A program made the translations under genes and the position numbers. Positions 1 to 64,000 of a DNA stretch of 64,000 nucleotides are shown in pieces (the first letter of the stretch is position 1; each line of letters starts with the position of its first letter). Source of the stretch: Geitlerinema sp. BBD 1991-9 (GTDB taxonomy: Bacteria > Cyanobacteriota > Cyanobacteriia > Cyanobacteriales > Geitlerinemataceae); NCBI GenBank assembly GCA_001657325.1, contig LWRO01000011.1:44606-108605 (forward strand), written 5' to 3'. The notes under the pieces are model-generated. The model saw only the letters and a list, made by a program, of their open reading frames with translations, had not been told where the DNA came from and searched no databases.

Positions 1-360
1 GAGACGAGAAAAAATCAGTCCGGCAACGATTCCACCGATGACAGCGCCGTGAATGGCAATGCCACCTTGCCAAATCGCGATAATTCGATCGGGGTGCTGG
101 CTGTAGACATCCCATTGAAACAGGACATAGTAAAGACGAGCGCAGGGAATGGCTGCGAGAACTGCCCAAATTGCGAAATCGCCGATGAGTTCGGGATCGA
201 CGTTGCGCCGCTTGGCTAAAAATTGGGAGAGTGTTACACCGATGAGAACAGCGCTGGCGATGAGAAAGCCGTACCAACGTATCGTAACGGGGCCGAGTTC
301 GAAGAGAACTTCCCCTGGCGAAGCGAATTGAAAGGCGAGAATGAGTTGAAACAGTGCCAT
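1..360 (-). CDS. lgt: Prolipoprotein diacylglyceryl transferase, N-terminal 120 residues (cut by window edge)
   Basis: Membrane enzyme that moves diacylglycerol from phosphatidylglycerol onto the lipobox cysteine of prolipoproteins, the first step of lipoprotein maturation. Reading on the minus strand from ATG at 358-360 gives 120 residues open to the window edge. They contain the membrane-start signature IRWYGFLIA near residue 28 and the Lgt signature GGIAIHGAVIGG near residue 103, with the histidine and glycines of the family. The C-terminal half lies outside the window. The next gene upstream, a sensor kinase on the same strand, ends 72 bp away, so co-transcription is possible. Identification is firm from motifs and frame; nothing abnormal is seen in the visible part. 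Confidence 0.9.
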   Translation of the reverse strand, partial: MALFQLILAFQFASPGEVLFELGPVTIRWYGFLIASAVLIGVTLSQFLAKRRNVDPELIGDFAIWAVLAAIPCARLYYVLFQWDVYSQHPDRIIAIWQGGIAIHGAVIGGIVAGLIFSRL

Positions 361-432
361 TCGTATGGAGTCAGTGACCGGAAAACAGGCAACTTTATAA
401 TAGTTCAAAATATCGCGTTACTCAGTACGGAC

Positions 433-2529
433 TTAGGGCGCGTCTTTGCGAGGAGGACTCGTTCTTTGGTAAGTCGGGGAGGCCTTGGAGGGCGAAACGG
501 CTGCATATTTCGTCAGAATGCGAGCGAGTCGATCGCACCCGATGGGTTTGCTGAGATAGTCGTCACATCCAGCTTCTAAACAACGTTCTCGATCTCCGAC
601 CATCGCTAAGGCCGTCGTTGCAATCACGGGGATATTTTGCCAGCGGGGATCGGCTTTGATGCGGCGCGTCACTTCCAAGCCATCGATTCCCGGTAGGTGA
701 ATGTCCATGAGGATCGAGGCAGGGGAATGGTTTTCTAACCAGTCGAGGGCTTCTTGTCCGTTGGCGGTGCGTTTGACTTCGTATCCCCAAAATTCAAGAA
801 TGTCTTTGAGTAACAGGGCGTTGTAGTCGTGGTCTTCAATGAGGAGTAAAAGATTTTTCTCAGGGGCTGGACTCTCGGACTCGAAGCGGTGAGAATCGGC
901 GTTGTCACGGTCGGGATTGGCCGTATCTGAAGGTTGTAAGGGGAGGACGATGGTAAAGCGGCTTCCCCGGTTGACTTGGGATTGGCAGGTGACTGTACCA
1001 CCGTGAAGTTCGGCGAGTTTTCGGGTCAGTGCGAGTCCCAAACCACTGCCTTCATGCTGTCGGGAGAGGGAATTATCGAGTTGTTGGAACGGTTGGAAGA
1101 GTAAAGCTTGCTGGTCTTCGGGGATACCGATACCGTTGTCCCAAACGCTCAGGTGGAGTTGTCGATCGCGATATTGCACGTCGAGACCGACGCGACCCCC
1201 GAGTTCGGAAAATTTAATGGCGTTGGATAAGAGGTTGAGTAGCATTTGCCTCAGACGCACTTCATCGGCGATGAAGGTTTTGAGGGTCGGATCGAGGTCA
1301 GTTTGAATTTGGATTTGCCGCGATCGAGCTTGTTCGCTGACGAGGGCAATCGCGTCGGCGCACAATTGGGGAATCGAAACGAGAGTCGGGTTGAGTTCGA
1401 TTTTACCGGCTTCGACTTTGGACAGGTCGAGAACGTCGCCGATGAGTTTGAGGAGGTGTTCGCCGCTATCGTAAATTCGATCGAGATAAAGTCTTTGTTT
1501 TTCGTTGAGACTGCCGTAGAGTTCTTGGAGGAGCAAATTGGAAAAGCCCAAAATTGAAGTCAGAGGCGTTCGCAACTCGTGAGACATATTGGCGAGAAAG
1601 ACGGATTTGAGGCGGCTCGCTCGCTCGAGTTCGAGATTTTTGGTTGCGAGTTCGGCCAATATCGCTTTTTGTTGGGTGATGTCGCGACAGATGACGGAGA
1701 TGGCGTTGGGACAGCCGTTTTCGTCGGGAACGGGGCTGACGGACAGAAGCGCGTGAAAGTATTCGCCGTTACGTCGCTGGCAGATGACTTCGCCACTCCA
1801 TCCCGTGGTCGGGTTTTCGAGCGCTTGCTGGGCGAGATAGGCTTGGGAAGTTTGCGGGTTGTCGGGATAGAGAAGTTCGGCCGGTTTGCCGCACAGGGCG
1901 TTGACATCGTAACCGAACATCCGGGCAGTGGCTGAGTTGGCGTAGACGATCGTGCCTTGGAAATCGACGATTGCAGCGCTGTCGTGTGCGGCTTCGATCG
2001 CTTTGAGAAACATTTGTAATTGATGCTCGAACCGTTTTCGATCGGTGACATCGCGAGCAATTCCCAATCCGCCGATGAGGGTGCCATTGCGATACAGCAA
2101 GCGGCCGTTCACTTCCATATCGATGGGAGTTCCAGCGAGTGGCTGGAGTTGAAATTCAAAGTCTTTCAGTTCTCCCGTGGCCAGGAGATCCTCAAAGGCG
2201 TGGGCCGTTCGTTTTCGGAAGGAAGGCGCGACGAATTCGAGGTACGATCGACCTTCCCAACGATCGGAAGAACACCTCAGAAGACGTTGTCCATAAGAGT
2301 TGATGAAGGTCAGTCTTCCTTCAAGATCGACGGTATAAACCATGTCGTTGGCCGTTTCGACATAGGCACGAAAGAGGGTTTCTGAATCGTCGCTCCCGAA
2401 TTGCCAGGTTTCTGGGTCGTTGGGTTGGGGTAGGTCTCGCTCGATCGACGCTTCGGTCAACTGTTGCAGTTGTCGTTCGAGAGCTGCAACTTTTTGACGG
2501 AGTTCGTCGTTTTCACGTTGAAGAGACAT
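433..2529 (-). CDS. Hybrid sensor histidine kinase, PAS-PAS-HisKA-HATPase-receiver
   Basis: Cytoplasmic two-component sensor. A short N-terminal coiled coil (QRENDELRQK, heptad-like) is followed by two PAS domains (about residues 50-290), a HisKA helix with the H-box FLANMSHELRTPLTS (phospho-accepting His near 317), a HATPase domain with N, G1 (DNGIGIP) and G2 (GSGLGLAL) boxes, and a C-terminal receiver with Asp near 609 in SILMDIHLPG and Lys in DDYLSKP. No membrane segment or output domain is seen, so it probably senses a soluble signal and relays phosphate internally. ATG 2527-2529 is chosen because the protein proper begins there; an in-frame TTG at 2589 would add 20 residues. Neither has a strong Shine-Dalgarno. 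The ligand is unknown. Confidence 0.88.
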   Translation of the reverse strand: MSLQRENDELRQKVAALERQLQQLTEASIERDLPQPNDPETWQFGSDDSETLFRAYVETANDMVYTVDLEGRLTFINSYGQRLLRCSSDRWEGRSYLEFVAPSFRKRTAHAFEDLLATGELKDFEFQLQPLAGTPIDMEVNGRLLYRNGTLIGGLGIARDVTDRKRFEHQLQMFLKAIEAAHDSAAIVDFQGTIVYANSATARMFGYDVNALCGKPAELLYPDNPQTSQAYLAQQALENPTTGWSGEVICQRRNGEYFHALLSVSPVPDENGCPNAISVICRDITQQKAILAELATKNLELERASRLKSVFLANMSHELRTPLTSILGFSNLLLQELYGSLNEKQRLYLDRIYDSGEHLLKLIGDVLDLSKVEAGKIELNPTLVSIPQLCADAIALVSEQARSRQIQIQTDLDPTLKTFIADEVRLRQMLLNLLSNAIKFSELGGRVGLDVQYRDRQLHLSVWDNGIGIPEDQQALLFQPFQQLDNSLSRQHEGSGLGLALTRKLAELHGGTVTCQSQVNRGSRFTIVLPLQPSDTANPDRDNADSHRFESESPAPEKNLLLLIEDHDYNALLLKDILEFWGYEVKRTANGQEALDWLENHSPASILMDIHLPGIDGLEVTRRIKADPRWQNIPVIATTALAMVGDRERCLEAGCDDYLSKPIGCDRLARILTKYAAVSPSKASPTYQRTSPPRKDAP

Positions 2530-3236
2530 ACTGTTTACACCAACCGGTTCATAGCGTGTGTTAAGGTTCGATGAAGATTTCGATTGCAAACGTCTCGAAT
2601 AGAGCGGTCTGTTTAACTTACCGAGCGCAACCGATGAGTTGCAGTTCCAATCTAACTTAAGATTTTAAGATGTTATGAGATCGAAGACGGACGATTGAAG
2701 ATTTTTGGGATCTTTCACTGGAAGGGGATCGCATTCGGGAAACGGATAGTCGGAGCGATCCCCCTCCAACTCGATCGCCCTAGGATGTTAGGATCTCGGC
2801 TTTAGGGTTACGCGATACTCATCGGAGTTGCTGAGGTTTGCTCGATCGATCTCAATTCTTTCAGGGGTTCCAAAATTCGATCGAAATAAAGTTTCTCTAA
2901 ATATCTGAAGGTTCATCGCTCGAGAAGGAAAAATTCTGCGATCTAAATCTCGATCGATATCTCAAGATTTAAATCATGAAATCGTGGAGATCGTTTACTT
3001 GAGGCTCGATCGAGGTGTTTTTCTAAATAATGTTCGATCGTCATCAAAAATTATTCAGAGTCAGTCAAATCGTAGATCTCGCTACTCTTTCAATTCCTCG
3101 ATCGATTAAACTTGTCATAGCAGGGGGTTACCCATTTGGGTGAGATCCGTGTAAAATTCACAAGCCTCGATCGATGTCACTGCATCGAGATCTCGTTGTC
3201 TGCGTTCGTCTCGTCAGCTCGTTTGAAAGTCAGTCC
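2530..3236. other. Intergenic stretch, rich in CGATCG palindromes
   Basis: About 700 bp separate the divergent hybrid kinase and the GGCT-like gene. No convincing reading frame or RNA gene was found. The part from 2770 to 3180 holds eight copies of the hexamer CGATCG, mostly as TCGATCGA, far more than expected by chance. A 5'-CCCATTTGGG-3' palindrome lies near 3131. Promoters for both flanking genes must lie here but no clear -35/-10 pair stands out. Confidence 0.5.
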
Positions 3237-3650
3237 ATGTTAAACGTCTTTGTTTATGGCACTTTACAGCCGGGAGAGCGATATCACGATCGATATTGCG
3301 GCGATCGCGTCGTTGCGACTCAGCCAGCCATGGTGCGTGGAAAACTCTATCACCTTCCTCCCGTCAACTATCCGGCAATGACACCCGGAAAAAGCTGGGT
3401 AAAAGGTGTGATTTTATCCTTTGAAGATCCGAGATCGATCGAAAAGCTGGACGAACTCGAAGGCTTCAAACCCGATCGAAATCCCCTTGAAAATGATTAC
3501 AACCGCTACGAAATTGAAGTTTTCGCGCCGGACAATCCAACGAGATCGATCGGGATAGCTTGGGCGTATTTTATGAATTGGGAACGAATCCAACAGCTTC
3601 AGGGAATCCGATTATCTGATGGAATTTGGCGTGAGATAAAGAAAGCGTGA
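3237..3650 (+). CDS. Gamma-glutamylcyclotransferase-like (AIG2/GGCT fold) protein
   Basis: Small soluble protein of the GGCT/AIG2 fold, which in characterised members cyclises gamma-glutamyl compounds to release 5-oxoproline. The diagnostic start VFVYGTLQPGE is at residues 3-13; the LDELEGF segment near residue 70 holds the acidic region expected for the catalytic Glu. Length (137 aa) is normal for the family. ATG 3237 is preferred to an upstream in-frame ATG at 3174 because the family starts just before the YGTL motif and the extra 21 residues look non-coding. It stands alone between divergent and convergent neighbours. The substrate is not known. Confidence 0.82.
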   Translation: MLNVFVYGTLQPGERYHDRYCGDRVVATQPAMVRGKLYHLPPVNYPAMTPGKSWVKGVILSFEDPRSIEKLDELEGFKPDRNPLENDYNRYEIEVFAPDNPTRSIGIAWAYFMNWERIQQLQGIRLSDGIWREIKKA

Positions 3651-3716
3651 AGCGGTTACTGCAAGCTGTGAGTCAGTACGGTCACCGCTTGACCTCCTAA
3701 CCGCCTCATCTCCCCA

Positions 3717-4094
3717 TCAGGTCACCGCTTCGGGATGGTCAGTCATATAACTGAGTAACCAATTGGCCATCGTGGCGCGGCGCGTGTCCCGAGGATCGAA
3801 TTCCCCAATTTTATAGCCTTTAAATCCTAACTTTTCCTTAAGAAGTTGTTTGTTCGGTTTGGGAATCGATCGAGTCAGTTTAACCGTTGGCGGACGGTTG
3901 GCGATAAAGTCAGGGGGTTCGGGATAGTCTTGTTTCCAGGCTTCAGACACGTCAGAATTGTCCCACTGTCCCGTATTACCGTTGTATCGATAGCCCAGAT
4001 AGTGCCACACCAAACGATTAACCGTATCGTCGTCGAGCTCTTCGTTGAGGATTGCCCAAATGGTATCCGTATTTAGAGAGGGTAACTCAGACAT
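3717..4094 (-). CDS. DUF1823 family protein
   Basis: Conserved cyanobacterial protein of unknown function, 125 residues, soluble. It shows the family pattern: an N-terminal TIWAILNEELDDD stretch, VWHYLGYRY, a PPDFIANRPPTVKLTRSIP block and a C-terminal TRRATMANWLLSYM. No catalytic motif is evident. Its ATG (4092-4094) lies inside the end of the upstream gene (8-bp overlap with the gene ending at 4087), so the two are very likely translated together. Family assignment is from recalled pattern and is fairly confident; function cannot be given. Confidence 0.75.
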   Translation of the reverse strand: MSELPSLNTDTIWAILNEELDDDTVNRLVWHYLGYRYNGNTGQWDNSDVSEAWKQDYPEPPDFIANRPPTVKLTRSIPKPNKQLLKEKLGFKGYKIGEFDPRDTRRATMANWLLSYMTDHPEAVT

Positions 4095-4635
4095 CGTTGC
4101 GTAGATTCAACAAAGTAAAATGTGCGACGGCCAAACTCAACCGCGCGCGTTCGAGGGTCGAAAGTTCCATCCAAGGCGCACTCCGTACCGATTCGGACAC
4201 CGATTCTGGGGTTTTACCGCGCATGGCGTAGGCGAAGGGACGGGCGAGAACTTGAAGGTCTTCGATCGACCAATTGGGAATTAGCCCATGTACGCAGCGT
4301 ACCAAAAGATCGGCGAGAGACAAATTCCCCGCCATCAACTGCGCGGCTTGATGGGCGATGGCATCGAGAATATCTTGAGGAACCCGCGCACCGAATTTCT
4401 GACGGAGTTGTACGTGCAGCCAACACGCATTGAGGTGTTGGAAAAATACGGGATATCGATCGCCAATTTCGAGATCGTCGATTTCGAGACGCTCTTCAAA
4501 CTTCGTCAATCTCACACTCGATTCTCGATCGAGGGGATTCCAAGGATAGTTTTCGTCGTCACCCAGCAAAATCGCATCTAACAGATCGAGTTCGACTTGG
4601 CTTTGTTGGGAGGTAGAAGGATTCCGAGAGGACAT
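4087..4635 (-). CDS. Conserved hypothetical protein, overlapping the DUF1823 gene
   Basis: About 182 residues, soluble, alpha-helical in appearance, not recognised. It has an acidic N-terminal part (LLDAILLGDDENYPW), a helical middle and a C-terminal hydrophobic helix (ERARLSLAVAHFTLLNL). The frame is open further upstream to 4758, but the ATG at 4633-4635 is preferred because the upstream extension is low-complexity and lies close to the CHAT gene end at 4776. The last codons overlap the DUF1823 start by 8 bp, which indicates one operon. Whether it is functionally tied to DUF1823 or to the CHAT-FHA gene upstream on the same strand (140 bp away) is unknown. Confidence 0.65.
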   Translation of the reverse strand: MSSRNPSTSQQSQVELDLLDAILLGDDENYPWNPLDRESSVRLTKFEERLEIDDLEIGDRYPVFFQHLNACWLHVQLRQKFGARVPQDILDAIAHQAAQLMAGNLSLADLLVRCVHGLIPNWSIEDLQVLARPFAYAMRGKTPESVSESVRSAPWMELSTLERARLSLAVAHFTLLNLRNDV

Positions 4636-4775
4636 GGCAATAAGACGTTCGGAAAACGCAGCGGAACGGCGGCCACAAGAGTGTGACAATTCTGGAACTG
4701 TGCTAATGTCTGAGCTTTCACTAACTACATCACGACTTTGGGGCTTTCCGCAACCCAAAATCGCCGCATTGAGCG

Positions 4776-6371
4776 TCAGTCTACGACAAACTCCCAGGCT
4801 TGACCTTGAGAACTACCGAATTTGAGTTGCGTTCCCGATGCGAGCGAGATTTCTTGGTGGTGAATTTTACGCCAATCGTCGCCGCTGCGGACGAGGGTAC
4901 CGTAACGCGAAAAGTCTCGCAGAAAGTACGTCGGGTGCGAACTGTCGTGAAGGTGGCGGTAGAAGATCTCGGCGTGACGCTGCGAAACCCAGCGTTCGGA
5001 AACGATCGCGTCGTTGTCCTCCGTGCGTCCGACGCGCAACAAACCGCGACGGATATTCCAAACTGTATCGGGAGAAGAGATCGAACGCAAACAGGCTTTT
5101 GTAGACAATCGATCGAGTCGCGTGGTGGAGTTTTCCGGTAATTCCGTGACAATTTGATGGGGCGATTCGAGAAGTTGGCCGTCGAATTCTGGGTGGAGGT
5201 ACAACACCGGAAGCGTCCAGGCGGGTTGATTGAATTTATAGAGTGTCAGGAGTTGCTGACGGGCGATCGCAACGGCTCGATCGATCGGATGACGTTGGGC
5301 GAGAGTCTGGGCGAAGGCTTGAATGAAACTGAGCGCTTCTCGATCGGCGATCGCGTCGCGCATGGCCAAAACGGCTGGAACGCCGTGATGGATGAGAACT
5401 TCGGCTAAGCTGCTGCGGGGGATGAGTTCGTTCTCGTGACAGTCGCTTTGTGCGCCCCAGCAAGCGTTAAATACCGCCAGCGTCACTTGCGATCGAACCA
5501 AAACTTGCGCCAGTTCTGTCCCGCTGAGGGTCGTATCGTCCCGCAGGAACAATCGTCCGCCATCGGGTGCGGGTACGCCGTGGCCGGAATAGAGCAAGAT
5601 ATTGTACTGTTTGGTTTCCAGTCGATCGATCAGTTCGGCGGGAGTCGGTTGAATTAACGTCTCGACGCGATAGGGAACCGCCGCATCTTGTCGGCTACAG
5701 TTGGCGAACAGTTCTGCAATTTGACAGGCTTCCGTTTCCAAATCCAACACCGAGGTTCGATTGTCGTCCCCGCATCCGAGAACTAAGAGCATTTGCAACG
5801 ATCGACCCACACTTCGCAACGCCAGGGGATCGACATCGCAGGTGGTACGACTGAAGAGAATATTTCGATCGAGCGATAGCGCCGGCTTTCCCAAACGAGG
5901 CTGTGCGATTTCCCACGGAAACCCGATTAAGGCGGGATCGCGCACGTCCAAACGTACTCTCAACGGAATGCGACGACCGAGTGCGATTCCTTGGCTTTGC
6001 GCCAAACTCCGCTGAACCGATCCGGCGAACAGCCACGTCCACAACTCTAAACCCAACTGCTGCATGAGTCGGCTGCTGTAGCTTCCCACCGTCGGACTCG
6101 GCGATGGAAAAAAGGACTCGAGAGCGTTCGACGCACTCGCGGTTGCGGGAACGGGAAGGGGATTGAGAGAAAATAAATCTTGCCAGGCTTGCCAAGTCTG
6201 CGCCAAAGATTCCGGCCAGACTGAATCGTGGTGAACGTAGCCACTGGGATGAGGGGCTTGTAGAACCCAAATGGCATATCGACGCTGTTGTCGGTTCGGT
6301 GACTCGTCAGAACGATCGGCGGTCAACGGTGAGATCGCCAAACTCAAGCGAGGAAAGTCAGATTGCAGCAT
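4776..6371 (-). CDS. CHAT-domain (caspase-like) protease fused to an FHA domain
   Basis: 531-residue soluble protein. Residues about 100-390 form a CHAT domain, a clan CD caspase/separase-like peptidase fold: His264 in YSGHG and Cys304 in VFNACWG are the expected catalytic dyad, each after a hydrophobic strand. Residues about 438-531 are an FHA domain, a phosphothreonine reader, with LLRVGRTEDND and the SQRH motif (Ser463-His466) and a downstream YGT. The fusion suggests a protease whose recruitment depends on Ser/Thr phosphorylation (inference). No TPRs, which often accompany CHAT. It is divergent from the large STAND-WD40 gene, 161 bp between starts. Start ATG 6369-6371. An alternative is a regulatory, non-proteolytic CHAT, but the dyad is intact. 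Confidence 0.85.
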   Translation of the reverse strand: MLQSDFPRLSLAISPLTADRSDESPNRQQRRYAIWVLQAPHPSGYVHHDSVWPESLAQTWQAWQDLFSLNPLPVPATASASNALESFFPSPSPTVGSYSSRLMQQLGLELWTWLFAGSVQRSLAQSQGIALGRRIPLRVRLDVRDPALIGFPWEIAQPRLGKPALSLDRNILFSRTTCDVDPLALRSVGRSLQMLLVLGCGDDNRTSVLDLETEACQIAELFANCSRQDAAVPYRVETLIQPTPAELIDRLETKQYNILLYSGHGVPAPDGGRLFLRDDTTLSGTELAQVLVRSQVTLAVFNACWGAQSDCHENELIPRSSLAEVLIHHGVPAVLAMRDAIADREALSFIQAFAQTLAQRHPIDRAVAIARQQLLTLYKFNQPAWTLPVLYLHPEFDGQLLESPHQIVTELPENSTTRLDRLSTKACLRSISSPDTVWNIRRGLLRVGRTEDNDAIVSERWVSQRHAEIFYRHLHDSSHPTYFLRDFSRYGTLVRSGDDWRKIHHQEISLASGTQLKFGSSQGQAWEFVVD

Positions 6372-6532
6372 TCCAAGCGACGTGTGAGGAATTGAAGCGA
6401 GAGAAGCATTCTCTTTTTAGTCTATTCCAACTCTGACCGAGCGTCCGGCGCTGGGAATTAGAAGTTGGGGCTAGACTGTTAAACAAGTTAATTTGTTCCC
6501 CAATTTCCACAGAAATGTAGAGAGATAGTGGT
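6372..6532. promoter_or_regulatory. Divergent promoter region between CHAT-FHA and STAND-WD40 genes
   Basis: 161-bp gap between two divergent start codons. It contains an imperfect palindrome, AACAAgttaatTTGTT (6482-6497), that could be an operator, and a TAGACT hexamer at 6472-6477 that could serve as a -10 box for the plus-strand gene. A purine-rich AGAGAGATAG precedes the ATG at 6533. Shared control of the two genes is plausible but inferred from geometry only. Confidence 0.35.
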
Positions 6533-9500
6533 ATGTCCGACATCACCCCGACGAACGAAAAAGCTTTAGAAGAGCTAATTTGGTCGATCGAAGCATCTCA
6601 GGGGAAGTTTTTACTCGTTCTCGCTCAATGTAACGATATTCAAACTCGCGATCGACTGTTGCAGCATTTGTCACAAATGTGTTCGTTTCGGCTGCGATCG
6701 ATCGAGCTTCCGCCGGGGACGACGCAGCCTTACAGTACGCTTTGCAAGATACTCGGCGACGATCGACCGGATGCGTTGATGGTGTTGGGGTTGGTGGGGT
6801 CGAATCGCGAGGCGTTGGTGTCGATCGACAATATGCGCGAGGCGTTTCGCGAGACGTTTCAGTTTCCGGTTATTTTTTGGATTACGCGAGAAACGCACGT
6901 GGCGTTGATTCGGGTTGCGCCGGATTTTGAAAGTTGGACGACGACCACGAAGTTTGAAAGCTCGGCGAGTGAGTTTGTGGCGTTGGTTCGGGATATTGCA
7001 AATTGTTGGTTTTCTCTGAGCGATGCGGAACCTGCGGTTTCATATTTCGATGTTGGCGATGAAATCGATCGTTTTTTTCGCTCGGAATTGGCGAGTTCAG
7101 TTGAGGAGGACACGGGTGGCGAACTGGGTTCGCCACCGCGAGCTGTCCGTTCGGATGGAGAATTTGCGGCTAACTGTGCCTCGTTACTCGGGTTGAGTTT
7201 GTCGTTAAAGTCCCAGTGGCTTCGATCGATCGAGCAGTTAGAAACAGCGTTCGATCGATGGGGTCAGTTAAACCAGATCGATCGTCAAGGATTGGTCTTG
7301 ACAGAAATCGCATTTTGTGTTAAAAAATTGGCTTCTCAAAATGAGGTCGATCGAGTTGAGTATTGTTTCGATCGAGCGTTAAATCTTTTCGATAAAATTG
7401 AAAATTTTCGGATTTATAATAAATTGGTCGATCGGGTGTATCGCATGGTTCGATCGATCGAAGCGTGGGACAAGCAAGAGGTTTTAGCAAGGAAGGTTTT
7501 AGAGATTGGGAAAACGGCGATCGATCGAGCCAAGGCTTACAGTTTTTTGGGGGAAGCTTGCCGCAAACGAGAACAATGGCAAGACGCGAGAGATTTCGCA
7601 TTCCAAAGTCTCGAATTATTGAAAACCATCGAAGTTTCCGCGAGCGATTCAGCTTACAATGTAGAAGTTCGAGGGTTTCTTGAAAATCTCGATCGATGCA
7701 CGTTGGGAACGGCGCTCGATCGATTGGAAGAATCGAACGAAGCGTTAACCCATCTCGAAACAGCAAAACAACAGAGTAATCCCGAACTCGACTTAACCCT
7801 TCACCTCGATATTCTGTGCGAACTCGAACGAATTTATTACCATCGAAAAGCCTATCTTCAAGCCTTTGAAACGAAGCAAGAAAGACTATCGATCGAGCAA
7901 CAATTCGGCTTAATCGCGTTCGTTGGCGCGGGACGAGTTCAACCGCGTCGAACCGAAATTCGCAGCCTGACCCCCAATCGATTAGATGTCGCCGACGAAA
8001 TCGCCGCCTCGGGACGACAGCAAGATGTAGAGAAACTCCTCGAACGAGTGGGAAGAATCGATACCAAAATTACCCTCGTTTATGGATTTTCAGGAGTTGG
8101 CAAAAGTTCTCTGATTTCCGCTGGCTTAGTTCCCGCCATTCAACGGAAAAGTTTTGGCGTTCAAGATGGCTTAGTTGTTCTTTTGAGAAACTATAACGAC
8201 TGGCAAAAACAATTCGCAATTGTGTTAACTAAAACTTTACATGAAAAAGAGATCGATCCTTACGCAATCTTAGATAGTGAAGATGCGATTTTAACGCAAT
8301 TGCAACATAACGAAGATACTCACAATCTGAGAACGGTATTAATTTTCGATCAATTTGAAGAATTTTTCTTTGAATACGGAAGAAAACGAACGCGAAACGT
8401 TTTATTTGATTTTCTCGGACGAGTACTTGATACGGTTTCGTCGTTGCGCGTAATATTTTCTTTACGCCGAGACTCGATTCACTTTCTCTTGCGCCGCACT
8501 ATTTTTCAAGACATTGATATTCTCAGCGATAAAAATCTTTATTATATTGGCAATTTCACACCAGAGGAAGCGAAAACAGCCGTCGAGCAACTGTCGAGGC
8601 AGGGCAACTTTCCCATGCAACCTGACTTGATTGATGCAGTGATTGCCGATTTATCGAAAAGTGAAACCAGCGAAAAATACGACCGGGTTAGACCGATCGA
8701 ATTGCAAATTGTCGGGGCGCAGTTGCAACGGGAAAATATCACAACCCTGGAGGAGTATCGGCAAAAGGGAACGAAGGAAGAATTAGTCGGACGTTATGTT
8801 GACGAAGCAGTTCGCGATTGCGGGACGGAAAACCGACAGTTAGCCGAATTGGTGTTGTTTTTGCTGACGGATGAGAAGATTCTTCGCCCGACGAAGAATC
8901 GATCGGAGTTAGCCGAGGAAGTCACGCAACTCAACACGCCAACGGATGAGTTGGATTTGGTGTTGATGGTGTTGGCGGGTTCGGGTTTGTTGGTGCGATT
9001 GCCGAGTCAGGAGGAAGACGGCTATCAATTGATTCACGACTATCTCGCGGAGTTGATTCGCCAGCAGCAAGAACCTCGCGTGATGGAGTTGGTGAAGCAG
9101 GAACGGGAAAAGCGAGAGAAAGCAGAAGCGCAGTTAGCAGATGCGGAAGTGAAGAACCGAAAAGCAACGCAACGGTTGCAGATAGGATCGATTTTGTTAG
9201 CTGTGTCTGTGTTGGCTGCATTAGGGTTGGGTGCTGCTAGCGAAGTTGCACGGCAAGGCTTAAAACGAAGAAAGCTTGAGACGCGGCTAGAGCAACAGGC
9301 AAACGATGCTGTACAGCGATTTGAATTCGATCAAATTGAGGCGTTGCTCGTTGCTATAAGAGCGGTCAAAGAATTGCAAAAAACAGAAAAGAACGGTGTC
9401 TATGTGGTCTATCGTCCCATTTCTGCATTAGGGTCGATTGTTCGGAGTATCCGCGAACAAAATCGCTTGCAAGGGCATCAGAATAGGGTCTGGAGCGCCC

Positions 9501-11545
9501 AGTTCAGCCTGGGTGGAGAGCATATCATCACCGCCTCGGATGACGGTACAGCGAGGCTATGGGACACTCAAGGCAACGAACTGTCTGTCTTTGAAGGACA
9601 TCAAGGCACAGTTTGGGGCGTCCAGTTCAACCCGAACGGAGAACGCATCGTTACCGCCTCGGATGACGGTACAGCGAGGCTATGGGACACTCAAGGCAAC
9701 GAACTGGCTGTCCTTGAAGGACATCAAGAGGCAGTCGTTAGTGTTCGGTTCAGCCCGAACGGAGAACGCATCGTCACTGCCTCAGAAGACGGTACGGCAC
9801 GTTTGTGGGACACTCAAGGCAACGAACTGTCTGTCCTTGAAGGGCATCAAGGTAAAGTTTGGAGCGCCCAGTTCAGCCCGAACGGAGAGCGTATCGTTAC
9901 CGCCTCGGATGACGGTACGGCACGGCTGTGGGATGCACAAGGACAGGTGCTAGTTGTCCTCAAAGGGCATCAGGAGGCGGTCGGGAGAGTTCAGTTCAGC
10001 CCAGATGGAGAACGCATTGTCACCACATCATCGGACGGTACGGCACGTTTGTGGGACTCTCGGGGCTATGAACTTGCTATCCTCAAGGGACATCAAGGTA
10101 CGGTCTGGAGTACCCAGTTTAGCCCGGATGGAGAGCGCATCGTCACTGCCTCAGAAGACGGCACGGCACGGTTGTGGGATGCCCAAGGACACGAACTGGC
10201 TGTCTTCAAAGGACACATTGCTAGGGTTGTTAGCGTCCGATTCAGTCCGGATGGAAAGCGCATCGTCACCGCATCATACGACGACACGGCACGGCTGTGG
10301 GACGTTCAAGGCAACGAACTGGCCGTCCTCGAAGGGCATCAGGAGGCGGTCTGGAGCGCCCAATTCAGCCCAGATGGAGAGCAAATCGTCACCGCATCAT
10401 TTGACGACACAGTACGACTGTGGGATTTTCAAGGACACGAACTGGCTGTCCTCGAAGGGCATCAGGAGGCGGTCTGGAGCGCCCAATTCAGCCCAGATGG
10501 AGAGCAAATCGTCACCGCATCATACGACGGCACGGCACGGCTGTGGGACGTTCAAGGCAACGAACTGGCCGTCCTCGAAGGGCATCAAGAGGAAGTTATT
10601 AGCGCCCAGTTCAGCCCGGAAGGAAAGCGCATCGTCACCGTATCATACGACGGCACGGCACGGCTGTGGGACGTTCAAGGGAACGAACTGGCCGTCCTCG
10701 AAGGGCATCAAGGCGCGGTCCGGAGCGCCCAGTTCAGTCCAGACGGAGAGCGCATCGTCACCGCATCATACGACGGCATGGCACGGCTGTGGGACGTTCA
10801 AGGCAACGAACTGGCTGTCCTCGAAGGGCATCAAGAGGAAGTTATTAGCGCCCAGTTCAGCCTGGAAGGAAAGCGCATCGTCACTGCATCAATCGACAAC
10901 ACAGCGAGGCTGTGGGACGTTCAAGGCAACGAACTGGCCGTCCTTGAGGGGCATCAAGGCGCGGTCTGGAGCGCCCAGTTCAGTCCAGACGGAGAGCGCA
11001 TCGTCACCGCATCATACGACGGCACGGCACGGCTGTGGGACGTTCAAGGGAACGAACTGGCCGTCCTCGAGGGGCATCAAGGCACGGTCTGGAGCGCCCA
11101 GTTCAGCCCGGACGGAGAGTGCATCGTTACTGCATCAACAGATAAAACGGCGAGGTTGTGGGACACTCAAGGTATCGAACTGGCTGTCTTTGAAGGACAT
11201 CGGAATTCGGTCGTTAGTGTCCGGTTCAGCCCGGACGGAGAGCACATCGTTACTGCATCAACAGATAAAACGGCGAGGTTGTGGGACACGCAAGGACATG
11301 AACTCGGCATCCTCGAGGGACATCAGGATAAAGTTTGGAGCGCCCAGTTCAGCCCGGACGGAGAACACATCGTCACAGCTTCATCAGATGACACGGCGCG
11401 GCTGTGGCGCGTTGAAACATTGGACGAGCTACTAGAACGCGGGTGTGAATGGCTGCACGACTACCTCACCACCAACCCCAACGCCACAGACGAAGATCGC
11501 GCCATGTGCGGCATTCCGCCTCGGGAAGCAGAAGAAGAACCGTGA
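6533..11545 (+). CDS. STAND NTPase with C-terminal WD40 propellers (1670 aa)
   Basis: Large signal-transduction NTPase. Residues 1-145 form an unrecognised alpha/beta domain. Residues about 200-450 are helical and TPR-like. A novel-STAND NTPase follows: Walker A GFSGVGKSS (Lys524), Walker B VLIFDQFEEFFF (Asp606), then helical winged-type regions to about 840. A charged coiled coil leads to one predicted membrane helix at about 884-904 (IGSILLAVSVLAALGLGAA), and residues 981 to about 1625 hold 16 WD40 repeats ending in a short LERGCEWLHDYL helix. Such proteins act as switches: propellers sense a ligand, NTP-driven oligomerisation activates an effector. No effector domain is obvious in this chain; the divergent CHAT-FHA protease is the natural candidate partner (inference). 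Start ATG 6533 follows a purine-rich AGAGAGATAG. Confidence 0.88.
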   Translation: MSDITPTNEKALEELIWSIEASQGKFLLVLAQCNDIQTRDRLLQHLSQMCSFRLRSIELPPGTTQPYSTLCKILGDDRPDALMVLGLVGSNREALVSIDNMREAFRETFQFPVIFWITRETHVALIRVAPDFESWTTTTKFESSASEFVALVRDIANCWFSLSDAEPAVSYFDVGDEIDRFFRSELASSVEEDTGGELGSPPRAVRSDGEFAANCASLLGLSLSLKSQWLRSIEQLETAFDRWGQLNQIDRQGLVLTEIAFCVKKLASQNEVDRVEYCFDRALNLFDKIENFRIYNKLVDRVYRMVRSIEAWDKQEVLARKVLEIGKTAIDRAKAYSFLGEACRKREQWQDARDFAFQSLELLKTIEVSASDSAYNVEVRGFLENLDRCTLGTALDRLEESNEALTHLETAKQQSNPELDLTLHLDILCELERIYYHRKAYLQAFETKQERLSIEQQFGLIAFVGAGRVQPRRTEIRSLTPNRLDVADEIAASGRQQDVEKLLERVGRIDTKITLVYGFSGVGKSSLISAGLVPAIQRKSFGVQDGLVVLLRNYNDWQKQFAIVLTKTLHEKEIDPYAILDSEDAILTQLQHNEDTHNLRTVLIFDQFEEFFFEYGRKRTRNVLFDFLGRVLDTVSSLRVIFSLRRDSIHFLLRRTIFQDIDILSDKNLYYIGNFTPEEAKTAVEQLSRQGNFPMQPDLIDAVIADLSKSETSEKYDRVRPIELQIVGAQLQRENITTLEEYRQKGTKEELVGRYVDEAVRDCGTENRQLAELVLFLLTDEKILRPTKNRSELAEEVTQLNTPTDELDLVLMVLAGSGLLVRLPSQEEDGYQLIHDYLAELIRQQQEPRVMELVKQEREKREKAEAQLADAEVKNRKATQRLQIGSILLAVSVLAALGLGAASEVARQGLKRRKLETRLEQQANDAVQRFEFDQIEALLVAIRAVKELQKTEKNGVYVVYRPISALGSIVRSIREQNRLQGHQNRVWSAQFSLGGEHIITASDDGTARLWDTQGNELSVFEGHQGTVWGVQFNPNGERIVTASDDGTARLWDTQGNELAVLEGHQEAVVSVRFSPNGERIVTASEDGTARLWDTQGNELSVLEGHQGKVWSAQFSPNGERIVTASDDGTARLWDAQGQVLVVLKGHQEAVGRVQFSPDGERIVTTSSDGTARLWDSRGYELAILKGHQGTVWSTQFSPDGERIVTASEDGTARLWDAQGHELAVFKGHIARVVSVRFSPDGKRIVTASYDDTARLWDVQGNELAVLEGHQEAVWSAQFSPDGEQIVTASFDDTVRLWDFQGHELAVLEGHQEAVWSAQFSPDGEQIVTASYDGTARLWDVQGNELAVLEGHQEEVISAQFSPEGKRIVTVSYDGTARLWDVQGNELAVLEGHQGAVRSAQFSPDGERIVTASYDGMARLWDVQGNELAVLEGHQEEVISAQFSLEGKRIVTASIDNTARLWDVQGNELAVLEGHQGAVWSAQFSPDGERIVTASYDGTARLWDVQGNELAVLEGHQGTVWSAQFSPDGECIVTASTDKTARLWDTQGIELAVFEGHRNSVVSVRFSPDGEHIVTASTDKTARLWDTQGHELGILEGHQDKVWSAQFSPDGEHIVTASSDDTARLWRVETLDELLERGCEWLHDYLTTNPNATDEDRAMCGIPPREAEEEP
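9473..11410 (+). repeat. Array of 16 WD40-coding repeats, about 123 bp each
   Basis: Tandem in-frame units of about 41 codons within the STAND gene, each running from GHQ through FSPDGERIVTAS and DGTARLWD. Adjacent units differ in few bases (for example the units starting near 10321 and 10441), while sites expected to face the propeller top vary (after GHQ: NRV, GTV, EAV, EEV, ARV, NSV, DKV). Sixteen repeats would make about two propellers. The low divergence indicates recent duplication or gene conversion inside the gene. Because the unit is a multiple of three, another frame also stays open across the array. Confidence 0.9.
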
Positions 11546-11675
11546 CACCCGACCCACAACCCACGAGAATTCAGACAACATCGCCGCTCCTCAACTCCCG
11601 CGATTCGGTACGCTAGAAAGAAATCGAACTGACTCGATCGAGCTACGCTCCGAAGCACGCGAACGAACAAACCCC

Positions 11676-12290
11676 ATGAACGAAGATTACAAACTGCCCA
11701 CCAGCGACCCCGCCACGACGGAAGCACTTCCCCCCGCCGTCGAGCGCGTGATTCCCGCCCTGCGCTTAGCCGGATGGACGAGTTTTTGGGTGCAAATCGT
11801 CCTGGGAATCGTCGCCGGCCTGATTTTCGTCTTTGCCGTTTCCGTCGCCGCCTTCGACGACTCCGAAGCCGCCCAAATGAACCCAGGACGCGGGCCGGGC
11901 ATCTTTTTCGCCATTACGGGACTCATCGCCCTGGGCATTAGCATTTACTGGTCGGCTTCCTACGTCCAACTGGCCAAACGCCTGAAAATTCCCGACAGCA
12001 GCGTGCGTCCCACCCGCGCCCAAACCGTTCGATCGATCGAAATCGGCACCCTCATCAACATCGTCGGAATGCTGTTCAACCTCATGGCCGCCGAGACGAT
12101 TACGGGTATCCTGTTAGCAAAAGCCCTGCGCTCGGAAGGGGTCGCCTTTTCCCCCGCCGCCTTGAAACAACTCATCCAACCGATCGATCTGTTCGTGGTC
12201 TTGGGAAACACCCACACCCTCGTCGCTCACTTCATCGCTTTAGTTGCGTCCCTGTGGTTGTTGCGCTGGGTTGCAAACGCGAAATCCTAA
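11676..12290 (+). CDS. DUF3611 family integral membrane protein
   Basis: 204 residues with four predicted membrane helices: SFWVQIVLGIVAGLIFVFAVSV, GIFFAITGLIALGISIYW, a helix around IEIGTLINIVGMLFNLMAAETI, and the C-terminal VAHFIALVASLWLLRW. This fits the DUF3611 family of cyanobacteria and plastids; its function is unknown. ATG 11676 is chosen over an earlier in-frame ATG at 11445 because the latter would overlap the end of the STAND gene by 100 bp and encode non-conserved sequence. It lies 130 bp after the STAND-WD40 stop and 21 bp before the next gene, so the two membrane-protein genes likely form an operon. Family call rests on helix pattern and recall. Confidence 0.7.
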   Translation: MNEDYKLPTSDPATTEALPPAVERVIPALRLAGWTSFWVQIVLGIVAGLIFVFAVSVAAFDDSEAAQMNPGRGPGIFFAITGLIALGISIYWSASYVQLAKRLKIPDSSVRPTRAQTVRSIEIGTLINIVGMLFNLMAAETITGILLAKALRSEGVAFSPAALKQLIQPIDLFVVLGNTHTLVAHFIALVASLWLLRWVANAKS

Positions 12291-12311
12291 CCTGGGTTGG
12301 AGAACCTGCCG

Positions 12312-13304
12312 ATGTCTGAGACTGCTCGCGAATCCCTAGCCAGCTTGCAAGTGCTGGTTATCATGGCCAAAGCCGACGGTATCCTCCAAGACGAAGAGCG
12401 CAACGCCCTCGAAATCGCTTGGAAGCAACTGGAAACACCCCCGGAAGGGGTTTCGATCGAATCGTTACTGTCCGAAGAGTGCGATCTCGATCGACTGTTG
12501 GCGCAAATTACCACGCCCCAAACCCGCGAATCCCTCTACGAAGCGGCGTTAGCGATGGCGAAACTCGGCGGAACGACCCCAGAAGAACAACAAATTCTCG
12601 ATCGAATCCAAACCACCTTCAACCTCGATCTCGGCGAAGAAGAACGACTTTTCGAGACCGCCATCGATGCCTTATCCGACGAAACCACCGACGATCTCGC
12701 CGCCACCCTCGACCCCAAACAACGAGAACGGGAAGTCCGCGACCTCATCCTCGACTACGCCATCGGCATTTCCATCCTCGGCTTCAATCCCATTCCCGGC
12801 CTCAACGCCGTCACCACCCTCGCCGCTTACGTGTTGGTGTTGAAAATGGTGAGATCGATCGGCGCAAAGTGGGGCTATCCCAAGGGTCAAGACGTATTAG
12901 CCATTATCGGAAATTTATTTGGCGGTTTGGGAGCTTTCGCCGCTGGATTGACCACTTGGCTGGCCGTTTCGTTGGTGGGTATGTTCGTCCCTATTGTCGG
13001 GAGTGCGGCGAACGCTTCGTTTTTATTCACCGTCACTTGGGCCATGGGACAAGCGACCAATCGCTATTACGCCAGCGGTCGTCAAATGAGCGCGGCTGAA
13101 CTCAAACAGGCATTCCGAGAGGCGAAAAAGGAAGGGAAATCAGTTTATCAAGAAAACGAAGCGACGATTGCATCCCAACAAAAATCGTCTCGCCCTCAAA
13201 TTGAAGCCCTCGGTCGTCAGTTGAAATCCGGGGAAATTAGCCAGCAAGACTACCAGGAAAAATTGCGTGAATTGTGGCGAGTTCGTGGGAATCAAGGAAT
13301 CTAG
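12312..13304 (+). CDS. TerB-like/DUF697 membrane protein
   Basis: 330 residues. The N-terminal part (about 1-120) is an acidic helical TerB-like domain with LVIMAKADGILQDEERNALE, a pattern known from tellurite-resistance TerB and related metal-binding helical bundles. The middle (about 145-265) matches DUF697: two or three hydrophobic helices around LGFNPIPGLNAVTTLAAYVLVLKMV, with FGGLGAFAAGLTTWLAVSLVG and VPIVGSAANASFLFTVTWAMG. The C-terminus is a charged coiled coil (EALGRQLKSGEISQQDYQEKLREL). ATG 12312 follows GGAG at 12299. Downstream of DUF3611 by 21 bp. DUF697 proteins often associate with GTPases and membrane remodelling in other bacteria; a role here is not established. Confidence 0.72.
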   Translation: MSETARESLASLQVLVIMAKADGILQDEERNALEIAWKQLETPPEGVSIESLLSEECDLDRLLAQITTPQTRESLYEAALAMAKLGGTTPEEQQILDRIQTTFNLDLGEEERLFETAIDALSDETTDDLAATLDPKQREREVRDLILDYAIGISILGFNPIPGLNAVTTLAAYVLVLKMVRSIGAKWGYPKGQDVLAIIGNLFGGLGAFAAGLTTWLAVSLVGMFVPIVGSAANASFLFTVTWAMGQATNRYYASGRQMSAAELKQAFREAKKEGKSVYQENEATIASQQKSSRPQIEALGRQLKSGEISQQDYQEKLRELWRVRGNQGI

Positions 13305-14180
13305 AGCAGGCAAGATTTAATTCGTAAAGCAGCATGAAATAACGAACAACACTGGATTAAAGGGGTGCATCTCAATTTCGTAGAAAGACCCCTCCGCCTT
13401 CGGTACCTCCCCTTAGCCAGGGGAGGATAGGTGGGGTTTCTCGTAAAAGTGAGATGCACCGGATTAAAGGGCATGAAGCAGTATCGTTATAAAAGTAGTT
13501 GCCGATCGGTCTATTCGAGTTAGATTGGTGTGTTGTTTGATGCGATTCATTTCTGAATTGGCGCAATATCCCCTAAAACCATCTCAGTTATTTTTTCTAT
13601 AGAGTCTCGAAAAACACGAACGTTACAGGTTTCCAGGCGATTGTATTAAACAGAACGAAGATAACTCGATTTGAGATCGGGATCGATCGATTCCCGCCAT
13701 TATCGTTCAGATGAAATCGGTATCCGCTTCATTCCAGCGATCTCGCTCAAACGCGGGGTTTGCCTGCCACTGCATCGATATTTTATCGTTTCAAGCACAT
13801 ATAATTAAGACTTAATTTTAATCGGTCGTCCGAACACCCATTGACTCGATCGATCTCTCCAATTCTCCTTCAATCACATTTTCGTCACACTTTTCCTCTA
13901 GACTCGACCTATCGGGTCGATCGCGCAAAATAACGAGCAACAAGCACTTAAACAACGTAAGCGAACGATGTACGACAGAGTTGCTAGTCACCGCAATCAC
14001 AGGGTAAGCCAATCTGGAACTGTACTCCACGATCGAGCAGCTCGCCCAGATTGCGTATCGTTCGATGGGATAGAGGCAAGATCTCCAGAAAGATCGAGTG
14101 CGTTAATCGCAAACGATACGACAAAGATCGTTGCTTCACTGCAAGCGGAGGGAACTTCTGACGAAGATCGAGGAATCGAA
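13305..14180. other. Intergenic region holding a MITE-like insertion
   Basis: Between the DUF697 gene and the preferred start of the next gene. It contains the MITE-like element described separately (13364-13460). The rest, about 13471-13967, shows no supported gene; it includes CGATCG palindromes near 13683 and 13850 and a T-run near 13590. An in-frame ATG at 13968 would extend the next gene upstream, but that stretch does not look like conserved protein. Confidence 0.5.
13354..13470. mobile_element. MITE-like palindromic element with 10-bp target-site duplication
   Basis: The 97-bp unit 13364-13460 starts GGTGCATCTCA and ends TGAGATGCACC, perfect 11-bp inverted ends; similarity continues inward to paired GACCCC and GGGGTT arms. 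An inner hairpin (CTCCCC TTAGCCA GGGGAG) sits near 13407. The unit is flanked exactly by the direct repeat GGATTAAAGG (13354-13363 and 13461-13470), as left by a transposase with a 10-bp staggered cut. There is no coding capacity, so it would be non-autonomous. Seen directly; the family of the mobilising transposase is unknown. Confidence 0.8.
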
Positions 14181-14648
14181 ATGATCGACCTACAAGACGA
14201 AGCTTACGTCAGTCTGGCGGTTGATGTGATGCGTGCGCAGAACCCACGAGCGATCGTCGCATTGAAAAACTTCCTCACCGTTTTGCCCAATCCCACAGCC
14301 ATCGAAATCACCTTAGAGCGAGCAGTCTATCAACTAGCAGACATCGATCGAAGTGCTTATTGTTGGATGCTCCAACAAAGCGATCTCCTCATGCCCGAAC
14401 TCGATTTAGAAGATGTCGTGCGTCAGTGGATTCGTTCGACCTTGACCCGAGAAGGCTACGACGAACGGGATTTTGACTGCGATCGAGACGGTTGTTTTCA
14501 CTTCAGCGATGCAGCTAAAACCCGACTGTGGCAAGTGGCCTCAGATTGCGATCGATTGCTACTCGAGGAAATTCTCCACATCAGTGAAGACATCGATCGC
14601 GAACAAGGAATTCTTCAAGAAAGCGGAGATAAAGCGGCGGATTGGTGA
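14181..14648 (+). CDS. Conserved-looking hypothetical acidic protein
   Basis: Not recognised. From ATG 14181, preceded by GAGG at a 7-nt spacing, it encodes 155 residues, acidic (pI clearly low from many Asp and Glu) and helical, with no membrane helix: VDVMRAQNPRAIVALKNFL, a central LADIDRSAYCWMLQQ and a C-terminal DREQGILQESGDKAADW. The frame is open to an ATG at 13968, which would add 71 residues; the extension looks non-conserved (many Arg, Ser, no pattern), so the shorter start is preferred. The receiver-like gene starts 66 bp downstream, suggesting a two-gene unit. Confidence 0.5.
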   Translation: MIDLQDEAYVSLAVDVMRAQNPRAIVALKNFLTVLPNPTAIEITLERAVYQLADIDRSAYCWMLQQSDLLMPELDLEDVVRQWIRSTLTREGYDERDFDCDRDGCFHFSDAAKTRLWQVASDCDRLLLEEILHISEDIDREQGILQESGDKAADW

Positions 14649-14714
14649 GAACGGGCTGAAACGTTCGGATGTCCCAGTTCTCTTGCTTTACCATCGCCCC
14701 TAACGTCAACCACT

Positions 14715-15176
14715 ATGAATTTAACTGTCTTAATCATCGAAAATATCGAACATTACGGATTGACAGAATGCGATCTCAAACGTTTAGCCGCTGGGGAGAA
14801 CTGTAATGTCATCAGTGCGATCGGAATGAGCTTGGGATTGCACTTGGTTCGTCACGTCAAACCCCACGCGATCTTGAGCGACATTGACTTACCTCCCCTC
14901 ACCGGCTACAAACCGTATCAACTCGACTTAAACCCTGACGATCTAACGGCTCGACTCGATCGATTGCCCTTCGCCTTGGTGTCTTCGACAATGGAATTAG
15001 AAAGTTGTCAGTTAGTTATAAGGTTGAACGAGCAGCTTCAGCTTCAAAGTCAAGCGACTCGAGAAGATGAGGATGAGACCGAGGAACGTTTGGAAGATTC
15101 GATCTCCAAGCGTTCCTCGGTCTCTCCTTTTCCGCGTTTTCGATCTGCGGACGCCAAACTGAAACAACGAGTTTAA
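14715..15176 (+). CDS. Degenerate receiver-like protein
   Basis: 153 residues. The N-terminal 60 resemble a response-regulator receiver: strand LTVLIIENI, then HAILSDIDLPPLTGY, where Asp in SDIDLP sits where the phospho-acceptor is expected. The acidic pair usually found after the first strand is replaced by EN, and the Thr/Ser and Lys of the second half cannot be found, so phosphorylation is doubtful. The C-terminal 60 residues are charged and low-complexity (EDEDETEERLED). The last part of the frame coincides with a 50-nt hairpin (15075-15124), so the natural C-terminus may be aberrant. Function unknown; possibly a decaying or truncated regulator. Confidence 0.5.
   Translation: MNLTVLIIENIEHYGLTECDLKRLAAGENCNVISAIGMSLGLHLVRHVKPHAILSDIDLPPLTGYKPYQLDLNPDDLTARLDRLPFALVSSTMELESCQLVIRLNEQLQLQSQATREDEDETEERLEDSISKRSSVSPFPRFRSADAKLKQRV
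15075..15124 (+). terminator. Strong hairpin within the 3' end of the receiver-like gene
   Basis: Arms 15075-15094 (GAGACCGAGGAACGTTTGGA) and 15105-15124 pair at 19 of 20 positions around a 10-nt loop, followed by CTTTT. The structure is like an intrinsic terminator but lies 50 bp before the stop codon, inside the reading frame. It may be a terminator of a shorter gene or an inserted palindrome. Confidence 0.55.
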
Positions 15177-15696
15177 CAATTTTCATCCTCGACGAACTTG
15201 AAAACCGTTCGTGCTGCCAGCCAGATCTCCGAGGAATCTCGTGCGGTCAGTACTCAGTATTCTCGTGTCTCCGTCGAATCAACTACGTAGTTTCACGTAC
15301 TTTTAAAAAACCAGAATACTTAAATTTAAGTGTTTTAAATGAGGGCTAAAAATCGATCGATTGAATCATTAGTTTTTCAGGAAAAAATCTCATTTATTTT
15401 TAAAGGGTAAGTAAAGATTTTTAATAGACTCTATCGATCGAAAATGGAATCGGTTATGGTAGGCATGGAAGGAAATCAAACTTGCCAAACGCAAATTTTC
15501 GACAAAACAGGAGCGATTGAGAGATCGCAAACTGCGCGATCGAGGCACGAGATCGTCCTTCCCCACAGGTAATCGGTGTGAGTTCAAAATAGCGGAATTC
15601 GATCGCAACGACGACCAACCGCTTTAGATATTACCTGACGAACTCAAAACGATAAATTCCCAAGCGGCGGGAACAACAACGGGAGGAACACTAGAG
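15177..15696. other. Intergenic stretch before a small membrane-peptide gene
   Basis: AT-richer than its surroundings (15300-15430). No tRNA, clear promoter or conserved frame was recognised. A 42-codon frame begins at 15444 without a ribosome-binding site and is not called. Confidence 0.4.
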
Positions 15697-15846
15697 ATGG
15701 AACGGATCGATCGATGGGATTGTATTGTCAGTATGGCGATCATGTTGTCAATTTCTCTCTTGACTGTATGGGGATACAGTCGAGACACGTCACTGTACGT
15801 CAACGTGAAACCTGAAGACGCAACCGTCACAGCCAACGCAAAATAG
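15697..15846 (+). CDS. Small single-membrane-helix peptide (49 aa)
   Basis: The 49-residue frame starts at ATG 15697, 10 nt after a strong GGGAGG (15681-15686), and ends at TAG 15844-15846. The product has a short charged N-terminus (MERIDRWD), one membrane helix (CIVSMAIMLSISLLTVWGY) and a polar C-terminal tail (VKPEDATVTANAK). Such ribosome-binding site plus helix makes translation plausible, but no family is recognised and the size is small. It points toward msrA, which is convergent and ends at 15933. Confidence 0.5.
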   Translation: MERIDRWDCIVSMAIMLSISLLTVWGYSRDTSLYVNVKPEDATVTANAK

Positions 15847-15932
15847 CAAAATAGCTCGAACAATTTGCCAGTTTCGCCATTCCACGCAGGGATAAGATAC
15901 ACTCACCCCTACGCGGAACCCAAATCAAGTCA

Positions 15933-16592
15933 TCAAGTAGACTGGCCAATGCCGATGGGACAGGACACGTTCGTTCCCCCTAAACCACAGTACCCATTGG
16001 GATTTTTTGCCAAATACTGTTGGTGGTAATCTTCCGCGTAGTAAAACGTCGGTGCGTCGAGGATCTCCGTCGTGATTTCGCCGTAGCCCACTTGACTCAG
16101 CGCCGTCTGATAGGCCGCTCGCGACGTTTCCGCCAGTTGGCGCTGTTCCTCAGAATAGACGTAGATGCCCGAACGGTACTGCGTTCCCACATCGTTACCC
16201 TGACGCATTCCCTGCGTGGGGTCGTGACTTTCCCAAAAGGCTTTCAGCAGCGCTTCATAGCCGATTGCTTCAGGATCGTAAACGACAAACACCACCTCGT
16301 TATGTCCCGTCATTCCCGTACAAACTTCTCGATATGTCGGGTTGGGGGTACAGCCCGCTGCGTAGCCTACAGCCGTCGTATACACACCCTCGAGTTGCCA
16401 GAAGCGACGTTCGGCCCCCCAAAAACAACCCATGCCAAACAAAGCCAGTTGCATTCGATCGGGATAGGGCGGCAACAGGGGCGTTCCCAACACGAAATGC
16501 TTGTCCGGAACCGGCATGGGCGTATCTCGTCCGGGCAGTGCTTCTCCCGGTTTCGGTAAACTCAATTTTTTGCCAAATCCAAAGAAAACCAT
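15933..16592 (-). CDS. msrA: Peptide-methionine (S)-S-oxide reductase
   Basis: Repairs oxidised methionine in proteins by reducing the S-sulfoxide. The active-site motif [10 protein letters not shown] is at about residues 52-61 with the nucleophilic Cys; the family blocks [51 protein letters not shown] and [20 protein letters not shown] follow. The C-terminal Cys residues ([13 protein letters not shown]) are placed as the resolving cysteines. About 219 residues, with a short N-terminal extension typical of cyanobacterial MsrA. ATG 16590-16592 is chosen; the upstream open frame to 16715 runs into the region containing the murI terminator. Likely important for oxidative stress from photosynthesis. 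Confidence 0.93.
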
Positions 16593-16686
16593 AATCTCGA
16601 TCGCGTGTTTGTGAGGTCTACGCAACATTATCGAATGTTTCCGAAATTGCGAACACGTCAAACCGAGTGGGGTTTTCCGTCGCCCA

Positions 16687-16727
16687 CACGAAAACAAACC
16701 CCCAGCTTTCAGCAAAAACTGAGGGTT
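16687..16727 (-). terminator. Rho-independent terminator downstream of murI
   Basis: On the minus strand, AACCCTCAG (16727-16719) pairs with CTGGGGGTT (16705-16697) with one mismatch around a 13-nt loop, followed by the T-rich GTTTTCG. It lies 31 bp after the murI stop and 95 bp before the msrA start. Confidence 0.65.
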
Positions 16728-16757
16728 GTGTCACTCGGGATTACCGTCGTCTGTCCT

Positions 16758-17648
16758 TTAATTCTCCGCCGACTCCGAGGCGACGACTGGCGACCATAAA
16801 GACTCGCCTCGTCCGTCTTCTCCCTCTCGATCGAGCGACTCGATCGAGGTCAGCGTTGGCAGCCAAATCTTTTCCACCTGTGGCGTAAAACCGAGCCACT
16901 GCTTCGACAGATCGGCAAACACTCGCGGACAGCCACTCACGCAAAACCGCGTTTTTGCCGTTCCCGGTCGCGCGCGCAATCCCAGTAAATCCAATTCTCG
17001 CGCCGCTGCTTCCACCACGTGTTCCGCCGGATCGATCGACGTCACTGTCAGGGGTAAAATCGTCCGCAACACCGGTTCGAGGTGGGGATAGTGAGTGCAG
17101 CCGTACACCAAAGTATCGATGCGTCGCTGCAAGAGCGGTTGCAGATATTTTCGTGCGACCGTTCGCGTCTGGGGATGTTGAATGCGATTGCCTTCGACGA
17201 TCGGCACGAATTCCGGACACCCCACTTCCCACACGCGAGCCGAAGGATTGGTTTCCAAAATTGCCTGTCGGTACGCACCGCTTTTCGCCGTCGCAGGCGT
17301 GGCGATGATACCGATGCGCTGGCCCTGTCGAACGGCTGCCCGTGCGCCCGGTAAAATCAAGCCCAAAATCGGAAAATCGAATTCATCGCGGACGGTTTCC
17401 AAGGCGAGAGCCGAACTCGTATTACAGGCAACGACAGCCATTTTGACGCGACATCGTGCCATCCACGTGAGGATTTCCCGCACGAACTGCAAAATTTCCT
17501 CGGGCGTGCGCGTTCCGTAGGGAAGCCGTGCCGTATCGCCGAAATACAGCACGCTCTCGTGAGGAAGTTGTCGGGATAAGACTTGCAAAACTGTCAAACC
17601 ACCGACACCGCTATCGAAAATCCCGATCGATTGAGTGTTATTTGTCAT
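16758..17648 (-). CDS. murI: Glutamate racemase
   Basis: Makes D-glutamate for peptidoglycan from L-glutamate by a cofactor-independent two-base mechanism. The family motifs are intact: IFDSGVGGLTVL near the N-terminus, YFGDTARLPYGTRTPEE, VACNTSSA (first catalytic Cys) and YGCTHYPHLEPVL (second catalytic Cys, with His). 296 residues, slightly longer than usual because of a polar C-terminal tail. Start ATG 17646-17648. It lies 82 bp after amiC on the same strand, an arrangement common in cyanobacteria, so both cell-wall genes are probably co-transcribed and end at the terminator near 16700. Confidence 0.95.
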   Translation of the reverse strand: MTNNTQSIGIFDSGVGGLTVLQVLSRQLPHESVLYFGDTARLPYGTRTPEEILQFVREILTWMARCRVKMAVVACNTSSALALETVRDEFDFPILGLILPGARAAVRQGQRIGIIATPATAKSGAYRQAILETNPSARVWEVGCPEFVPIVEGNRIQHPQTRTVARKYLQPLLQRRIDTLVYGCTHYPHLEPVLRTILPLTVTSIDPAEHVVEAAARELDLLGLRARPGTAKTRFCVSGCPRVFADLSKQWLGFTPQVEKIWLPTLTSIESLDREGEDGRGESLWSPVVASESAEN

Positions 17649-17730
17649 AGAGTCCTTGCTATAACCAAAGTGGCACCGAGGAGCGAAGGCGACTAAAAAG
17701 AAGAAAGTGGGCGTTCTCTAGAGAATAACC

Positions 17731-18885
17731 CTATTCACACAATGGACCGGGACAGTACTGGCGAACGTACTGTAAGATACCACGGGAAATCGCTTGCGAC
17801 AGGGTTTCGCGGTAGTCGGGGTCGGCCAAACGTCGCGCGTCGGAAGCTCCCGTCACAAAACCCAATTCCAGCAAAATCGCTGGCATATCGGTATTGCGTA
17901 ACACGTAAAACCGCGCCGTCCGCACGCCGCGATCGGGACCGCCCGTTGCCTGAAGGAGGTGTTGATGAACGATCCTCGCCAAATCGCCACCGGTTTGGTA
18001 GTAATACGTTTCGACGCCGTTGACATCGGGGCGGCTCATACTAATGGCGTTGGCGTGAATGCTGACGAACAGGTTGGCGTCGAGACGGTTGGCCAACTGC
18101 ACGCGCGGTTCGAGTTCGACCGTGCGATTGTCTTCCCGGGTGAGAACGACAGCTACCCCTTGTGCTTCGAGGAGTTCAGCAATTCGGTGAGACATGGGGT
18201 TGACGATATCGATTTCACTGAGTCCGCCAATGCCCACCGCACCGGGGTCGCTGCCACCGTGGCCGGGATCGAGAACGATCAGAAATTGTCCGTCGGGAAT
18301 GCGAGGTAAATCGCCGAGTCCGTTTTGAGACGCGATCGATGGGGACGGCGTGCCGTAGGGTCGGAGTTCCAACGCCAGGAGTTTCGTACTCGGTTGGTTA
18401 ATCCCCTCTACCGAAACTTGCGGTGCGGGCATCACGCGCACGATGACCGTTTCGGGCCCCGACTGCTCGACTTGCACCCAAGAAATCGCCTCGCTGCTGC
18501 GGGCACTGGGGGGGCGCAGTCCTGGCAGCAGTCGCGCGTTTTGAATTTCGATCTGATAGGCCAGTGTCCGGCGATCCCAGTAGCCAATGGATTGGACAGT
18601 TCGATCGGTTCGCACGAGAACCCGCCCTCCGTCTACGGTAATTTCAACCGCTTCCACCGTAGCTGTTTGCGAGTATACCGGCGCTTGAGTGACTTGGACG
18701 TGGTCGATCGAATCGGTTTTCGGCGATCCGTTTAGAACTTCGAGGTCTTTGACCGATGTTGGGAACGAAGCCTGTTTGGCTTTCAACAGCGATCGATCGA
18801 GGGTTTGCGCCTGCGAGATCGAACCGAGTTGGGAAACCATCAAAACGCTTGCTAGACTGGGGAGCAACCCGTGAACTCTGACCAT
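17731..18885 (-). CDS. amiC: N-acetylmuramoyl-L-alanine amidase, AMIN plus Amidase_3
   Basis: Periplasmic zinc amidase that cuts the amide bond between MurNAc and the peptide; in filamentous cyanobacteria AmiC-type enzymes act on septal peptidoglycan. 384 residues: signal peptide (about 1-26, ending SISQAQ), an AMIN targeting domain (about 85-185, containing IGYWDRRTLAYQIEIQNARL) and an Amidase_3 domain from about 200 with the zinc motifs LDPGHGGSDPGA, a Glu in GLSEIDI and FVSIHANA. Start ATG 18883-18885. It is followed by murI at 82 bp. The gene symbol rests on domain order and context rather than a full comparison. Confidence 0.88.
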   Translation of the reverse strand: MVRVHGLLPSLASVLMVSQLGSISQAQTLDRSLLKAKQASFPTSVKDLEVLNGSPKTDSIDHVQVTQAPVYSQTATVEAVEITVDGGRVLVRTDRTVQSIGYWDRRTLAYQIEIQNARLLPGLRPPSARSSEAISWVQVEQSGPETVIVRVMPAPQVSVEGINQPSTKLLALELRPYGTPSPSIASQNGLGDLPRIPDGQFLIVLDPGHGGSDPGAVGIGGLSEIDIVNPMSHRIAELLEAQGVAVVLTREDNRTVELEPRVQLANRLDANLFVSIHANAISMSRPDVNGVETYYYQTGGDLARIVHQHLLQATGGPDRGVRTARFYVLRNTDMPAILLELGFVTGASDARRLADPDYRETLSQAISRGILQYVRQYCPGPLCE

Positions 18886-19080
18886 ATTTCTCCTTGCTTG
18901 CTGGATCGTCGCCGAGATTGGCAGATCGTTAAGAAATCGCGGATTTACCCGACCTTGTCAACCTGAGCGAACAGATCGACAAACTGGGTTGAAAAATAAC
19001 ACAAAAAATTCATGCCGAGTAGGACGAGATCGAGACGAGTGGCTCCTTCCTGCCCTGTCACTACGGCCGTTCGATCGCGC

Positions 19081-20025
19081 TTACCGGACATCGACGTGCT
19101 GTCGAACCCAATTGAGAATTGCGTCGTTCACGAGGTCGGGACGCTCGTCGTGGACACAGTGTCCCCCACGTTCGATCTCGAGCAACTCGAGGTTGGACTT
19201 CAACCGGCCGAACTGCTGGGGACGAGCGAGGGCGGGCGGTACCATTCGATCGTCCGTCGCCCACACCAGCAATCCCGGCGCGTCGAGACGTGCCAAGGCT
19301 GCCGCGATATCGGGGCAGAAGTCGAGGTCGCCGGCCGATCGAGCCAGACGACAAAACGCCCCCGCCGCCCCTCGATCGAATGCAGGCGGGGAAAAAATTT
19401 CAACGGGGTCTTGGGGAACGGAACTCGCATCCCCATAGGCAAACTTCACCCAAGGCCGCAGGCGTTCGGGATGGCGAATCCAATAAAAAATCGGTTTGAG
19501 CAGAATGGGAGAGGCGAACAAGCGCTCGATCGACCTGACGAGAGCGCGCGTTCCCGGAGGCATGAGGTTACGGCGCAATGCCGGATCGGGCAGCGTAATC
19601 GTCACGATTCCTTTGACGGCTTCTCGGTAGCGGTCAGCCGTCACGACGCTGACGAGCGATCCGATCGAATGTCCTACCCAAACCGCCGGACGACGAACTA
19701 CAGTTTGCCAAAACTCAAAGGCTTGTTCGACCCACAGATCGACTCGGTAGCGTGCGGGCGCTTTTTCCGACGCGCCAAAACCCAACAAGTCTAGGGCGTA
19801 AACGGGATGCTGTCGGCTCAACGGACCGAGATTGTAACGCCAATGTCCGATGGAACCCCCGAAGCCGTGTAATAGGACGATCGGCGTTGGAGACGCATCT
19901 GAAGCTTCAGGATGTCGCACGGTATAGCGCGTTTGCCACCCTCGCCAAATCCAATCTCGCTGTTGTCCCAAACACCATCGTTTGCCTCGATCTTCGATCT
20001 TCGTGTCCTCACTGCTGCAAGGCAT
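19081..20025 (-). CDS. Alpha/beta-fold hydrolase
   Basis: Soluble alpha/beta hydrolase, 314 residues. The oxyanion motif LLHGFGGSIGHW is near residue 50, the nucleophile elbow is GHSIGS (Ser near residue 119), a candidate acid is Asp in WATDDRMVPP and the catalytic His is in GGHCVHDE near the C-terminus. A cap region with SIERLFASPILLKPIFYWIRHPERLRPW lies between. Close relatives are common in cyanobacteria and are often annotated only as hydrolases; the substrate is not known. Start ATG 20023-20025. It is divergent from infC (185 bp between starts). Confidence 0.85.
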   Translation of the reverse strand: MPCSSEDTKIEDRGKRWCLGQQRDWIWRGWQTRYTVRHPEASDASPTPIVLLHGFGGSIGHWRYNLGPLSRQHPVYALDLLGFGASEKAPARYRVDLWVEQAFEFWQTVVRRPAVWVGHSIGSLVSVVTADRYREAVKGIVTITLPDPALRRNLMPPGTRALVRSIERLFASPILLKPIFYWIRHPERLRPWVKFAYGDASSVPQDPVEIFSPPAFDRGAAGAFCRLARSAGDLDFCPDIAAALARLDAPGLLVWATDDRMVPPALARPQQFGRLKSNLELLEIERGGHCVHDERPDLVNDAILNWVRQHVDVR

Positions 20026-20210
20026 TTGCCCTCCTCATTGTACGCGATGCTGCACCCGGCCGCGTCTCCGTTGATATAGAATTCAAGAATTTACGTTAAA
20101 TTTAAACCCGATCGAAATTATTCCGAGTAGAATGTCTGTACGGCAATTCAGTTTCGATCTTCAGACCCACAACTCACAAACGAAAGACAAACAGCTCGAC
20201 CTAATACCAT

Positions 20211-20747
20211 ATGCCTGCAATCGGAAAAAAACGACAAAGAGATTTACCCCAGATCAACGAACGAATCCGCTTTCCCAAAATTCGAGTCATCGATACAGAC
20301 GGAGCGCAACTCGGCATTCTGGCCCCTTCAGAAGCGCTACGCCTTGCTGAAGAAAAAGACCTCGACTTAGTCTTGGTGAGCGATAAAGCCGATCCCCCCG
20401 TTTGTCGGATTATGGACTACGGGAAATACAAGTTCGAGCAAGAGAAAAAATCGAAGGAAGCGAAGAAAAAGCAACACTCCTCCGAACTTAAAGAAGTCAA
20501 GATGCGGTACAAGATCGAAGATCACGATTACCAAGTCCGTGTCAAGCAGGCGATCCGCTTTCTCAAAGCTGGGGATAAGGTCAAAGCAACGGTGATGTTT
20601 CGCGGTCGGGAAATCCAACACACTGACTTGGCCGAGCAACTACTCAGACGCTTGGCTAACGACCTCGAGGAAGTTGCAGAAATTCAACAGTTCCCCAAAC
20701 GCGAGGGTCGTAGCATGATGATGTTGCTGTCCCCGAAGAAATCCTAG
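20211..20747 (+). CDS. infC: Translation initiation factor IF-3
   Basis: Binds the 30S subunit, blocks premature joining with 50S and checks the start codon. 178 residues: N-domain with [25 protein letters not shown], a lysine-rich linker ([23 protein letters not shown]) and a C-domain with [19 protein letters not shown] and [12 protein letters not shown]. Length and order are normal. ATG 20211 matches the usual cyanobacterial start just before the [10 protein letters not shown] block. rpmI and rplT are not next to it. A hairpin with 8-bp arms lies 67 bp downstream. Confidence 0.97.
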
Positions 20748-20813
20748 GCAAAACGCCCCTTTGCTTGACGGTTCGGCAGTTTCTCGATCGGAGTCATTGC
20801 CTGGTGGAGTGGT

Positions 20814-20841
20814 GCTGGCTCGCTGCCACTCGGGAGCCAGC
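20814..20841 (+). terminator. Hairpin downstream of infC
   Basis: Perfect 8-bp arms GCTGGCTC (20814-20821) and GAGCCAGC (20834-20841) around a 12-nt loop. A following T-run is weak (GTTGTGTTA), so it may be a weak terminator or an RNA-processing stem. Confidence 0.35.
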
Positions 20842-20996
20842 GTTGTGTTATGCCGTAAATTTCTTGTTAATCTGAAGCTAGTCGTTGGCGATAAGAGGGA
20901 GCGGCACTCGATCGAGTACCGCTCGTTTGCGTTTCGATCGCGGAAGCGGTGCGTAGCACTTTCCCGAACGACCCACATCAGGACGAGCGACGCTGC

Positions 20997-23900
20997 ATGG
21001 AACTGAAAAACTGGCAATTCAAGCAAGGGGGATGGACTCAGCGGTTGCTGCAATGGATCAACCTCCGACCAGAAGACGGCGAGCGAACGTTGTTTATGTT
21101 CGTCTTCTATACAGCAACCTCCATCGGACTACTTTGGCTCGAAGCCGTGACCTACGGCTTGTTTCTCGACAAGTACGGAGCCGAATCCCTCACCGTGATC
21201 TACATCGCCGGATCGGCAATCGGTTCGGGGTTGGGATTTTTCTACTCCTGGCTTCAAGAAGTCCTGCCGATGCGTCGGGCGATCGTCGCGATCGCCCTTT
21301 TAATGGCACTGCCCCTGGTGCTGTTTCGGGTGGGACTCGAACTGCCGCTACTGTTCGGCATTACGGTTTTCTCAATGCGGCTGTGGATCGACGGAGCTTA
21401 CATCCTCAACGATCTCAACACCTCGATTACCGCCAACCAACTCTTTAACATCCGCGAGATCAAGCGCACTTACCCCATCATCAGTAGTGGCATTTTGCTC
21501 GCCGACGTGATCAGCGGATTTTCGCTCCCGGTCATGCTCGATCGAATCGGACTGAAAAACGTCCTCCTCGCTGCCTGCTTCATGCTCGTGGTGGGGGCGT
21601 TTCTCCTGTTCTACCTGAGCGAAAACTACCGTCAAGCCTTTCCCGATGCGAGCCGCCGCACGGAAGAAGAAGATCCTTCCGATTACACCACCCGACGTTT
21701 CCAAGGGCCGCTTCGAACCTACGTCTGGTTGTTGGTGACGTTCTTCGTTCTCGTCGAAATTCTCTACGTCCTCATCGAATTCCAGTTTTTCAGCGAACTC
21801 GAACTGCAACTCGAAGGCGAAGATTTGGCGAGTGGTATTGCCAGTTTCTTAGGCTTGTTCAACGGCGTTCTCGGCATCTTCGAGTTAGTCACTCAATGGT
21901 TTGCCTCGAGCCGCGTCGTGGAGCGTATGGGCGTATTCCGAGCGGGCGCGATCCTGCCGGTCTTAGTCGCGGCGATCGGGGTCTTCTCGCTAGTGGGTTC
22001 CTTTAGTGGCTGGTTCGCTCTGTTCCTCGGCGTCATTGCGATCAAGTTCGTGGACGAGCTGTTCCACTACACGCTGATCGAAGGGACGGGGCCAGTTTTG
22101 TTTCAACCCCTGCCCGAAACCCAGCGCAATAGTATGCAAGCCCTCGTCAACGGCGTGGCCGAACCTGTGGCAACTGGGGTTGCAGGCTTGGTCATGTGGG
22201 TGACGATCTGGGGCGGTCGTCGCTTACTCGGGAAAGAGCAGTGGCAAGCCTTGCAAAGTCCCGTGTTTCTCGCGTTGGTAATACTGGTAGCTTCGGCGTG
22301 GATTTTGACCATTTGGTTGATGCGATCGCGCTACGTGGGCCTGCTGGTATCGAGTGCCGAACGGGGACGTTTAGGCGTGTCGGACGTGGACTTGCGGGCG
22401 CTTAAGCGCTCGGTGGTGGAAACCTTGGAAAAACCCAAATCCGAAGCCGACAAGCGCTCGTGTGTAGAACTGCTGGCGCAGATCGACCCTCAAAATGTGG
22501 GAGAAGTCCTCGCACCGCTGCTGCAAAGTTTGCCCCCCGCCTTACAGCGCCAAAGCTTGGAGGTGATGCTGGACTATCCGAAGGCGGAACATCTGCCCCA
22601 GGTTCGCGCGCTGATCGATCGACCGCAACCCCCGGAAGTTCTGGCCTTGGCTTTGCGCTACGTCTGGCTGACGGAACAGGCCCCGGATATGCGGCAGTTG
22701 CGCCCCTACCTGCGGCCGGAAGTCGATCCGGTCGTGCGGGCAACGGCAGCTTCGTTGATTTTGCGGAAGGGCAATCGAGAACAGAAAGCCGAAGCGACCA
22801 ATGCGTTGCGACGAATGCTCACCCACAAGCAGGAGCGAGAGCGGGTGATGGGAACCCGCGCGTTGGGGGAAGCCGATTTTCTTCAAGGACTGCGGCTTTA
22901 CGTGCCGAACCTGTTGCAAGACGAGTCCTTGCGCGTACGCTGCTCTCTGTTGGAAGTCATTGCGTCTACGCACTTGGAAGAGTACTATCCATCCCTGTTG
23001 CGGGGCCTGTCTTACAAATCTACGCGCGACGCGGCGATGCAAGCCTTGGTTCGCTTGGATAACGAAGTCCTCGATCGACTCGTCGTGCTGGCGGAGGACG
23101 TTCACAAACCCGATTTAGTGCGGATGTACGCCTGGAGTACGATCGCTCAGATCGGAACGGTCGAAGCCCTCGACGTGTTGGTGTCGCACTTGATGACGGC
23201 TTGGGGAACCAACCGTCGCAATATCTTGCGAATTTTGCTGAAGATGCCGGAAGAACGGGGGATTGAAGGAGTCCTCGATCGACTCGGACGCAGCGGCGTG
23301 GAAATTCTCATCGATCAGGAATTGATGTTTCAAGGACAGCTCTACGCGGCGTTAGTGGATTTCGCGCCCGATGCCGTTGCGGAAGACCTGGAAGTCTTGC
23401 GTACGAACGGCAACGTCCGCCTGACGACCGAGTACGCCCTCGATCTCCTGCGTCGCGCCTTGCGGGATTTGTTGTCGGACAGTGTCGAACGGTTGTTTCT
23501 GTTGATGAAATTCTTGTATCCCCTCAGTTCCATTCAGGCGGCAGCATTTAACCTCAAATCGGGATCTCGATCGTACATGGCGCGAGGGCTGGAAATCCTC
23601 GACAATACCATCGATATCCCCAGCAAGCGCTCGCTTTTGAGCGTCCTCGATCGACAGGGAGACTCCGAAAAACTGCAAAACCTCGTGGAGTTGACGGAAT
23701 ACCGTCCCGTGTCTATGAGCGATCGACTGCGACAGTTACTCGAGTTGCGCCTGTTCCTCTCTGACTGGCCTCTAGCCTGTTGCTTTCACGTCGCGCGGGT
23801 GGCTCGGTGGGGGATCGGGGCCGACCAAACTCTCGCCGGCTTGCGCCATCCAACAGGGTTCGTCCGCGAAGCCGTCCTCGCCTATCTACAGGTCGCTTCA

Positions 23901-24014
23901 CCGCGAGCTTTGGTAGAATTGCTACCGAAAATGCAAAACGATCCCGATCCACTCGTCTCTGCCCAAGTGCGAGAGATCATGTTGCAATTCGGGTTGAGTC
24001 CGTCCGAGAGTTAA
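20997..24014 (+). CDS. MFS/nucleotide-translocase-like membrane protein with HEAT-repeat C-terminus
   Basis: 1005 residues. The first 450 or so contain about ten to twelve membrane helices (TLFMFVFYTATSIGLLWLEA, YIAGSAIGSGLGFFYSWLQ and others) in a pattern like ATP/ADP translocases of the Tlc/Npt type within the MFS fold. From about 470 the protein is soluble and made of HEAT-like helical pairs (ALQRQSLEVMLDYPKAEHLPQ, DPVVRATAASLILRKG, ESLRVRCSLLEVIASTHLEE). ATG 20997 is preferred to an in-frame ATG at 20949 since conservation-like sequence begins at MELKNWQ. It is followed by a cyclic-nucleotide-binding protein at 147 bp; fused forms of these parts are remembered from other cyanobacteria. 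The substrate is not known. Confidence 0.75.
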   Translation: MELKNWQFKQGGWTQRLLQWINLRPEDGERTLFMFVFYTATSIGLLWLEAVTYGLFLDKYGAESLTVIYIAGSAIGSGLGFFYSWLQEVLPMRRAIVAIALLMALPLVLFRVGLELPLLFGITVFSMRLWIDGAYILNDLNTSITANQLFNIREIKRTYPIISSGILLADVISGFSLPVMLDRIGLKNVLLAACFMLVVGAFLLFYLSENYRQAFPDASRRTEEEDPSDYTTRRFQGPLRTYVWLLVTFFVLVEILYVLIEFQFFSELELQLEGEDLASGIASFLGLFNGVLGIFELVTQWFASSRVVERMGVFRAGAILPVLVAAIGVFSLVGSFSGWFALFLGVIAIKFVDELFHYTLIEGTGPVLFQPLPETQRNSMQALVNGVAEPVATGVAGLVMWVTIWGGRRLLGKEQWQALQSPVFLALVILVASAWILTIWLMRSRYVGLLVSSAERGRLGVSDVDLRALKRSVVETLEKPKSEADKRSCVELLAQIDPQNVGEVLAPLLQSLPPALQRQSLEVMLDYPKAEHLPQVRALIDRPQPPEVLALALRYVWLTEQAPDMRQLRPYLRPEVDPVVRATAASLILRKGNREQKAEATNALRRMLTHKQERERVMGTRALGEADFLQGLRLYVPNLLQDESLRVRCSLLEVIASTHLEEYYPSLLRGLSYKSTRDAAMQALVRLDNEVLDRLVVLAEDVHKPDLVRMYAWSTIAQIGTVEALDVLVSHLMTAWGTNRRNILRILLKMPEERGIEGVLDRLGRSGVEILIDQELMFQGQLYAALVDFAPDAVAEDLEVLRTNGNVRLTTEYALDLLRRALRDLLSDSVERLFLLMKFLYPLSSIQAAAFNLKSGSRSYMARGLEILDNTIDIPSKRSLLSVLDRQGDSEKLQNLVELTEYRPVSMSDRLRQLLELRLFLSDWPLACCFHVARVARWGIGADQTLAGLRHPTGFVREAVLAYLQVASPRALVELLPKMQNDPDPLVSAQVREIMLQFGLSPSES

Positions 24015-24160
24015 TTCCAGCGAGAGGGTAGAATGAAAAAGCGAGAAGTCCCAAACCTCGCAGAATTGGAACTAATAGGGACTCAATCGCTTGCTTCGCT
24101 GCTCTCGCTGTTCGTTCGCGGTAACAGTGCGTAGCGCTTTCCTCGTTCTTTTTCTACCTC

Positions 24161-24631
24161 ATGCTCACCAGTGTCGATCGATTGCTTTTCGTGCGAGGCG
24201 TTCCGATTTTTAAAGAATTGCGGGACGATTTTCTCGTGCGCCTTGCGTCTGTGATGGACGAACTTTCCTTTCCGGCGAACCACACGATTTTTACGGAAGG
24301 GCAAGAAGGTCGATCGCTGTACATTGTCGTGTCGGGTGTCGTGCGCGTCCATATCGGAGATCGAGAACTGGCCCGCTTGTCTCAAGGTGCTTGTTTTGGG
24401 GAAATGTCCCTGTTCGATGCCGAACCGAGATCGGCATCGGTGACGACCTGTGAATCCTGCGAGTGTTTGATGCTGACCCAGCAGCAACTCTACGACGCCA
24501 TTGACGAAACGCCGGGGATCGCCATTAACATCATTCGTTTGTTATCCCGTCGTACCCGCGAACTCAATCAAAAGCTCAACCTTCAAGAAGCTAGACAACG
24601 AGACGCGGAACTCCGTAACCTGGGGTCGTAG
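24161..24631 (+). CDS. Cyclic-nucleotide-binding domain protein
   Basis: 156 residues, a lone cNMP-binding (Crp-type) beta-barrel: VPIFKELRDDFLVRLASVMDE, FTEGQEGRSLYIVVSG and the phosphate-binding cassette GACFGEMSLFDAEPRSASV, which has the Gly-Glu and Arg-Ser/Ala pattern of true ligand binders. No helix-turn-helix follows, only a C-terminal helix (LLSRRTRELNQKLNLQEARQRDAEL), so it is not a transcription factor. It probably senses cAMP or cGMP and acts on a partner; the upstream HEAT/transporter protein is the likely one (inference from adjacency). It stops 19 bp before the HAD gene. Confidence 0.8.
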   Translation: MLTSVDRLLFVRGVPIFKELRDDFLVRLASVMDELSFPANHTIFTEGQEGRSLYIVVSGVVRVHIGDRELARLSQGACFGEMSLFDAEPRSASVTTCESCECLMLTQQQLYDAIDETPGIAINIIRLLSRRTRELNQKLNLQEARQRDAELRNLGS

Positions 24632-24650
24632 TCCGTTTGTCACCTCCACC

Positions 24651-25346
24651 ATGAACGCTCCTTTGTCTGCGATCCGTCCGAGTGCGACGTCTTCTGTGCC
24701 GTTGCGCGGTGCGATTTTCGATATGGACGGCGTGTTGACCGATACGATCGAGTTTCACTATCAAACTTGGCAACGTCTGGCTGATGAAGAAAGGATTCCG
24801 TTCGATCGACAGGCCAACGAAGCGTTGCGAGGCTTGTCTCGCCGGGATTCTCTGTTGCGGATGCTCGACGGCCGCACGTTGCCGGAAGCAAAAATGCAGG
24901 AATTGCTCGATCGAAAAAATCAGTATTTCCGCGAATTCGTGAAAACGATGAGTTCCGACCACTTGTTACCGGGGGTGCGGGACTTTCTCGACGATCTGCG
25001 GGCGGCTGGCGTTAAAACCGCAGTCGCGTCGGCCAGCCAAAACGTTTACGTGGTCGTCGAACAGCTGGGTATTGCTGACGATATCGACGCGATTACGAAC
25101 GTCTATTGCGTCGATCGACCCAAACCCGCCCCCGATGTCTTTTTACACGCAGCCGAACGGTTGAACCTTTCACCGTCGGAATGCGTCGTGTTCGAGGATG
25201 CAGAATCGGGCGTAGAAGCGGCGTTGGCGGCAAAGATGCACGTGGTGGGATTGGGCCCGGTCGATCGAGTCGGTGCCGCTCACTGGGTGCTTCCGAGCTT
25301 GAACGGGCTTCGTTGGGCAGATTTACAAGCAAAATTCGAGAAATAG
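24651..25346 (+). CDS. pgmB: HAD-superfamily phosphatase, beta-phosphoglucomutase-like
   Basis: 231 residues. HAD motif I is FDMDGVLTDT (nucleophile Asp and the general acid Asp two residues on), with a helical cap (HYQTWQRLADEERIPF, RGLSRRDSLLRML) typical of the beta-phosphoglucomutase subfamily, motif II AVASAS, motif III Lys in DRPKPAPDVF and motif IV VFEDAESGVEAALAA. This enzyme interconverts beta-glucose 1- and 6-phosphate in trehalose or maltose use; a phosphatase on another sugar phosphate is also possible. ATG 24651 is chosen; an upstream in-frame ATG at 24501 lies inside the cNMP-binding gene. Spacing of 19 bp suggests an operon. Confidence 0.82.
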   Translation: MNAPLSAIRPSATSSVPLRGAIFDMDGVLTDTIEFHYQTWQRLADEERIPFDRQANEALRGLSRRDSLLRMLDGRTLPEAKMQELLDRKNQYFREFVKTMSSDHLLPGVRDFLDDLRAAGVKTAVASASQNVYVVVEQLGIADDIDAITNVYCVDRPKPAPDVFLHAAERLNLSPSECVVFEDAESGVEAALAAKMHVVGLGPVDRVGAAHWVLPSLNGLRWADLQAKFEK

Positions 25347-25372
25347 GGAAACGCTAGGCGGCCGAGATCGAT

Positions 25373-27004
25373 TTAGAAGACATCGGTTTCGGCTACACCT
25401 TCGCCGTTGGGTTCGTCGTCCCAGTTGTCGTCTATGGCTTCGGCTTCGAGGACGATCGGCGGAGCATTGCCCTCCTCTCCCGCGTCAGCGTGGCTGGGAA
25501 TAGCTTCTAAAATGGCATCGAGGACTCGCGCGACGGGAACGAGCGTCAAGCCGAGATCGGGTGGGTTCTGTCCTCGGGGGATGATGGCACGTTTGAAACC
25601 CAATTTTGCCGCTTCTCGCAACCGCAACTCTAATTGCGACACTTGTCGCACTTGTCCGCCCAATCCCACCTCTCCGATGAGAACGGTATGGGGATCGACG
25701 AGCCGATCTCGAAATCCCGAAACCACCGCGAGGGCAATTCCCAGATCGGCAGCGGGTTCTTCGACTTTAATCCCCCCGACCGAGGCGACGTAGGTATCTA
25801 ATTTCGACAGCGGTACGCCCACGCGCTTTTCCAGAACGGCGAGAATCTGTTGCAGGCGGTTGCTATCAACGCCAGTTGCACTGCGTCGCGGCGATCCGAA
25901 GCTGGCGGGACTCACCAACGCTTGCAATTCGACGACGATCGGCCGCGTTCCCTCGCAGGCGACGATGGTCGAGGTTCCCGAGACGCTTTCGTCACGACTG
26001 CCTAAAAACAATTCCGAGGGGTTCGCCACTTCCCGCAAGCCATTGGATACCATCTCGAACACGCCGATTTCGTGGGTGGCACCGAAACGGTTTTTCATCG
26101 ATCGAAGCAGGCGGTGACTGGCAAATCGATCGCCCTCGAAAAACAACACGGTATCGACCAAGTGTTCTAAAACTCGCGGCCCGGCGATCGAACCGTCTTT
26201 GGTGACGTGTCCGACGATAAACAAGGTGATGTTTTCCCGTTTCGCCACCTGCATTAACGCTGAGGTACACTCGCGAACTTGGGCCACGGAACCGGGTGCT
26301 GAGGTCAACGAGGCGAAATAAATGGTTTGAATGCTATCGATGACGGCAAGATCGGGTTTGAGAGATTCCAACTCTCGCAAAATGACTTCTAGATCGGTTT
26401 CGGGCAGTAAGAAGAAATTGGCTTCTGCTTTGGCTTCGAGGGTCGATCGATCGGTTGTCGAACCGTTGGTTGGCGGAGCTTCTCGGGGAGGGGAGCCGTC
26501 CGACGATTGGGGGTCGGTCTCGTCTTCGTCGAGCGTGGCTGAAAGAAGCCGTTGCGCCCGTAATTTAACTTGTTGTCCCGACTCTTCCGCCGAGACGTAA
26601 AGTACGCGCGATCGATGGGATAACTGACTCGCGGTTTGCAACAACAGCGTCGATTTGCCGATGCCCGGTTCGCCACCGATCAGGACGAGCGATCCCGGTA
26701 CGATGCCCCCTCCGAGAACGCGATCGAGTTCGCCATATCCCGAGGGCGATCGCAGAACGGCTCGATCGGCAATTTGGGACAGTAGAACGGCGGCTCTCGG
26801 TTGTCCGTCCGATTTGTCTGTGGAGGTCGTCGTCAGATCTCGATTCCACGCCGCTGCACTGACTGGACGCCCAGAAGCCAAGGCCGCTGGGGGTTCGGTT
26901 TCCGTCAGCGAATTCCAGGCCCCGCAGTTGGTACAGCGTCCGAAGTATTGAGAAAATTCGGCACCGCATTCATTGCAGATGTAGTAGGTGCGAGACTTGG
27001 CCAT
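25373..27004 (-). CDS. radA: DNA repair protein RadA/Sms
   Basis: RecA-like ATPase that drives branch migration in recombinational repair. 543 residues: N-terminal four-Cys zinc finger (CNECGAEFSQYFGRCTNCGAW), Walker A GGEPGIGKSTLLLQTA, a KNRFG motif (SMKNRFGATHEIGVF), and a C-terminal Lon-protease-like domain (VASVGGIKVEEPAADLGIALAVVSGF, LIGEVGLGGQVRQV). An insertion of about 40 polar residues (EDETDPQSSDGSPPREAPPT) after Walker A is common in cyanobacterial RadA. The C-terminus has a short acidic tail. Start ATG 27002-27004, divergent from rpaB by 157 bp. Confidence 0.95.
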   Translation of the reverse strand: MAKSRTYYICNECGAEFSQYFGRCTNCGAWNSLTETEPPAALASGRPVSAAAWNRDLTTTSTDKSDGQPRAAVLLSQIADRAVLRSPSGYGELDRVLGGGIVPGSLVLIGGEPGIGKSTLLLQTASQLSHRSRVLYVSAEESGQQVKLRAQRLLSATLDEDETDPQSSDGSPPREAPPTNGSTTDRSTLEAKAEANFFLLPETDLEVILRELESLKPDLAVIDSIQTIYFASLTSAPGSVAQVRECTSALMQVAKRENITLFIVGHVTKDGSIAGPRVLEHLVDTVLFFEGDRFASHRLLRSMKNRFGATHEIGVFEMVSNGLREVANPSELFLGSRDESVSGTSTIVACEGTRPIVVELQALVSPASFGSPRRSATGVDSNRLQQILAVLEKRVGVPLSKLDTYVASVGGIKVEEPAADLGIALAVVSGFRDRLVDPHTVLIGEVGLGGQVRQVSQLELRLREAAKLGFKRAIIPRGQNPPDLGLTLVPVARVLDAILEAIPSHADAGEEGNAPPIVLEAEAIDDNWDDEPNGEGVAETDVF

Positions 27005-27161
27005 AACGACGGCAATGATGTGCTTTCAATTCTGAAAAAACTCTGAAAGATAGCTCAGATAAGGATTTCAACGGATATTGTCCACTTCAATGGGGTAGTA
27101 TCTTAATGTAGAGTAGCAAAATTTAATACGATAAATGTTCGTTGAAGGGGTTTGAAGAACA

Positions 27162-27890
27162 TTGGATAGTCAAAAAGAGAAAATTCTAGTCGTTGACGAT
27201 GAAGCCAGTATTCGCCGGATTTTAGAAACACGCCTGGCCATGATCGGTTATGACGTGGTGACGGCCGCCGACGGCGAGGAAGCTCTTGAAACCTTTCGAG
27301 ACGCGCATCCCGATTTGGTGGTCTTAGACGTGATGATGCCCAAGCTGGACGGTTACGGGGTGTGTCAGGAACTTCGTAAAGAGTCAGATGTCCCGATTAT
27401 CATGCTGACGGCACTGGGTGACGTGGCCGATCGCATTACGGGATTGGAATTAGGGGCGGACGATTACGTCGTCAAGCCGTTTTCGCCCAAGGAACTCGAA
27501 GCTCGGATTCGATCGGTGTTGCGCCGCGTCGATAAAACGAACAGTACGGGAATTCCGAGTTCGGGTGTCATTCAAATCAACAGCATTCGCATCGACACCA
27601 ACAAGAGACAGGTGTACAAGGGCGACGAACGAATTCGACTGACTGGAATGGAGTTCAGTCTGTTGGAGTTGTTGGTGAGTCGATCGGGGGAACCGTTTTC
27701 TCGATCGGAAATTCTACAAGAGGTCTGGGGCTATACGCCCGAACGTCACGTCGATACGCGCGTTGTAGACGTTCACATTTCGCGTTTGCGGGCGAAACTC
27801 GAAGACGACCCGAGCAACCCGGAATTGATCTTAACGGCACGGGGAACGGGCTATTTATTCCAACGCATTATCGAACCGGGCGAGGAGTGA
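27162..27890 (+). CDS. rpaB: OmpR-family response regulator RpaB (Ycf27), TTG start
   Basis: Master response regulator of light adaptation in cyanobacteria; binds HLR1 sites at photosystem I and high-light genes. 242 residues: receiver KILVVDDEASIRRILETRLAM with phospho-acceptor Asp in LVVLDVMMPKLDG and Lys in DYVVKPFSP, then a winged-helix domain (FSLLELLVSRSGEPFSRSEILQEVWGY, RVVDVHISRLRAKLEDDP). The protein matches RpaB along its whole length. The start codon is TTG at 27162, since no suitable ATG precedes the conserved MDSQKEKILVVDDE-like start; GAAGAAC sits just upstream as a weak ribosome-binding site. An RpaB target-like site lies at the psaL/psaI promoter in this window. Confidence 0.93.
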   Translation: MDSQKEKILVVDDEASIRRILETRLAMIGYDVVTAADGEEALETFRDAHPDLVVLDVMMPKLDGYGVCQELRKESDVPIIMLTALGDVADRITGLELGADDYVVKPFSPKELEARIRSVLRRVDKTNSTGIPSSGVIQINSIRIDTNKRQVYKGDERIRLTGMEFSLLELLVSRSGEPFSRSEILQEVWGYTPERHVDTRVVDVHISRLRAKLEDDPSNPELILTARGTGYLFQRIIEPGEE

Positions 27891-27955
27891 TGAGGGGGTG
27901 ATGGGGTGATGGGGTGACGAGAAACCCATACCCGATCGCCTGTTTCAGGTTGTTT

Positions 27956-28615
27956 ATGTCTAAATCTGATTCGACTGTTGTGTTGCGGCAATTGCCGATC
28001 GTCGTTGGGAGTTTGGCGGGGACGTTACTGTTGGTCAATCGCCTGCTGACACCGGAGTCCCTGCTGACGGGTTGGCAATCGCGCTCGGATGCTGTGGGAG
28101 TCGTGATTAGTGCTGTTTTGGTGCTGACGGGACTGTTGTGGCAGCGCGTGCAACCTAAGCCTCCCGAGGCGGTGATGCTGGATGGGGAGGAAGGGTTTGA
28201 GTTGGCGTCGGATTTGCCGGAGGGGGTGAAGACGGAGTTAGCTTGGGCCTCTCATTTGTTGTTGACGAATACGGTTACGAAGTCGATCGCGATCTGGTAC
28301 GATCGACGGGTTTTGTTGCGTCGCGGTGTACTGGGAACCAATTCTCAAATCGAACCCGGTGCGATCGTCAAACGAGTCCTCGAAACGCACAAACCCGTGT
28401 ATTTGGTCAAACTCGATCTCTATCCCGGCAAAGTGGAATTCGACTATCTGCCCCTTAACACACAAGGCGTTATTTGTCAACCCATTGGAAGCAAAGGCGT
28501 GATGGTGTTAGGGGCAAACGCGCCGCGCAGTTACACCCAACAGGACGAAACCTGGATTGAGGGCATCGCCGAAAAGTTGGCCGACACGATCGAGCGAACT
28601 TTGCAACCGTCTTAA
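27956..28615 (+). CDS. Cofactor assembly of complex C subunit B (CCB2/CCB4 family)
   Basis: 219 residues, probably involved in covalent attachment of the high-spin haem c(i) to cytochrome b6 in the cytochrome b6f complex, as shown for the plastid CCB2/CCB4 pair. Two N-terminal membrane helices (LPIVVGSLAGTLLLVNRLL and AVGVVISAVLVLTGLLW) precede a soluble domain (ELAWASHLLLTNTVTKSIAIWYDRRVLLRRGV, YLVKLDLYPGKVEFDYLP, QPIGSKGVMVLGANAPRSY). ATG 27956 is chosen over 27914, since the membrane part begins there. It abuts the next gene: its TAA is followed directly by that ATG, so the two are co-translated. A GATGGGGT tandem lies before it, near 27898. Confidence 0.8.
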   Translation: MSKSDSTVVLRQLPIVVGSLAGTLLLVNRLLTPESLLTGWQSRSDAVGVVISAVLVLTGLLWQRVQPKPPEAVMLDGEEGFELASDLPEGVKTELAWASHLLLTNTVTKSIAIWYDRRVLLRRGVLGTNSQIEPGAIVKRVLETHKPVYLVKLDLYPGKVEFDYLPLNTQGVICQPIGSKGVMVLGANAPRSYTQQDETWIEGIAEKLADTIERTLQPS

Positions 28616-30277
28616 ATGCAGCGTTTGAAGATCGATCTCAGGTGGGGGGTTATCGTCGTCGTCTTAGTCGGAGCGGCGTTGCGATTCGGGCATCTCGATC
28701 TCAAACCCCTCTGGCTCGATGAAATCCTCACGGCACTGTTGAGTTTGGGGCGAACGGGATCGGACGTACCGCTCGATCGATGGGTTTCGATCGCCCAACT
28801 GCACGATCTGTTTTCGCTGAACCCCGATGTCACTTGTGCTGACATCCGTCACATCGTTACCACTGAATCGACCCATCCGCCGTTTTTTTTCTGTTTGATT
28901 CACCAGTGGTTGCAGTGGGTACAGCCGACGTTCGATCGTTTGACGTGGCAACTTCGATCGATCCCGGCGTTGTTCGGTATTGGCTCGATCGCGGCCGTGT
29001 ATTGGCTCGATCGCGTGGCCTTTTCAGCAAAAGCGGGACTCGTGGCAGCGGCACTCCTCGCCGTTTCACCATTTGCTGTGTATCTGTCTCAGGAAGCACG
29101 ACATTACACCTTACCGCTTCTGTTGGTAATCGTGGCGTTAGTGGGGTTGGTGCAATTCGTTCGGAACCTCGTTCGCGGAAAGCGAGTTTCGACGTGGACT
29201 CGCCTGTTGTGGGTGGCGGCCAATACGATAGGCTTGTACGCTCACTATTTTTTCGTTGTCGCTTACGGGGCGCAATTGGCGACACTCGCGAGTGTGGCGA
29301 TCGTTCGGCGAGAGGGTCGAAAATCCTTGAAAACCTGGCTCGGCGAACTGGGATTTTGGCTGACCCCCGCGTTGCTGTTTTTACCGTGGCTGACAACGCT
29401 CCTACATCATTTCGATCGACCGGAAACTGACTGGTTCAAACCCTTCGAGCCGAGTTGGACGGATCATTTCGCCCCCATCGTACAAACGTTAGCCAGTTGG
29501 GTGTTAATGGCAATTGCCTTACCCGTAGAAGGTCAACCCCTGTGGTTCGCGATTCCGATGGGTTTGGCGATGGTGGGATTTACCCTGTGGCTGACACGGG
29601 TGGCGTGGCGAGGGATATGCGATCGATGGCAGGCGATCGATCGACGATTAGAACTGCTGACGTTAGCGAGTTTCACGGGTTGGTCGTTACTCGCGTTCGC
29701 ATCGATCGTGTACGGTTTCGGCAAGGACATCACCACTGCACCGCGCTATCACTTTATCTATTATCCGGGGATTTGCGCGTTGCTCGGGGCGGCCTTGACC
29801 TCGGAAAAACAGCCGTTGCGTCGATCGAGCGTCGTCGTTGCTGTCGGACTGCTCAGTTCCCTGTTCGTCACGAGCGATCTCGCCTTTCACAAACCCTACT
29901 ATCCCCGTCAACTCGCCCGAAGTTTAGAGGTCGATCGCAACGTCCCGATCGCAACCGTGGTGGGCTATCAAAACTTGCAAGAAATCGCTTTGGGATTGAG
30001 CGTCGCTTTAGAATTACCCACTTCGTCGAAGTTTGCTCTACTCGATCGAACTCAGAGCTACGAATTTGTTTGGAATACCCTGGAAACGTTATCTGACACC
30101 CCAAATTTCCCCTTAGACTTGTGGGTTATCGCCCCCGGACTCCGACAAGCTGAGTATCCCCAAACGCTCGTCCTGTCAGGCTCGAACTGCGATCGAGATC
30201 CGAACGAATACCATCGTTTGGGCGTACCGTACCAGCGCTACCAATGTAGCCGCTCCATTGCCAGCTCGTTACAATGA
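28616..30277 (+). CDS. GT39-like integral membrane glycosyltransferase
   Basis: 553 residues with about ten membrane helices. The GT39/ArnT-type catalytic loop is present just after the first helix: FGHLDLKPLWLDEI, with the acidic pair near residue 38, followed by STHPPFFFCLIHQW, a His-Pro-Pro motif of this family. Such enzymes move sugars from polyprenyl-phosphate donors to lipids or proteins on the outer membrane face. The donor and acceptor are unknown here. It starts immediately after the stop codon of the CCB2/CCB4 gene (TAA-ATG), which indicates one operon though the functions differ. Confidence 0.75.
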   Translation: MQRLKIDLRWGVIVVVLVGAALRFGHLDLKPLWLDEILTALLSLGRTGSDVPLDRWVSIAQLHDLFSLNPDVTCADIRHIVTTESTHPPFFFCLIHQWLQWVQPTFDRLTWQLRSIPALFGIGSIAAVYWLDRVAFSAKAGLVAAALLAVSPFAVYLSQEARHYTLPLLLVIVALVGLVQFVRNLVRGKRVSTWTRLLWVAANTIGLYAHYFFVVAYGAQLATLASVAIVRREGRKSLKTWLGELGFWLTPALLFLPWLTTLLHHFDRPETDWFKPFEPSWTDHFAPIVQTLASWVLMAIALPVEGQPLWFAIPMGLAMVGFTLWLTRVAWRGICDRWQAIDRRLELLTLASFTGWSLLAFASIVYGFGKDITTAPRYHFIYYPGICALLGAALTSEKQPLRRSSVVVAVGLLSSLFVTSDLAFHKPYYPRQLARSLEVDRNVPIATVVGYQNLQEIALGLSVALELPTSSKFALLDRTQSYEFVWNTLETLSDTPNFPLDLWVIAPGLRQAEYPQTLVLSGSNCDRDPNEYHRLGVPYQRYQCSRSIASSLQ

Positions 30278-30344
30278 AACGTAGAAGGAAACATTGAAGA
30301 GGTGCATTAAACCCAATTAACAATCCTAAATCGTAAGTGACACT

Positions 30345-30372
30345 CGTAAATCGTAAATCGTAAATCGTAACT
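30345..30372 (+). repeat. Heptamer repeat CGTAAAT, just upstream of a start codon
   Basis: Three perfect copies of CGTAAAT and one variant (CGTAACT), ending 7 bp before ATG 30380; further imperfect copies lie from 30325. These match the short tandemly repeated repetitive (STRR) heptamers known in cyanobacteria. The same heptamer recurs in the leader of the secreted-protein gene (36293-36306) and of truB (40515-40538, minus strand). Confidence 0.75.
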
Positions 30373-30379
30373 TTCCATC

Positions 30380-30964
30380 ATGCCCGTCCAAAAATCTCAT
30401 TATGAAAGCGCGATCGCTCGATATTGCGACACCCATGCGACGGTCGAACTCCTCAGACAACACCGCCCCTATCTCGAAGCGATTCCCAGCCTGCGCCGTC
30501 CCAAAGAAAGTGTCGTCGTGCTTCCGTTTCCTCTCGTGCGTCTACGCGAAGCGATTTCTCAAGCGGGATTGAACGGCTTGAACATTCGAGCTGGAGAGAC
30601 AGTCTGTCTGCCTTCCGAACTGGGGATTTTCATGTGCGAACCCGATTGGAAAGTGAAAATCGGGATTGAAATCTTCATGTTCGTCCATCGTCCTCATGAA
30701 GATTTTTCCGATTTGCTCTTGCGCTGGCGACAAACCCAAGTTTTACTCGATAAAGGATACGAGTGGGTGATGCCGTTCCGCTACCGCCATATTTACGGCG
30801 AAGCCGCTCAGCGTATTTTTCCGTTGTTCGTGTTGTTTGAAGAAAGCCCCGAGCGTATTAAGCGCGGCTTGGAGGGTGCCACGCTCCCCTTTGTCATTGA
30901 CAGCGAAACGATCGCGCTCGATCGAGAAGAGGAATTTTTTTCAGCGGAAAGCCCGTCCTTGTAA
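30380..30964 (+). CDS. Conserved hypothetical protein, 194 aa
   Basis: Not recognised by name. Soluble, mixed alpha/beta, with blocks that look conserved: FPLVRLREAISQAGLNGLNIRAGETVCLPSELGIFMCEPDWKVKIGIE, then a segment with YEWVMPFRYRHIYGEAAQRIFPLFVLF. No catalytic motif, signal peptide or membrane helix is seen. It is preceded by the CGTAAAT heptamer array within 10 bp of its ATG, so ribosome binding must use that AT-rich leader. The tRNA-Leu gene lies 95 bp after it. Function unknown. Confidence 0.65.
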   Translation: MPVQKSHYESAIARYCDTHATVELLRQHRPYLEAIPSLRRPKESVVVLPFPLVRLREAISQAGLNGLNIRAGETVCLPSELGIFMCEPDWKVKIGIEIFMFVHRPHEDFSDLLLRWRQTQVLLDKGYEWVMPFRYRHIYGEAAQRIFPLFVLFEESPERIKRGLEGATLPFVIDSETIALDREEEFFSAESPSL

Positions 30965-31058
30965 GATCTGAGACGTTTGGCGCTTTCCGAAAAACTTTCG
31001 CCCGATCGAGACACGATCGAGAGAAAGTTTTGCTATGATGGTAAAGCGATATTCGATC

Positions 31059-31140
31059 GCGGACGTGGCGGAATTGGTAGACGCGCTAGATTTAGGTTCT
31101 AGTACCGCAAGGTGTGAAGGTTCAAGTCCTTTCGTCCGCA
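31059..31140 (+). tRNA. tRNA-Leu (anticodon UAG)
   Basis: 82-nt cloverleaf: acceptor arms GCGGACG (31059) and CGTCCGC (ending 31139) pair fully, with discriminator A at 31140 and no encoded CCA. The anticodon arm CTAGA-TTTAGGT-TCTAG gives anticodon TAG, for CUA and other CUN codons. The long variable arm (TACCGCAAGGTGTGA) and the GGTTCAAGTCC T-arm are typical of leucine tRNAs. A TATGAT hexamer at 31034-31039 may be its -10 box. Confidence 0.95.
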
Positions 31141-31365
31141 TATATCCAGTGTTTCCCGGCAATAGACCTCTCGATTGGATTTCTCCTAACGGCTCGGCTT
31201 AACCTGCCGAACGCGAGAGACCTAACCCTATATCTGAGAAAGTTCGTTCCGGAAACGGGCGGGGTGAACCCGCCCCTAAACGCCCTGCACGACCAGCGAA
31301 GCCGATTGGCTATCATTTGGAAAGCTGGGCTACCCTGGATAACCCGTAGCCGATTGGCTGGGTTT

Positions 31366-31857
31366 CTACATAACTGACCAGACCCCTTTAGCAACGCTTG
31401 TCAGTGTGTCCAAGTGAGGGGTTAGGTAAATCAGATAGGCGAAAAACGCGCCACCGCAGCCGCCAATTAAAAAACTACTCGCAAATTCACCCCAGCCTTC
31501 TTTGGTGCCTAGATCGGTCGGGGGAGCCTCTGTCGTAACAGAAGGCGAGGGTTTGTAGGTTGTGACGCTACCGTAAAGCGATAAAGCAACGGTGAGAATC
31601 ATGACTAAACCGACAGCTGATAATACACCGGCTGTGGCCGCATAGTCAGTATTCCGCAGCGGACCTGTCACCACAAACGGACCAAACAGAAAAAAGCCGT
31701 GTGCCATACCGATTTCCAGACCTCGACGCTGGGCTGATAAACCTTGGCGATAGGCCGGTAGATTGCTGATGAAAGCTTGGGAGAAAGCCGAGGAATTTAG
31801 GGGGGTCGCGAGATCTCCAATTTGAGGATCTCCAGCTGGTCTAATCATGTCAGTCAT
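31366..31857 (-). CDS. psaL: Photosystem I reaction centre subunit XI
   Basis: PsaL joins PSI monomers into trimers in cyanobacteria. 163 residues: N-terminal stromal part (DPQIGDLATPLNSSAFSQAFISNLPAYRQGLS), the conserved RRGLEIGMAHGFFLFGPFVVTGPLR, and membrane helices around AGVLSAVGLVMILTVALSLYG and SSFLIGGCGGAFFAYLIYL. All family blocks are intact. ATG 31855-31857 is chosen; an in-frame TTG at 31878 would add seven residues. psaL is divergent from psaI with about 186 bp between them, unlike the common psaI-psaL order on one strand. The -10-like TATACT lies at 31899-31894 on the minus strand. Confidence 0.95.
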   Translation of the reverse strand: MTDMIRPAGDPQIGDLATPLNSSAFSQAFISNLPAYRQGLSAQRRGLEIGMAHGFFLFGPFVVTGPLRNTDYAATAGVLSAVGLVMILTVALSLYGSVTTYKPSPSVTTEAPPTDLGTKEGWGEFASSFLIGGCGGAFFAYLIYLTPHLDTLTSVAKGVWSVM

Positions 31858-32043
31858 GTTATTTAAACTCTTAATCAAAACGAGATCGACTAGAGTATAG
31901 TTTAAAGTAAAGTGATTCTCGGTATTCCTTTGTTAAGAATGTTTATAATTTGTTGAGATTCTTTACAATGAAACGATTGTCTCCACAGTTCACAGTAATA
32001 TCCAGATCGTCGGTGATTGATTTAGGAAATTTAGGATAAGGTT
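31858..32043. promoter_or_regulatory. psaL/psaI divergent promoter with HLR1-like site
   Basis: For psaI (+) a consensus -10 TATAAT lies at 31944-31949; for psaL (-) TATACT lies at 31899-31894. At 31952-31969 is GTTGAGATTCTTTACAAT, which matches the RpaB-binding HLR1 pattern (two KTTACAWW octamers separated by 2 nt) at 14 of 16 defined positions, the second half-site perfectly. A weaker match overlaps the TATAAT (31932-31949). RpaB, encoded in this window, is known to act at HLR1 of PSI genes; binding here is inferred. Confidence 0.5.
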
Positions 32044-32145
32044 ATGGCAGCTTCATTTTTACCTTCGGTTTGTATTCCTATGCTCGCAATTCTGGCGTTT
32101 GTTTCAATGGGTCTTTTCTTTCTATATGTTGAAAGCGAAGCCTAG
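32044..32145 (+). CDS. psaI: Photosystem I subunit VIII (33 aa)
   Basis: Very small single-helix PSI subunit that contacts PsaL and stabilises it in the complex. ATG 32044 follows AGGATAAGG (about 8 nt upstream) and the frame ends at TAG 32145, encoding 33 residues: MAASFLPSV start, one membrane helix (IPMLAILAFVSMGLFFLYV) and a short ESEA tail. N-terminus and helix match the PsaI pattern (AASFLPS, LFLYIE). It is followed by a strong terminator at 32181-32218, so it is a one-gene transcript. Confidence 0.88.
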   Translation: MAASFLPSVCIPMLAILAFVSMGLFFLYVESEA

Positions 32146-32522
32146 TTGAAAACGGCTAGTAACAGAGTTGCAATTGGATTCAACACCCTTGCCAGTCATT
32201 TCACTGGCAAGGGTGTTGGTTTAAGTATCATTGCAAAATTAGTTCGTTTATAAAGTCAACATCGAAAAGCTAAAGTTTTGGTAGAGTAAAGGGGGCGAAC
32301 CCGCTGGATTTCCAAAGATTCAATTCCCGAACATTTTACGGGGCGTGGGTTTCAGCTCGAGCTGCAAATTAGGTCTAAAATTCCATACCTAGAACTTTAA
32401 GTTAACACTAACAGATTAAGAACTTTTCCAACGTTCGCTGAACCGACTGTCGATCGAACGATCCTGAAGCGATCGACGTAAGATTGCAAAGAGAGAACGT
32501 ACCGTTTTCCCGTAAAACCGCG
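32146..32522. other. Intergenic region after psaI
   Basis: Contains the psaI terminator and then about 300 bp (32219-32522) without a recognisable gene. One short GC-rich palindrome-like GGGGGCGAACCCGC lies near 32291. Nothing else was seen. Confidence 0.4.
32181..32218 (+). terminator. Rho-independent terminator of psaI
   Basis: Perfect 16-bp stem: CAACACCCTTGCCAGT (32181-32196) and its complement (32203-32218) around loop CATTTC, followed by GTTT. It lies 35 bp after the psaI stop. Confidence 0.9.
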
Positions 32523-33410
32523 ATGAATCTAGCGCCTTTCTCGATCGTTTTAGGGTGGATGCTTCCGATCGCTCAGGTGCAACCCCCCACACTCCCGTAT
32601 TTTGAAGAATCGCAGCCTGTTGTCGTTCAGACCGCCCAACCGAACGAGGTGGCTGCAACAACAGTGCGCGTTCCCGTTTCGGCCGCACAACTGTACTACC
32701 AACGTCTGGCCGCCCTCCAAGCCGGAACCCTATACACCCGCGTTCCCCGGAACAGCTTTCAACCAGCTTGGGAAGGCGTTCTCGAAAATCCCACTTACGA
32801 GCAGTGGGTGGCGTTGTTGGCGCAGGAAGCGAAAGCCATCGCCGCCGGACAAGGGGAAAACCGCCTCTCCGTCACGATCGGAGATTCGCTGACGCTTTGG
32901 TTGCGGCCGGGCCTGTTCGACGACGATCGACTGTGGCTCAATCAAAGTATCGGCGGTGAAAACACGGCAAAAATTCGCAACCGCTTGACGGTACTCGAAG
33001 AAACGCGACCGAACAGTATTTTCGTCATGGCTGGCGTGAACGATCTCATCGGCGGACGGTCTGACGAAGCGATTCTGACCGATTACGAGGAGATTATCCG
33101 CCAGTTGCGCGACCATCACCCGCAGGCTCGGCTCGTGGTGCAGTCCATTTTACCCACCCATCACGAGGCCGTCTCAAACGATCGAATTCGCACGCTCAAC
33201 CGAGAATTAAGGGCGATGAGTCAGGAATTTGGGGCGATGTATCTCGATCTGTATCCCCACTTCAGCGACGAACGCGGCCGCCTGAGATCGGATTTGACAA
33301 CAGACGGTATCCACTTAAGTAATGGCGGCTACGAACTCTGGCAGTTGTTTATCCGTCAAATCGACTATCAAATTATGTTGGACGAAAAGCGTTCAGGATC
33401 GATCGAGTAA
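32523..33410 (+). CDS. Secreted SGNH/GDSL-family hydrolase
   Basis: 295 residues. Short hydrophobic N-terminus (LAPFSIVLGWMLPIAQVQPP) suggesting export, a Pro- and Gln-rich linker, then an SGNH hydrolase: block I SVTIGDSLTLWLRPG (Ser nucleophile), block II with Gly in NQSIGGENTAKI, block III FVMAGVNDLIGG (Asn) and block V TTDGIHLSNGGY (Asp, His). The four SGNH residues are complete, so an active esterase or lipase-type enzyme is expected; substrate unknown. ATG 32523 is chosen since it starts the hydrophobic segment. Its 3' end overlaps the convergent SGNH-like gene by 18 bp. Confidence 0.8.
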   Translation: MNLAPFSIVLGWMLPIAQVQPPTLPYFEESQPVVVQTAQPNEVAATTVRVPVSAAQLYYQRLAALQAGTLYTRVPRNSFQPAWEGVLENPTYEQWVALLAQEAKAIAAGQGENRLSVTIGDSLTLWLRPGLFDDDRLWLNQSIGGENTAKIRNRLTVLEETRPNSIFVMAGVNDLIGGRSDEAILTDYEEIIRQLRDHHPQARLVVQSILPTHHEAVSNDRIRTLNRELRAMSQEFGAMYLDLYPHFSDERGRLRSDLTTDGIHLSNGGYELWQLFIRQIDYQIMLDEKRSGSIE

Positions 33411-34442
33411 CTTGAGAAAGACCAACGTGGCTTGTACGTTTGGGTGCAAGCCGTCGGTGGAAAACTCCCGTTTGAGATTGCCCGCTTCGTCGATCAGATA
33501 GGGACTTAAATCGAGAAATTCCACTCGATCGTCTCCCGCAAACTGCTGCGCCAATGCTCGATTGAGGACGGAGACGACCGGGTTGCTGACATCAGCCATG
33601 CGTGGGTCTCGGAGTTGTTCGGTTTTCGATCGCGGTAACACGGACGAAAAAACAATCCGCGTTTTCGGATATTTTCGGTGAATTGTTTCGATCAGGGTTA
33701 ACGTATCGTCGAGGATATTTTTCGGGTGAGTTTGATTGAGCAATTCCGGCGTAGCCGCTCCAAAAATCGCAATTTCTTGGGGGGGATGACTGTCGGACAG
33801 TCGATCGACTTGTGCCACCATATCTTTGAGGCGATAGGCCGGTACGCCGAGATTGAAATCGTTTTCTCCTAAAAACTCATCGGGAACGGACAAGGCGATC
33901 GAACTCCCGACGATCGATCGACGAACAGTCGGATGAGTATCGATAAATTTGCGATATTCTGCAATTTTCAAGCGGTCGTAATCCTCTTTTTTGGGATAGA
34001 CACCGCTCTGGGCAGAAATTTCCTCGCGGCGTTCCAAGAAATCTGGCGGTAGATAGGCCGTGAGTTCCGCAGATTTTTCTAAGTACCATGCCCGTCCGTC
34101 CCAACGTCGATCGGCAATCGCGGCTAACGTCGCCGTTTCTTCGTCGGTCAACGTCAACAGGACTTCGAGAGAGGGAAGGGGACGAGGCGTCGAAGCAGGA
34201 GACGGCGTAAGAGAAGTGTTTTTCCCAGGAGATTTCGGGGTCGATCGAGGTGTATTCGCCAGTTGCGGTGAGTCTTTCGCTGAAGTCGAACTGACGAGGA
34301 GAGACTGACAGTTCTGGAAAATGGGGGCAAGTCCGCTCGTCGCCACGAGGAGGTACAACAACGTCCGCAATGCCTCGGGGCGTTTTCCGATGGATTTTGC
34401 GGACGCTAACACCCTTTTCCAGAGGCGTTTGTACTGTTGCAT
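33393..34442 (-). CDS. SGNH-like protein with degenerate catalytic blocks
   Basis: 349 residues. N-terminal membrane-anchor helix (LRTLLYLLVATSGLAPIF), a Pro/Ser/Thr-rich linker (TPKSPGKNTSLTPSPASTP), then an SGNH-like domain. Block I reads RRSIVGSSIALSVPD (GSS in place of GDS), block III IAIFGAATPELL lacks the usual Gly-x-Asn-Asp, while block V keeps DGLHPNVQATLVFL (Asp-x-x-His). It may therefore be inactive or bind rather than cut. It follows DUF1499 with a TGATG stop/start overlap, a clear operon, and runs convergently into the active SGNH gene, with an 18-bp overlap of 3' ends. Confidence 0.68.
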   Translation of the reverse strand: MQQYKRLWKRVLASAKSIGKRPEALRTLLYLLVATSGLAPIFQNCQSLLVSSTSAKDSPQLANTPRSTPKSPGKNTSLTPSPASTPRPLPSLEVLLTLTDEETATLAAIADRRWDGRAWYLEKSAELTAYLPPDFLERREEISAQSGVYPKKEDYDRLKIAEYRKFIDTHPTVRRSIVGSSIALSVPDEFLGENDFNLGVPAYRLKDMVAQVDRLSDSHPPQEIAIFGAATPELLNQTHPKNILDDTLTLIETIHRKYPKTRIVFSSVLPRSKTEQLRDPRMADVSNPVVSVLNRALAQQFAGDDRVEFLDLSPYLIDEAGNLKREFSTDGLHPNVQATLVFLKLLDRS

Positions 34443-34963
34443 CAGCTATTTAACCGTTGACGAATGGTTTCAATACGCTGGCGATTCACGCCGAGATCGG
34501 ATTCGCCTAACCGCGAGGCCGATCGAACGTGAACGAGCGCTTCGTCATCGTCGACTAAAAATTCCACATCATCGATAAAGCCCATGATGTTGGACGTGAA
34601 TTCTGCATAGAGATAATTGGGTTTCTCGACAACGATCTGGGTATTGTCGGTGCTTTTGAGGATATTTTTCAAACGCTCGATCGTGTCTTCAGGACTCGCT
34701 TCGTATGCCAACGGCTCAATGTAATGAGCGGTATCCTCGCTTTGACTGGACACGCAGTTCGGCGATGCGGGACAAGGCGCGAGTTTTCCGTCTTTGAACC
34801 CTAACAGATCGGGACGCTTGCCGGAAAAGTGAAAGAGACTGGCCACCTGAACGGGGGGATTCGGCGCAGCGACAGCAGCGGGAACGAGGCTCAGCACAGC
34901 GATCGATCCCCACAACAGCGACAGGCCAACGGTAACAGCAATCACACGCAATCGATCGAGCAT
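34442..34963 (-). CDS. Exported DUF1499 family protein
   Basis: 173 residues. Signal peptide (VIAVTVGLSLLWGSIAVLSLVPAAVA, cleaved after about residue 33) then the DUF1499 domain: GFKDGKLAPCPASPNCVSSQSED (two Cys), YIEPLAYEASPEDTIERLKNIL and VEKPNYLYAEFTSNIMGFIDDVEFLVDDDEALVHVRSASRLGESDLGVNRQRI, with the highly conserved SRLGxxDxGVNRxR motif. Function unknown. It shares a TGATG overlap with the following SGNH-like gene, so they are one operon. Start ATG 34961-34963. Confidence 0.88.
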   Translation of the reverse strand: MLDRLRVIAVTVGLSLLWGSIAVLSLVPAAVAAPNPPVQVASLFHFSGKRPDLLGFKDGKLAPCPASPNCVSSQSEDTAHYIEPLAYEASPEDTIERLKNILKSTDNTQIVVEKPNYLYAEFTSNIMGFIDDVEFLVDDDEALVHVRSASRLGESDLGVNRQRIETIRQRLNS

Positions 34964-35299
34964 AAACCTTCACCGAATTCGACAGATTCGATTTTAGCTC
35001 ATCGATACTTCCAAATACAGCAGCTCGGGCTGGGCGTCGATCGGGCGTCGATCGGGTCGCTTCCGATACTTTTTAGAGTATTTCCCAATTCACTTGGAGT
35101 TGATGAGTTGCTGACACAAAGTGCGTTTTAAGTCGTATTGATGGCACTCTCTTGCATGATAACGAATGCCAAGTGTTTTCATCTGCAACTTTAATACTCT
35201 CTAAGAGAGATAAACGCTGAACTGCACTTTTTAAGAGCGAGAGTCTGAAAAGCGAGAGTCTGCGGTCGGAGCGAGGACTGACAACGGAAATATCTCAGT
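34964..35299. other. Intergenic region with short direct repeats
   Basis: No gene recognised. Holds a tandem 11-bp GGGCGTCGATC (near 35033-35054) and a repeated AGCGAGAGTCTG (35236-35247, 35251-35262). The DUF1499 promoter must lie in the left part. Confidence 0.4.
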
Positions 35300-35728
35300 T
35301 CACTCGATCGAGGATAGGATTCGATCGGGTTCAGCCTCTCGATCGATCGACTCGATCGAGTTCAACCAATCTTCAACTTGCTTGAGATCGACATCACCGG
35401 AAAGATAACCGATTCCTCGATGTAGATGTAGCGAAAACTGTTCGGCGAGGGTTTCCGGATCGGTTCCCAATCCGTCATCGCGACAACGTTGTTTGAGGGC
35501 GATCGCCAAAGCATCTGCAATTTCACCACCGAACACCCTCCAAGCTATTTCGACATTACTATCGGTGGAAATGGGAACGGGAGAAGGAGGACTCGGTTCG
35601 GAAATCGATCGACAAAACGCCCAACGACACAAGACGTTCCATCGATCGATCTGGGTTTGACGCTTGAGTTTCGTCAGTTGGTCTTTGGCCGTTTGGGACA
35701 GTTTAACGCGCTCGACAGGCGGCTCCAT
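35300..35728 (-). CDS. dndE: DndE-family DNA phosphorothioation protein, orphan
   Basis: 142 residues, matching DndE: VKLSQTAKDQLTKLKRQTQIDRWNVLCRWAFCRSISEP, STDSNVEIAWRVFGGEIADALAIALKQRCRDDGL and ETLAEQFSLHLHRGIGYLSG. DndE takes part in phosphorothioate (sulfur) DNA modification with DndACD; structural work on the E. coli protein suggested binding to nicked DNA. None of dndA, B, C, D or the FGH restriction genes is present on either side here. Start ATG 35726-35728. The stop is 29 bp from the downstream small membrane gene that is upstream on this strand. It may be a relic, or serve a dnd locus elsewhere in the genome. Confidence 0.85.
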   Translation of the reverse strand: MEPPVERVKLSQTAKDQLTKLKRQTQIDRWNVLCRWAFCRSISEPSPPSPVPISTDSNVEIAWRVFGGEIADALAIALKQRCRDDGLGTDPETLAEQFSLHLHRGIGYLSGDVDLKQVEDWLNSIESIDREAEPDRILSSIE

Positions 35729-35757
35729 AATCGTGACGAGTGTAGAGGAGAGAGTCG

Positions 35758-36078
35758 CTAGGCTTCAGTTTTGTTAGAGACGAGGCGATAGATGCCATAG
35801 ACGATCGCGGCGAGGATGGTGAGGCTAATCGCTAACGTCACTAACCGAAAAACGGTTTGTAAAACGGCCAACGCCAGGACAACTCCACCGATACCGACCG
35901 CAACTTGGCCGATAGTCGGAAGACTTTGGAACCAGGTTCGGGCTTGTTGGTATAACGCCTTTAGCGTATTTGGCGAACCGGACTCGGGTGTGGGTTCGTG
36001 GTTGCTCGATCGAGTGCTGCGTTCGAGATCGAGTTCGAGTTCTTGTAGTCGGCGTTGCCAGTCGGATTGTGGGTTCAT
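35758..36078 (-). CDS. Hypothetical small membrane protein
   Basis: 106 residues, not recognised. N-terminal charged segment (WQRRLQELELDLERSTRSS), a linker, then two closely spaced hydrophobic helices (IGQVAVGIGGVVLALAVLQTVF and LVTLAISLTILAAIVYGIYRLV). ATG 36076-36078 is chosen; an in-frame GTG-or-ATG extension to 36105 would add nine residues. It sits 29 bp before dndE on the same strand, so the two may be co-transcribed; no functional link is known. Confidence 0.6.
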   Translation of the reverse strand: MNPQSDWQRRLQELELDLERSTRSSNHEPTPESGSPNTLKALYQQARTWFQSLPTIGQVAVGIGGVVLALAVLQTVFRLVTLAISLTILAAIVYGIYRLVSNKTEA

Positions 36079-36330
36079 AAGCTCACTCAAAGCAATCGAA
36101 ACCAAACTTCGTGTTTCTTCCGTGATTGTAGCGAAACCAGGCCCCCGACTCCAAGGCGAAACTTCCGAACTCCCCGATTCCGAGGATTATGACATCGATC
36201 GAACTGGCATCGATTTCCCAACTCCCCTTCCACAAGGGGCGACAATAGAAGTGGGAACTTCCCAAATACGATCGCAATTTTCACTTGCCAATCGTCAATC
36301 GTAAATCGCCATAAGGAGGTTGATGCAGCG

Positions 36331-36738
36331 ATGCAACGCCATTCATTCAGGTTCGCAATCGCGATCGCCCTCGGTTCTGTTCTCGCAATTCCCAATGTCG
36401 CTTTTGGGGAATCCGTTCAACTGGCTGCGGGTTTTCAAACAGAAACTCGTTCGGGAATGTCGGGGGGGACGCGCAACAGTAACGATTGTGGTTTTGTGTC
36501 CGCCACGCCAAACCATCAATTACAACTGACGGAAGATTTTTCCTATCTCCGTCTCAGTGTCGCGGGTGAAGGACAGCCAACGCTGGTGGTTGTCGGGCCG
36601 AGTTCTGACGATCGATTCTGCGCCCGCAACACACCCCAGCAATCGGGTTACTGGCCACAAGGAACTTACGATATCTACGTCGGAAACCTCGACGGGGGAT
36701 CGCATCCCTATACGCTTTCGATTTCTGAAATCCCCTAA
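36331..36738 (+). CDS. Secreted hypothetical protein
   Basis: 135 residues. Clear signal peptide ([20 protein letters not shown], cleaved near residue 26) and a compact beta-rich domain with two Cys ([18 protein letters not shown]) that could form a disulfide: [31 protein letters not shown] and [25 protein letters not shown]. Similar short secreted proteins are widespread in cyanobacteria; no function is known. Start ATG 36331 with AAGGAGG about 12 nt upstream, the strongest Shine-Dalgarno in this neighbourhood. A CGTCAAT-CGTAAAT heptamer pair lies in its leader. Confidence 0.75.
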
Positions 36739-36794
36739 GTTTGACGTATCATAGAGTCTGGACTTTTAACAACAGTGTTTCGATCGAGAGAACT

Positions 36795-36884
36795 ATGGAT
36801 ATTTTGAGTGCTGGCTGGGCTGGTCTTCTCGTCGTGTTCACCTTTTCGATCTCTTTGGTGGTCTGGGGACGCAACGGCTTCTAG
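36795..36884 (+). CDS. petN: Cytochrome b6f complex subunit PetN (29 aa)
   Basis: Smallest subunit of the cytochrome b6f complex, needed for its stability. ATG 36795 to TAG 36884 encodes 29 residues: [13 protein letters not shown], a single membrane helix ([12 protein letters not shown]) and the invariant C-terminus WGRNGF. The sequence matches PetN closely (known proteins start MDILTLGW). A hairpin terminator follows at 36908-36943. The gene stands alone. Confidence 0.93.
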
Positions 36885-36907
36885 ATTCTGCAATTCTTTG
36901 CACGTTT

Positions 36908-36943
36908 GATAGGCGAGGCATCAAAACGATGTCTCGCCTTATC
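36908..36943 (+). terminator. Terminator of petN
   Basis: GATAGGCGAGGCATC (36908-36922) pairs with GATGTCTCGCCTTATC (36928-36943) apart from one bulge and one G-T, loop AAAAC, then GTTT. It lies 24 bp after the petN stop. Confidence 0.75.
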
Positions 36944-37076
36944 GTTTGGAGAGCCGAGCCGTAACGAGTAGTCTAACAACTGGCAACTGGTGACTGGTAA
37001 CTGCCCCTACTGCTCACGGCTCACTGTTCACTGTAAAAGTCGATCGAATCGATCCGAACGATCGAACGAGACGGTT

Positions 37077-37268
37077 CTATTCGACCGTGTAACCCGCATC
37101 GACAATGGCCGCTTTAACCGTTTCTTCCGGTTGTTGAGATTCGATGGAGACGGTTTTACGGTCTAAATCCGTTTGGACTTTTGCAGAAGCATCGATTTGA
37201 CAAACGGCTTTCGTGATGGTTTCCACGCAAGCGGAGCAAGCCATATCGGGAACTTTGAATTCAAGCAT
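37077..37268 (-). CDS. Heavy-metal-associated (HMA) domain protein
   Basis: 63 residues, a single ferredoxin-like HMA domain: MLEFKVPDMACSACVETITKAV with the metal-binding CxxC (here CSAC), then a predicted second helix and strand (TDLDRKTVSIESQQPEETVKAAIVDAGYTV). Such proteins carry copper(I) or zinc to P-type ATPases; in cyanobacteria Atx1 serves CtaA and PacS and thylakoid plastocyanin. The substrate is copper by similarity only. ATG 37266-37268 is chosen over an upstream TTG at 37277. It lies 54 bp after purQ on the same strand and may be read through from it. Confidence 0.85.
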   Translation of the reverse strand: MLEFKVPDMACSACVETITKAVCQIDASAKVQTDLDRKTVSIESQQPEETVKAAIVDAGYTVE

Positions 37269-37322
37269 TTTGAGCAATCGACCTCGCGATTCAAATTGTT
37301 GCTTTATCTTCCCATCGTCTCT

Positions 37323-38021
37323 TCACCCTGCAACAAGTACCGACTCGAGGAGACCTTTAAATAAGGCGAGTCCGTCTGTTGCGCCCAGTATCGAATCGGC
37401 GGCACGTTCGGGATGGGGCATCATTCCTAGCACGTTTTGTTGCTCGTTGCAAATACCGGCAATATTATTTAACGAGCCGTTGGGATTAGCTACATCGGTT
37501 ACTTCACCGGAGGGAGAGCAATAACGGAACAGCACTCGTCCGTTGGACTCTAACTGAGCCAGCGTCTCAGCATCAGCATGGTAACGGCCTTCCCCATGAG
37601 CGATGGGGAGAACGATCGATCGATCGCTCTCGTAATACTGCGTCCAGGGTAAATCCGTGCGTTCGACTTTCAGGGGAACGCGATCGCAAATAAAGTGTAG
37701 GTTACGGTTGCGAACGAGAGCCCCTGGAAGTAAACCCACTTCCGTGAGAATTTGAAACCCGTTACAGATTCCCAAAACGTATTTTCCCTGACGGGCGTGT
37801 TCGATAACCGATTGCATGACTGGAGAAAAGCGAGAGATCGCACCGCAGCGCAAATAATCTCCATAGCTGAAACCGCCTGGAATCACCAGGACATCGAGAT
37901 CGCTAAGATCGGTGTCGCGATGCCAAATTTTCCGAGTGGGCTGTCCGAGTACATCTCGCGTCACGTAGATAACATCTCGATCGCAGTTCGAGCCGGGAAA
38001 GACGACAACGCCGAACTTCAT
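37323..38021 (-). CDS. purQ: Phosphoribosylformylglycinamidine synthase, glutaminase subunit
   Basis: Supplies ammonia from glutamine for the FGAR-to-FGAM step of purine synthesis, acting with PurL and PurS. 232 residues, class I glutamine amidotransferase fold: [30 protein letters not shown], the nucleophile motif [19 protein letters not shown] (Cys) and the His-Glu of MMPHPERA. All are intact. ATG 38019-38021 overlaps the purS stop by 4 bp (ATGA), so translational coupling is expected. purL is not in the window. Confidence 0.95.
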
Positions 38022-38293
38022 ACTCGCGCCTCCTGCGCCACTTCTACCACGTCGAAGCGATAGTTTTCGATAACGGGATTTGCCAACAGTCGATCGCACA
38101 TCACATCGAGTTGGCGACGGGCTTCTTCTTCACTGTCAGCCTTTAGGGTCATTTCAACATACTTACCGATGCGAACGCTATCGACATCCTCAAAACCGAG
38201 ATGTTCGAGACCCGATCGAACGGCAGTTCCTGCCGGATCGAGGACTGAAGGTCTGAGGGTAACATAGATTTGGGCTTGATAAACTTGACTCAC
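38018..38293 (-). CDS. purS: Phosphoribosylformylglycinamidine synthase subunit PurS
   Basis: Small bridging subunit of the PurLQS complex. About 91 residues: [76 protein letters not shown], all family blocks present. The likely start is GTG 38293 (MSQVYQAQ), matching usual PurS N-termini; a TTG at 38308 would add five residues. It overlaps purQ by 4 bp. Divergent from the Fur-family regulator, 91 bp away. Confidence 0.92.
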
Positions 38294-38384
38294 AATTATG
38301 CTTGGCAAAACGATCTTAGAGGTGCTACCGTCCCCTTAATTTAAGTTACCGTATCGAGCCAACGACGATCGAACCAATTTACTA

Positions 38385-38780
38385 ATGAAAACGCGGCGTA
38401 CCCCCTCCCAGGAAAAAATTCTCGATCTGCTCGACACCCAGAAGCGATCGCTATCAGCCCAAGATATTTATGTCGAACTGCGACAAGGCGATCGGGGGAT
38501 GGGACTAGCAACCGTCTATCGAGCGCTCGAGGCTTTGAAACTCGAAGGTTTGGTCCAAGTGCGAACCTTAACGAGTGGTGAATCCCTCTACAGCTCCCGA
38601 AAACAGGACAAACATCACCTAACCTGCTTGCAGTGCGGCGAGTCGATCGCGATTGGCGAGTGTCCAGTTCGCGATCTCGAGCAACGCTTGCAAACCAAAC
38701 ACCACTTCAAGATTTTTTACCACACCTTGGAATTTTTCGGACTCTGCGATCGATGTTTACCGATGGAGGAAAACGCTTGA
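38385..38780 (+). CDS. Fur-family metalloregulator (Zur/PerR-like)
   Basis: 131 residues. Winged helix (TRRTPSQEKILDLLDTQKRSLSAQDIYVELRQGDRGMGLATVYRALEALKLEGLV), then the dimerisation/metal domain with KHHLTCLQCGESIAI (CxxC and His) and HHFKIFYHTLEFFGLCDRC (second CxxC). The two CxxC pairs form the structural zinc site. The lack of a long N-terminal extension and the HLTCLQC pattern point more to Zur or PerR than to Fur proper; the metal cannot be decided by eye. Start ATG 38385. It controls unknown targets; the interleaved inverted repeats after it (38813-38915) could be relevant. Confidence 0.85.
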   Translation: MKTRRTPSQEKILDLLDTQKRSLSAQDIYVELRQGDRGMGLATVYRALEALKLEGLVQVRTLTSGESLYSSRKQDKHHLTCLQCGESIAIGECPVRDLEQRLQTKHHFKIFYHTLEFFGLCDRCLPMEENA

Positions 38781-38812
38781 GATTGGGTCGATCTCAATGA
38801 CACCGCAGCGGA

Positions 38813-38915
38813 GGTCTTTTCCCAATTCGGTGATACAAATCACATCGATCGACTGCTTTCGCGCACGCTATCGTTTTGGATTTCGTCACGGGAAGACCTT
38901 AAATGTATCACCGAA
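38813..38915. repeat. Interleaved inverted repeats between regulator and small gene
   Basis: A 12-bp perfect pair, TTCGGTGATACA (38826-38837) and TGTATCACCGAA (38904-38915), interleaves with a second pair, GGTCTTTTCCC (38813-38823) and GGGAAGACC (38890-38898). The order A-B-A'-B' could fold as a pseudoknot, or mark two operator half-sites. No gene lies inside. Confidence 0.55.
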
Positions 38916-38996
38916 CGAACCCGAGTTCAGTCACTGAGCGACTCGACTCAATGGGCGATATTAGAGGGGAGAGAGTTATAAGAATCGAGAACGATC

Positions 38997-39251
38997 ATGT
39001 CCCCTCAATTAAAGATGCGCTACGGTTCCATTGACGACCTGTTTTCCCAAATTTGGCAATCAGGATGCGTTAACGTCCAAGCTCAACACGTTTTAAAAAC
39101 GATGTTGCTCGAACAGTCCTATACCCAAGACGAACAGGCGACGATCGATCGATTGTTGTATGCCGTGCGTCGAGGATGGATCAAAGTTGGGCGAGAATCT
39201 TCGGAGTGTGGTTTAACATCCCGTCCGATCCCTGCTCGATCGAGCTGTTAA
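38997..39251 (+). CDS. Small conserved hypothetical protein
   Basis: 84 residues, helical: LKMRYGSIDDLFSQIWQSGCVNVQAQHVLKTMLLEQSYTQDEQATIDRLLYAVRRGWIKV. The pattern (xSIDDLxxxIWxxGxV, VLKxxLL, DxxxIDRLLYAVRRGW) recurs in many cyanobacteria as an uncharacterised family. The C-terminal 20 residues (ESSECGLTSRPIPARSSC) look non-conserved. No ribosome-binding site of note; ATG 38997. Function unknown. Confidence 0.6.
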   Translation: MSPQLKMRYGSIDDLFSQIWQSGCVNVQAQHVLKTMLLEQSYTQDEQATIDRLLYAVRRGWIKVGRESSECGLTSRPIPARSSC

Positions 39252-39375
39252 GCCAAACTTCATCACAATTGAGTGTTAAAACGGTTATTCATTCGATCGA
39301 ATTGACGGCTACAAAATCGATCGAACTGAGGAAAGATGACTTTTTGAAACAAGCCAATTTGAAATACACCGATAA

Positions 39376-39411
39376 AAACAAACCGGAAAGCTCGACGTGG
39401 AGCAATCCGGC
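39376..39411 (-). terminator. Terminator downstream of tRNA-Leu(CAG)
   Basis: On the minus strand CCGGATTGCTC pairs with GAGCTTTCCGG with a small internal loop, followed by TTTGTTTTT. It lies directly after the tRNA 3' end and could also stop plus-strand transcripts. Confidence 0.55.
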
Positions 39412-39419
39412 TTTTAAAA

Positions 39420-39503
39420 TGCGGAACCCGGGACTTGAACCCGGAAGTCCTTGCGAACACTAGAACCTGAATCTAGCGCGTCTACCAATTCCGCCAGTTC
39501 CGC
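39420..39503 (-). tRNA. tRNA-Leu (anticodon CAG)
   Basis: 84-nt cloverleaf on the minus strand: acceptor GCGGAAC (from 39503) pairs with GTTCCGC, discriminator A (position 39420), no encoded CCA. Anticodon arm CTAGA-TTCAGGT-TCTAG gives CAG, for CUG codons. The extra arm (TGTTCGCAAGGACTT) and the CGGGTTCAAGTCCCG T-arm are normal for a leucine tRNA. Confidence 0.95.
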
Positions 39504-39610
39504 TTGTTTTATTTTCGTGTCACAATTTACTATTGTGCCGCCATCTTTAAAATTTGTCAATCCATTTTGAAAAAATTTTGAGTTTTACCCCGGCTGTCGT
39601 TCGCACGCCA

Positions 39611-40510
39611 TCACTGAAACACCATTTTGGGTGCGAGTTGAGGTTGCGATTTACCCGGTTGCCACATTCCCACCCCGAGGAAGCGTCCCGAGTCGTCAAA
39701 CACGGAAACGATCTCACCATTGGGTTGCAAGCCGTCTGGCTTAATGCGCTGTCCGTGACACCAACGTTGGGCGAGGGGATCGGGAAGAACGAGTGAGGGG
39801 AGGTGTCGTAACGCCGTTTCGGACGAGATGGGTTGAAACTCACCGCGTTGAGCGAGATCGCTCAATTCCTCGATCGAGCAACTGTCCTCGATCGAAAAGC
39901 CACTACTTTGAGTACGAACCAACTTCGCTAAAGTGGCTCCCGTTCCCAGGACTTCCCCCAAATCTCGAGCGATCGAGCGGATGTAAGTTCCCCCACCACA
40001 GGCGATCGCTAAATCCACCTCGGGAAACTCCCCCGTCCGCCAATCGAGAACCTCGATCGAATAGACGACGACTTGTCGCGACGGAACGTTGACGTCTTTT
40101 CCAGCTCTCGCCAAATCGTACAGCCGTTTTCCATCCACTTGAATCGCGCTGTACTTCGGTGGAATTTGCTCGATCTCTCCCACAAATTGTGGAATCGCCG
40201 AGCGAACTGCCTCGATCGTCAGTTGCGGCGCGGGATGTGAGGCAATCACCTCACCCTCGAGATCGTCGGTTGTCGTTCGCACCCCAAACCGTACCGTAGC
40301 GTTATAGGCTTTGTCAGATTGGAGGTATTGAATCAATCGCGTCGCTTTTCCCAAGGCAATCGGTAACACGCCAGTTGCCATGGGATCGAGGGTTCCGCCA
40401 TGTCCGACTTTCTTGAGTGCGAGGAGTCGTCGCACCTTAGCCACACAATCGTGAGAGGTCCAACCTTGCGGTTTGTGAAGGTTGAGAAAGCCAAATCGGG
40501 AAGTTTCCAT
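39611..40510 (-). CDS. truB: tRNA pseudouridine(55) synthase
   Basis: Makes pseudouridine 55 in the T-loop of most tRNAs. 299 residues: GFLNLHKPQGWTSHDCV, the catalytic motif KVGHGGTLDPMATGVL with the nucleophilic Asp, GKATRLIQYL, YSAIQVDGKRLYDLARAG and the IACGGGTYIRSIARDLG block. C-terminal PUA-type end. ATG 40508-40510 is chosen; a TTG precedes it directly. The leader carries three CGTAAAT heptamers ending 4 bp upstream of the ATG. Upstream on the same strand is lysC, 98 bp away. Confidence 0.95.
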   Translation of the reverse strand: METSRFGFLNLHKPQGWTSHDCVAKVRRLLALKKVGHGGTLDPMATGVLPIALGKATRLIQYLQSDKAYNATVRFGVRTTTDDLEGEVIASHPAPQLTIEAVRSAIPQFVGEIEQIPPKYSAIQVDGKRLYDLARAGKDVNVPSRQVVVYSIEVLDWRTGEFPEVDLAIACGGGTYIRSIARDLGEVLGTGATLAKLVRTQSSGFSIEDSCSIEELSDLAQRGEFQPISSETALRHLPSLVLPDPLAQRWCHGQRIKPDGLQPNGEIVSVFDDSGRFLGVGMWQPGKSQPQLAPKMVFQ

Positions 40511-40514
40511 CAAA

Positions 40515-40538
40515 ACGATTTACGATTTACGATTTACG
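40515..40538 (-). repeat. CGTAAAT heptamer repeats in the truB leader
   Basis: Three copies of CGTAAAT read on the minus strand between lysC and truB, ending 4 bp before the truB ATG at 40510. Same STRR type and sense orientation as the array at 30345-30372. Confidence 0.75.
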
Positions 40539-40609
40539 CTTTGCGAGAGAGGGGAGAAGAGAAGAATTGTGTATTTCAACATCGCCCCACCCCTGAAGAT
40601 CGAGGTGTC

Positions 40610-42433
40610 CTAAGCTCGAACGCCAACCGTGTTCGAACCCGACAGTCCGAAGGCCGTGTGAACGGCTTTTAAGGCTTTGACACCGTCTTCTTCGGCAATC
40701 AGACAGCTAATTTTAATTTCCGAAGTCGAGATCGTTTGAATGTTGATTTTCTCCTGGGCGAGGGCGGCGAACATTTTCGCGGCAACCCCCGGCTGTCCGA
40801 TCATGCCCGAACCCACGACGCTGACTTTGGCAATGTTGCGATCGATAACTAAACCGCCACACCCCATTTCTTTCAAGAGGGGTTCGAGGAGTTCTCGCCC
40901 TGAATCGACGTCAGCTTCAGAAATCGTAAAGGCAATGTCGCGAGTGGGGCTGTTATTGACGACACGGCAGCGTTGGGATTGGATGATGGTATCGATGCTG
41001 ATGGTGTTTTTCGCAAGCAGTTGGAAAATTCGAGCTGCCATTCCCGCGCGATCGGGAATTTGTAAAATTGCGAGGCGGACTTGGTTTCGATCGAGCGCCA
41101 CACCTCGGACGGCTGGCGGCTTCTCTTCAGCGTCCACCGTTGCCTCAGCGTCTGGATCTCGTTCGCGCACTGACGACATCTGCACGTCGAACACCTCGCA
41201 CAACGCCGCAATCGCGCGGTCGCCATCTGCGGCATCGATCGCGCAGCTTACTTTGACTTCCGACGTGGAAATCATTTGAATGTTAATCCCCGCTTGTCCG
41301 AGGGTACTGAACATTTGCGCCGCCACCCCCGGCCGCCCGATCATTCCAGCACCGACAATGCTGACTTTAGCAATTTCTCGATCGACGAGGACTTCAGTCT
41401 GGCAGGTTGCCGGATCGGGGGAAAGCGCGGGAACGATGGCCTGGGCGACGGCCTCGGCGTGTTTGAGGGAACCTTTCGTGACGGTGAAGGCGATATCGTT
41501 GGTATTGCCTTCGTGAATTGACTGTACGATCAAATCGACATCGACACTTTGACGGCCGATTTCGCCAAACAACGTGGCAGCGACACCCGGTCGATCGGGG
41601 ACGCGCAACATGGCCACTTTGGCTTGATCGGCATCGAATTCTACCGCGTCCACGGGATGCACCAGTTCCAGCCCTTCTAGTTTTCGGGGCATTCGTTCGG
41701 GGGCGATGACGCGAGTACCGAGATCGTCCGTCCAACTCGATCGAACGACGAGCGTGACCCCGTAGTTACGGGCGATTTCCACAGCACGCGGATGCAAAAC
41801 TTTCGCGCCCAAACTGGCCAGTTCCAGCATCTCGTCACAGGTGATTTCATCCATGAGTTGGGCATCGGACACCAACCGAGGATCGGTGGTGAGGATACCG
41901 GGAACGTCGGTATAGATTTCACATCGATCGGCTTTGAGGGCAGCCGCCAGGGCCACGGCTGACGTATCGGAACCGCCGCGTCCCAAGGTGGTAATTTCTA
42001 AATTTTCTCCGAGTGCGATACCTTGAAATCCAGCGACGACGACGACTTTGCCATCGTTGAGGTGGCGTTCGAGTCGATCGGTTTGAATTTGTAAAATACG
42101 GGCGCGGGAGTGGGTCGCTTCGGTGACGATGCCGACTTGCGCCCCAGTCATGGAGATGGCGGGTTGACCGAGTTCCTGGAGAGCCATGCTCAACAGGGCG
42201 ATCGAAACCTGTTCCCCCGTCGAAAGCAGCATATCCATTTCCCGACGGCAGGGGGTCGCCGCGATTTCTTTTGCCATTTGCACGAGGCTGTCTGTGGTTT
42301 TGCCCATCGCGGAAACGACGACGACCACAGGTTGGCCGGTTTTTGCCGTTTTCGCAACTCGTTCGGCGACCGCTTGTAGTCGCTCGATCGATCCGACAGA
42401 CGTACCGCCATATTTTTGAACGATCGCAGCCAT
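40610..42433 (-). CDS. lysC: Aspartate kinase with two ACT pairs
   Basis: First step of the aspartate pathway (lysine, threonine, methionine). 607 residues: kinase domain starting IVQKYGGTSVGS with catalytic Lys, LLSTGEQVS, the nucleotide/substrate segment TLGRGGSDTSAVALAAAL and TDVPGILTTDPRLV. From about 265 it carries four ACT domains in two pairs (KVAMLRVPDRPGVAATLF, KVSIVGAGMIGRPGVAAQMF; QVRLAILQIPDRAGMAARIF, KVSVVGSGMIGQPGVAAKMF), the duplicated regulatory region typical of cyanobacteria. Feedback inhibition by lysine and threonine is expected. Start ATG 42431-42433. truB is 98 bp downstream. Confidence 0.95.
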   Translation of the reverse strand: MAAIVQKYGGTSVGSIERLQAVAERVAKTAKTGQPVVVVVSAMGKTTDSLVQMAKEIAATPCRREMDMLLSTGEQVSIALLSMALQELGQPAISMTGAQVGIVTEATHSRARILQIQTDRLERHLNDGKVVVVAGFQGIALGENLEITTLGRGGSDTSAVALAAALKADRCEIYTDVPGILTTDPRLVSDAQLMDEITCDEMLELASLGAKVLHPRAVEIARNYGVTLVVRSSWTDDLGTRVIAPERMPRKLEGLELVHPVDAVEFDADQAKVAMLRVPDRPGVAATLFGEIGRQSVDVDLIVQSIHEGNTNDIAFTVTKGSLKHAEAVAQAIVPALSPDPATCQTEVLVDREIAKVSIVGAGMIGRPGVAAQMFSTLGQAGINIQMISTSEVKVSCAIDAADGDRAIAALCEVFDVQMSSVRERDPDAEATVDAEEKPPAVRGVALDRNQVRLAILQIPDRAGMAARIFQLLAKNTISIDTIIQSQRCRVVNNSPTRDIAFTISEADVDSGRELLEPLLKEMGCGGLVIDRNIAKVSVVGSGMIGQPGVAAKMFAALAQEKINIQTISTSEIKISCLIAEEDGVKALKAVHTAFGLSGSNTVGVRA

Positions 42434-42587
42434 AACCTCAACTCCCTAAAACTGCGCCCAACGCGCCCTGTTACATTTCTCGGTACCCGAGCGATCGGCT
42501 ATTGTCTCACACTAATCGATCGATGGTTCGATTTTCTCGTCTTCATCGGTTCCTAATGTCATAACTTACTGAAATTATCTGCCGAGA

Positions 42588-45500
42588 TTATCCAAAGTGA
42601 CTTTGACGCACGGGGATTTCAACGATAAACGTCGTGCCTTCGCCGACCACTGAGTGACAGTCTAGCGATCCGCCGTGACGATCGACGATAATTTGATAGC
42701 TTACGGACAATCCCAATCCCGTTCCTTTCCCGATGGGTTTCGTCGTGTAAAACGGATCGAAAATTCGATCGAGAACTTCAGGGGTCATACCCGTGCCGTT
42801 ATCGGAAACCTTCAAGCGGACGCGCTCGTCTGCCGTCACGGCTGTTTCGAGGGTAATCGTTGCCTCTTCTCCAGAATTTCGGCATTTTTCGAGGGCATCG
42901 ATCGCGTTGACGAGGACGTTCATCAACACTTGGTTGAGTTGTCCGGCGTAACAGTCGATGCGGGGCAGATCGCCATATCGTTTAACAACCTGAATTTCGC
43001 TGTTGTCGCCCGTACTCCGCAAGCGATTGCCTAAAATAGTTAACGTGCTGTCGAGACTTTCGTGTAAGTCGATGGCTTTTTCTTCGGCTTCGTCGAGACG
43101 GGAGAACGTTCGCAACGATCGAACGATTTCTCGAACGCGGGTTGCTCCTGACTGGATCGACTTGAAAAGTTTGGGGAGATCTTCAACGAGGTAATCGAGA
43201 TCGATCGTCTCGGTGAGTGCTTCGATTTCAGCAGTTGGGGGGTAAGTTTGGCGATACAAGTCGAGCAAGTGCAACAAATCGTTCGTGTATTCTTGAGCGT
43301 GAATTGAATTGCCGAAGACGAAGCTAATCGGATTGTTGATTTCGTGTGCGACACCTGCTACTAACTGTCCCAAGGAGGACATTTTTTCCGCTTGCACCAG
43401 TTGGGCTTGGGTCGTTTGCAGTTTTCGCAACGCTCGTTCGAGTTCCTGACTTTTTGCCGTAGCTTGACGTTCGGCTTCCCGTGACTGTTGGTACAGACAC
43501 CCTTGTTGGATGGCAATTGCCAATCGATCGCAGACGACTTCTATGAGTTCGATGGCTTCTTCGGGCCAAGGTTGGGGTTGCCGTTCTCGCGTACATCCCA
43601 ACACGCCCAACTCGCCGTTTTCAGTTTGAATGGGGATGAAGAAAATCGATCGATAGTCGAACGCTCTCAAGGTGTTTTTTAAGGAAAGGTCGGCCAGTTC
43701 GCGGGCATTGTCGATACACAACCGTTTTCGCTTCAGCACGATATCCCCAACCGGTCGAACCAATTCAAGCGGATAACATCCGATACGACAGGGGAGGTCG
43801 GGCTCTTTATCTTCCGACACTAACTCGAAGAACGGCTTTTCGGTCGGACGATACCACAGGAAAAAGCATCGATCGACTGCCAGTAACGCTCGAACTTCCC
43901 GTACTGTCGTTTGTAAAATGGACTCTAAATCCAACGACTGCCGAATTTGTCGCGCGATGCTATTGACAAGATGTTCTTGTTGTGCTAGAGAGCGATAGCG
44001 AGCTTCTGATTCCTGTAGAGCGAGTTCGGCATTTTTTCGATCGGTGATGTCCGTCCCCGTCCCGATGATGCGCTCGATCGTCCCTTTGCCGTCAAACAGC
44101 GGCGTTAAAACCGTTTGGAAGCAATAGCGCGTTCCCTGAAAAGATAAATACTCTTCATAAGTCACCGTACTGCCCTGCAAGATGCAATTGAGATAATTTT
44201 GCCGCACCACCGTACCCATTTCATCTCCGAGCAACTCATACGGTGTTTTACCGTACACCTGCTCCGCAGTCAGACCGGTGTAGCTCTCGGAGAGGGAATT
44301 CCAGCCCCCATAGCGAAACTCACCGTCCTCGCCAACATCAATCACAAACACCAGATTCCCGATGTTGTCGTAAATCGTTCGTAAGAATTGTTCTTGCTGT
44401 TTCAGGCGCTTTTCTGAGGCTTTGGCCTCAGAAATATCACGCATAATTGAAGACAGATAGCAGACGTTTCCCTCAGGACTCTGGTGAGCGATAAGAACCT
44501 GGGAGACGGGAATCATCCGCCCGTCCCGATGCAACAATGCCGTTTCGCCTTGCCAAATTCCCTGTTTGAGAGCGAGGGGAATCGCTTCGCCTAATAGGAA
44601 TTCCGTCACTTCTGGGGGATGAAACTGGCGAATGTGAAAGCCCGTCACGTCTTCATCGGGTGTCAAACCCGTCAGTTGACGGCCGCCTTGATTGAAGTAG
44701 AGGATGTTACCGTCGAGATCGGCAGTTCCGATTAAATCTGTGGTGTTGTCGATAATCTCTGTGAAGCGTTTCCGTTCGAGTTCTTCGTGTTTGCGATCGG
44801 TAATATCGAATAACAAGCCGTCCCAGATCGTCTCGCCGTTATCTTGAATTTCGGGTTGTGAGATCCCCGTCAACCACTTTAGCTTGCCCGATGCCGTGTA
44901 GCTGCGCCATTGGTGTTTCCAGGTCGTCTGCGTCTGTATCGATCGAGCGACCGAATTTCTAAATTCAGCGATATCATCCGGATGAATTAAGTTCCAAACC
45001 GTATTTGCATCGTTTTCGATATCTTGCGGTTCCAACTCGTAAACCTGGCGAGTACCAGGACTCATATACGAAAATTCGTGGGAACCGTCGGGACGCAATC
45101 TATATCGATAAATAACACCAGGAAGGTTAGCCGCGAGATTCTCGAATTGAAGTTTCTTTTGTTGCGTTTGTCGATAGTCAGTCAGATCGATCGTCAGACT
45201 TTCTAGGTATTCCGTTTCCCGATCTGTAACTTTCCAAACTTGGCTGGAAACCCGACGTTCTTCACCATCCGGACGTAAGATGCGATACTCGATAACGGCC
45301 TCGGTTTCCGGTAAATTCTGCAAAATCGATCGAACGCGCTCTCGATCGTCGGGATGTACGATGTCGATCCACAGGTTCGGGTGCTGTTGGAATTCTTCAA
45401 GCGTGCGTCCGTAGAGCCTTTCCCCAGCGCGATTGAGCGATTGCACGATTTGAGTGCGAGCGTCCATCGACCACACCACTTCTGTCATGCGTTCGAGGAT

Positions 45501-45599
45501 GCGACGATGCCAACCGCACGAAGGGCAATCTCGAACGTGAGATAGTGTCTGGCTCTGAAGGACGGGCGAGGGTTGCGAATCCGGCGTTCGATCGGTCAT
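42588..45599 (-). CDS. Multi-PAS, GAF-containing sensor histidine kinase
   Basis: 1003 residues, soluble. Four PAS/PAC domains (about 35-150, 160-275, 285-395, 410-530), each ending with a DITDRK or similar PAC motif, a GAF domain (about 560-710; FFLWYRPTEKPFF, IFFIPIQTENGELGVLGCTRE), a coiled coil, a HisKA-like H-box (MSSLGQLVAGVAHEINNPISFVFG) and a HATPase domain (NVLVNAIDALEKC, DNGTGMTPEVLDRIFDPFYTTKPIGKGTGLGLS). No receiver follows, so a separate response regulator is needed; none is adjacent. The H-box with HEINNP is of the NtrB-like class. ATG 45597-45599 is preferred over an ATG at 45638. Confidence 0.85.
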   Translation of the reverse strand: MTDRTPDSQPSPVLQSQTLSHVRDCPSCGWHRRILERMTEVVWSMDARTQIVQSLNRAGERLYGRTLEEFQQHPNLWIDIVHPDDRERVRSILQNLPETEAVIEYRILRPDGEERRVSSQVWKVTDRETEYLESLTIDLTDYRQTQQKKLQFENLAANLPGVIYRYRLRPDGSHEFSYMSPGTRQVYELEPQDIENDANTVWNLIHPDDIAEFRNSVARSIQTQTTWKHQWRSYTASGKLKWLTGISQPEIQDNGETIWDGLLFDITDRKHEELERKRFTEIIDNTTDLIGTADLDGNILYFNQGGRQLTGLTPDEDVTGFHIRQFHPPEVTEFLLGEAIPLALKQGIWQGETALLHRDGRMIPVSQVLIAHQSPEGNVCYLSSIMRDISEAKASEKRLKQQEQFLRTIYDNIGNLVFVIDVGEDGEFRYGGWNSLSESYTGLTAEQVYGKTPYELLGDEMGTVVRQNYLNCILQGSTVTYEEYLSFQGTRYCFQTVLTPLFDGKGTIERIIGTGTDITDRKNAELALQESEARYRSLAQQEHLVNSIARQIRQSLDLESILQTTVREVRALLAVDRCFFLWYRPTEKPFFELVSEDKEPDLPCRIGCYPLELVRPVGDIVLKRKRLCIDNARELADLSLKNTLRAFDYRSIFFIPIQTENGELGVLGCTRERQPQPWPEEAIELIEVVCDRLAIAIQQGCLYQQSREAERQATAKSQELERALRKLQTTQAQLVQAEKMSSLGQLVAGVAHEINNPISFVFGNSIHAQEYTNDLLHLLDLYRQTYPPTAEIEALTETIDLDYLVEDLPKLFKSIQSGATRVREIVRSLRTFSRLDEAEEKAIDLHESLDSTLTILGNRLRSTGDNSEIQVVKRYGDLPRIDCYAGQLNQVLMNVLVNAIDALEKCRNSGEEATITLETAVTADERVRLKVSDNGTGMTPEVLDRIFDPFYTTKPIGKGTGLGLSVSYQIIVDRHGGSLDCHSVVGEGTTFIVEIPVRQSHFG

Positions 45600-45893
45600 G
45601 AGGGGATACGTTGTGATGTTACCGCTAACGAAATCCATTCCCCACAGCGAGCGGTCTGGCTGGATTCCAAATCGGGAACGGGCTGAATCTTACAACGAAT
45701 ACTATCAGCGATTCTTTTTCGCGGTACGATCGAAAACAATCTTCAAACAGCGCTGTCAGAAAGCATCGATACAATATCGATTTGTTGAAATGTTGTCAAA
45801 TTCCCGAAAAAATACGGAAAATCAAGACGCTTTCACCAACGGTTTTTTAGGTTCTCTTTTAAACACCTTCGATGGTAACGCATTCGTGTTCTT

Positions 45894-46919
45894 ATGTCTC
45901 GCTCCCGTGCTTTACAAGCTTACGTTCTCACTCGATTGCTTCTCGCCCCGTTAATGCTGTGGACGGTTGCAACACTCGTTTTTCTCCTGCTACGCGCAAC
46001 GCCGGGCGATCCCGTCGATGCGATTCTCGGACCGCGCGCTCCGGAAGCTTTCAAAACCCAATTGCGCGAACAATTGGGTTTAGCCGGTTCGATCGTCGAG
46101 CAATACCTGCACTACATGAGTCAACTCTTGCAATTCGATTTCGGCGAATCCGTCACCAGTCGCGGTCAATCGGTTTGGGAGATCGTCAGTCAGTTTTTCC
46201 CGGCCACGGTCGAACTGGCAATTGGTAGTATCCTGATTGCGGTCGTGGTCGGTATCGGTATCGGTATCCTATCCGCCTCTCGTCCTAACACCGCCTGGGA
46301 CGTGGGCGGACGATTGTTCGGGATCTTGACGTATTCTGTGCCGATGTTTTGGATGGGAATGCTGTTGCAGTTAGTCTTTTCCGTGCAGTTGGGTTGGTTT
46401 CCACTCGGAACTCGTTTTCCGCTGGGAATTCCCGCACCGGACGGTTGGACGGGATTGTATTCGATCGATAGCCTGCTCGCGGGCAACCTCACCCAATTCT
46501 TCGCCACCTTGCACCATCTCGCGCTTCCCTGTCTGACCTTGGGAATTCTGCTCAGCGGTATTTTCGAGCGCGTCGTCCGCGTTAACCTCAAACAAACTTT
46601 GAAAAGCGACTACGTCGAAGCCGCACGAGCGCGGGGTATTCCCGAACGTCAAATTCTCCTCGCTCACGCCTTTAAAAACGCTTTAATTCCGACGATCTCC
46701 ATCTTTGGATTGACGTTCGCTGCATTACTCGGCGGTGCGATTCTGACAGAAGTAACGTTTTCCTGGCCCGGTTTAGCCAGTCGTCTTTACGAAGCGATTT
46801 CAGCGCGAGATTATCCGACCGTGCAGGGAGTTGTCGTCTTTTTTGCCGCGATCGTCGTTGGCGTTAGTATTTGTATTGACATTTTCAACGCTTGGATCGA
46901 TCCGCGCGTTCGGTATTAA
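45894..46919 (+). CDS. ABC transporter permease, DppB/OppB family
   Basis: 341 residues, about six membrane helices: N-terminal LLLAPLMLWTVATLVFLLLRATPGDPVDAILGPRAPEAF is typical of dipeptide/oligopeptide permease B proteins, and the EAA loop with VRVNLKQTLKSDYVEAARARGIPERQILLAHAFKNALIPTISIFG is intact. Likely substrates are peptides or nickel. The partner permease C, ATPases and binding protein are not in the window, so it must act with subunits encoded elsewhere. Start ATG 45894. A small membrane gene follows directly (TAA-ATG), probably one transcript. Confidence 0.88.
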   Translation: MSRSRALQAYVLTRLLLAPLMLWTVATLVFLLLRATPGDPVDAILGPRAPEAFKTQLREQLGLAGSIVEQYLHYMSQLLQFDFGESVTSRGQSVWEIVSQFFPATVELAIGSILIAVVVGIGIGILSASRPNTAWDVGGRLFGILTYSVPMFWMGMLLQLVFSVQLGWFPLGTRFPLGIPAPDGWTGLYSIDSLLAGNLTQFFATLHHLALPCLTLGILLSGIFERVVRVNLKQTLKSDYVEAARARGIPERQILLAHAFKNALIPTISIFGLTFAALLGGAILTEVTFSWPGLASRLYEAISARDYPTVQGVVVFFAAIVVGVSICIDIFNAWIDPRVRY

Positions 46920-46943
46920 ATGGTTATTTTCAGGGAAACTTTC

Positions 46944-47201
46944 ATGGAAAAAGTGCTTCAGTGGCTCAATTGGGTGTTGGTGGCTGATTTCTTCTTCGTT
47001 CTACTGAGTCTATTTTGGCTGACCGCCGCCGTCATCGGTCGCACGACGGGCATTCCTCTGGGATTAGATTTGTGGTATGACCTGTGGGAACCCCTCTTTA
47101 CACCCGCGATCGGTTTATTGATGGGGGGGGCGTTACTCACCGCAGCCATCGGTCAAATTAACAAATACCTCGATCGAAGAAATGAGGAGGTAGGAAGATG
47201 A
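46944..47201 (+). CDS. Small two-helix membrane protein
   Basis: 85 residues, two predicted membrane helices (WVLVADFFFVLLSLFWLTAAVIG and ALIGLLMGGALLTAAIG-like region) joined by a loop with TTGIPLGLDLWYDLWEPLFTP, ending in a basic tail (NKYLDRRNEEVGR). An earlier ATG at 46920 directly after the permease stop would add eight residues; either could be used. Not recognised; placed after a DppB-type permease, so it may be co-expressed with it. Similar short proteins occur in cyanobacteria without known function. Confidence 0.6.
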   Translation: MEKVLQWLNWVLVADFFFVLLSLFWLTAAVIGRTTGIPLGLDLWYDLWEPLFTPAIGLLMGGALLTAAIGQINKYLDRRNEEVGR

Positions 47202-47231
47202 GGAGAACGAAGTGAAAACGGTTTCCACGCT

Positions 47232-47825
47232 TCACACTTCACGCTCCACTGCGATCGTGCTTCCCAGTCGGGAAAGCGGCCAGAAGCGGAACCACGCACG
47301 GCCGATAGTATTCTCCTCGGGTAAGAATCCCCACACGTGAGAGTCGTTGCTGTTGTTGCGATTGTCCCCCATGACAAAAATACTGCCTGGGGGAACTGTC
47401 GCCGGTCCCCAAGCATATTCGGGTACTTCAGCGATGTAGTTTTCCCGTAACGGCTGACCGTTGACGTACACTTGTCCGTCATTAACTGCAACTGTGTCGC
47501 CCGATCGAGCGATAACGCGCTTAATAAATGCCTGATCGGCACGATATCCCTGGCGTTGGAGTTGTGGCGGCGGCGAAAACACGATGATATCGCCCGGTTC
47601 CGGGGGATGGAAATAATAGGATATCTTTTCAACGATCAACCGATCGCCGAGTTCTAAGGTCGGAAACATCGATTCTGAGGGAATGTAGCGCGGTTCGGCG
47701 ATAAAGGTTCGCAGGAGTAGCGCCAAAACCAGTGCCACGGCGAAAATCCGGATGTTTTCGCCGTGGTCTTGCCAAAATTGTCCCCATTTCGAGGTTTGGG
47801 TCGATTCGTTCTCATTCGCGGTCAT
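47232..47825 (-). CDS. lepB: Signal peptidase I
   Basis: Membrane serine protease that cleaves Sec and Tat signal peptides on the periplasmic or lumen side. 197 residues: N-terminal anchor helix (NIRIFAVALVLALLLRTFIA), catalytic Ser in YIPSESMFPTLELGD (near residue 52), catalytic Lys in AFIKRVIARSGDTV (near residue 101), and VMGDNRNNSNDSHVWGFLP. The family motifs are complete. Start ATG 47823-47825. Cyanobacteria often have two, one for the thylakoid; which one this is cannot be told. Confidence 0.94.
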   Translation of the reverse strand: MTANENESTQTSKWGQFWQDHGENIRIFAVALVLALLLRTFIAEPRYIPSESMFPTLELGDRLIVEKISYYFHPPEPGDIIVFSPPPQLQRQGYRADQAFIKRVIARSGDTVAVNDGQVYVNGQPLRENYIAEVPEYAWGPATVPPGSIFVMGDNRNNSNDSHVWGFLPEENTIGRAWFRFWPLSRLGSTIAVEREV

Positions 47826-47956
47826 CGATCGTTAGTGTCCGGATACTGCGTCTCAACACTATATCGCAATCTACTTTTCCCGCGAGAGAGGTGAGGGAAT
47901 GACTGGGTGGGGAAAAATGCATTGATTTCACCCCTTCACCCCCTCATCACCTCAAA

Positions 47957-49873
47957 TCAGCTCATCAACGATTTCACTTTCGCCATGATGCCATCGGGGT
48001 CGATGCCTTGGTGCGGGAACTGTTCCCACAAACCGCCACAACCTTCCTGATAGGTTCCCAGATAGCCGAACTTCGGCGCAAAACCGCGTTCGAGCAACCA
48101 GCTTCCGAAGCGGCTACCCAATCCCGTGCGACGGTTGAACGCTTCCACCACCAACACGAACGGAGCCGCACCCACTTTGGCCATCATCTCTTCATCGACA
48201 ACGTTCAACGTCGGTTTGTTAATCAAGCCGACATCGATTCCCTCTTGTTTGAGGCGTTCGACTGCATCGAGGGAGCGGTACAAGCTATCGCCGAAGCTGA
48301 CGATATAGCCGGCTGTTCCTTCGCGAATTACTTCGTCTTTCCCAGGCGTAAAGGTGTAATCGCCGCCGAAGCAATCGTTACCGTCTGCGTCGAGGATGTT
48401 GGGAACTTTCGATCGAGTGGAGAAAATAAACCGCATTCCCGGATCGTTAAAGATAGCTTTCACACAAGCAGCCATTTGTGCGGCATCAGCTGGGAAGTAC
48501 AACCGAGTTGCGTAACCGTCGTCCAATCCATTATCGGCAAACATATTGTTCAAGCCGAAGTGGCAGGTGTTATCTGCCATGTCGTCGATACCAGAATGGG
48601 AGAAGTGACACAACAGGTTGGAGTAGTTCAACCGTGCCATCGTAATTTCGGAAATACACATTTCCAAAAAGGCGCTAAAGGTTGCGAAAATGCCTTGTTT
48701 GCCTTTTTCCATTCCGAATCCGGCGGCGGCGGACAGGTTACAACGCTCCATAATTCCGCCACTGACGAAAATATCAGGAGTTGCTTGGCGGATTTGTTTC
48801 AAGCCGCAAGAGCCTTCGAGGTCGCTATCGACACAGACGACGTTCCGTTGGCGCTCGTCTGCATCCATTGCCGAGAGAATCGATGCGACGGCTTCGCCGA
48901 ACACGTTGCGATTGGAACCGAGCTTATCGCCAGACCCCAAGTACTTGTAGAGATTTTTGGGTTTTTCAACTTGTTTGAGGAAGTTGACGGCTTCGGTGCG
49001 TCCTTTGGCTTCGAGATACGTTAGGGCAGCATCGACGGAAATGACGTCGTGACCGTGGGGCGATCCTTCGATCCCTTCGATTCCAACGCACATTTTACGC
49101 TTGTTGACGACGGCGACCGGGCCTTCCGTGGTGACGGCTTGGCACATCCGACGATAGAGATCGTCGAGGTCTTCGCCGTCTCCTTCGAGGACGGTGAGGC
49201 CGTGGCCTTCAAGGGTTTTGCGGAGATCGAAACCTCCTAGGTAGTGAGAGGGGTGGCCGGCGATGGTCACGTCGTTGTCGTCGATGAAGAGTTTAACGTT
49301 GAGGTTTTTGGCGACGGCCATGCGTGCGGCTTCAGCGTCGTTTCCTTCTTGTTGGGAGCCGTCGGAACCGAGACAGCAGACGATTTTTTCAGGGTTCGCC
49401 ATGGCAACGCCGTTGATGTAAGGCCACATATGGCCGAGGCGACCGGAACTGAATTGAACGCCAGGTGTCAGTCCGAGTTCGGGGTGGCCGGGAAGTTTGG
49501 AATGTGCGGCGCGATAGCTGAGGAGTTGTTCGGCGGGAAGTTCTTTATAGAAGAGTACCGCCATGAGGTATTGGGTGGCGACGCGGTGGCCAGCTTCGTC
49601 GAAAAAGGTGGGGACGAATTTTTCGGGATTTCCTCGGAAGAATGCGTCGAGAATCGCGACTTCGGGGGCGGTATCGTAGGGGCCGCCCGTATGACCACCG
49701 ACACCACGAGCGGCTCCGGTGGCGGTGAAGAAAACGATGGTATCGCGCAGAAGTTGGATGTTATTTTTGAGGGTTTCGCGCTGGTCGTCGGTGAGTTCGG
49801 GAACGGTCGGATCGAGTTCGAGGGGTTTGTAAGCGCTTAAGTCGATGGGAAATTTGGTTTGCGTAGCTGTCAT
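47957..49873 (-). CDS. Transketolase-family protein, divergent from the Calvin-cycle type
   Basis: 638 residues, thiamine diphosphate enzyme. The family's pyrophosphate motif region reads CCLGSDGSQQEGNDAEAARMAVAKNLNVKLFIDDNDVTIAG, and the pyrimidine-binding half has VCVDSDLEGSCGLKQI with the activating Glu; a transketolase C-terminal domain (about 510-630) follows. The N-terminus (VFFTATGAARGVGGHTGGPYDTAPEVAILDAFF) differs from the well-known cyanobacterial TktA, which starts with a SGHPGLPMG block, so this is a second type. A role in a bypass of sugar phosphate metabolism is possible but unproven. Start ATG 49871-49873. Single gene with its own leader. Confidence 0.8.
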   Translation of the reverse strand: MTATQTKFPIDLSAYKPLELDPTVPELTDDQRETLKNNIQLLRDTIVFFTATGAARGVGGHTGGPYDTAPEVAILDAFFRGNPEKFVPTFFDEAGHRVATQYLMAVLFYKELPAEQLLSYRAAHSKLPGHPELGLTPGVQFSSGRLGHMWPYINGVAMANPEKIVCCLGSDGSQQEGNDAEAARMAVAKNLNVKLFIDDNDVTIAGHPSHYLGGFDLRKTLEGHGLTVLEGDGEDLDDLYRRMCQAVTTEGPVAVVNKRKMCVGIEGIEGSPHGHDVISVDAALTYLEAKGRTEAVNFLKQVEKPKNLYKYLGSGDKLGSNRNVFGEAVASILSAMDADERQRNVVCVDSDLEGSCGLKQIRQATPDIFVSGGIMERCNLSAAAGFGMEKGKQGIFATFSAFLEMCISEITMARLNYSNLLCHFSHSGIDDMADNTCHFGLNNMFADNGLDDGYATRLYFPADAAQMAACVKAIFNDPGMRFIFSTRSKVPNILDADGNDCFGGDYTFTPGKDEVIREGTAGYIVSFGDSLYRSLDAVERLKQEGIDVGLINKPTLNVVDEEMMAKVGAAPFVLVVEAFNRRTGLGSRFGSWLLERGFAPKFGYLGTYQEGCGGLWEQFPHQGIDPDGIMAKVKSLMS

Positions 49874-50245
49874 GGTTCGTTTGCCTATCTGTCAGTTGTC
49901 ATGTTGCATCGATCGATCTCGGTTTTCGGGGTTTCGACCGATTTCGATTGAAGCTAGAATTTCCGACGACGGACGCGCCGATCGCACGGAAGACGTGCTT
50001 TTCACGATACTCAGCGAGGAACGCAAATCTGTAAACGTAAGGTTAAGAGATTCGCGCGATCGAAATCCCTTGAATTCAGGCGAACGCACCTCACACCGAG
50101 TTTTGAACGCGATCGCCAGTGGGATTTGCAGGTATTGTCTCATACCGTTTGCGCTTTAGGAGATCGCAAAGCAAAGCAGCAGTTTCCCGATTCGCCGCGC
50201 TACGATCGAACTAGATAAAGACCCAACATTTGGGTAAGGAGTCTG
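49874..50245. other. Intergenic region, transketolase leader
   Basis: About 370 bp with divergent genes on both sides. No gene or clear promoter was recognised. A CCCAACATTTGGG near 50222 forms a short hairpin just before the AAGGAG ribosome-binding site of the next gene. Confidence 0.4.
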
Positions 50246-50611
50246 ATGATGTCGATCGAATTGGTTCCTACAGACAACGATGCAGTCATCGGTTTGAGGA
50301 TCGACAGCAAAATCGAACTCAGCGATATCGAACGGTTGGAACGGGAAGTTGACGAACGCTTGAAAACCCACGAGAAGTTACGGGTTTACGTGGAAATGAA
50401 GCATTTCGCCGGGATTTCGATCGAGGCGCTGTTCGAGGATTTGAAAATGGCATTCTCGCACTTTAAGGATTTCGATCGCAAAGCGGTAGTTTGCGATGCG
50501 AAATGGGTCGATCGTGCGGCGAAAATCTCGAATAAAATTTTTACTTCTATCGAGGTTCAATGCTTCCCGTTCGATCGTCAACCGGAAGCGATGGCCTGGG
50601 TTTGCAGTTGA
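50246..50611 (+). CDS. SpoIIAA-like (STAS-related) protein
   Basis: 121 residues of the SpoIIAA-like family (PF11964-type): IELVPTDNDAVIGLRIDSKIELSDIERLEREVDERLKTHEKLRVYVEMKHFAGISIEALFEDLKMAFSHFKDFDRKAVVCDAKW. STAS-like alpha/beta fold. Members may bind hydrophobic or nucleotide ligands; no phosphorylatable Ser of true anti-anti-sigma factors is evident. ATG 50246 is followed by a second ATG (50249); AAGGAG is 10 nt upstream. The neighbouring P450 remnant is on the opposite strand and unrelated by sequence. Confidence 0.8.
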   Translation: MMSIELVPTDNDAVIGLRIDSKIELSDIERLEREVDERLKTHEKLRVYVEMKHFAGISIEALFEDLKMAFSHFKDFDRKAVVCDAKWVDRAAKISNKIFTSIEVQCFPFDRQPEAMAWVCS

Positions 50612-50694
50612 GATGCGTTTGACTAGCGATTTCCAACGAGTCCCACAGGTGTTTGGAGATCGCTCTCGCCTCAATTGCGCTGGCTCAGTTTCAC

Positions 50695-51209
50695 TCAGCT
50701 TAGGTTATTGGAGGGGGCGAGCGTGACCCCGCGACAGATGGGTTTGACGGGTCGATCGTCGGGTCATGCAAATTCTTGGGTGAGCGATCGAACGGAAAAT
50801 TCTTTCTCAAAGGGTTGACGGTCGGTGAGGTTAGGCAAGGCTTCAGTGAGGGTATTGCCGTAAGCGAGCATTCGATCGCCGTGAAACGGCGGCATGAGAA
50901 GCTTTTTTCTGGCTTGTGTCGCGATCCGTCGAGCAACAATAGAGAATTTTCACCGACGAGAGATCCGAGGATTCCATTGGCGCGACTGGAATCGAATTGT
51001 TGTGCGTCGGCGGTGAGAACTGCTTGAATGTCGGCGGGATGACTGAGAAACACTAAAGCGTTGACGTTGTATCCGAGTCTGGCGTAAAGGTATCGCCAAA
51101 GATCGTGGTATTGCGTTCCATGTAACCGAGTGGGTCGAGAACCCATTCGAGCATTGGCCAGTTGGGAGGTTTTTTGGGGCCGTCAGGTCGTTTCAGGGCA
51201 GGTTTTCAT
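50695..51209 (-). pseudogene. Cytochrome P450 remnant with frameshifts and internal deletion
   Basis: Reading on the minus strand, three frames give connected pieces of one P450. First piece (about 51190-51090): DGPKKPPNWPMLEWVLDPLGYMERN and FGDTFT. Second, after a one-base loss near 51088: ARLGYNVNALVFLSHPADIQAVLTADAQQFDSS to LLGENSLLLLDGSRHKPEK. Third, after a shift at the A6 run (T6 at 50903-50908): KLLMPPFHGDRMLAYGNTL to SLTQEFA and a stop at 50766-50764. In the same frame beyond the stop, KPICRGVTLAPSNNL is the C-terminal end of the family. The whole middle, including the I-helix, ExxR and the haem-Cys loop, is deleted. It cannot make an active enzyme. Confidence 0.85.
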
Positions 51210-51453
51210 GGAAACGGCATTGTTTTTTATTGTGGCATCTCCGTTTGGAAATGACTTTGGGTTGCAAAAACGTCTCCCTCGGAATCGATCGACGTTACGC
51301 TCTTTTTGTAACAAAAAAAAGTAATAACTTCATACAACTTAACATCAGGTTACATAAGTATAGACAATCGATAAGATTTACAACGTTGAATTGACAAATT
51401 CTGCTGACTCTTGACAAATTAGTCCATATTGGCGTAAACACACTGAGTCAGCT

Positions 51454-51888
51454 ATGGAACCGCTATTTCCGCTTGCTCCCCGTTACCGCTTAGATGACGA
51501 AAACCCTTGGTTGCGCGGCATCGATCCCGCTCGTCGGTATTGGTTGTGGGTGAACGGGGACGATACTGTATGCACGACGGTTCCGGGTCTATCCGTGTCG
51601 AGTTTTGGCGAGTTCAAACAGGCAATTTTGCGATTTCGCGATTTGCAATCGGGCGATCGAATGGAACTCCGCCGTGTCGTTGGCGGTTGCACGATTCACT
51701 GCATTAGCTCGAACTGCTATGCGATTTCCGATTCGATCGATCGCGCCCCCGTCTGGCATTTGTTCGATCGAGAAACGCTCGAAAGCCTCTTGATGACGGC
51801 ACATCCTGATTGGCAGTGCGCGCCGAGCGACATCGAACTCGGACGGGATTTAATGGAACAGATGTTCGCTCGATCGATGGCTGCTTAA
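51454..51888 (+). CDS. Conserved hypothetical protein, 144 aa
   Basis: Soluble, not recognised: MEPLFPLAPRYRLDDENPWLRG, a beta-rich middle (RRYWLWVNGDDTVCTTVPGLSVSSFGEFKQAILRF) and three Cys. The last 4 bp overlap the convergent CTDH gene. Two copies of TTGACAAATT (51391-51400 and 51411-51420) lie just upstream and look like a duplicated -35 or operator. Function unknown. Confidence 0.6.
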   Translation: MEPLFPLAPRYRLDDENPWLRGIDPARRYWLWVNGDDTVCTTVPGLSVSSFGEFKQAILRFRDLQSGDRMELRRVVGGCTIHCISSNCYAISDSIDRAPVWHLFDRETLESLLMTAHPDWQCAPSDIELGRDLMEQMFARSMAA

Positions 51889-52295
51889 GCGAACCGTTTG
51901 AGTCCGAGCAATTCCTGCGGCGATGCGACGAGCTGGATTTTCGCACCGAGCAGTTGTGACGTTGCATCGAGGCGAAACAGCCAAGTGACGTTCACGCCAA
52001 ACAAGGGCATTTTGACCTTTCCAGCAATTTTGACGAGGCGAGTTCCGTCTTCGAGGGTTTCTACCTCACCACGTTGGGGGAGGCAACAAATCCCTTCGGC
52101 TTCGTCTTGCAGGTATTGCTCGATCTCTTCTCGTCCAACCACGGCTTCTGTAAAGGGAGGGTGAAGTTCTCCCCGTTCGGCGAACAGACTGGCGGTTCGA
52201 TCGAACGCACCTGCGTTGAGCGTTTCAAAATACTGACAAACAACGGGTTCGTCAATTCCCAAAATCGCGATGGCGTTATTCCGTGTGGCAGTCAT
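51885..52295 (-). CDS. OCP C-terminal-domain homologue (CTDH), carotenoid carrier
   Basis: 136 residues, NTF2-like fold equal to the C-terminal domain of orange carotenoid protein. Aligning by eye: Tyr in VCQYFETLNAGAFD matches OCP Tyr201 and Trp in NVTWLFRLD matches Trp288, the residues that hydrogen-bond the carotenoid carbonyl. Such CTDH proteins bind a keto-carotenoid, dimerise and deliver it to HCP. A pair of Cys (GICCLPQRG) is present. Start ATG 52293-52295. It lies downstream of HCP on the same strand, with a terminator between, so partial read-through or separate promoters are expected. Confidence 0.9.
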   Translation of the reverse strand: MTATRNNAIAILGIDEPVVCQYFETLNAGAFDRTASLFAERGELHPPFTEAVVGREEIEQYLQDEAEGICCLPQRGEVETLEDGTRLVKIAGKVKMPLFGVNVTWLFRLDATSQLLGAKIQLVASPQELLGLKRFA

Positions 52296-52380
52296 AGCAA
52301 TTTACAAGTTACGGTTTGCGATTGGAAGAATTGGAGAATTTACAATTTCTCCCCACTCGGTCGTCACCTCACGACTCCCA

Positions 52381-52420
52381 AAAAAAAGATGAAGGAAAGT
52401 CAAAAAATTCCTTCATCTTT
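52381..52420 (-). terminator. Terminator between HCP and CTDH
   Basis: AAAGATGAAGGAA (minus strand, 52420-52408) pairs perfectly with its complement (52397-52385), 10-nt loop, followed on the minus strand by a run of seven T. It is placed 24 bp after the HCP stop and upstream of CTDH. Confidence 0.85.
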
Positions 52421-52443
52421 AAATAGAAAGTTAAGAGAGTAAG

Positions 52444-52947
52444 TTACGAAAGCGGGTCGATGCCCATACCGATTACAGCTTGACGGAGAATGGAGATCTG
52501 TTGGCTGAAATCGGCTTTCGTGACGAGGACGTTCAGGATTTCACGTGCGGGAGCGGACAGGCGATACCCTTGAGGAACGCCGATGACGGTTCCTTCATCC
52601 ATCCACTGAGCCAGACGATACCAAAAAGCTAATTTGGTGTTGACACTGAAGGCTCCGTAAGCACGGCTCACCGGAGTGCTGCGCCGAGCGGCGAGGTCGC
52701 GCATGACCTGGAGCTGTTCGCTCGGTTCCATTGCTTTGATTTGCTCGAGCAGTCCTTCAGCCAGGTGTAGACGAGCGGCACCCGGAGCTGCAGGCGTGAT
52801 GGATTTACCCATTTCGGTGTAGACGAACCAGAGGAGTCCGAGTTGGTCGTCTACAGATAGGCGTTGGAAGCGAGCGGAAACAGCAGGAACGAGTTCCGAG
52901 GTTTCGACAACGAAGAGCGTGGCGTTAGAAGCTGTCGCGTATGCCAT
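52444..52947 (-). CDS. Helical carotenoid protein (OCP N-terminal-domain homologue)
   Basis: 167 residues, all-helical; equals the N-terminal domain of orange carotenoid protein. Residues expected around the carotenoid are conserved: LLWFVYTEMGKSITP (Trp41/Tyr44 of OCP), TKLAFWYRLAQ (Trp110), and ISILRQAVIGMG (Arg155, which in OCP contacts the C-terminal domain and phycobilisome). HCPs quench phycobilisomes or singlet oxygen depending on the clade; the neighbouring CTDH and the arrangement are like the HCP4/CTDH pairs of other strains (inference). No full-length OCP is seen in the window. Start ATG 52945-52947. Confidence 0.9.
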   Translation of the reverse strand: MAYATASNATLFVVETSELVPAVSARFQRLSVDDQLGLLWFVYTEMGKSITPAAPGAARLHLAEGLLEQIKAMEPSEQLQVMRDLAARRSTPVSRAYGAFSVNTKLAFWYRLAQWMDEGTVIGVPQGYRLSAPAREILNVLVTKADFSQQISILRQAVIGMGIDPLS

Positions 52948-53093
52948 GGTAAAAATCTACCTTTGTCAAGCGGCTACTTCGATCTTGCAAAATTTCTTAA
53001 TAAAAAGCAAATAAGATTAACAAATGAGTTCGATCGAAAATCATAATCAATTCTGCCAAGGGGGTGACAATAGAAGGAGAAGGGTATCGAACG

Positions 53094-53399
53094 ATGTGTG
53101 GTTTAATTGAAGCTGCCAGAATCGGGAATTGGCAAGACCTAGAAATTTTGCTCGTCAACGGGATCGATGCGAACACGACCGACGAGGACGGAACGACCGC
53201 CCTCATCGGCGCAGCTCAAGCTGGACACGCCTCGATCGTGCGTCGTCTGCTCGATGCCGGAGCCAATCCCAACCAAAGCGATCTCAACGGATTCACTCCG
53301 CGTATGGGGGCAGTCGCGACGGGAAACCAAGTACTCGTGCGTTTGCTGTTGCAAGCTGGTGCTGAGATCGACACGATCTCGAAGTCCGAGTTAACGTGA
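53094..53399 (+). CDS. Small ankyrin-repeat protein
   Basis: About 101 residues comprising three ankyrin repeats: CGLIEAARIGNWQDLEILLVNGIDANTTDE, DGTTALIGAAQAGHASIVRRLLDAGANPNQSDL, NGFTPRMGAVATGNQVLVRLLLQAGAEIDT. The motifs (GxTALxxAAxxGH, LLxxGAxxN) are typical. ATG 53094 is preferred because AAGGAGAAGG lies upstream at 53073-53082; the GTG at 53064 would place that ribosome-binding site inside the gene. It is a protein-binding module of unknown partner. Confidence 0.78.
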   Translation: MCGLIEAARIGNWQDLEILLVNGIDANTTDEDGTTALIGAAQAGHASIVRRLLDAGANPNQSDLNGFTPRMGAVATGNQVLVRLLLQAGAEIDTISKSELT

Positions 53400-53432
53400 C
53401 GACTAACCCCTCAATGCCGGAGAGATCGATTC

Positions 53433-54095
53433 TCAGAAACAAGAACCCAGATTCGCGCCACCTTCGGGATAGCCACTCGACACGTAGCCTCGAATGGGCG
53501 CAACCATTTCGACCCAGTTACGCCCGTCGCTTCCAAAAATTTGCTCGATCGGTGCAGCGACGAGAATTTCTTGGTTGAACGCGATCCCTCCGATGCGGGT
53601 AGAGTTTTCTGTGGGTGCACTCCGAACCACTAAACCTTCTTCGACGAGAACCCGACGACAGGCGGTTCCCGTGACGGGAGGACGGGGTTCGGGACGAGGC
53701 GGTTCGGGACGAGGCTGCTGTGGCTGTCCGCCCCAAACGAAGGGTTGGCACATAATCAAGTTGCTTTGTCCGTCCGTGCCGTTATCGATGTATCCTTCAG
53801 CAGGAAAGGTAACGGGAACCCAATTGTGACCTTCCGGCCCTTGGATGGCTTGATAGTTCGGGGCGAGTTGCAGGCGTTCGTTCGGCCCGACGTTGGCAAT
53901 GGCGCGAGAGAAGGGGCTAGGATCGGTTCGAATTGCGAGTCCTTCGTTCGATCCCGATTGGACTTGACGACAGAGCGGGTCGAGTTCTTGGGCGATTTGG
54001 TACGTTGCTGTAGATTGAGGGATCGCAATCGCGGGTGCGGCAAAAACAGAGAGCGATAGAACAACAGATGAAAGATAACGGTGCTTCTCAAACAT
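53433..54095 (-). CDS. Exported protein with two SH3-like domains
   Basis: 220 residues. Signal peptide (YLSSVVLSLSVFAAPAIA, about 1-24), a bacterial SH3 domain (about 38-115; LCRQVQSGSNEGLAIRTDPSPFSRAIANVGPNERLQL), a Pro-rich linker (QPRPEPPRPEPRPP) and a second SH3 domain (about 145-220; CRRVLVEEGLVVRSAPTENSTRIGGIAFNQEIL). Such domains bind peptidoglycan or proteins in the periplasm. No enzymatic domain. Start ATG 54093-54095. Confidence 0.8.
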   Translation of the reverse strand: MFEKHRYLSSVVLSLSVFAAPAIAIPQSTATYQIAQELDPLCRQVQSGSNEGLAIRTDPSPFSRAIANVGPNERLQLAPNYQAIQGPEGHNWVPVTFPAEGYIDNGTDGQSNLIMCQPFVWGGQPQQPRPEPPRPEPRPPVTGTACRRVLVEEGLVVRSAPTENSTRIGGIAFNQEILVAAPIEQIFGSDGRNWVEMVAPIRGYVSSGYPEGGANLGSCF

Positions 54096-54166
54096 CTTTC
54101 ACTCCTCAAATTGTTTCTTCGATCGACCTCATCATACGATTGGGACTCGGGAATTGGAAATCGATC

Positions 54167-54212
54167 GCCAACAAAAAACCCGGCCCTTGAAACGGCCGGG
54201 TTTTTTGTTGGC
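54167..54212. terminator. Bidirectional terminator between SH3 protein gene and ileS
   Basis: Perfect 19-bp arms, GCCAACAAAAAACCCGGCC (54167-54185) and its complement (54194-54212), around an 8-nt loop, with A-run and T-run on the two sides. It lies 17 bp downstream of the ileS stop (minus strand). Confidence 0.9.
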
Positions 54213-54229
54213 GTTTGCCTCTTGCCTTC

Positions 54230-57200
54230 CTAGAACTTGTCTTCCAACGCTTCGACGCAGCGCTCGCAGAGTGTCGGGTGTTCTGCAACGTCTCCGATGT
54301 GGGTGGAATAGTTCCAGCACCGCTCGCACTTTTCACCGTCGGCGTTTAGGATGCCCACCCCGAGGTTATCTTCCAGTGTGCTGTATTCCAGATCTTTTAA
54401 CGCTTCAACAGAATCGACTAATTCCACTTGAGAACAGATGAATAGATAGCGTAGTTCGTCTACACCATTGCCCAAGGTTTCCCCGTTTTGAGCCGATGGC
54501 ATCGGTTCTGTTGCCTCGAGCGCAAGAGGTTCGGGAACTGTGCTGGTGTTGAGTTCGATCGTCGGCTCTGTCCCAATGACTTTTGCTTTCAAGTCGTCGA
54601 TTTGCCGCTGTAACCGCTTGCGATCTTTGTCGAATACGAGGTTGCGAGAGCCAAACCAAAGTGAATAAGCAAAGCCCACTCCGGTAAAGATATCGGGTAA
54701 CAAGATCAAACGATTAACAGCAGCCAGCAAACTCGACGACAGGTAAAGTCCCATGAAGATCGCAAATACGATTGCCAGGTTGCGGAAAATCCGTTTGTAC
54801 GTCCGCCAAAATTCGAGGGCGTAACCCGGTGCGTCCTCGATGAAATCGACAACATCGCGCACGTCGAGGTTTTCCCAATCTGGCAAGGACAGCGCCGAGG
54901 AAGAGCTGGATTCGAGACTGCTCTGCGAAGCCGTTTCGGGGATTTCGACGATTTGAATTTCGGGTTGAGGTTCCGGCTTGGGTTCTCGACGGGGAACAGC
55001 CAGAGTGGGATTCATGTGGCTCAGTTGCTCCCGTTCCACTTCATAGGGAATGTAGAGCAGCACTTTTGCTTCCAACGACGAACCGATACTTTTATCGGCT
55101 CGGGCCCGCTCCATGACTTTGTTCACTTCTGTACGGTAGAAGCGCAAAGTTTGCCAGCGTTTGGCCAGTTCGGGTTGCCGCCATTTCTCATCTAACGCTA
55201 CCCACCCGGCTTCAAACACCGATTTATGGGGCGTGGGGTAGGGCAGATTTTGCCAGATGTCTTCAGCCATGTGGCAGAGAACTGGGGCGATCGATTTGGC
55301 TAAATTTTCCAAAACAATCGCCAAAACGGTCTGACAACTGCGCCGCCGGAACGCATCGGCGGCACTGATGTACAACCGATCTTTGGCAATGTCGAGATAG
55401 AAGTTTGACAAATCGACCACGCAGAAGTTCTGCACGGTTTGGAAGAAGCGAAAAAATTGATAGCTGTCGAAGGCTGCGGTGATTTCATCCATCACTTCGC
55501 AGGTGCGATGGAGAATGTATCGATCGAGTTCCGGCAACTTATCGTAGTCGATCGAATCTGTTTCGGGATTGAAGTCGTGCAAGTTCCCCAACAAAAATCG
55601 CGCTGTATTACGGATTTTGCGGTACACGTCGGACATCTGTTTGAGGATGTTTTTTCCGAGCGGTACGTCGTTGGCGTAATCGACTGAAGACACCCACAAC
55701 CGCAAAACGTCAGCACCGTACGGCGGATCTTGCTTCTGATTTTTTCCTCCGTTGATGGCGATATCGGGATCGACGACATTTCCAAGAGACTTACTCATCT
55801 TCCGTCCCTGTTCGTCGAGAACGAAACCGTGGGTGAGGACGGTTTGGTAGGGGGCGTGTCCGTGAGTTGCAACGCTGGTGAGCAAGCTCGATTGGAACCA
55901 ACCCCGGTGTTGGTCCGATCCTTCGAGGTACAGATTGACGGGATAGCCCAAACCGCGACGTTGGGCGACGGCGGCCCAGGAAGAGCCAGAGTCGAACCAC
56001 ACGTCCATGGTGTCAGTCCCTTTAACGTAGGTGTGTCCGTCGTTGCGGTAGGACTCGGGAAGGAGTTCTTCGACAGGCATTTCCCACCAGGCGTTCGAGC
56101 CTTTTTCAGCAATGATGTCGTGGACGTAATCGATCGTCTCTTTCGTCATCAGGGGTTCGTCTGTTTCCGCGTCGTAAAAAACGGGAATGGGTACGCCCCA
56201 ACTGCGCTGACGAGAAATACACCAGTCCGACCGCTCGCTGACCATTGCCGTGATGCGGTTTTCGCCTTGGGCGGGAATCCACTGGACTTTTTCGATGGCG
56301 TTGAGTGCTGCTTCGCGGAACCCATCGACGGAAGCAAACCATTGCTGTGTCGCCCGAAAGATCGTAGGTTTTTTCGTGCGCCAGTCGTAAGGATATTTGT
56401 GTTCGTAAGGTTCTCGCTTGAGCAGAGAATGCGCTTCGTCTAAGGCTTCGACAATCTTGTCGTTGGCATCTTTCAGGACGTTGAGTCCGGCGAACTCTCC
56501 AGCTTCTTCAGTGAACGTTCCGTTCTCGTCAACGGGGGAGAGGATGGGAAGGTTGTAACGCAGTCCGACGGCGTAGTCTTCTAAACCATGACCGGGAGCC
56601 GTGTGAACGAGACCTGTCCCCGATTCGGTGGTGACGTAATCGCCGCCGATGACGACGGGACTGGCTCGATCGAACAGGGGATGTTGGTACGTGCAGCCTT
56701 CGAGAAGTTCGCCTTTAAAGGTTTCGAGAACTGTGAGTTTCGTTTGGAAGGTGGTGGAGAGTCGATCGATCGCGTCTGCGGCGACGATGAGAAATTTTCC
56801 AGCCGCTGACTCGAACTCTAGACCCGTTTCGACGATGGCGTAGGTCAGTTCGGGGTTAACGCTAACGGCGAGGTTGGCGGGAATCGTCCACGGGGTGGTC
56901 GTCCAGATGGCCGCCCACAAATCGGGCATATAATCTTTGAACCGCACTCGCAAGTTTTCGTTGAGTTCGGTCAGTTGAAAGGCAGCGTAAACACTCGGCG
57001 AAACGTGGCCTTCGGGATACTCGAGTTCGGCTTCGGCGAGGGCGGTTTTGGAACTCGGACTCCAGTGAACCGGCTTGTGTCCCCGGTAGATATAGCCCTT
57101 GAGTGCCATTTCGCCAAATACAGCAATTTGGGCAGCTTCGTATTCGGGTGTCAAAGTGAGATAGGGACGATCCCAATCGCCCCAAACGCCGTATCGTTTG

Positions 57201-57631
57201 AAGTTTTTGCGTTGTTCGTCGACCGTTTTGAGGGCGAATGCTTCAGCTTTGGCCCGCAGGGTTAACGGGGTCAGTTTTTGCCGTTCTTCGCTGCTGAGTT
57301 TTTGCAGGACTTTCAGCTCGATGGGTAAACCGTGACAGTCCCAACCGGGAACGTAGCGAACTTTGCTGCCTCGTAAGAGCTGGTAGCGGTTGATAACGTC
57401 TTTGAGAATTTTGTTGAGGGCGTGACCGATATGTAGCGAACCGTTGGCATAGGGGGGGCCATCGTGCAGGACGAAAGGATCGCCGGGGTTGTTCTGGGAG
57501 AGGTTCTGGTAAATCTGGCGATCTTCCCAAAATTGTTGGAGTTCGGGTTCTCGTTGGACGGCGTTCGCCCGCATTCCAAACCCGGTCTGAGGTAAATTGA
57601 CGGTATCCTTGTAACGCTTCTCTTCTGCCAC
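54230..57631 (-). CDS. ileS: Isoleucyl-tRNA synthetase with CAAD membrane insert
   Basis: Charges tRNA-Ile. 1133 residues, class I synthetase: HIGH motif [12 protein letters not shown] (about 64), editing domain CP1 (about 200-400), KMSKS motif [10 protein letters not shown] (about 610), anticodon-binding region and a C-terminal zinc domain ([12 protein letters not shown]). Between the anticodon region and the zinc end (about 880-1030) is a CAAD insert: acidic and Pro/Ser-rich linker, an amphipathic segment, then two membrane helices ([25 protein letters not shown] and [20 protein letters not shown]). CAAD is known only in cyanobacteria and plastids and places the enzyme on thylakoid membranes. 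Start ATG 57629-57631. Confidence 0.95.
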
Positions 57632-57984
57632 AGTTCGCTACCCAGAGACGAAAGAACCACGCCAGACTTTTTCGTGAAAGTCAGACGTGTAGATTTTTAG
57701 ATCTAGAACTTGACAAACTATCGAATAAGGTGTATGCACCTCGAGATTTGTTTGTCAAATATGATGAGACTTTCATTTTAATGTACTATCTCGGCGTTCG
57801 ATCGAGAAAGCGGTGAGGTGTTTCGATCGAACGTCAGTTGCTCGTCACGGCATGACTAGCTACACCACGATCGATCTCACGATAACTATCCAATCGATAC
57901 AATTTGAGGTAGCGTGAAGGACGGATAAAATTCGCCCCGATAAGACAACATTTCGACTATCGATTTTAGAAAAGACTGCCAGCT
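57632..57984. other. Intergenic region between ileS and clpB
   Basis: About 350 bp with divergent genes. A hairpin-forming GACTTTTTCGTGAAAGTC near 57665 lies in the ileS leader. No T-box or known riboswitch pattern was seen. No other gene supported. Confidence 0.4.
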
Positions 57985-60819
57985 ATGCAACCGACTGACC
58001 CGTCAAAGTTTACCGATCGAGCCTGGGATGCCATTGTCACGTCTCAAGACGTGGCCAAACGCTACCGCCATCAAAATTTAGAGGTAGAACACGTCGTCAT
58101 TGCGCTTTTAGAATCGGCGGAACTGTCCCATCAAATCTTACAAAAAGCGGGCATCGAAGCAACGGCTTTGGCACAAAAACTCGATGCGTTTGCCAAACGC
58201 AACCCGCGCGTCGGCATTGTCGAGCAGCTTTATCTCGGGCGACATCTCGACTTGATGCTAGATAAAGCCGAAATTGCGCGGCAGAACTTCGACGATACGC
58301 ACATTTCGATCGAACACCTCCTGTTAGGATTTGCAGAAGACGATCGAATTGGCGGACGAACCCTCAAAGCGCTCAATTCCGATCAGTCGAAACTTGCAGC
58401 AGCTATCAAATCCATTCGCGGAAGTGCGAAAGCAGCCACAAATACGGCCACCCAACCCTCCGACGATCGACACAACGTTTTAGAAAAGTTCGGACGAGAT
58501 CTGACCGAACTGGCACGTTCGGGGAAACTCGATCCGGTGATCGGACGAGACGAGGAAATTCGTCAGATCGTTCAAGTCCTATCGCGACGGCGGAAAAACA
58601 ACCCGGTGTTGATTGGGGAACCCGGAGTCGGAAAAACGGCGATCGTCGAAGCCCTCGCTCAACGCATCGTCAACGGCGACGTACCGGAATCCCTGAAAAA
58701 CCGCCAGTTGATTTCTCTGGACATGGGAAGCTTGATCGCGGGGGCGAAGTTTCGCGGGGAGTTTGAAGAGCGACTTCGATCGGTGATTCGGGAAGTGACA
58801 CATTCAGATGGTCACATCGTTCTATTCATCGACGAGTTGCACACCGTCATCGGTGCAGGAGGTGGCGGTTCTCAAGGCACGATGGATGCGGGAAACCTCC
58901 TAAAACCGATGTTAGGGCGGGGCGAACTGCGGTGTATCGGTGCGACGACGTTAGAGGAATACCGCAAACACATCGAGAAGGATAAAGCGTTAGAACGTCG
59001 ATTTCAACAAGTTTTCGTCCGACAACCGGATGTAGAAGCGACGATCTCGATTTTGCGAGGGTTGAAGGAACGCTACGAAGTTCACCACGGGGTCACGATT
59101 ATCGATTCGGCGCTAGTGGCGGCGGCGACGCTCTCTCATCGCTATGTGAGCGATCGATTTTTACCGGATAAGGCCATCGATCTCATCGACGAAGCGGCGG
59201 CGAAATTGAAAATGGAGATCACTTCCAAGCCGACGGAATTAGAAGATGTCGATCGACGGTTGATGCAGTTGGAGATGGAAAAACTCTCCCTGGAAGCCGA
59301 GGAACAGCGGGGAACGCGGGGGGCGTATTCTTCGGCGCAAGATCGGCTCGATCGAATCCAGTCTGAAATGCAGGAACTCAAACAAAAGCAAGAACACCTC
59401 AGTTCCCAGTGGCAACACGAAAAGCAGCTTCTCGACGAAATTAACGCCCTGAAAGAAGAAGAAGAAAAACTACGGCTGAAAATCGAACAAGCCGAACGCA
59501 ATTACGATTTGAATACGGCGGCGCAGTTGAAATACGGTCGTTTGGAAAAGTTGCAACGCAGTTCGGAAGAGAAAGAAGCGGAACTGTTGAAATTGCAGTC
59601 GGAAGGAGCGGCATTGCTGCGGGAACAAGTCACGGAAGCCGACATCGCCGAAATCGTCGCCAAGTGGACGGGAATTCCCGTGAACAGCCTGCTGGAAACC
59701 GAACGCCAGAAACTCCTGAAACTCGAAGAACAACTGCACCGTCGCGTCGTCGGACAATCGGAAGCTGTGGAAGCCGTCGCGGCGGCGATTCGCCGCGCCC
59801 GTGCCGGTATGAAAGATCCCTCGCGCCCGATCGGATCGTTCCTCTTTATGGGGCCTACGGGTGTTGGTAAAACGGAATTGGCGCGGGCGTTAGCGGGTTC
59901 ACTGTTCGACGATCGAGAGGCACTGGTTCGCATCGATATGTCGGAGTACATGGAAAAACATTCCGTGTCGCGCTTGGTGGGTGCGCCTCCGGGGTACATC
60001 GGTTACGACGAAGGGGGTCAACTGACGGAAGCGGTGCGTCGGATGCCCTATTCGGTGTTGCTGTTTGACGAGGTGGAGAAGGCGCACCCAGACGTTTTTA
60101 ACATTTTATTGCAAGTTCTTGACGACGGACGCATTACGGATTCCCAGGGGCGAACGGTGGATTTTTGTAATACCGTCATCGTCATGACGAGTAATATCGG
60201 GTCGCAATATATTCTCGATGTGGCGGGGAAAGAAGCGGATTACGAGGAGATGCGAAAACGGGTGTACGATGCCCTTCGATCGAACTTTCGACCAGAGTTT
60301 TTGAACCGAGTGGACGATCTGATTATTTTCCACCCCCTCGGAAAGTCTCAGTTACGGGAGATCGTAGGCATTCAAATCGCCCGGATCGAGTCGCTGTTGG
60401 CGGAACAGAAAATTCAAATCGTGTTGTCGGAGTCGGCGAAGGATTACATTGCCGATGTCGGTTACGATCCAGTTTACGGGGCGCGTCCGTTGAAACGGGC
60501 CATTCAGCGAGAGTTGGAAAATCCAATCGCGACCAAATTATTAGAGCTGGAGTTTGGTGCGGGCGATACGATTTATATCGACTGTCCCAAGGGAGAGGGA
60601 ACGCTCGTCTTCGGAAAGAAAACGCCGTTGTTACGAGAAGCGCAATCGGAACCGCCAGTGGAGTTAGACCCCGAACCGCAACCGGAAGCCGATGTGGAAA
60701 GCGAGTCTGAAGCTGTGGCGGTGACGGCAACCGTCGTCGAACCTTACGAACTCGATCGCGCCCGCAGTATCAACGCCGATAAGACGAACTCGGACTCTGA
60801 CGATTTATCTTGGGAGTAG
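57985..60819 (+). CDS. clpB: ClpB disaggregase with acidic C-terminal tail
   Basis: Hsp100 chaperone that rescues aggregated proteins with DnaK. 944 residues: Clp_N repeats, NBD1 with Walker [16 protein letters not shown] (about 212), the coiled-coil middle domain (about 400-530; [19 protein letters not shown] heptads with [10 protein letters not shown]) that distinguishes ClpB from ClpC, NBD2 with Walker [16 protein letters not shown] (about 621), and a D2-small domain. The last 70 residues are an acidic low-complexity tail ([17 protein letters not shown]). No IGF/L loop for ClpP binding is seen, as expected. Cyanobacteria often carry two ClpB; this may be either. Start ATG 57985. Confidence 0.94.
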
Positions 60820-61492
60820 AGTAGAAATGGGGAGATAGGCTCGAAAAGCTCCCCCTCCTGGGACTTCACGGATATACGATAGTTTTCCGTAGCCAAATAA
60901 CGTGATACTGAGGGGTTCAGCGATCGAAACCTGACTTTTTCGTCGTCTAAGCGACATCGATCGTCACAAACCTAGTGCAGCATCAACCCTAAGGGTACTT
61001 CAAAAAATTGATTCTGGCTCAAAATCCCATGGCTGAAACCCTTGGAATCTCGTTTTTGATTCTCGATAGTAGAGCCTCTTTCTCAATAAGCTTGAATGAA
61101 TCGAGATGCCCATTAAGCTATAGGGTGCGCTCGAGCTCGATCGTACGTTCGGACTGACAGTAAGGACGATATATGGAGACCACGGAAAATGGGACTCAGG
61201 TGTAGGACATAGCAGTCCTAACCGATTCGTAAAATTCTATAAAGATGAAACCTTTGTGGCATAAAGATTATAGTCTCCAACTTTTTTCACAACTCAAACG
61301 GGACTACTATATGCTCAAACCGACCCCTTACCACACTTTGAGTACTCAGTTCTGACAGTTAGCTTCCACTCAGAGGCTTTTCGATCTACTGTTATAAGAT
61401 GCAACCCTGTATTAACCTTGGCAACTTACTCGAATCTGACTTGACTCTCAGTAAATTTGCTAGGTTGTGTGTAGCTTTGGAGAAACTGCGAT
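60820..61492. other. Long intergenic region before the MscS gene
   Basis: About 670 bp. No gene could be supported. It is AT-rich and contains an interrupted palindrome-like segment around 61030-61100. A frame from 61399 is antisense to nothing but overlaps the MscS start and is taken as a shadow. The MscS promoter should lie near 61300-61450. Confidence 0.4.
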
Positions 61493-63643
61493 ATGCTTTG
61501 CCGGTTAAGGTTTGTGTTCGATCAGTTTGCTTTCGTTTCCTCTCGAGCTGTTCTAATAGCAACCCTGGTTTCAGGGAGTACCTTTGCGGCTTTGCCAGTC
61601 TTTGCCCAGGATGCCGATGGAAAAGAAGCTACTCCCGTCCTGGTAGAATCGACCATTGTTGGCGATGTCGATCCAGAAGAAGCATCGACAACTCAGGATT
61701 TAACCATTCCCCTCGACGAGTTGAAACTCCTGGCCCGACCTTTGACTCTCGAAGAGTTGCAAGTTGAAGCTGCGGCCTGGTTTTTCCTGCTCAAGGAAAA
61801 AGTCGTGGAAATCAGCAAGGTTGAAGTTGCGATCAAGCGCGAGAATCAAGCGATTCAAGATAGCCGGGATGCTGCTGCCGCAGTTGAAACCGCTAAAGCT
61901 AAACTCACCGAAGCAGAAGCAGCTTTGGAAGAAGCAACAGAAGGGACACCAGAATATGAAGCTGCCACCCAGCAGTTTGAAGAGGCTAAAGCGGCATTAA
62001 ACGAAGCCGAACAAAAGGTCAAGGAAACTTTAGAGTCCCAGAAGGAATTTGAAGAGGACGAAGACATTAAGGAAGCCGTCCAGGAGGCGGAAAAGGAAGA
62101 AGAGATTACCAAAGCTCGTAACATTCTGGAGGAAGCCAGAAAGGAGCGGGAAGATCTGACGGCAGGTTCTGATGCTTACAATGCTGCTACCGAAAAGATC
62201 GATATATTGGATGCGGCACTCATCGATCTCGAGTCCGCTGAGGAAGATCTCAAAGGAGCGATTCCCGACTCGCCTGAATTTCAGGAAGCATCTCAACAGG
62301 TTGAGGAAGCACGGACTAAGGTTATCCAAGCTGCAGACGCACTTGTGGGTGCCGGACTAGCCCCTGAGGAAGCCCAGCCTGAAACGTCCGTTGAGTCTGA
62401 AGAAGCCGAGCAAGAACTCGAGCAAGTTGCGAGCGACCTCGACCAAACTCAGGAAAGGGCTACAACCGATGCTGATGGAGAAACCGATGCGGCAGAAGAC
62501 GCTGGCGAAGCTGCCGAGAGACTGGAAGGGGTTGATGAAACCCTTGAAGAAGTAGCCGAAGCCGAAGCCGACCTTAAAAACCAACTCGTTGCCAACGTTA
62601 CAGAATTGCAAGAGGAGCAAACGGCCATCACCGATCGCTTCAAAGTCATTCTCGACGCTCTTGAAGCCAAAGGTGGCGATGCGACATCTTACCGGACGTA
62701 CATTGAAGCGGTCAGTGTCATCGAATTCGATCTCGAAGATACAGAAGGCTTGGGCGTTCGCCTTGTCAGTTGGCTCCAATCGGAAGAAGGAGGCCTGCGT
62801 TGGGCTATCAATATAGCAAGGTTTGTCGGTATTTTGATTGCTGCCTGGATCGTCGCTGAGGTTCTATCCAGGATTGTCAATCGCACCCTGTCTAACATTG
62901 GGGGTACGTCTTCCCTGTTCCGCGAATTTGTCGTTATGGTGACCCATCGAGGAACTGTGGTGATTGGTGCTCTTTTGGCACTCACGTCTCTCGGGGTCAG
63001 CTTGGGTCCACTCCTTGCCGTTGTGGGTGGCGCGAGTTTCGTTCTTGCCTTTGCCCTGCAAACGAACTTGGGCAACTTTGCCAGTGGCTTAATGCTGATG
63101 GTCAACAAGCCCTTTGACGTAGGTGATGAGGTCAAAATAGCAGACTACTGGGCTTATGTTGTTTCGATTACGCTCTCCAACACAAAAATTAAAGACTTCA
63201 ACGGTAATATCATTACTTTGCCAAACAATACGGTTTGGGGTGGAGATATTGTCAACTACACCCATTCGGACAAGCGACGATTAGGATTTAATATTTATGT
63301 TAGTTTTGACCAGGACATTGACCAAATTAAAGATGTTTGGTTTGAAATCGCGAAGTCTCATCCTCAAGTACTAGAGACACCAGGTCCGACTATTTTTCCT
63401 TGGAGTTCCAGTTATGAAGGACGCATTGGTGTTGGCTTAAAAGCCTGGTGCGAAACAGGCCCTTACTGGAGCATTTACGCCGATTTGCTTAAGCTTTTAC
63501 AAAAGCGTTTCAAGGAAGCCGGGATTGAGTTGGCTGTACCAACACAGGGGATTCGTTTCAGTGATGCTTCGCTGAAGGCTTCTATGCCACTTACAATCGA
63601 TTGTGAAAAAGATACACAATTGCCTAATAATGTGGATTTGTAG
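61493..63643 (+). CDS. MscS-family mechanosensitive channel with long coiled coil
   Basis: 716 residues. Signal/anchor region (VLIATLVSGSTFAALPVFAQ), then about 300 residues of acidic coiled coil (residues about 90-390, heptads rich in Ala, Glu, Gln, such as AKLTEAEAALEEATEGTPEYEAA repeated), then three membrane helices (from about 435: WAINIARFVGILIAAWIVAEVLS, VVIGALLALTSLGVSLGPLLAVV, SFVLAFALQTNLGNFASGLML) and the MscS beta domain (NKPFDVGDEVKIADYWAYVVSITLSNTKIKDFNGNIITLPNN). The pore helix Gly-Ala pattern is present. GGAG is 11 nt before ATG 61493. The coiled coil may link the channel to the cell wall or cytoplasm. Confidence 0.88.
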   Translation: MLCRLRFVFDQFAFVSSRAVLIATLVSGSTFAALPVFAQDADGKEATPVLVESTIVGDVDPEEASTTQDLTIPLDELKLLARPLTLEELQVEAAAWFFLLKEKVVEISKVEVAIKRENQAIQDSRDAAAAVETAKAKLTEAEAALEEATEGTPEYEAATQQFEEAKAALNEAEQKVKETLESQKEFEEDEDIKEAVQEAEKEEEITKARNILEEARKEREDLTAGSDAYNAATEKIDILDAALIDLESAEEDLKGAIPDSPEFQEASQQVEEARTKVIQAADALVGAGLAPEEAQPETSVESEEAEQELEQVASDLDQTQERATTDADGETDAAEDAGEAAERLEGVDETLEEVAEAEADLKNQLVANVTELQEEQTAITDRFKVILDALEAKGGDATSYRTYIEAVSVIEFDLEDTEGLGVRLVSWLQSEEGGLRWAINIARFVGILIAAWIVAEVLSRIVNRTLSNIGGTSSLFREFVVMVTHRGTVVIGALLALTSLGVSLGPLLAVVGGASFVLAFALQTNLGNFASGLMLMVNKPFDVGDEVKIADYWAYVVSITLSNTKIKDFNGNIITLPNNTVWGGDIVNYTHSDKRRLGFNIYVSFDQDIDQIKDVWFEIAKSHPQVLETPGPTIFPWSSSYEGRIGVGLKAWCETGPYWSIYADLLKLLQKRFKEAGIELAVPTQGIRFSDASLKASMPLTIDCEKDTQLPNNVDL

Positions 63644-63862
63644 GGAGTGTAATTTCGTTGGGCTAGAATTGCACAAAATCATTACTTATGACTCAGGCTG
63701 TCTCATTTAGGATTGAAGACGGACAACTGTCAGAACTTCTGCACTCCTGAGTGTGGATAAATTCGCCATCATAGTACAATTAATTAGGACTTGCTTAAAA
63801 AGTCATCAAAAGTAGAGGGTGGAAAACGGGTAGGTAGTGGCCGGAATGTAGTGATAGCAGAA

Positions 63863-64000
63863 CTAAGCTTGTAGACACTCCTTATAATGATGAAGGAAAG
63901 TCAAAATTACTCCAATGTGATTTTCTAATTTTTTAGAAAAGGATAAAGTTTTACGAACGAGCCGGAAAATGCGTTGGCGAAGAGTATTATTAAATCGCTC
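63863..64000 (-). CDS. IS1-family transposase, C-terminal 45 residues (cut by window edge)
   Basis: Minus-strand frame from the window edge (64000) to a TAG at 63865-63863: ERFNNTLRQRIFRLVRKTLSFSKKLENH and IGVILTFLHHYKECLQA. This matches the C-terminus of IS1-family transposases (ERFNxTLRQRxxRLVRKTLSFSK, FxHHYN). The element's right end, with AAAAAGTC, is probably near 63785-63800. The rest is beyond the window. Confidence 0.82.
   Translation of the reverse strand, partial: ERFNNTLRQRIFRLVRKTLSFSKKLENHIGVILTFLHHYKECLQA

Follow-up and report, generated by a model that had tools for sequence, protein, structure and literature searches.

Organization of the locus

We analysed a 64,000-nucleotide stretch of DNA from Geitlerinema sp. 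BBD 1991-9 (contig LWRO01000011.1, positions 44,606 to 108,605), referred to here as the window, and focused on a gene on its minus strand (4776..6371) that encodes a 531-residue protein, CHAT-FHA. Pfam places two domains in this protein, both over cut-off: a CHAT domain at residues 106-379 (PF12770, 81.5 bits against a cut-off of 24; about 5235-6056, minus strand) and an FHA domain at residues 446-519 (PF00498, 37.9 bits against a cut-off of 20.7; about 4815-5036, minus strand). The original prediction, made from the sequence of the window, described a CHAT peptidase with a His264/Cys304 dyad fused to an FHA domain, and this description held. The predicted catalytic His264 (codon 5580..5582, minus strand) and Cys304 (codon 5460..5462, minus strand) lie where they had been placed, are invariant in 30 sequences and align with the GHS and NSC motifs, respectively, of the HetF-like protein encoded in the same genome. 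The FHA residues G448, R449, N453, S463 and H466, which have a role in phosphothreonine binding, showed zero variation in 30 aligned CHAT-FHA sequences, that of the window included. Judged by the invariance of these key residues, the protease and the FHA domain are both apparently intact; the Pfam scores together with the His/Cys dyad and the phosphopeptide-binding residues point to membership of the CHAT and FHA families, with proteolysis itself a prediction. A Pfam scan at E 0.001 returned CHAT and FHA alone, with no TPR and no match to peptidase C14 (orthocaspase), and the protein has no strongly hydrophobic stretch.

Directly downstream of CHAT-FHA lies a small gene, absent from the original prediction, which encodes a predicted all-helical partner. 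The mechanical open reading frame spans 4087-4758, but its start is likely the ATG at 4635, because orthologues begin there, which gives a protein of 182 residues (4087..4635, minus strand). On the other side, a divergent intergenic region of 161 bp (6372..6532) separates CHAT-FHA from a STAND-WD40 gene on the plus strand (6533..11545) that encodes 1670 residues. The main features that had been assigned to this protein were confirmed: an nSTAND1 NTPase domain at residues 494-840 (PF20703, 117.6 bits; 8012..9052, plus strand), Lys524 within the Walker A motif GFSGVGKSS, a single strongly hydrophobic stretch at residues 884-902 and 16 WD40 stretches. Proteins that combine nSTAND1 with WD40 repeats occur in multicellular bacteria, and the nSTAND1 domain, Walker A motif and C-terminal repeats mark the window's protein as a member of this group. 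It also has weak TPR matches and, at residues 1-165 (6533..7027, plus strand), an AAA-like N-terminal domain that had previously gone unmentioned. AlphaFold2 modelled this domain with a pLDDT of 88, and it matched AAA+ proteins in the PDB; no Walker A motif was seen in its alignment. The 3′ end of the STAND gene is overlapped by a DUF3611 gene (mechanical open reading frame 11445-12290, plus strand), the true start of which is probably further downstream because the Pfam match starts at residue 97.

Distribution of CHAT-FHA and its relationship to HetF

The pairing of CHAT with FHA in a protein lacking TPRs had been thought uncommon. This is not so in the order to which the window belongs: 159 of 232 genomes, an even sample of the order, have a CHAT-FHA orthologue, almost always as a single match per genome. 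In a sample of the phylum, 37 of 146 genomes have CHAT-FHA, again almost always as a single match. Among 59 genomes comprising the window's own and its relatives, in which an orthologue was defined as a match of at least 262 bits, CHAT-FHA was found in 40, although the orthologue of one (G055) is a fragment interrupted by a stop. When a second CHAT-FHA served as query, its best 120 relatives came mostly from Nostoc, Anabaena and their kin, with Nodularia represented too, and the names among them were 'CHAT domain-containing', 'FHA domain containing', 'forkhead-associated' and 'hypothetical' protein. On these genome comparisons, CHAT-FHA is an old cyanobacterial gene. In the open-access papers searched, we found no description of this domain pairing in cyanobacteria or of the gene cluster described below. 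Baaleninema simplex PCC 7105, with a CHAT-FHA 82-84% identical, is the nearest named relative that we found, in a search that may omit records very close to the window. The 5.98-Mb source genome has a large CHAT repertoire, with 26 matches to the Pfam model, 19 of which outscore the window's CHAT-FHA.

The best NCBIfam model for CHAT-FHA was HetF, at 157.8 bits against a cut-off of 1200 and over model positions 71-388 of 836. We considered whether CHAT-FHA is the HetF equivalog and rejected this assignment, as the score falls far below the cut-off and a distinct HetF-like gene is present in the genome. The product of that gene, the only other match to CHAT-FHA at E 1e-20 in the genome, is 36% identical to it over 331 residues and has its His and Cys at the same positions. 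HetF belongs to filamentous cyanobacteria, where it functions in cell division and heterocyst development. By the accounts of two papers, it is a membrane protein (PMC8406250) and can cleave PatU3 (PMC12288457). Unlike HetF as so described, CHAT-FHA has an FHA domain and no hydrophobic stretch that would suggest membrane attachment.

A small helical protein accompanies CHAT-FHA

To examine the neighbourhood of CHAT-FHA in other genomes, the open reading frames of the window and of 80 named loci were called and clustered, and neighbours were counted by tblastn in the 80 named loci, restricted to those with enough flanking DNA. These loci lean to close relatives, because they are the best 80 of 403 candidate loci. 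Where a named locus extends 1.2 kb or more downstream, the small gene lies there on the same strand as CHAT-FHA in 55 of 73 cases. Two further genes recur: one for a PP2C phosphatase, upstream and on the same strand as CHAT-FHA (23/68 named loci), and one for an FHA-PrsW protein, downstream and convergent to CHAT-FHA (20/70). At ten further loci from the phylum sample (those new among 20, with flanks of 1.5 kb), two of them in genomes of another order in the class, we found the small gene in 10/10, PP2C in 9/10 and FHA-PrsW in 7/10. The recurrence of a PP2C phosphatase supports the theme of phospho-control in the original prediction.

Pfam confirmed PP2C in two representatives, in which a zinc-ribbon match fell under its cut-off. 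Anabaena PrpJ (all1731) is an identity that we considered for this neighbour, as a presumed candidate and not as a claim. PrpJ is described as a PP2C-type phosphatase of the plasma membrane (PMC6161253). Two FHA-PrsW representatives both had FHA and PrsW domains; the neighbour thus resembles the PrsW intramembrane protease in its Pfam domain but differs from it in being fused to FHA and in lying convergent to the CHAT-FHA cluster. The window's genome encodes a 770-residue PP2C homologue on another contig, and FHA-PrsW was not found there, the best match scoring a weak 20.6 bits and covering its FHA part. In the window, the small gene is followed by a DUF1823 gene (3717..4094, minus strand; Pfam PF08853) that overlaps it by 8 bp. 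This neighbour, present at 2/73 named loci and at 8/13 other loci of the window's family (f1), is mainly a feature of that family.

We attempted to assign the small protein to a family or fold, but Pfam, NCBIfam and PADLOC gave no match, and its AlphaFold2 model, which is all-helical with a pLDDT of 79, had no PDB match at E<=0.001. The sole name shown among the best 120 of its 1302 homologues was 'hypothetical protein'. Its occurrence follows that of CHAT-FHA closely: across the 232 genomes of the order, 154 have both, 5 have CHAT-FHA alone, 14 have the small gene alone and 59 have neither (Fisher 2e-35, uncorrected for ancestry). Fisher values here and below overstate the evidence because the genomes are related. 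The two genes need not be adjacent, as the small gene lies away from CHAT-FHA in 11 of 38 relatives that carry both. Taken together, the co-occurrence and the adjacency at 55/73 loci are what would be expected of a dedicated protease-substrate pair.

The Met-Arg pair is conserved with the protease

One helix of the small protein ends in the motif ARPxAYAMR, after which comes a variable linker, and the Met-Arg pair of this motif borders a low-confidence stretch of the AlphaFold2 model. We compared the conservation of this pair, Met138-Arg139 (codons 4219..4224, minus strand), a candidate recognition or cleavage site, between genomes with and without CHAT-FHA. The set with CHAT-FHA comprised 154 small proteins, 92 from genomes and 62 from named loci, which are not independent because some come from the same species (L069 = G002). 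Three of the 14 genomes with the small gene alone were ambiguous and were set aside, leaving 11: G243 has CHAT-FHA in frame-broken pieces, G162 an FHA-tail match alone and G035 an 80-residue frame with two stops. The Arg was present in 152/152 sequences with CHAT-FHA versus 3/11 without, and the Met in 148/152 versus 1/11; the four exceptions with CHAT-FHA have Thr (G019) or Phe (G198, G211 and G239) in place of the Met. When the 92 genomes were counted without the named loci, Arg was kept in 91/91 and Met in 87/91 sequences with CHAT-FHA. The pair was changed in 10 of the 11 genomes without the protease, and no other column in the comparison changed as strongly as its Met and Arg (p 4e-12 and 2e-11). 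W136 and R146 showed the next strongest differences, and W136 is Cys in 4/5 protease-containing genomes of family f17; part of the signal could therefore reflect drift, or a docking surface that was lost.

In a tree of 48 small proteins, absence of the protease required four changes, three of which are forced by starred branches. The four lineages without the protease are genus g6, family f17 and the genomes G036 and G278, and the Met-Arg pair was lost in three of them and kept in G278. These comparisons suggest that the site is conserved only where the protease is present, with one lineage of the four (G278) as a misfit. In G036, the PP2C and small genes lie near each other without CHAT-FHA.

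Proposed cleavage of the small protein

Because the Met-Arg pair is nearly universal in the presence of the protease and lost in three of four lineages without it, the small protein is likely cut by CHAT-FHA. The reading that we favour, and consider probable, is that CHAT-FHA cleaves the neighbouring small protein after Met-Arg under a phospho-gate formed by FHA and PP2C, with the STAND protein as a family-specific add-on. CHAT-FHA would be a soluble caspase-like protease whose CHAT domain is related to that of the developmental protease HetF. It would be tethered or gated through its FHA domain at a phosphothreonine site, and the PP2C with its putative zinc ribbon, encoded upstream in many relatives, would reverse the phosphothreonine signal. 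No Thr of the small protein comes close enough to invariance to account for docking of the FHA domain on it. Cleavage just after Arg139 would part the helical core from the last helix (residues 160-181) and may thereby switch the activity of the small protein. The FHA-PrsW membrane protease of the cluster may act in the same pathway.

It is possible, although we think it unlikely, that the small protein is instead a regulator of CHAT-FHA, an inhibitor or adaptor whose Met-Arg loop docks uncut. Such a protein would show the same co-occurrence and the same decay of Met-Arg, and R146, Y150 and A151 also decay in genomes without the protease, as a docking surface would; a docking or inhibitory role of the loop fits the data nearly as well as a substrate role. 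What argues for a substrate is that the pair borders a variable linker that is of low confidence in the model, as expected of a cut site, and that in the nearest precedents, HetF-PatU3 and Csx29-Csx30, the partner of the protease is its substrate. The second of these systems, Craspase, pairs a TPR-CHAT protease, Csx29, with a substrate encoded nearby, Csx30, which the paper describing it reports to be cut in a flexible loop (PMC10028731), and the cleavage predicted for CHAT-FHA would be of the same kind. The two differ in that Craspase orthologues, by a further account, cut at a non-conserved site (PMC11106740), whereas the candidate site for CHAT-FHA is nearly invariant. Moreover, CHAT-FHA lacks TPRs and would be controlled through phosphothreonine rather than RNA. 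The ten window genes scanned by Pfam included none for gRAMP/Cas7-11.

Conflict systems are where CHAT proteases are best known, and to our knowledge few of their substrates have been identified. For a protease present in 159 of the 232 genomes of the order, genome comparison by itself has here pointed to a likely substrate and, within it, to a candidate scissile bond. With cleavage after Met-Arg, a relative of HetF would also connect regulated proteolysis with Ser/Thr phosphorylation, by way of FHA and PP2C. The locus appears to be a conserved cluster for phospho-signalling and proteolysis that contains a testable protease-substrate pair with predicted cleavage.

The STAND gene is a local addition

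In the original prediction, sensing by the WD40 propeller drives oligomerisation of the STAND NTPase, which recruits or activates CHAT-FHA in a candidate conflict or death system; the trigger would be an invader or damage. Conserved co-occurrence of the two genes was suggested as a check, and a regular STAND partnership fails it. Of the named loci, 65 extend 3 kb or more upstream of CHAT-FHA, and nSTAND1 was found within 6 kb on that side in none of them, nor within 6 kb downstream in any of 66; it is the small gene that recurs instead. Only two of the loci examined, those of the window and G003, have a full STAND gene next to CHAT-FHA and divergent from it. Although the window's protein has the nSTAND1 domain and WD40 repeats of known nSTAND1/WD40 STAND proteins, its pairing with CHAT-FHA does not appear to be conserved outside one family, f1, to which both full pairs belong. 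The G003 STAND groups with the window copy at 90/65, inside a 97/96 clade, and the divergent pairing may be old within this family. Genome-wide, the STAND type and CHAT-FHA co-occurred in 30 of the 59 genomes, with CHAT-FHA alone in 10, the STAND type alone in 8 and neither in 11 (p=0.02). On these counts, the presence of the STAND type anywhere in a genome is weakly linked to CHAT-FHA, whereas the small protein is strongly linked to it.

Five members of the family keep only the N-terminal domain of the STAND protein at the locus: Baaleninema simplex, G007, G009, G011 and G013. The Baaleninema simplex locus has an open reading frame for this domain, a short 3′ tail and, further on, a second 3′ remnant of STAND. 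Among these remnants (L069/L166) lie two similar 224-residue Asp/Thr-rich proteins with lipoprotein-like N termini, which suggests duplication and deletion at a former STAND locus. The other four genomes are of genus g6; the domain is encoded beside CHAT-FHA in G007 and adjoins the small gene in G009, G011 and G013, from which CHAT-FHA is missing. No open reading frame for the domain was found at the locus in G005, G010, G001, G006 or G008, and the contig ends there in G004 and G012. In a tree of the domain, the window, Baaleninema simplex and the four g6 sequences form one clade (97/88). We considered whether the standalone g6 frames are mere debris and rejected this, as their dN/dS of about 0.06-0.22 (6 pairs) indicates purifying selection.

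These data indicate a genuine STAND link of local extent, and loss of the body of the STAND gene at the locus in relatives that keep CHAT-FHA. We therefore rejected STAND as an obligate partner on the basis of the neighbourhoods, the co-occurrence and the decayed Baaleninema simplex copy, and kept it as a possibility specific to the family. The divergent arrangement with a 161-bp gap, the full STAND gene at the same place in G003 and the N-terminal-domain orthologues in five other family genomes, under purifying selection in g6, would all fit a STAND protein that activates CHAT-FHA as an effector. Set against them are the absence of nSTAND1 from the 65 upstream regions, the decay of STAND in the nearest named relative despite a CHAT-FHA 82-84% identical, and the nearly constant single copy of CHAT-FHA, in synteny with other genes. 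In addition, PADLOC gave just two matches at E 0.001, both to WD40 sequence in the STAND protein, and neither the PADLOC matches nor the copy number of CHAT-FHA across the phylum gave any pointer to phage defence or cell death. A death system in which STAND drives the CHAT protease is thus mostly unsupported by these comparisons, and we regard the activation of CHAT-FHA by STAND as improbable. Lying next to a STAND-WD40 gene does not by itself make a CHAT gene the source of a STAND effector.

In the favoured reading, in which CHAT-FHA cleaves the small protein, the divergent STAND-WD40 gene would be an extra of this family: it may pass a signal to the locus, which is maintained without it elsewhere. 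A more elaborate version, which we offer tentatively and think rather doubtful, is a phosphothreonine relay with two proteases, in which PP2C, CHAT-FHA and FHA-PrsW all act on one small switch protein cut after Met-Arg. The window's family would have connected an NLR-like sensor, the STAND-WD40 protein, to this housekeeping relay through the AAA-like domain, and the domain alone would serve as a functional adaptor in sister species. Domain-only open frames of 155-229 residues also occur away from CHAT-FHA (L178-L183, in G036, G050, G023, G026, G032 and G016), and those of G050, G023, G026, G032 and G016 cluster in the tree (93/84). In the 7.7-Mb genome G053, the N-terminal half of the STAND protein from the window has fifteen matches.

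In-place loss of the protease in family f17

Six genomes of family f17 have the small gene without CHAT-FHA. At all six loci, PP2C, the small gene and FHA-PrsW are still together, and in four of them a search found FHA-tail relics of CHAT-FHA between PP2C and the small gene, in frames broken by stops. On this evidence, CHAT-FHA is deleted in place in these genomes (L209, L252-L256), with its cluster partners retained. Of the 20 columns of the small protein that are at least 90% conserved, 16 are unchanged in all six genomes, yet the Met is lost in 6/6 and the Arg in 4/6, the other two having Thr-Arg. The pair is kept in the five sequences read from the seven f17 genomes with the protease, and likewise in 4/4 read from g6 genomes with it. 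Loss of Met-Arg by lineage-specific drift of the small protein, unconnected to loss of the protease, would be in keeping with a tree of only four changes in which one lineage keeps the pair, with the long branch of the G036 row and with the retention of 18-20 of 28 conserved positions in g6 sequences without the protease, but we regard it as very improbable given that the pair changed in 6/6 otherwise well-conserved f17 sequences and is kept in protease-containing relatives in both g6 and f17.

The small protein had a dN/dS of 0.13-0.49 in nine pairs without the protease, compared with 0.13-0.24 in six g6 pairs with it; because purifying selection persists, the small protein probably keeps a function of its own in genomes that lack CHAT-FHA. 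When searched with CHAT-FHA, the six f17 genomes without the protease also yielded no good match to a HetF, the best being at 4e-10.
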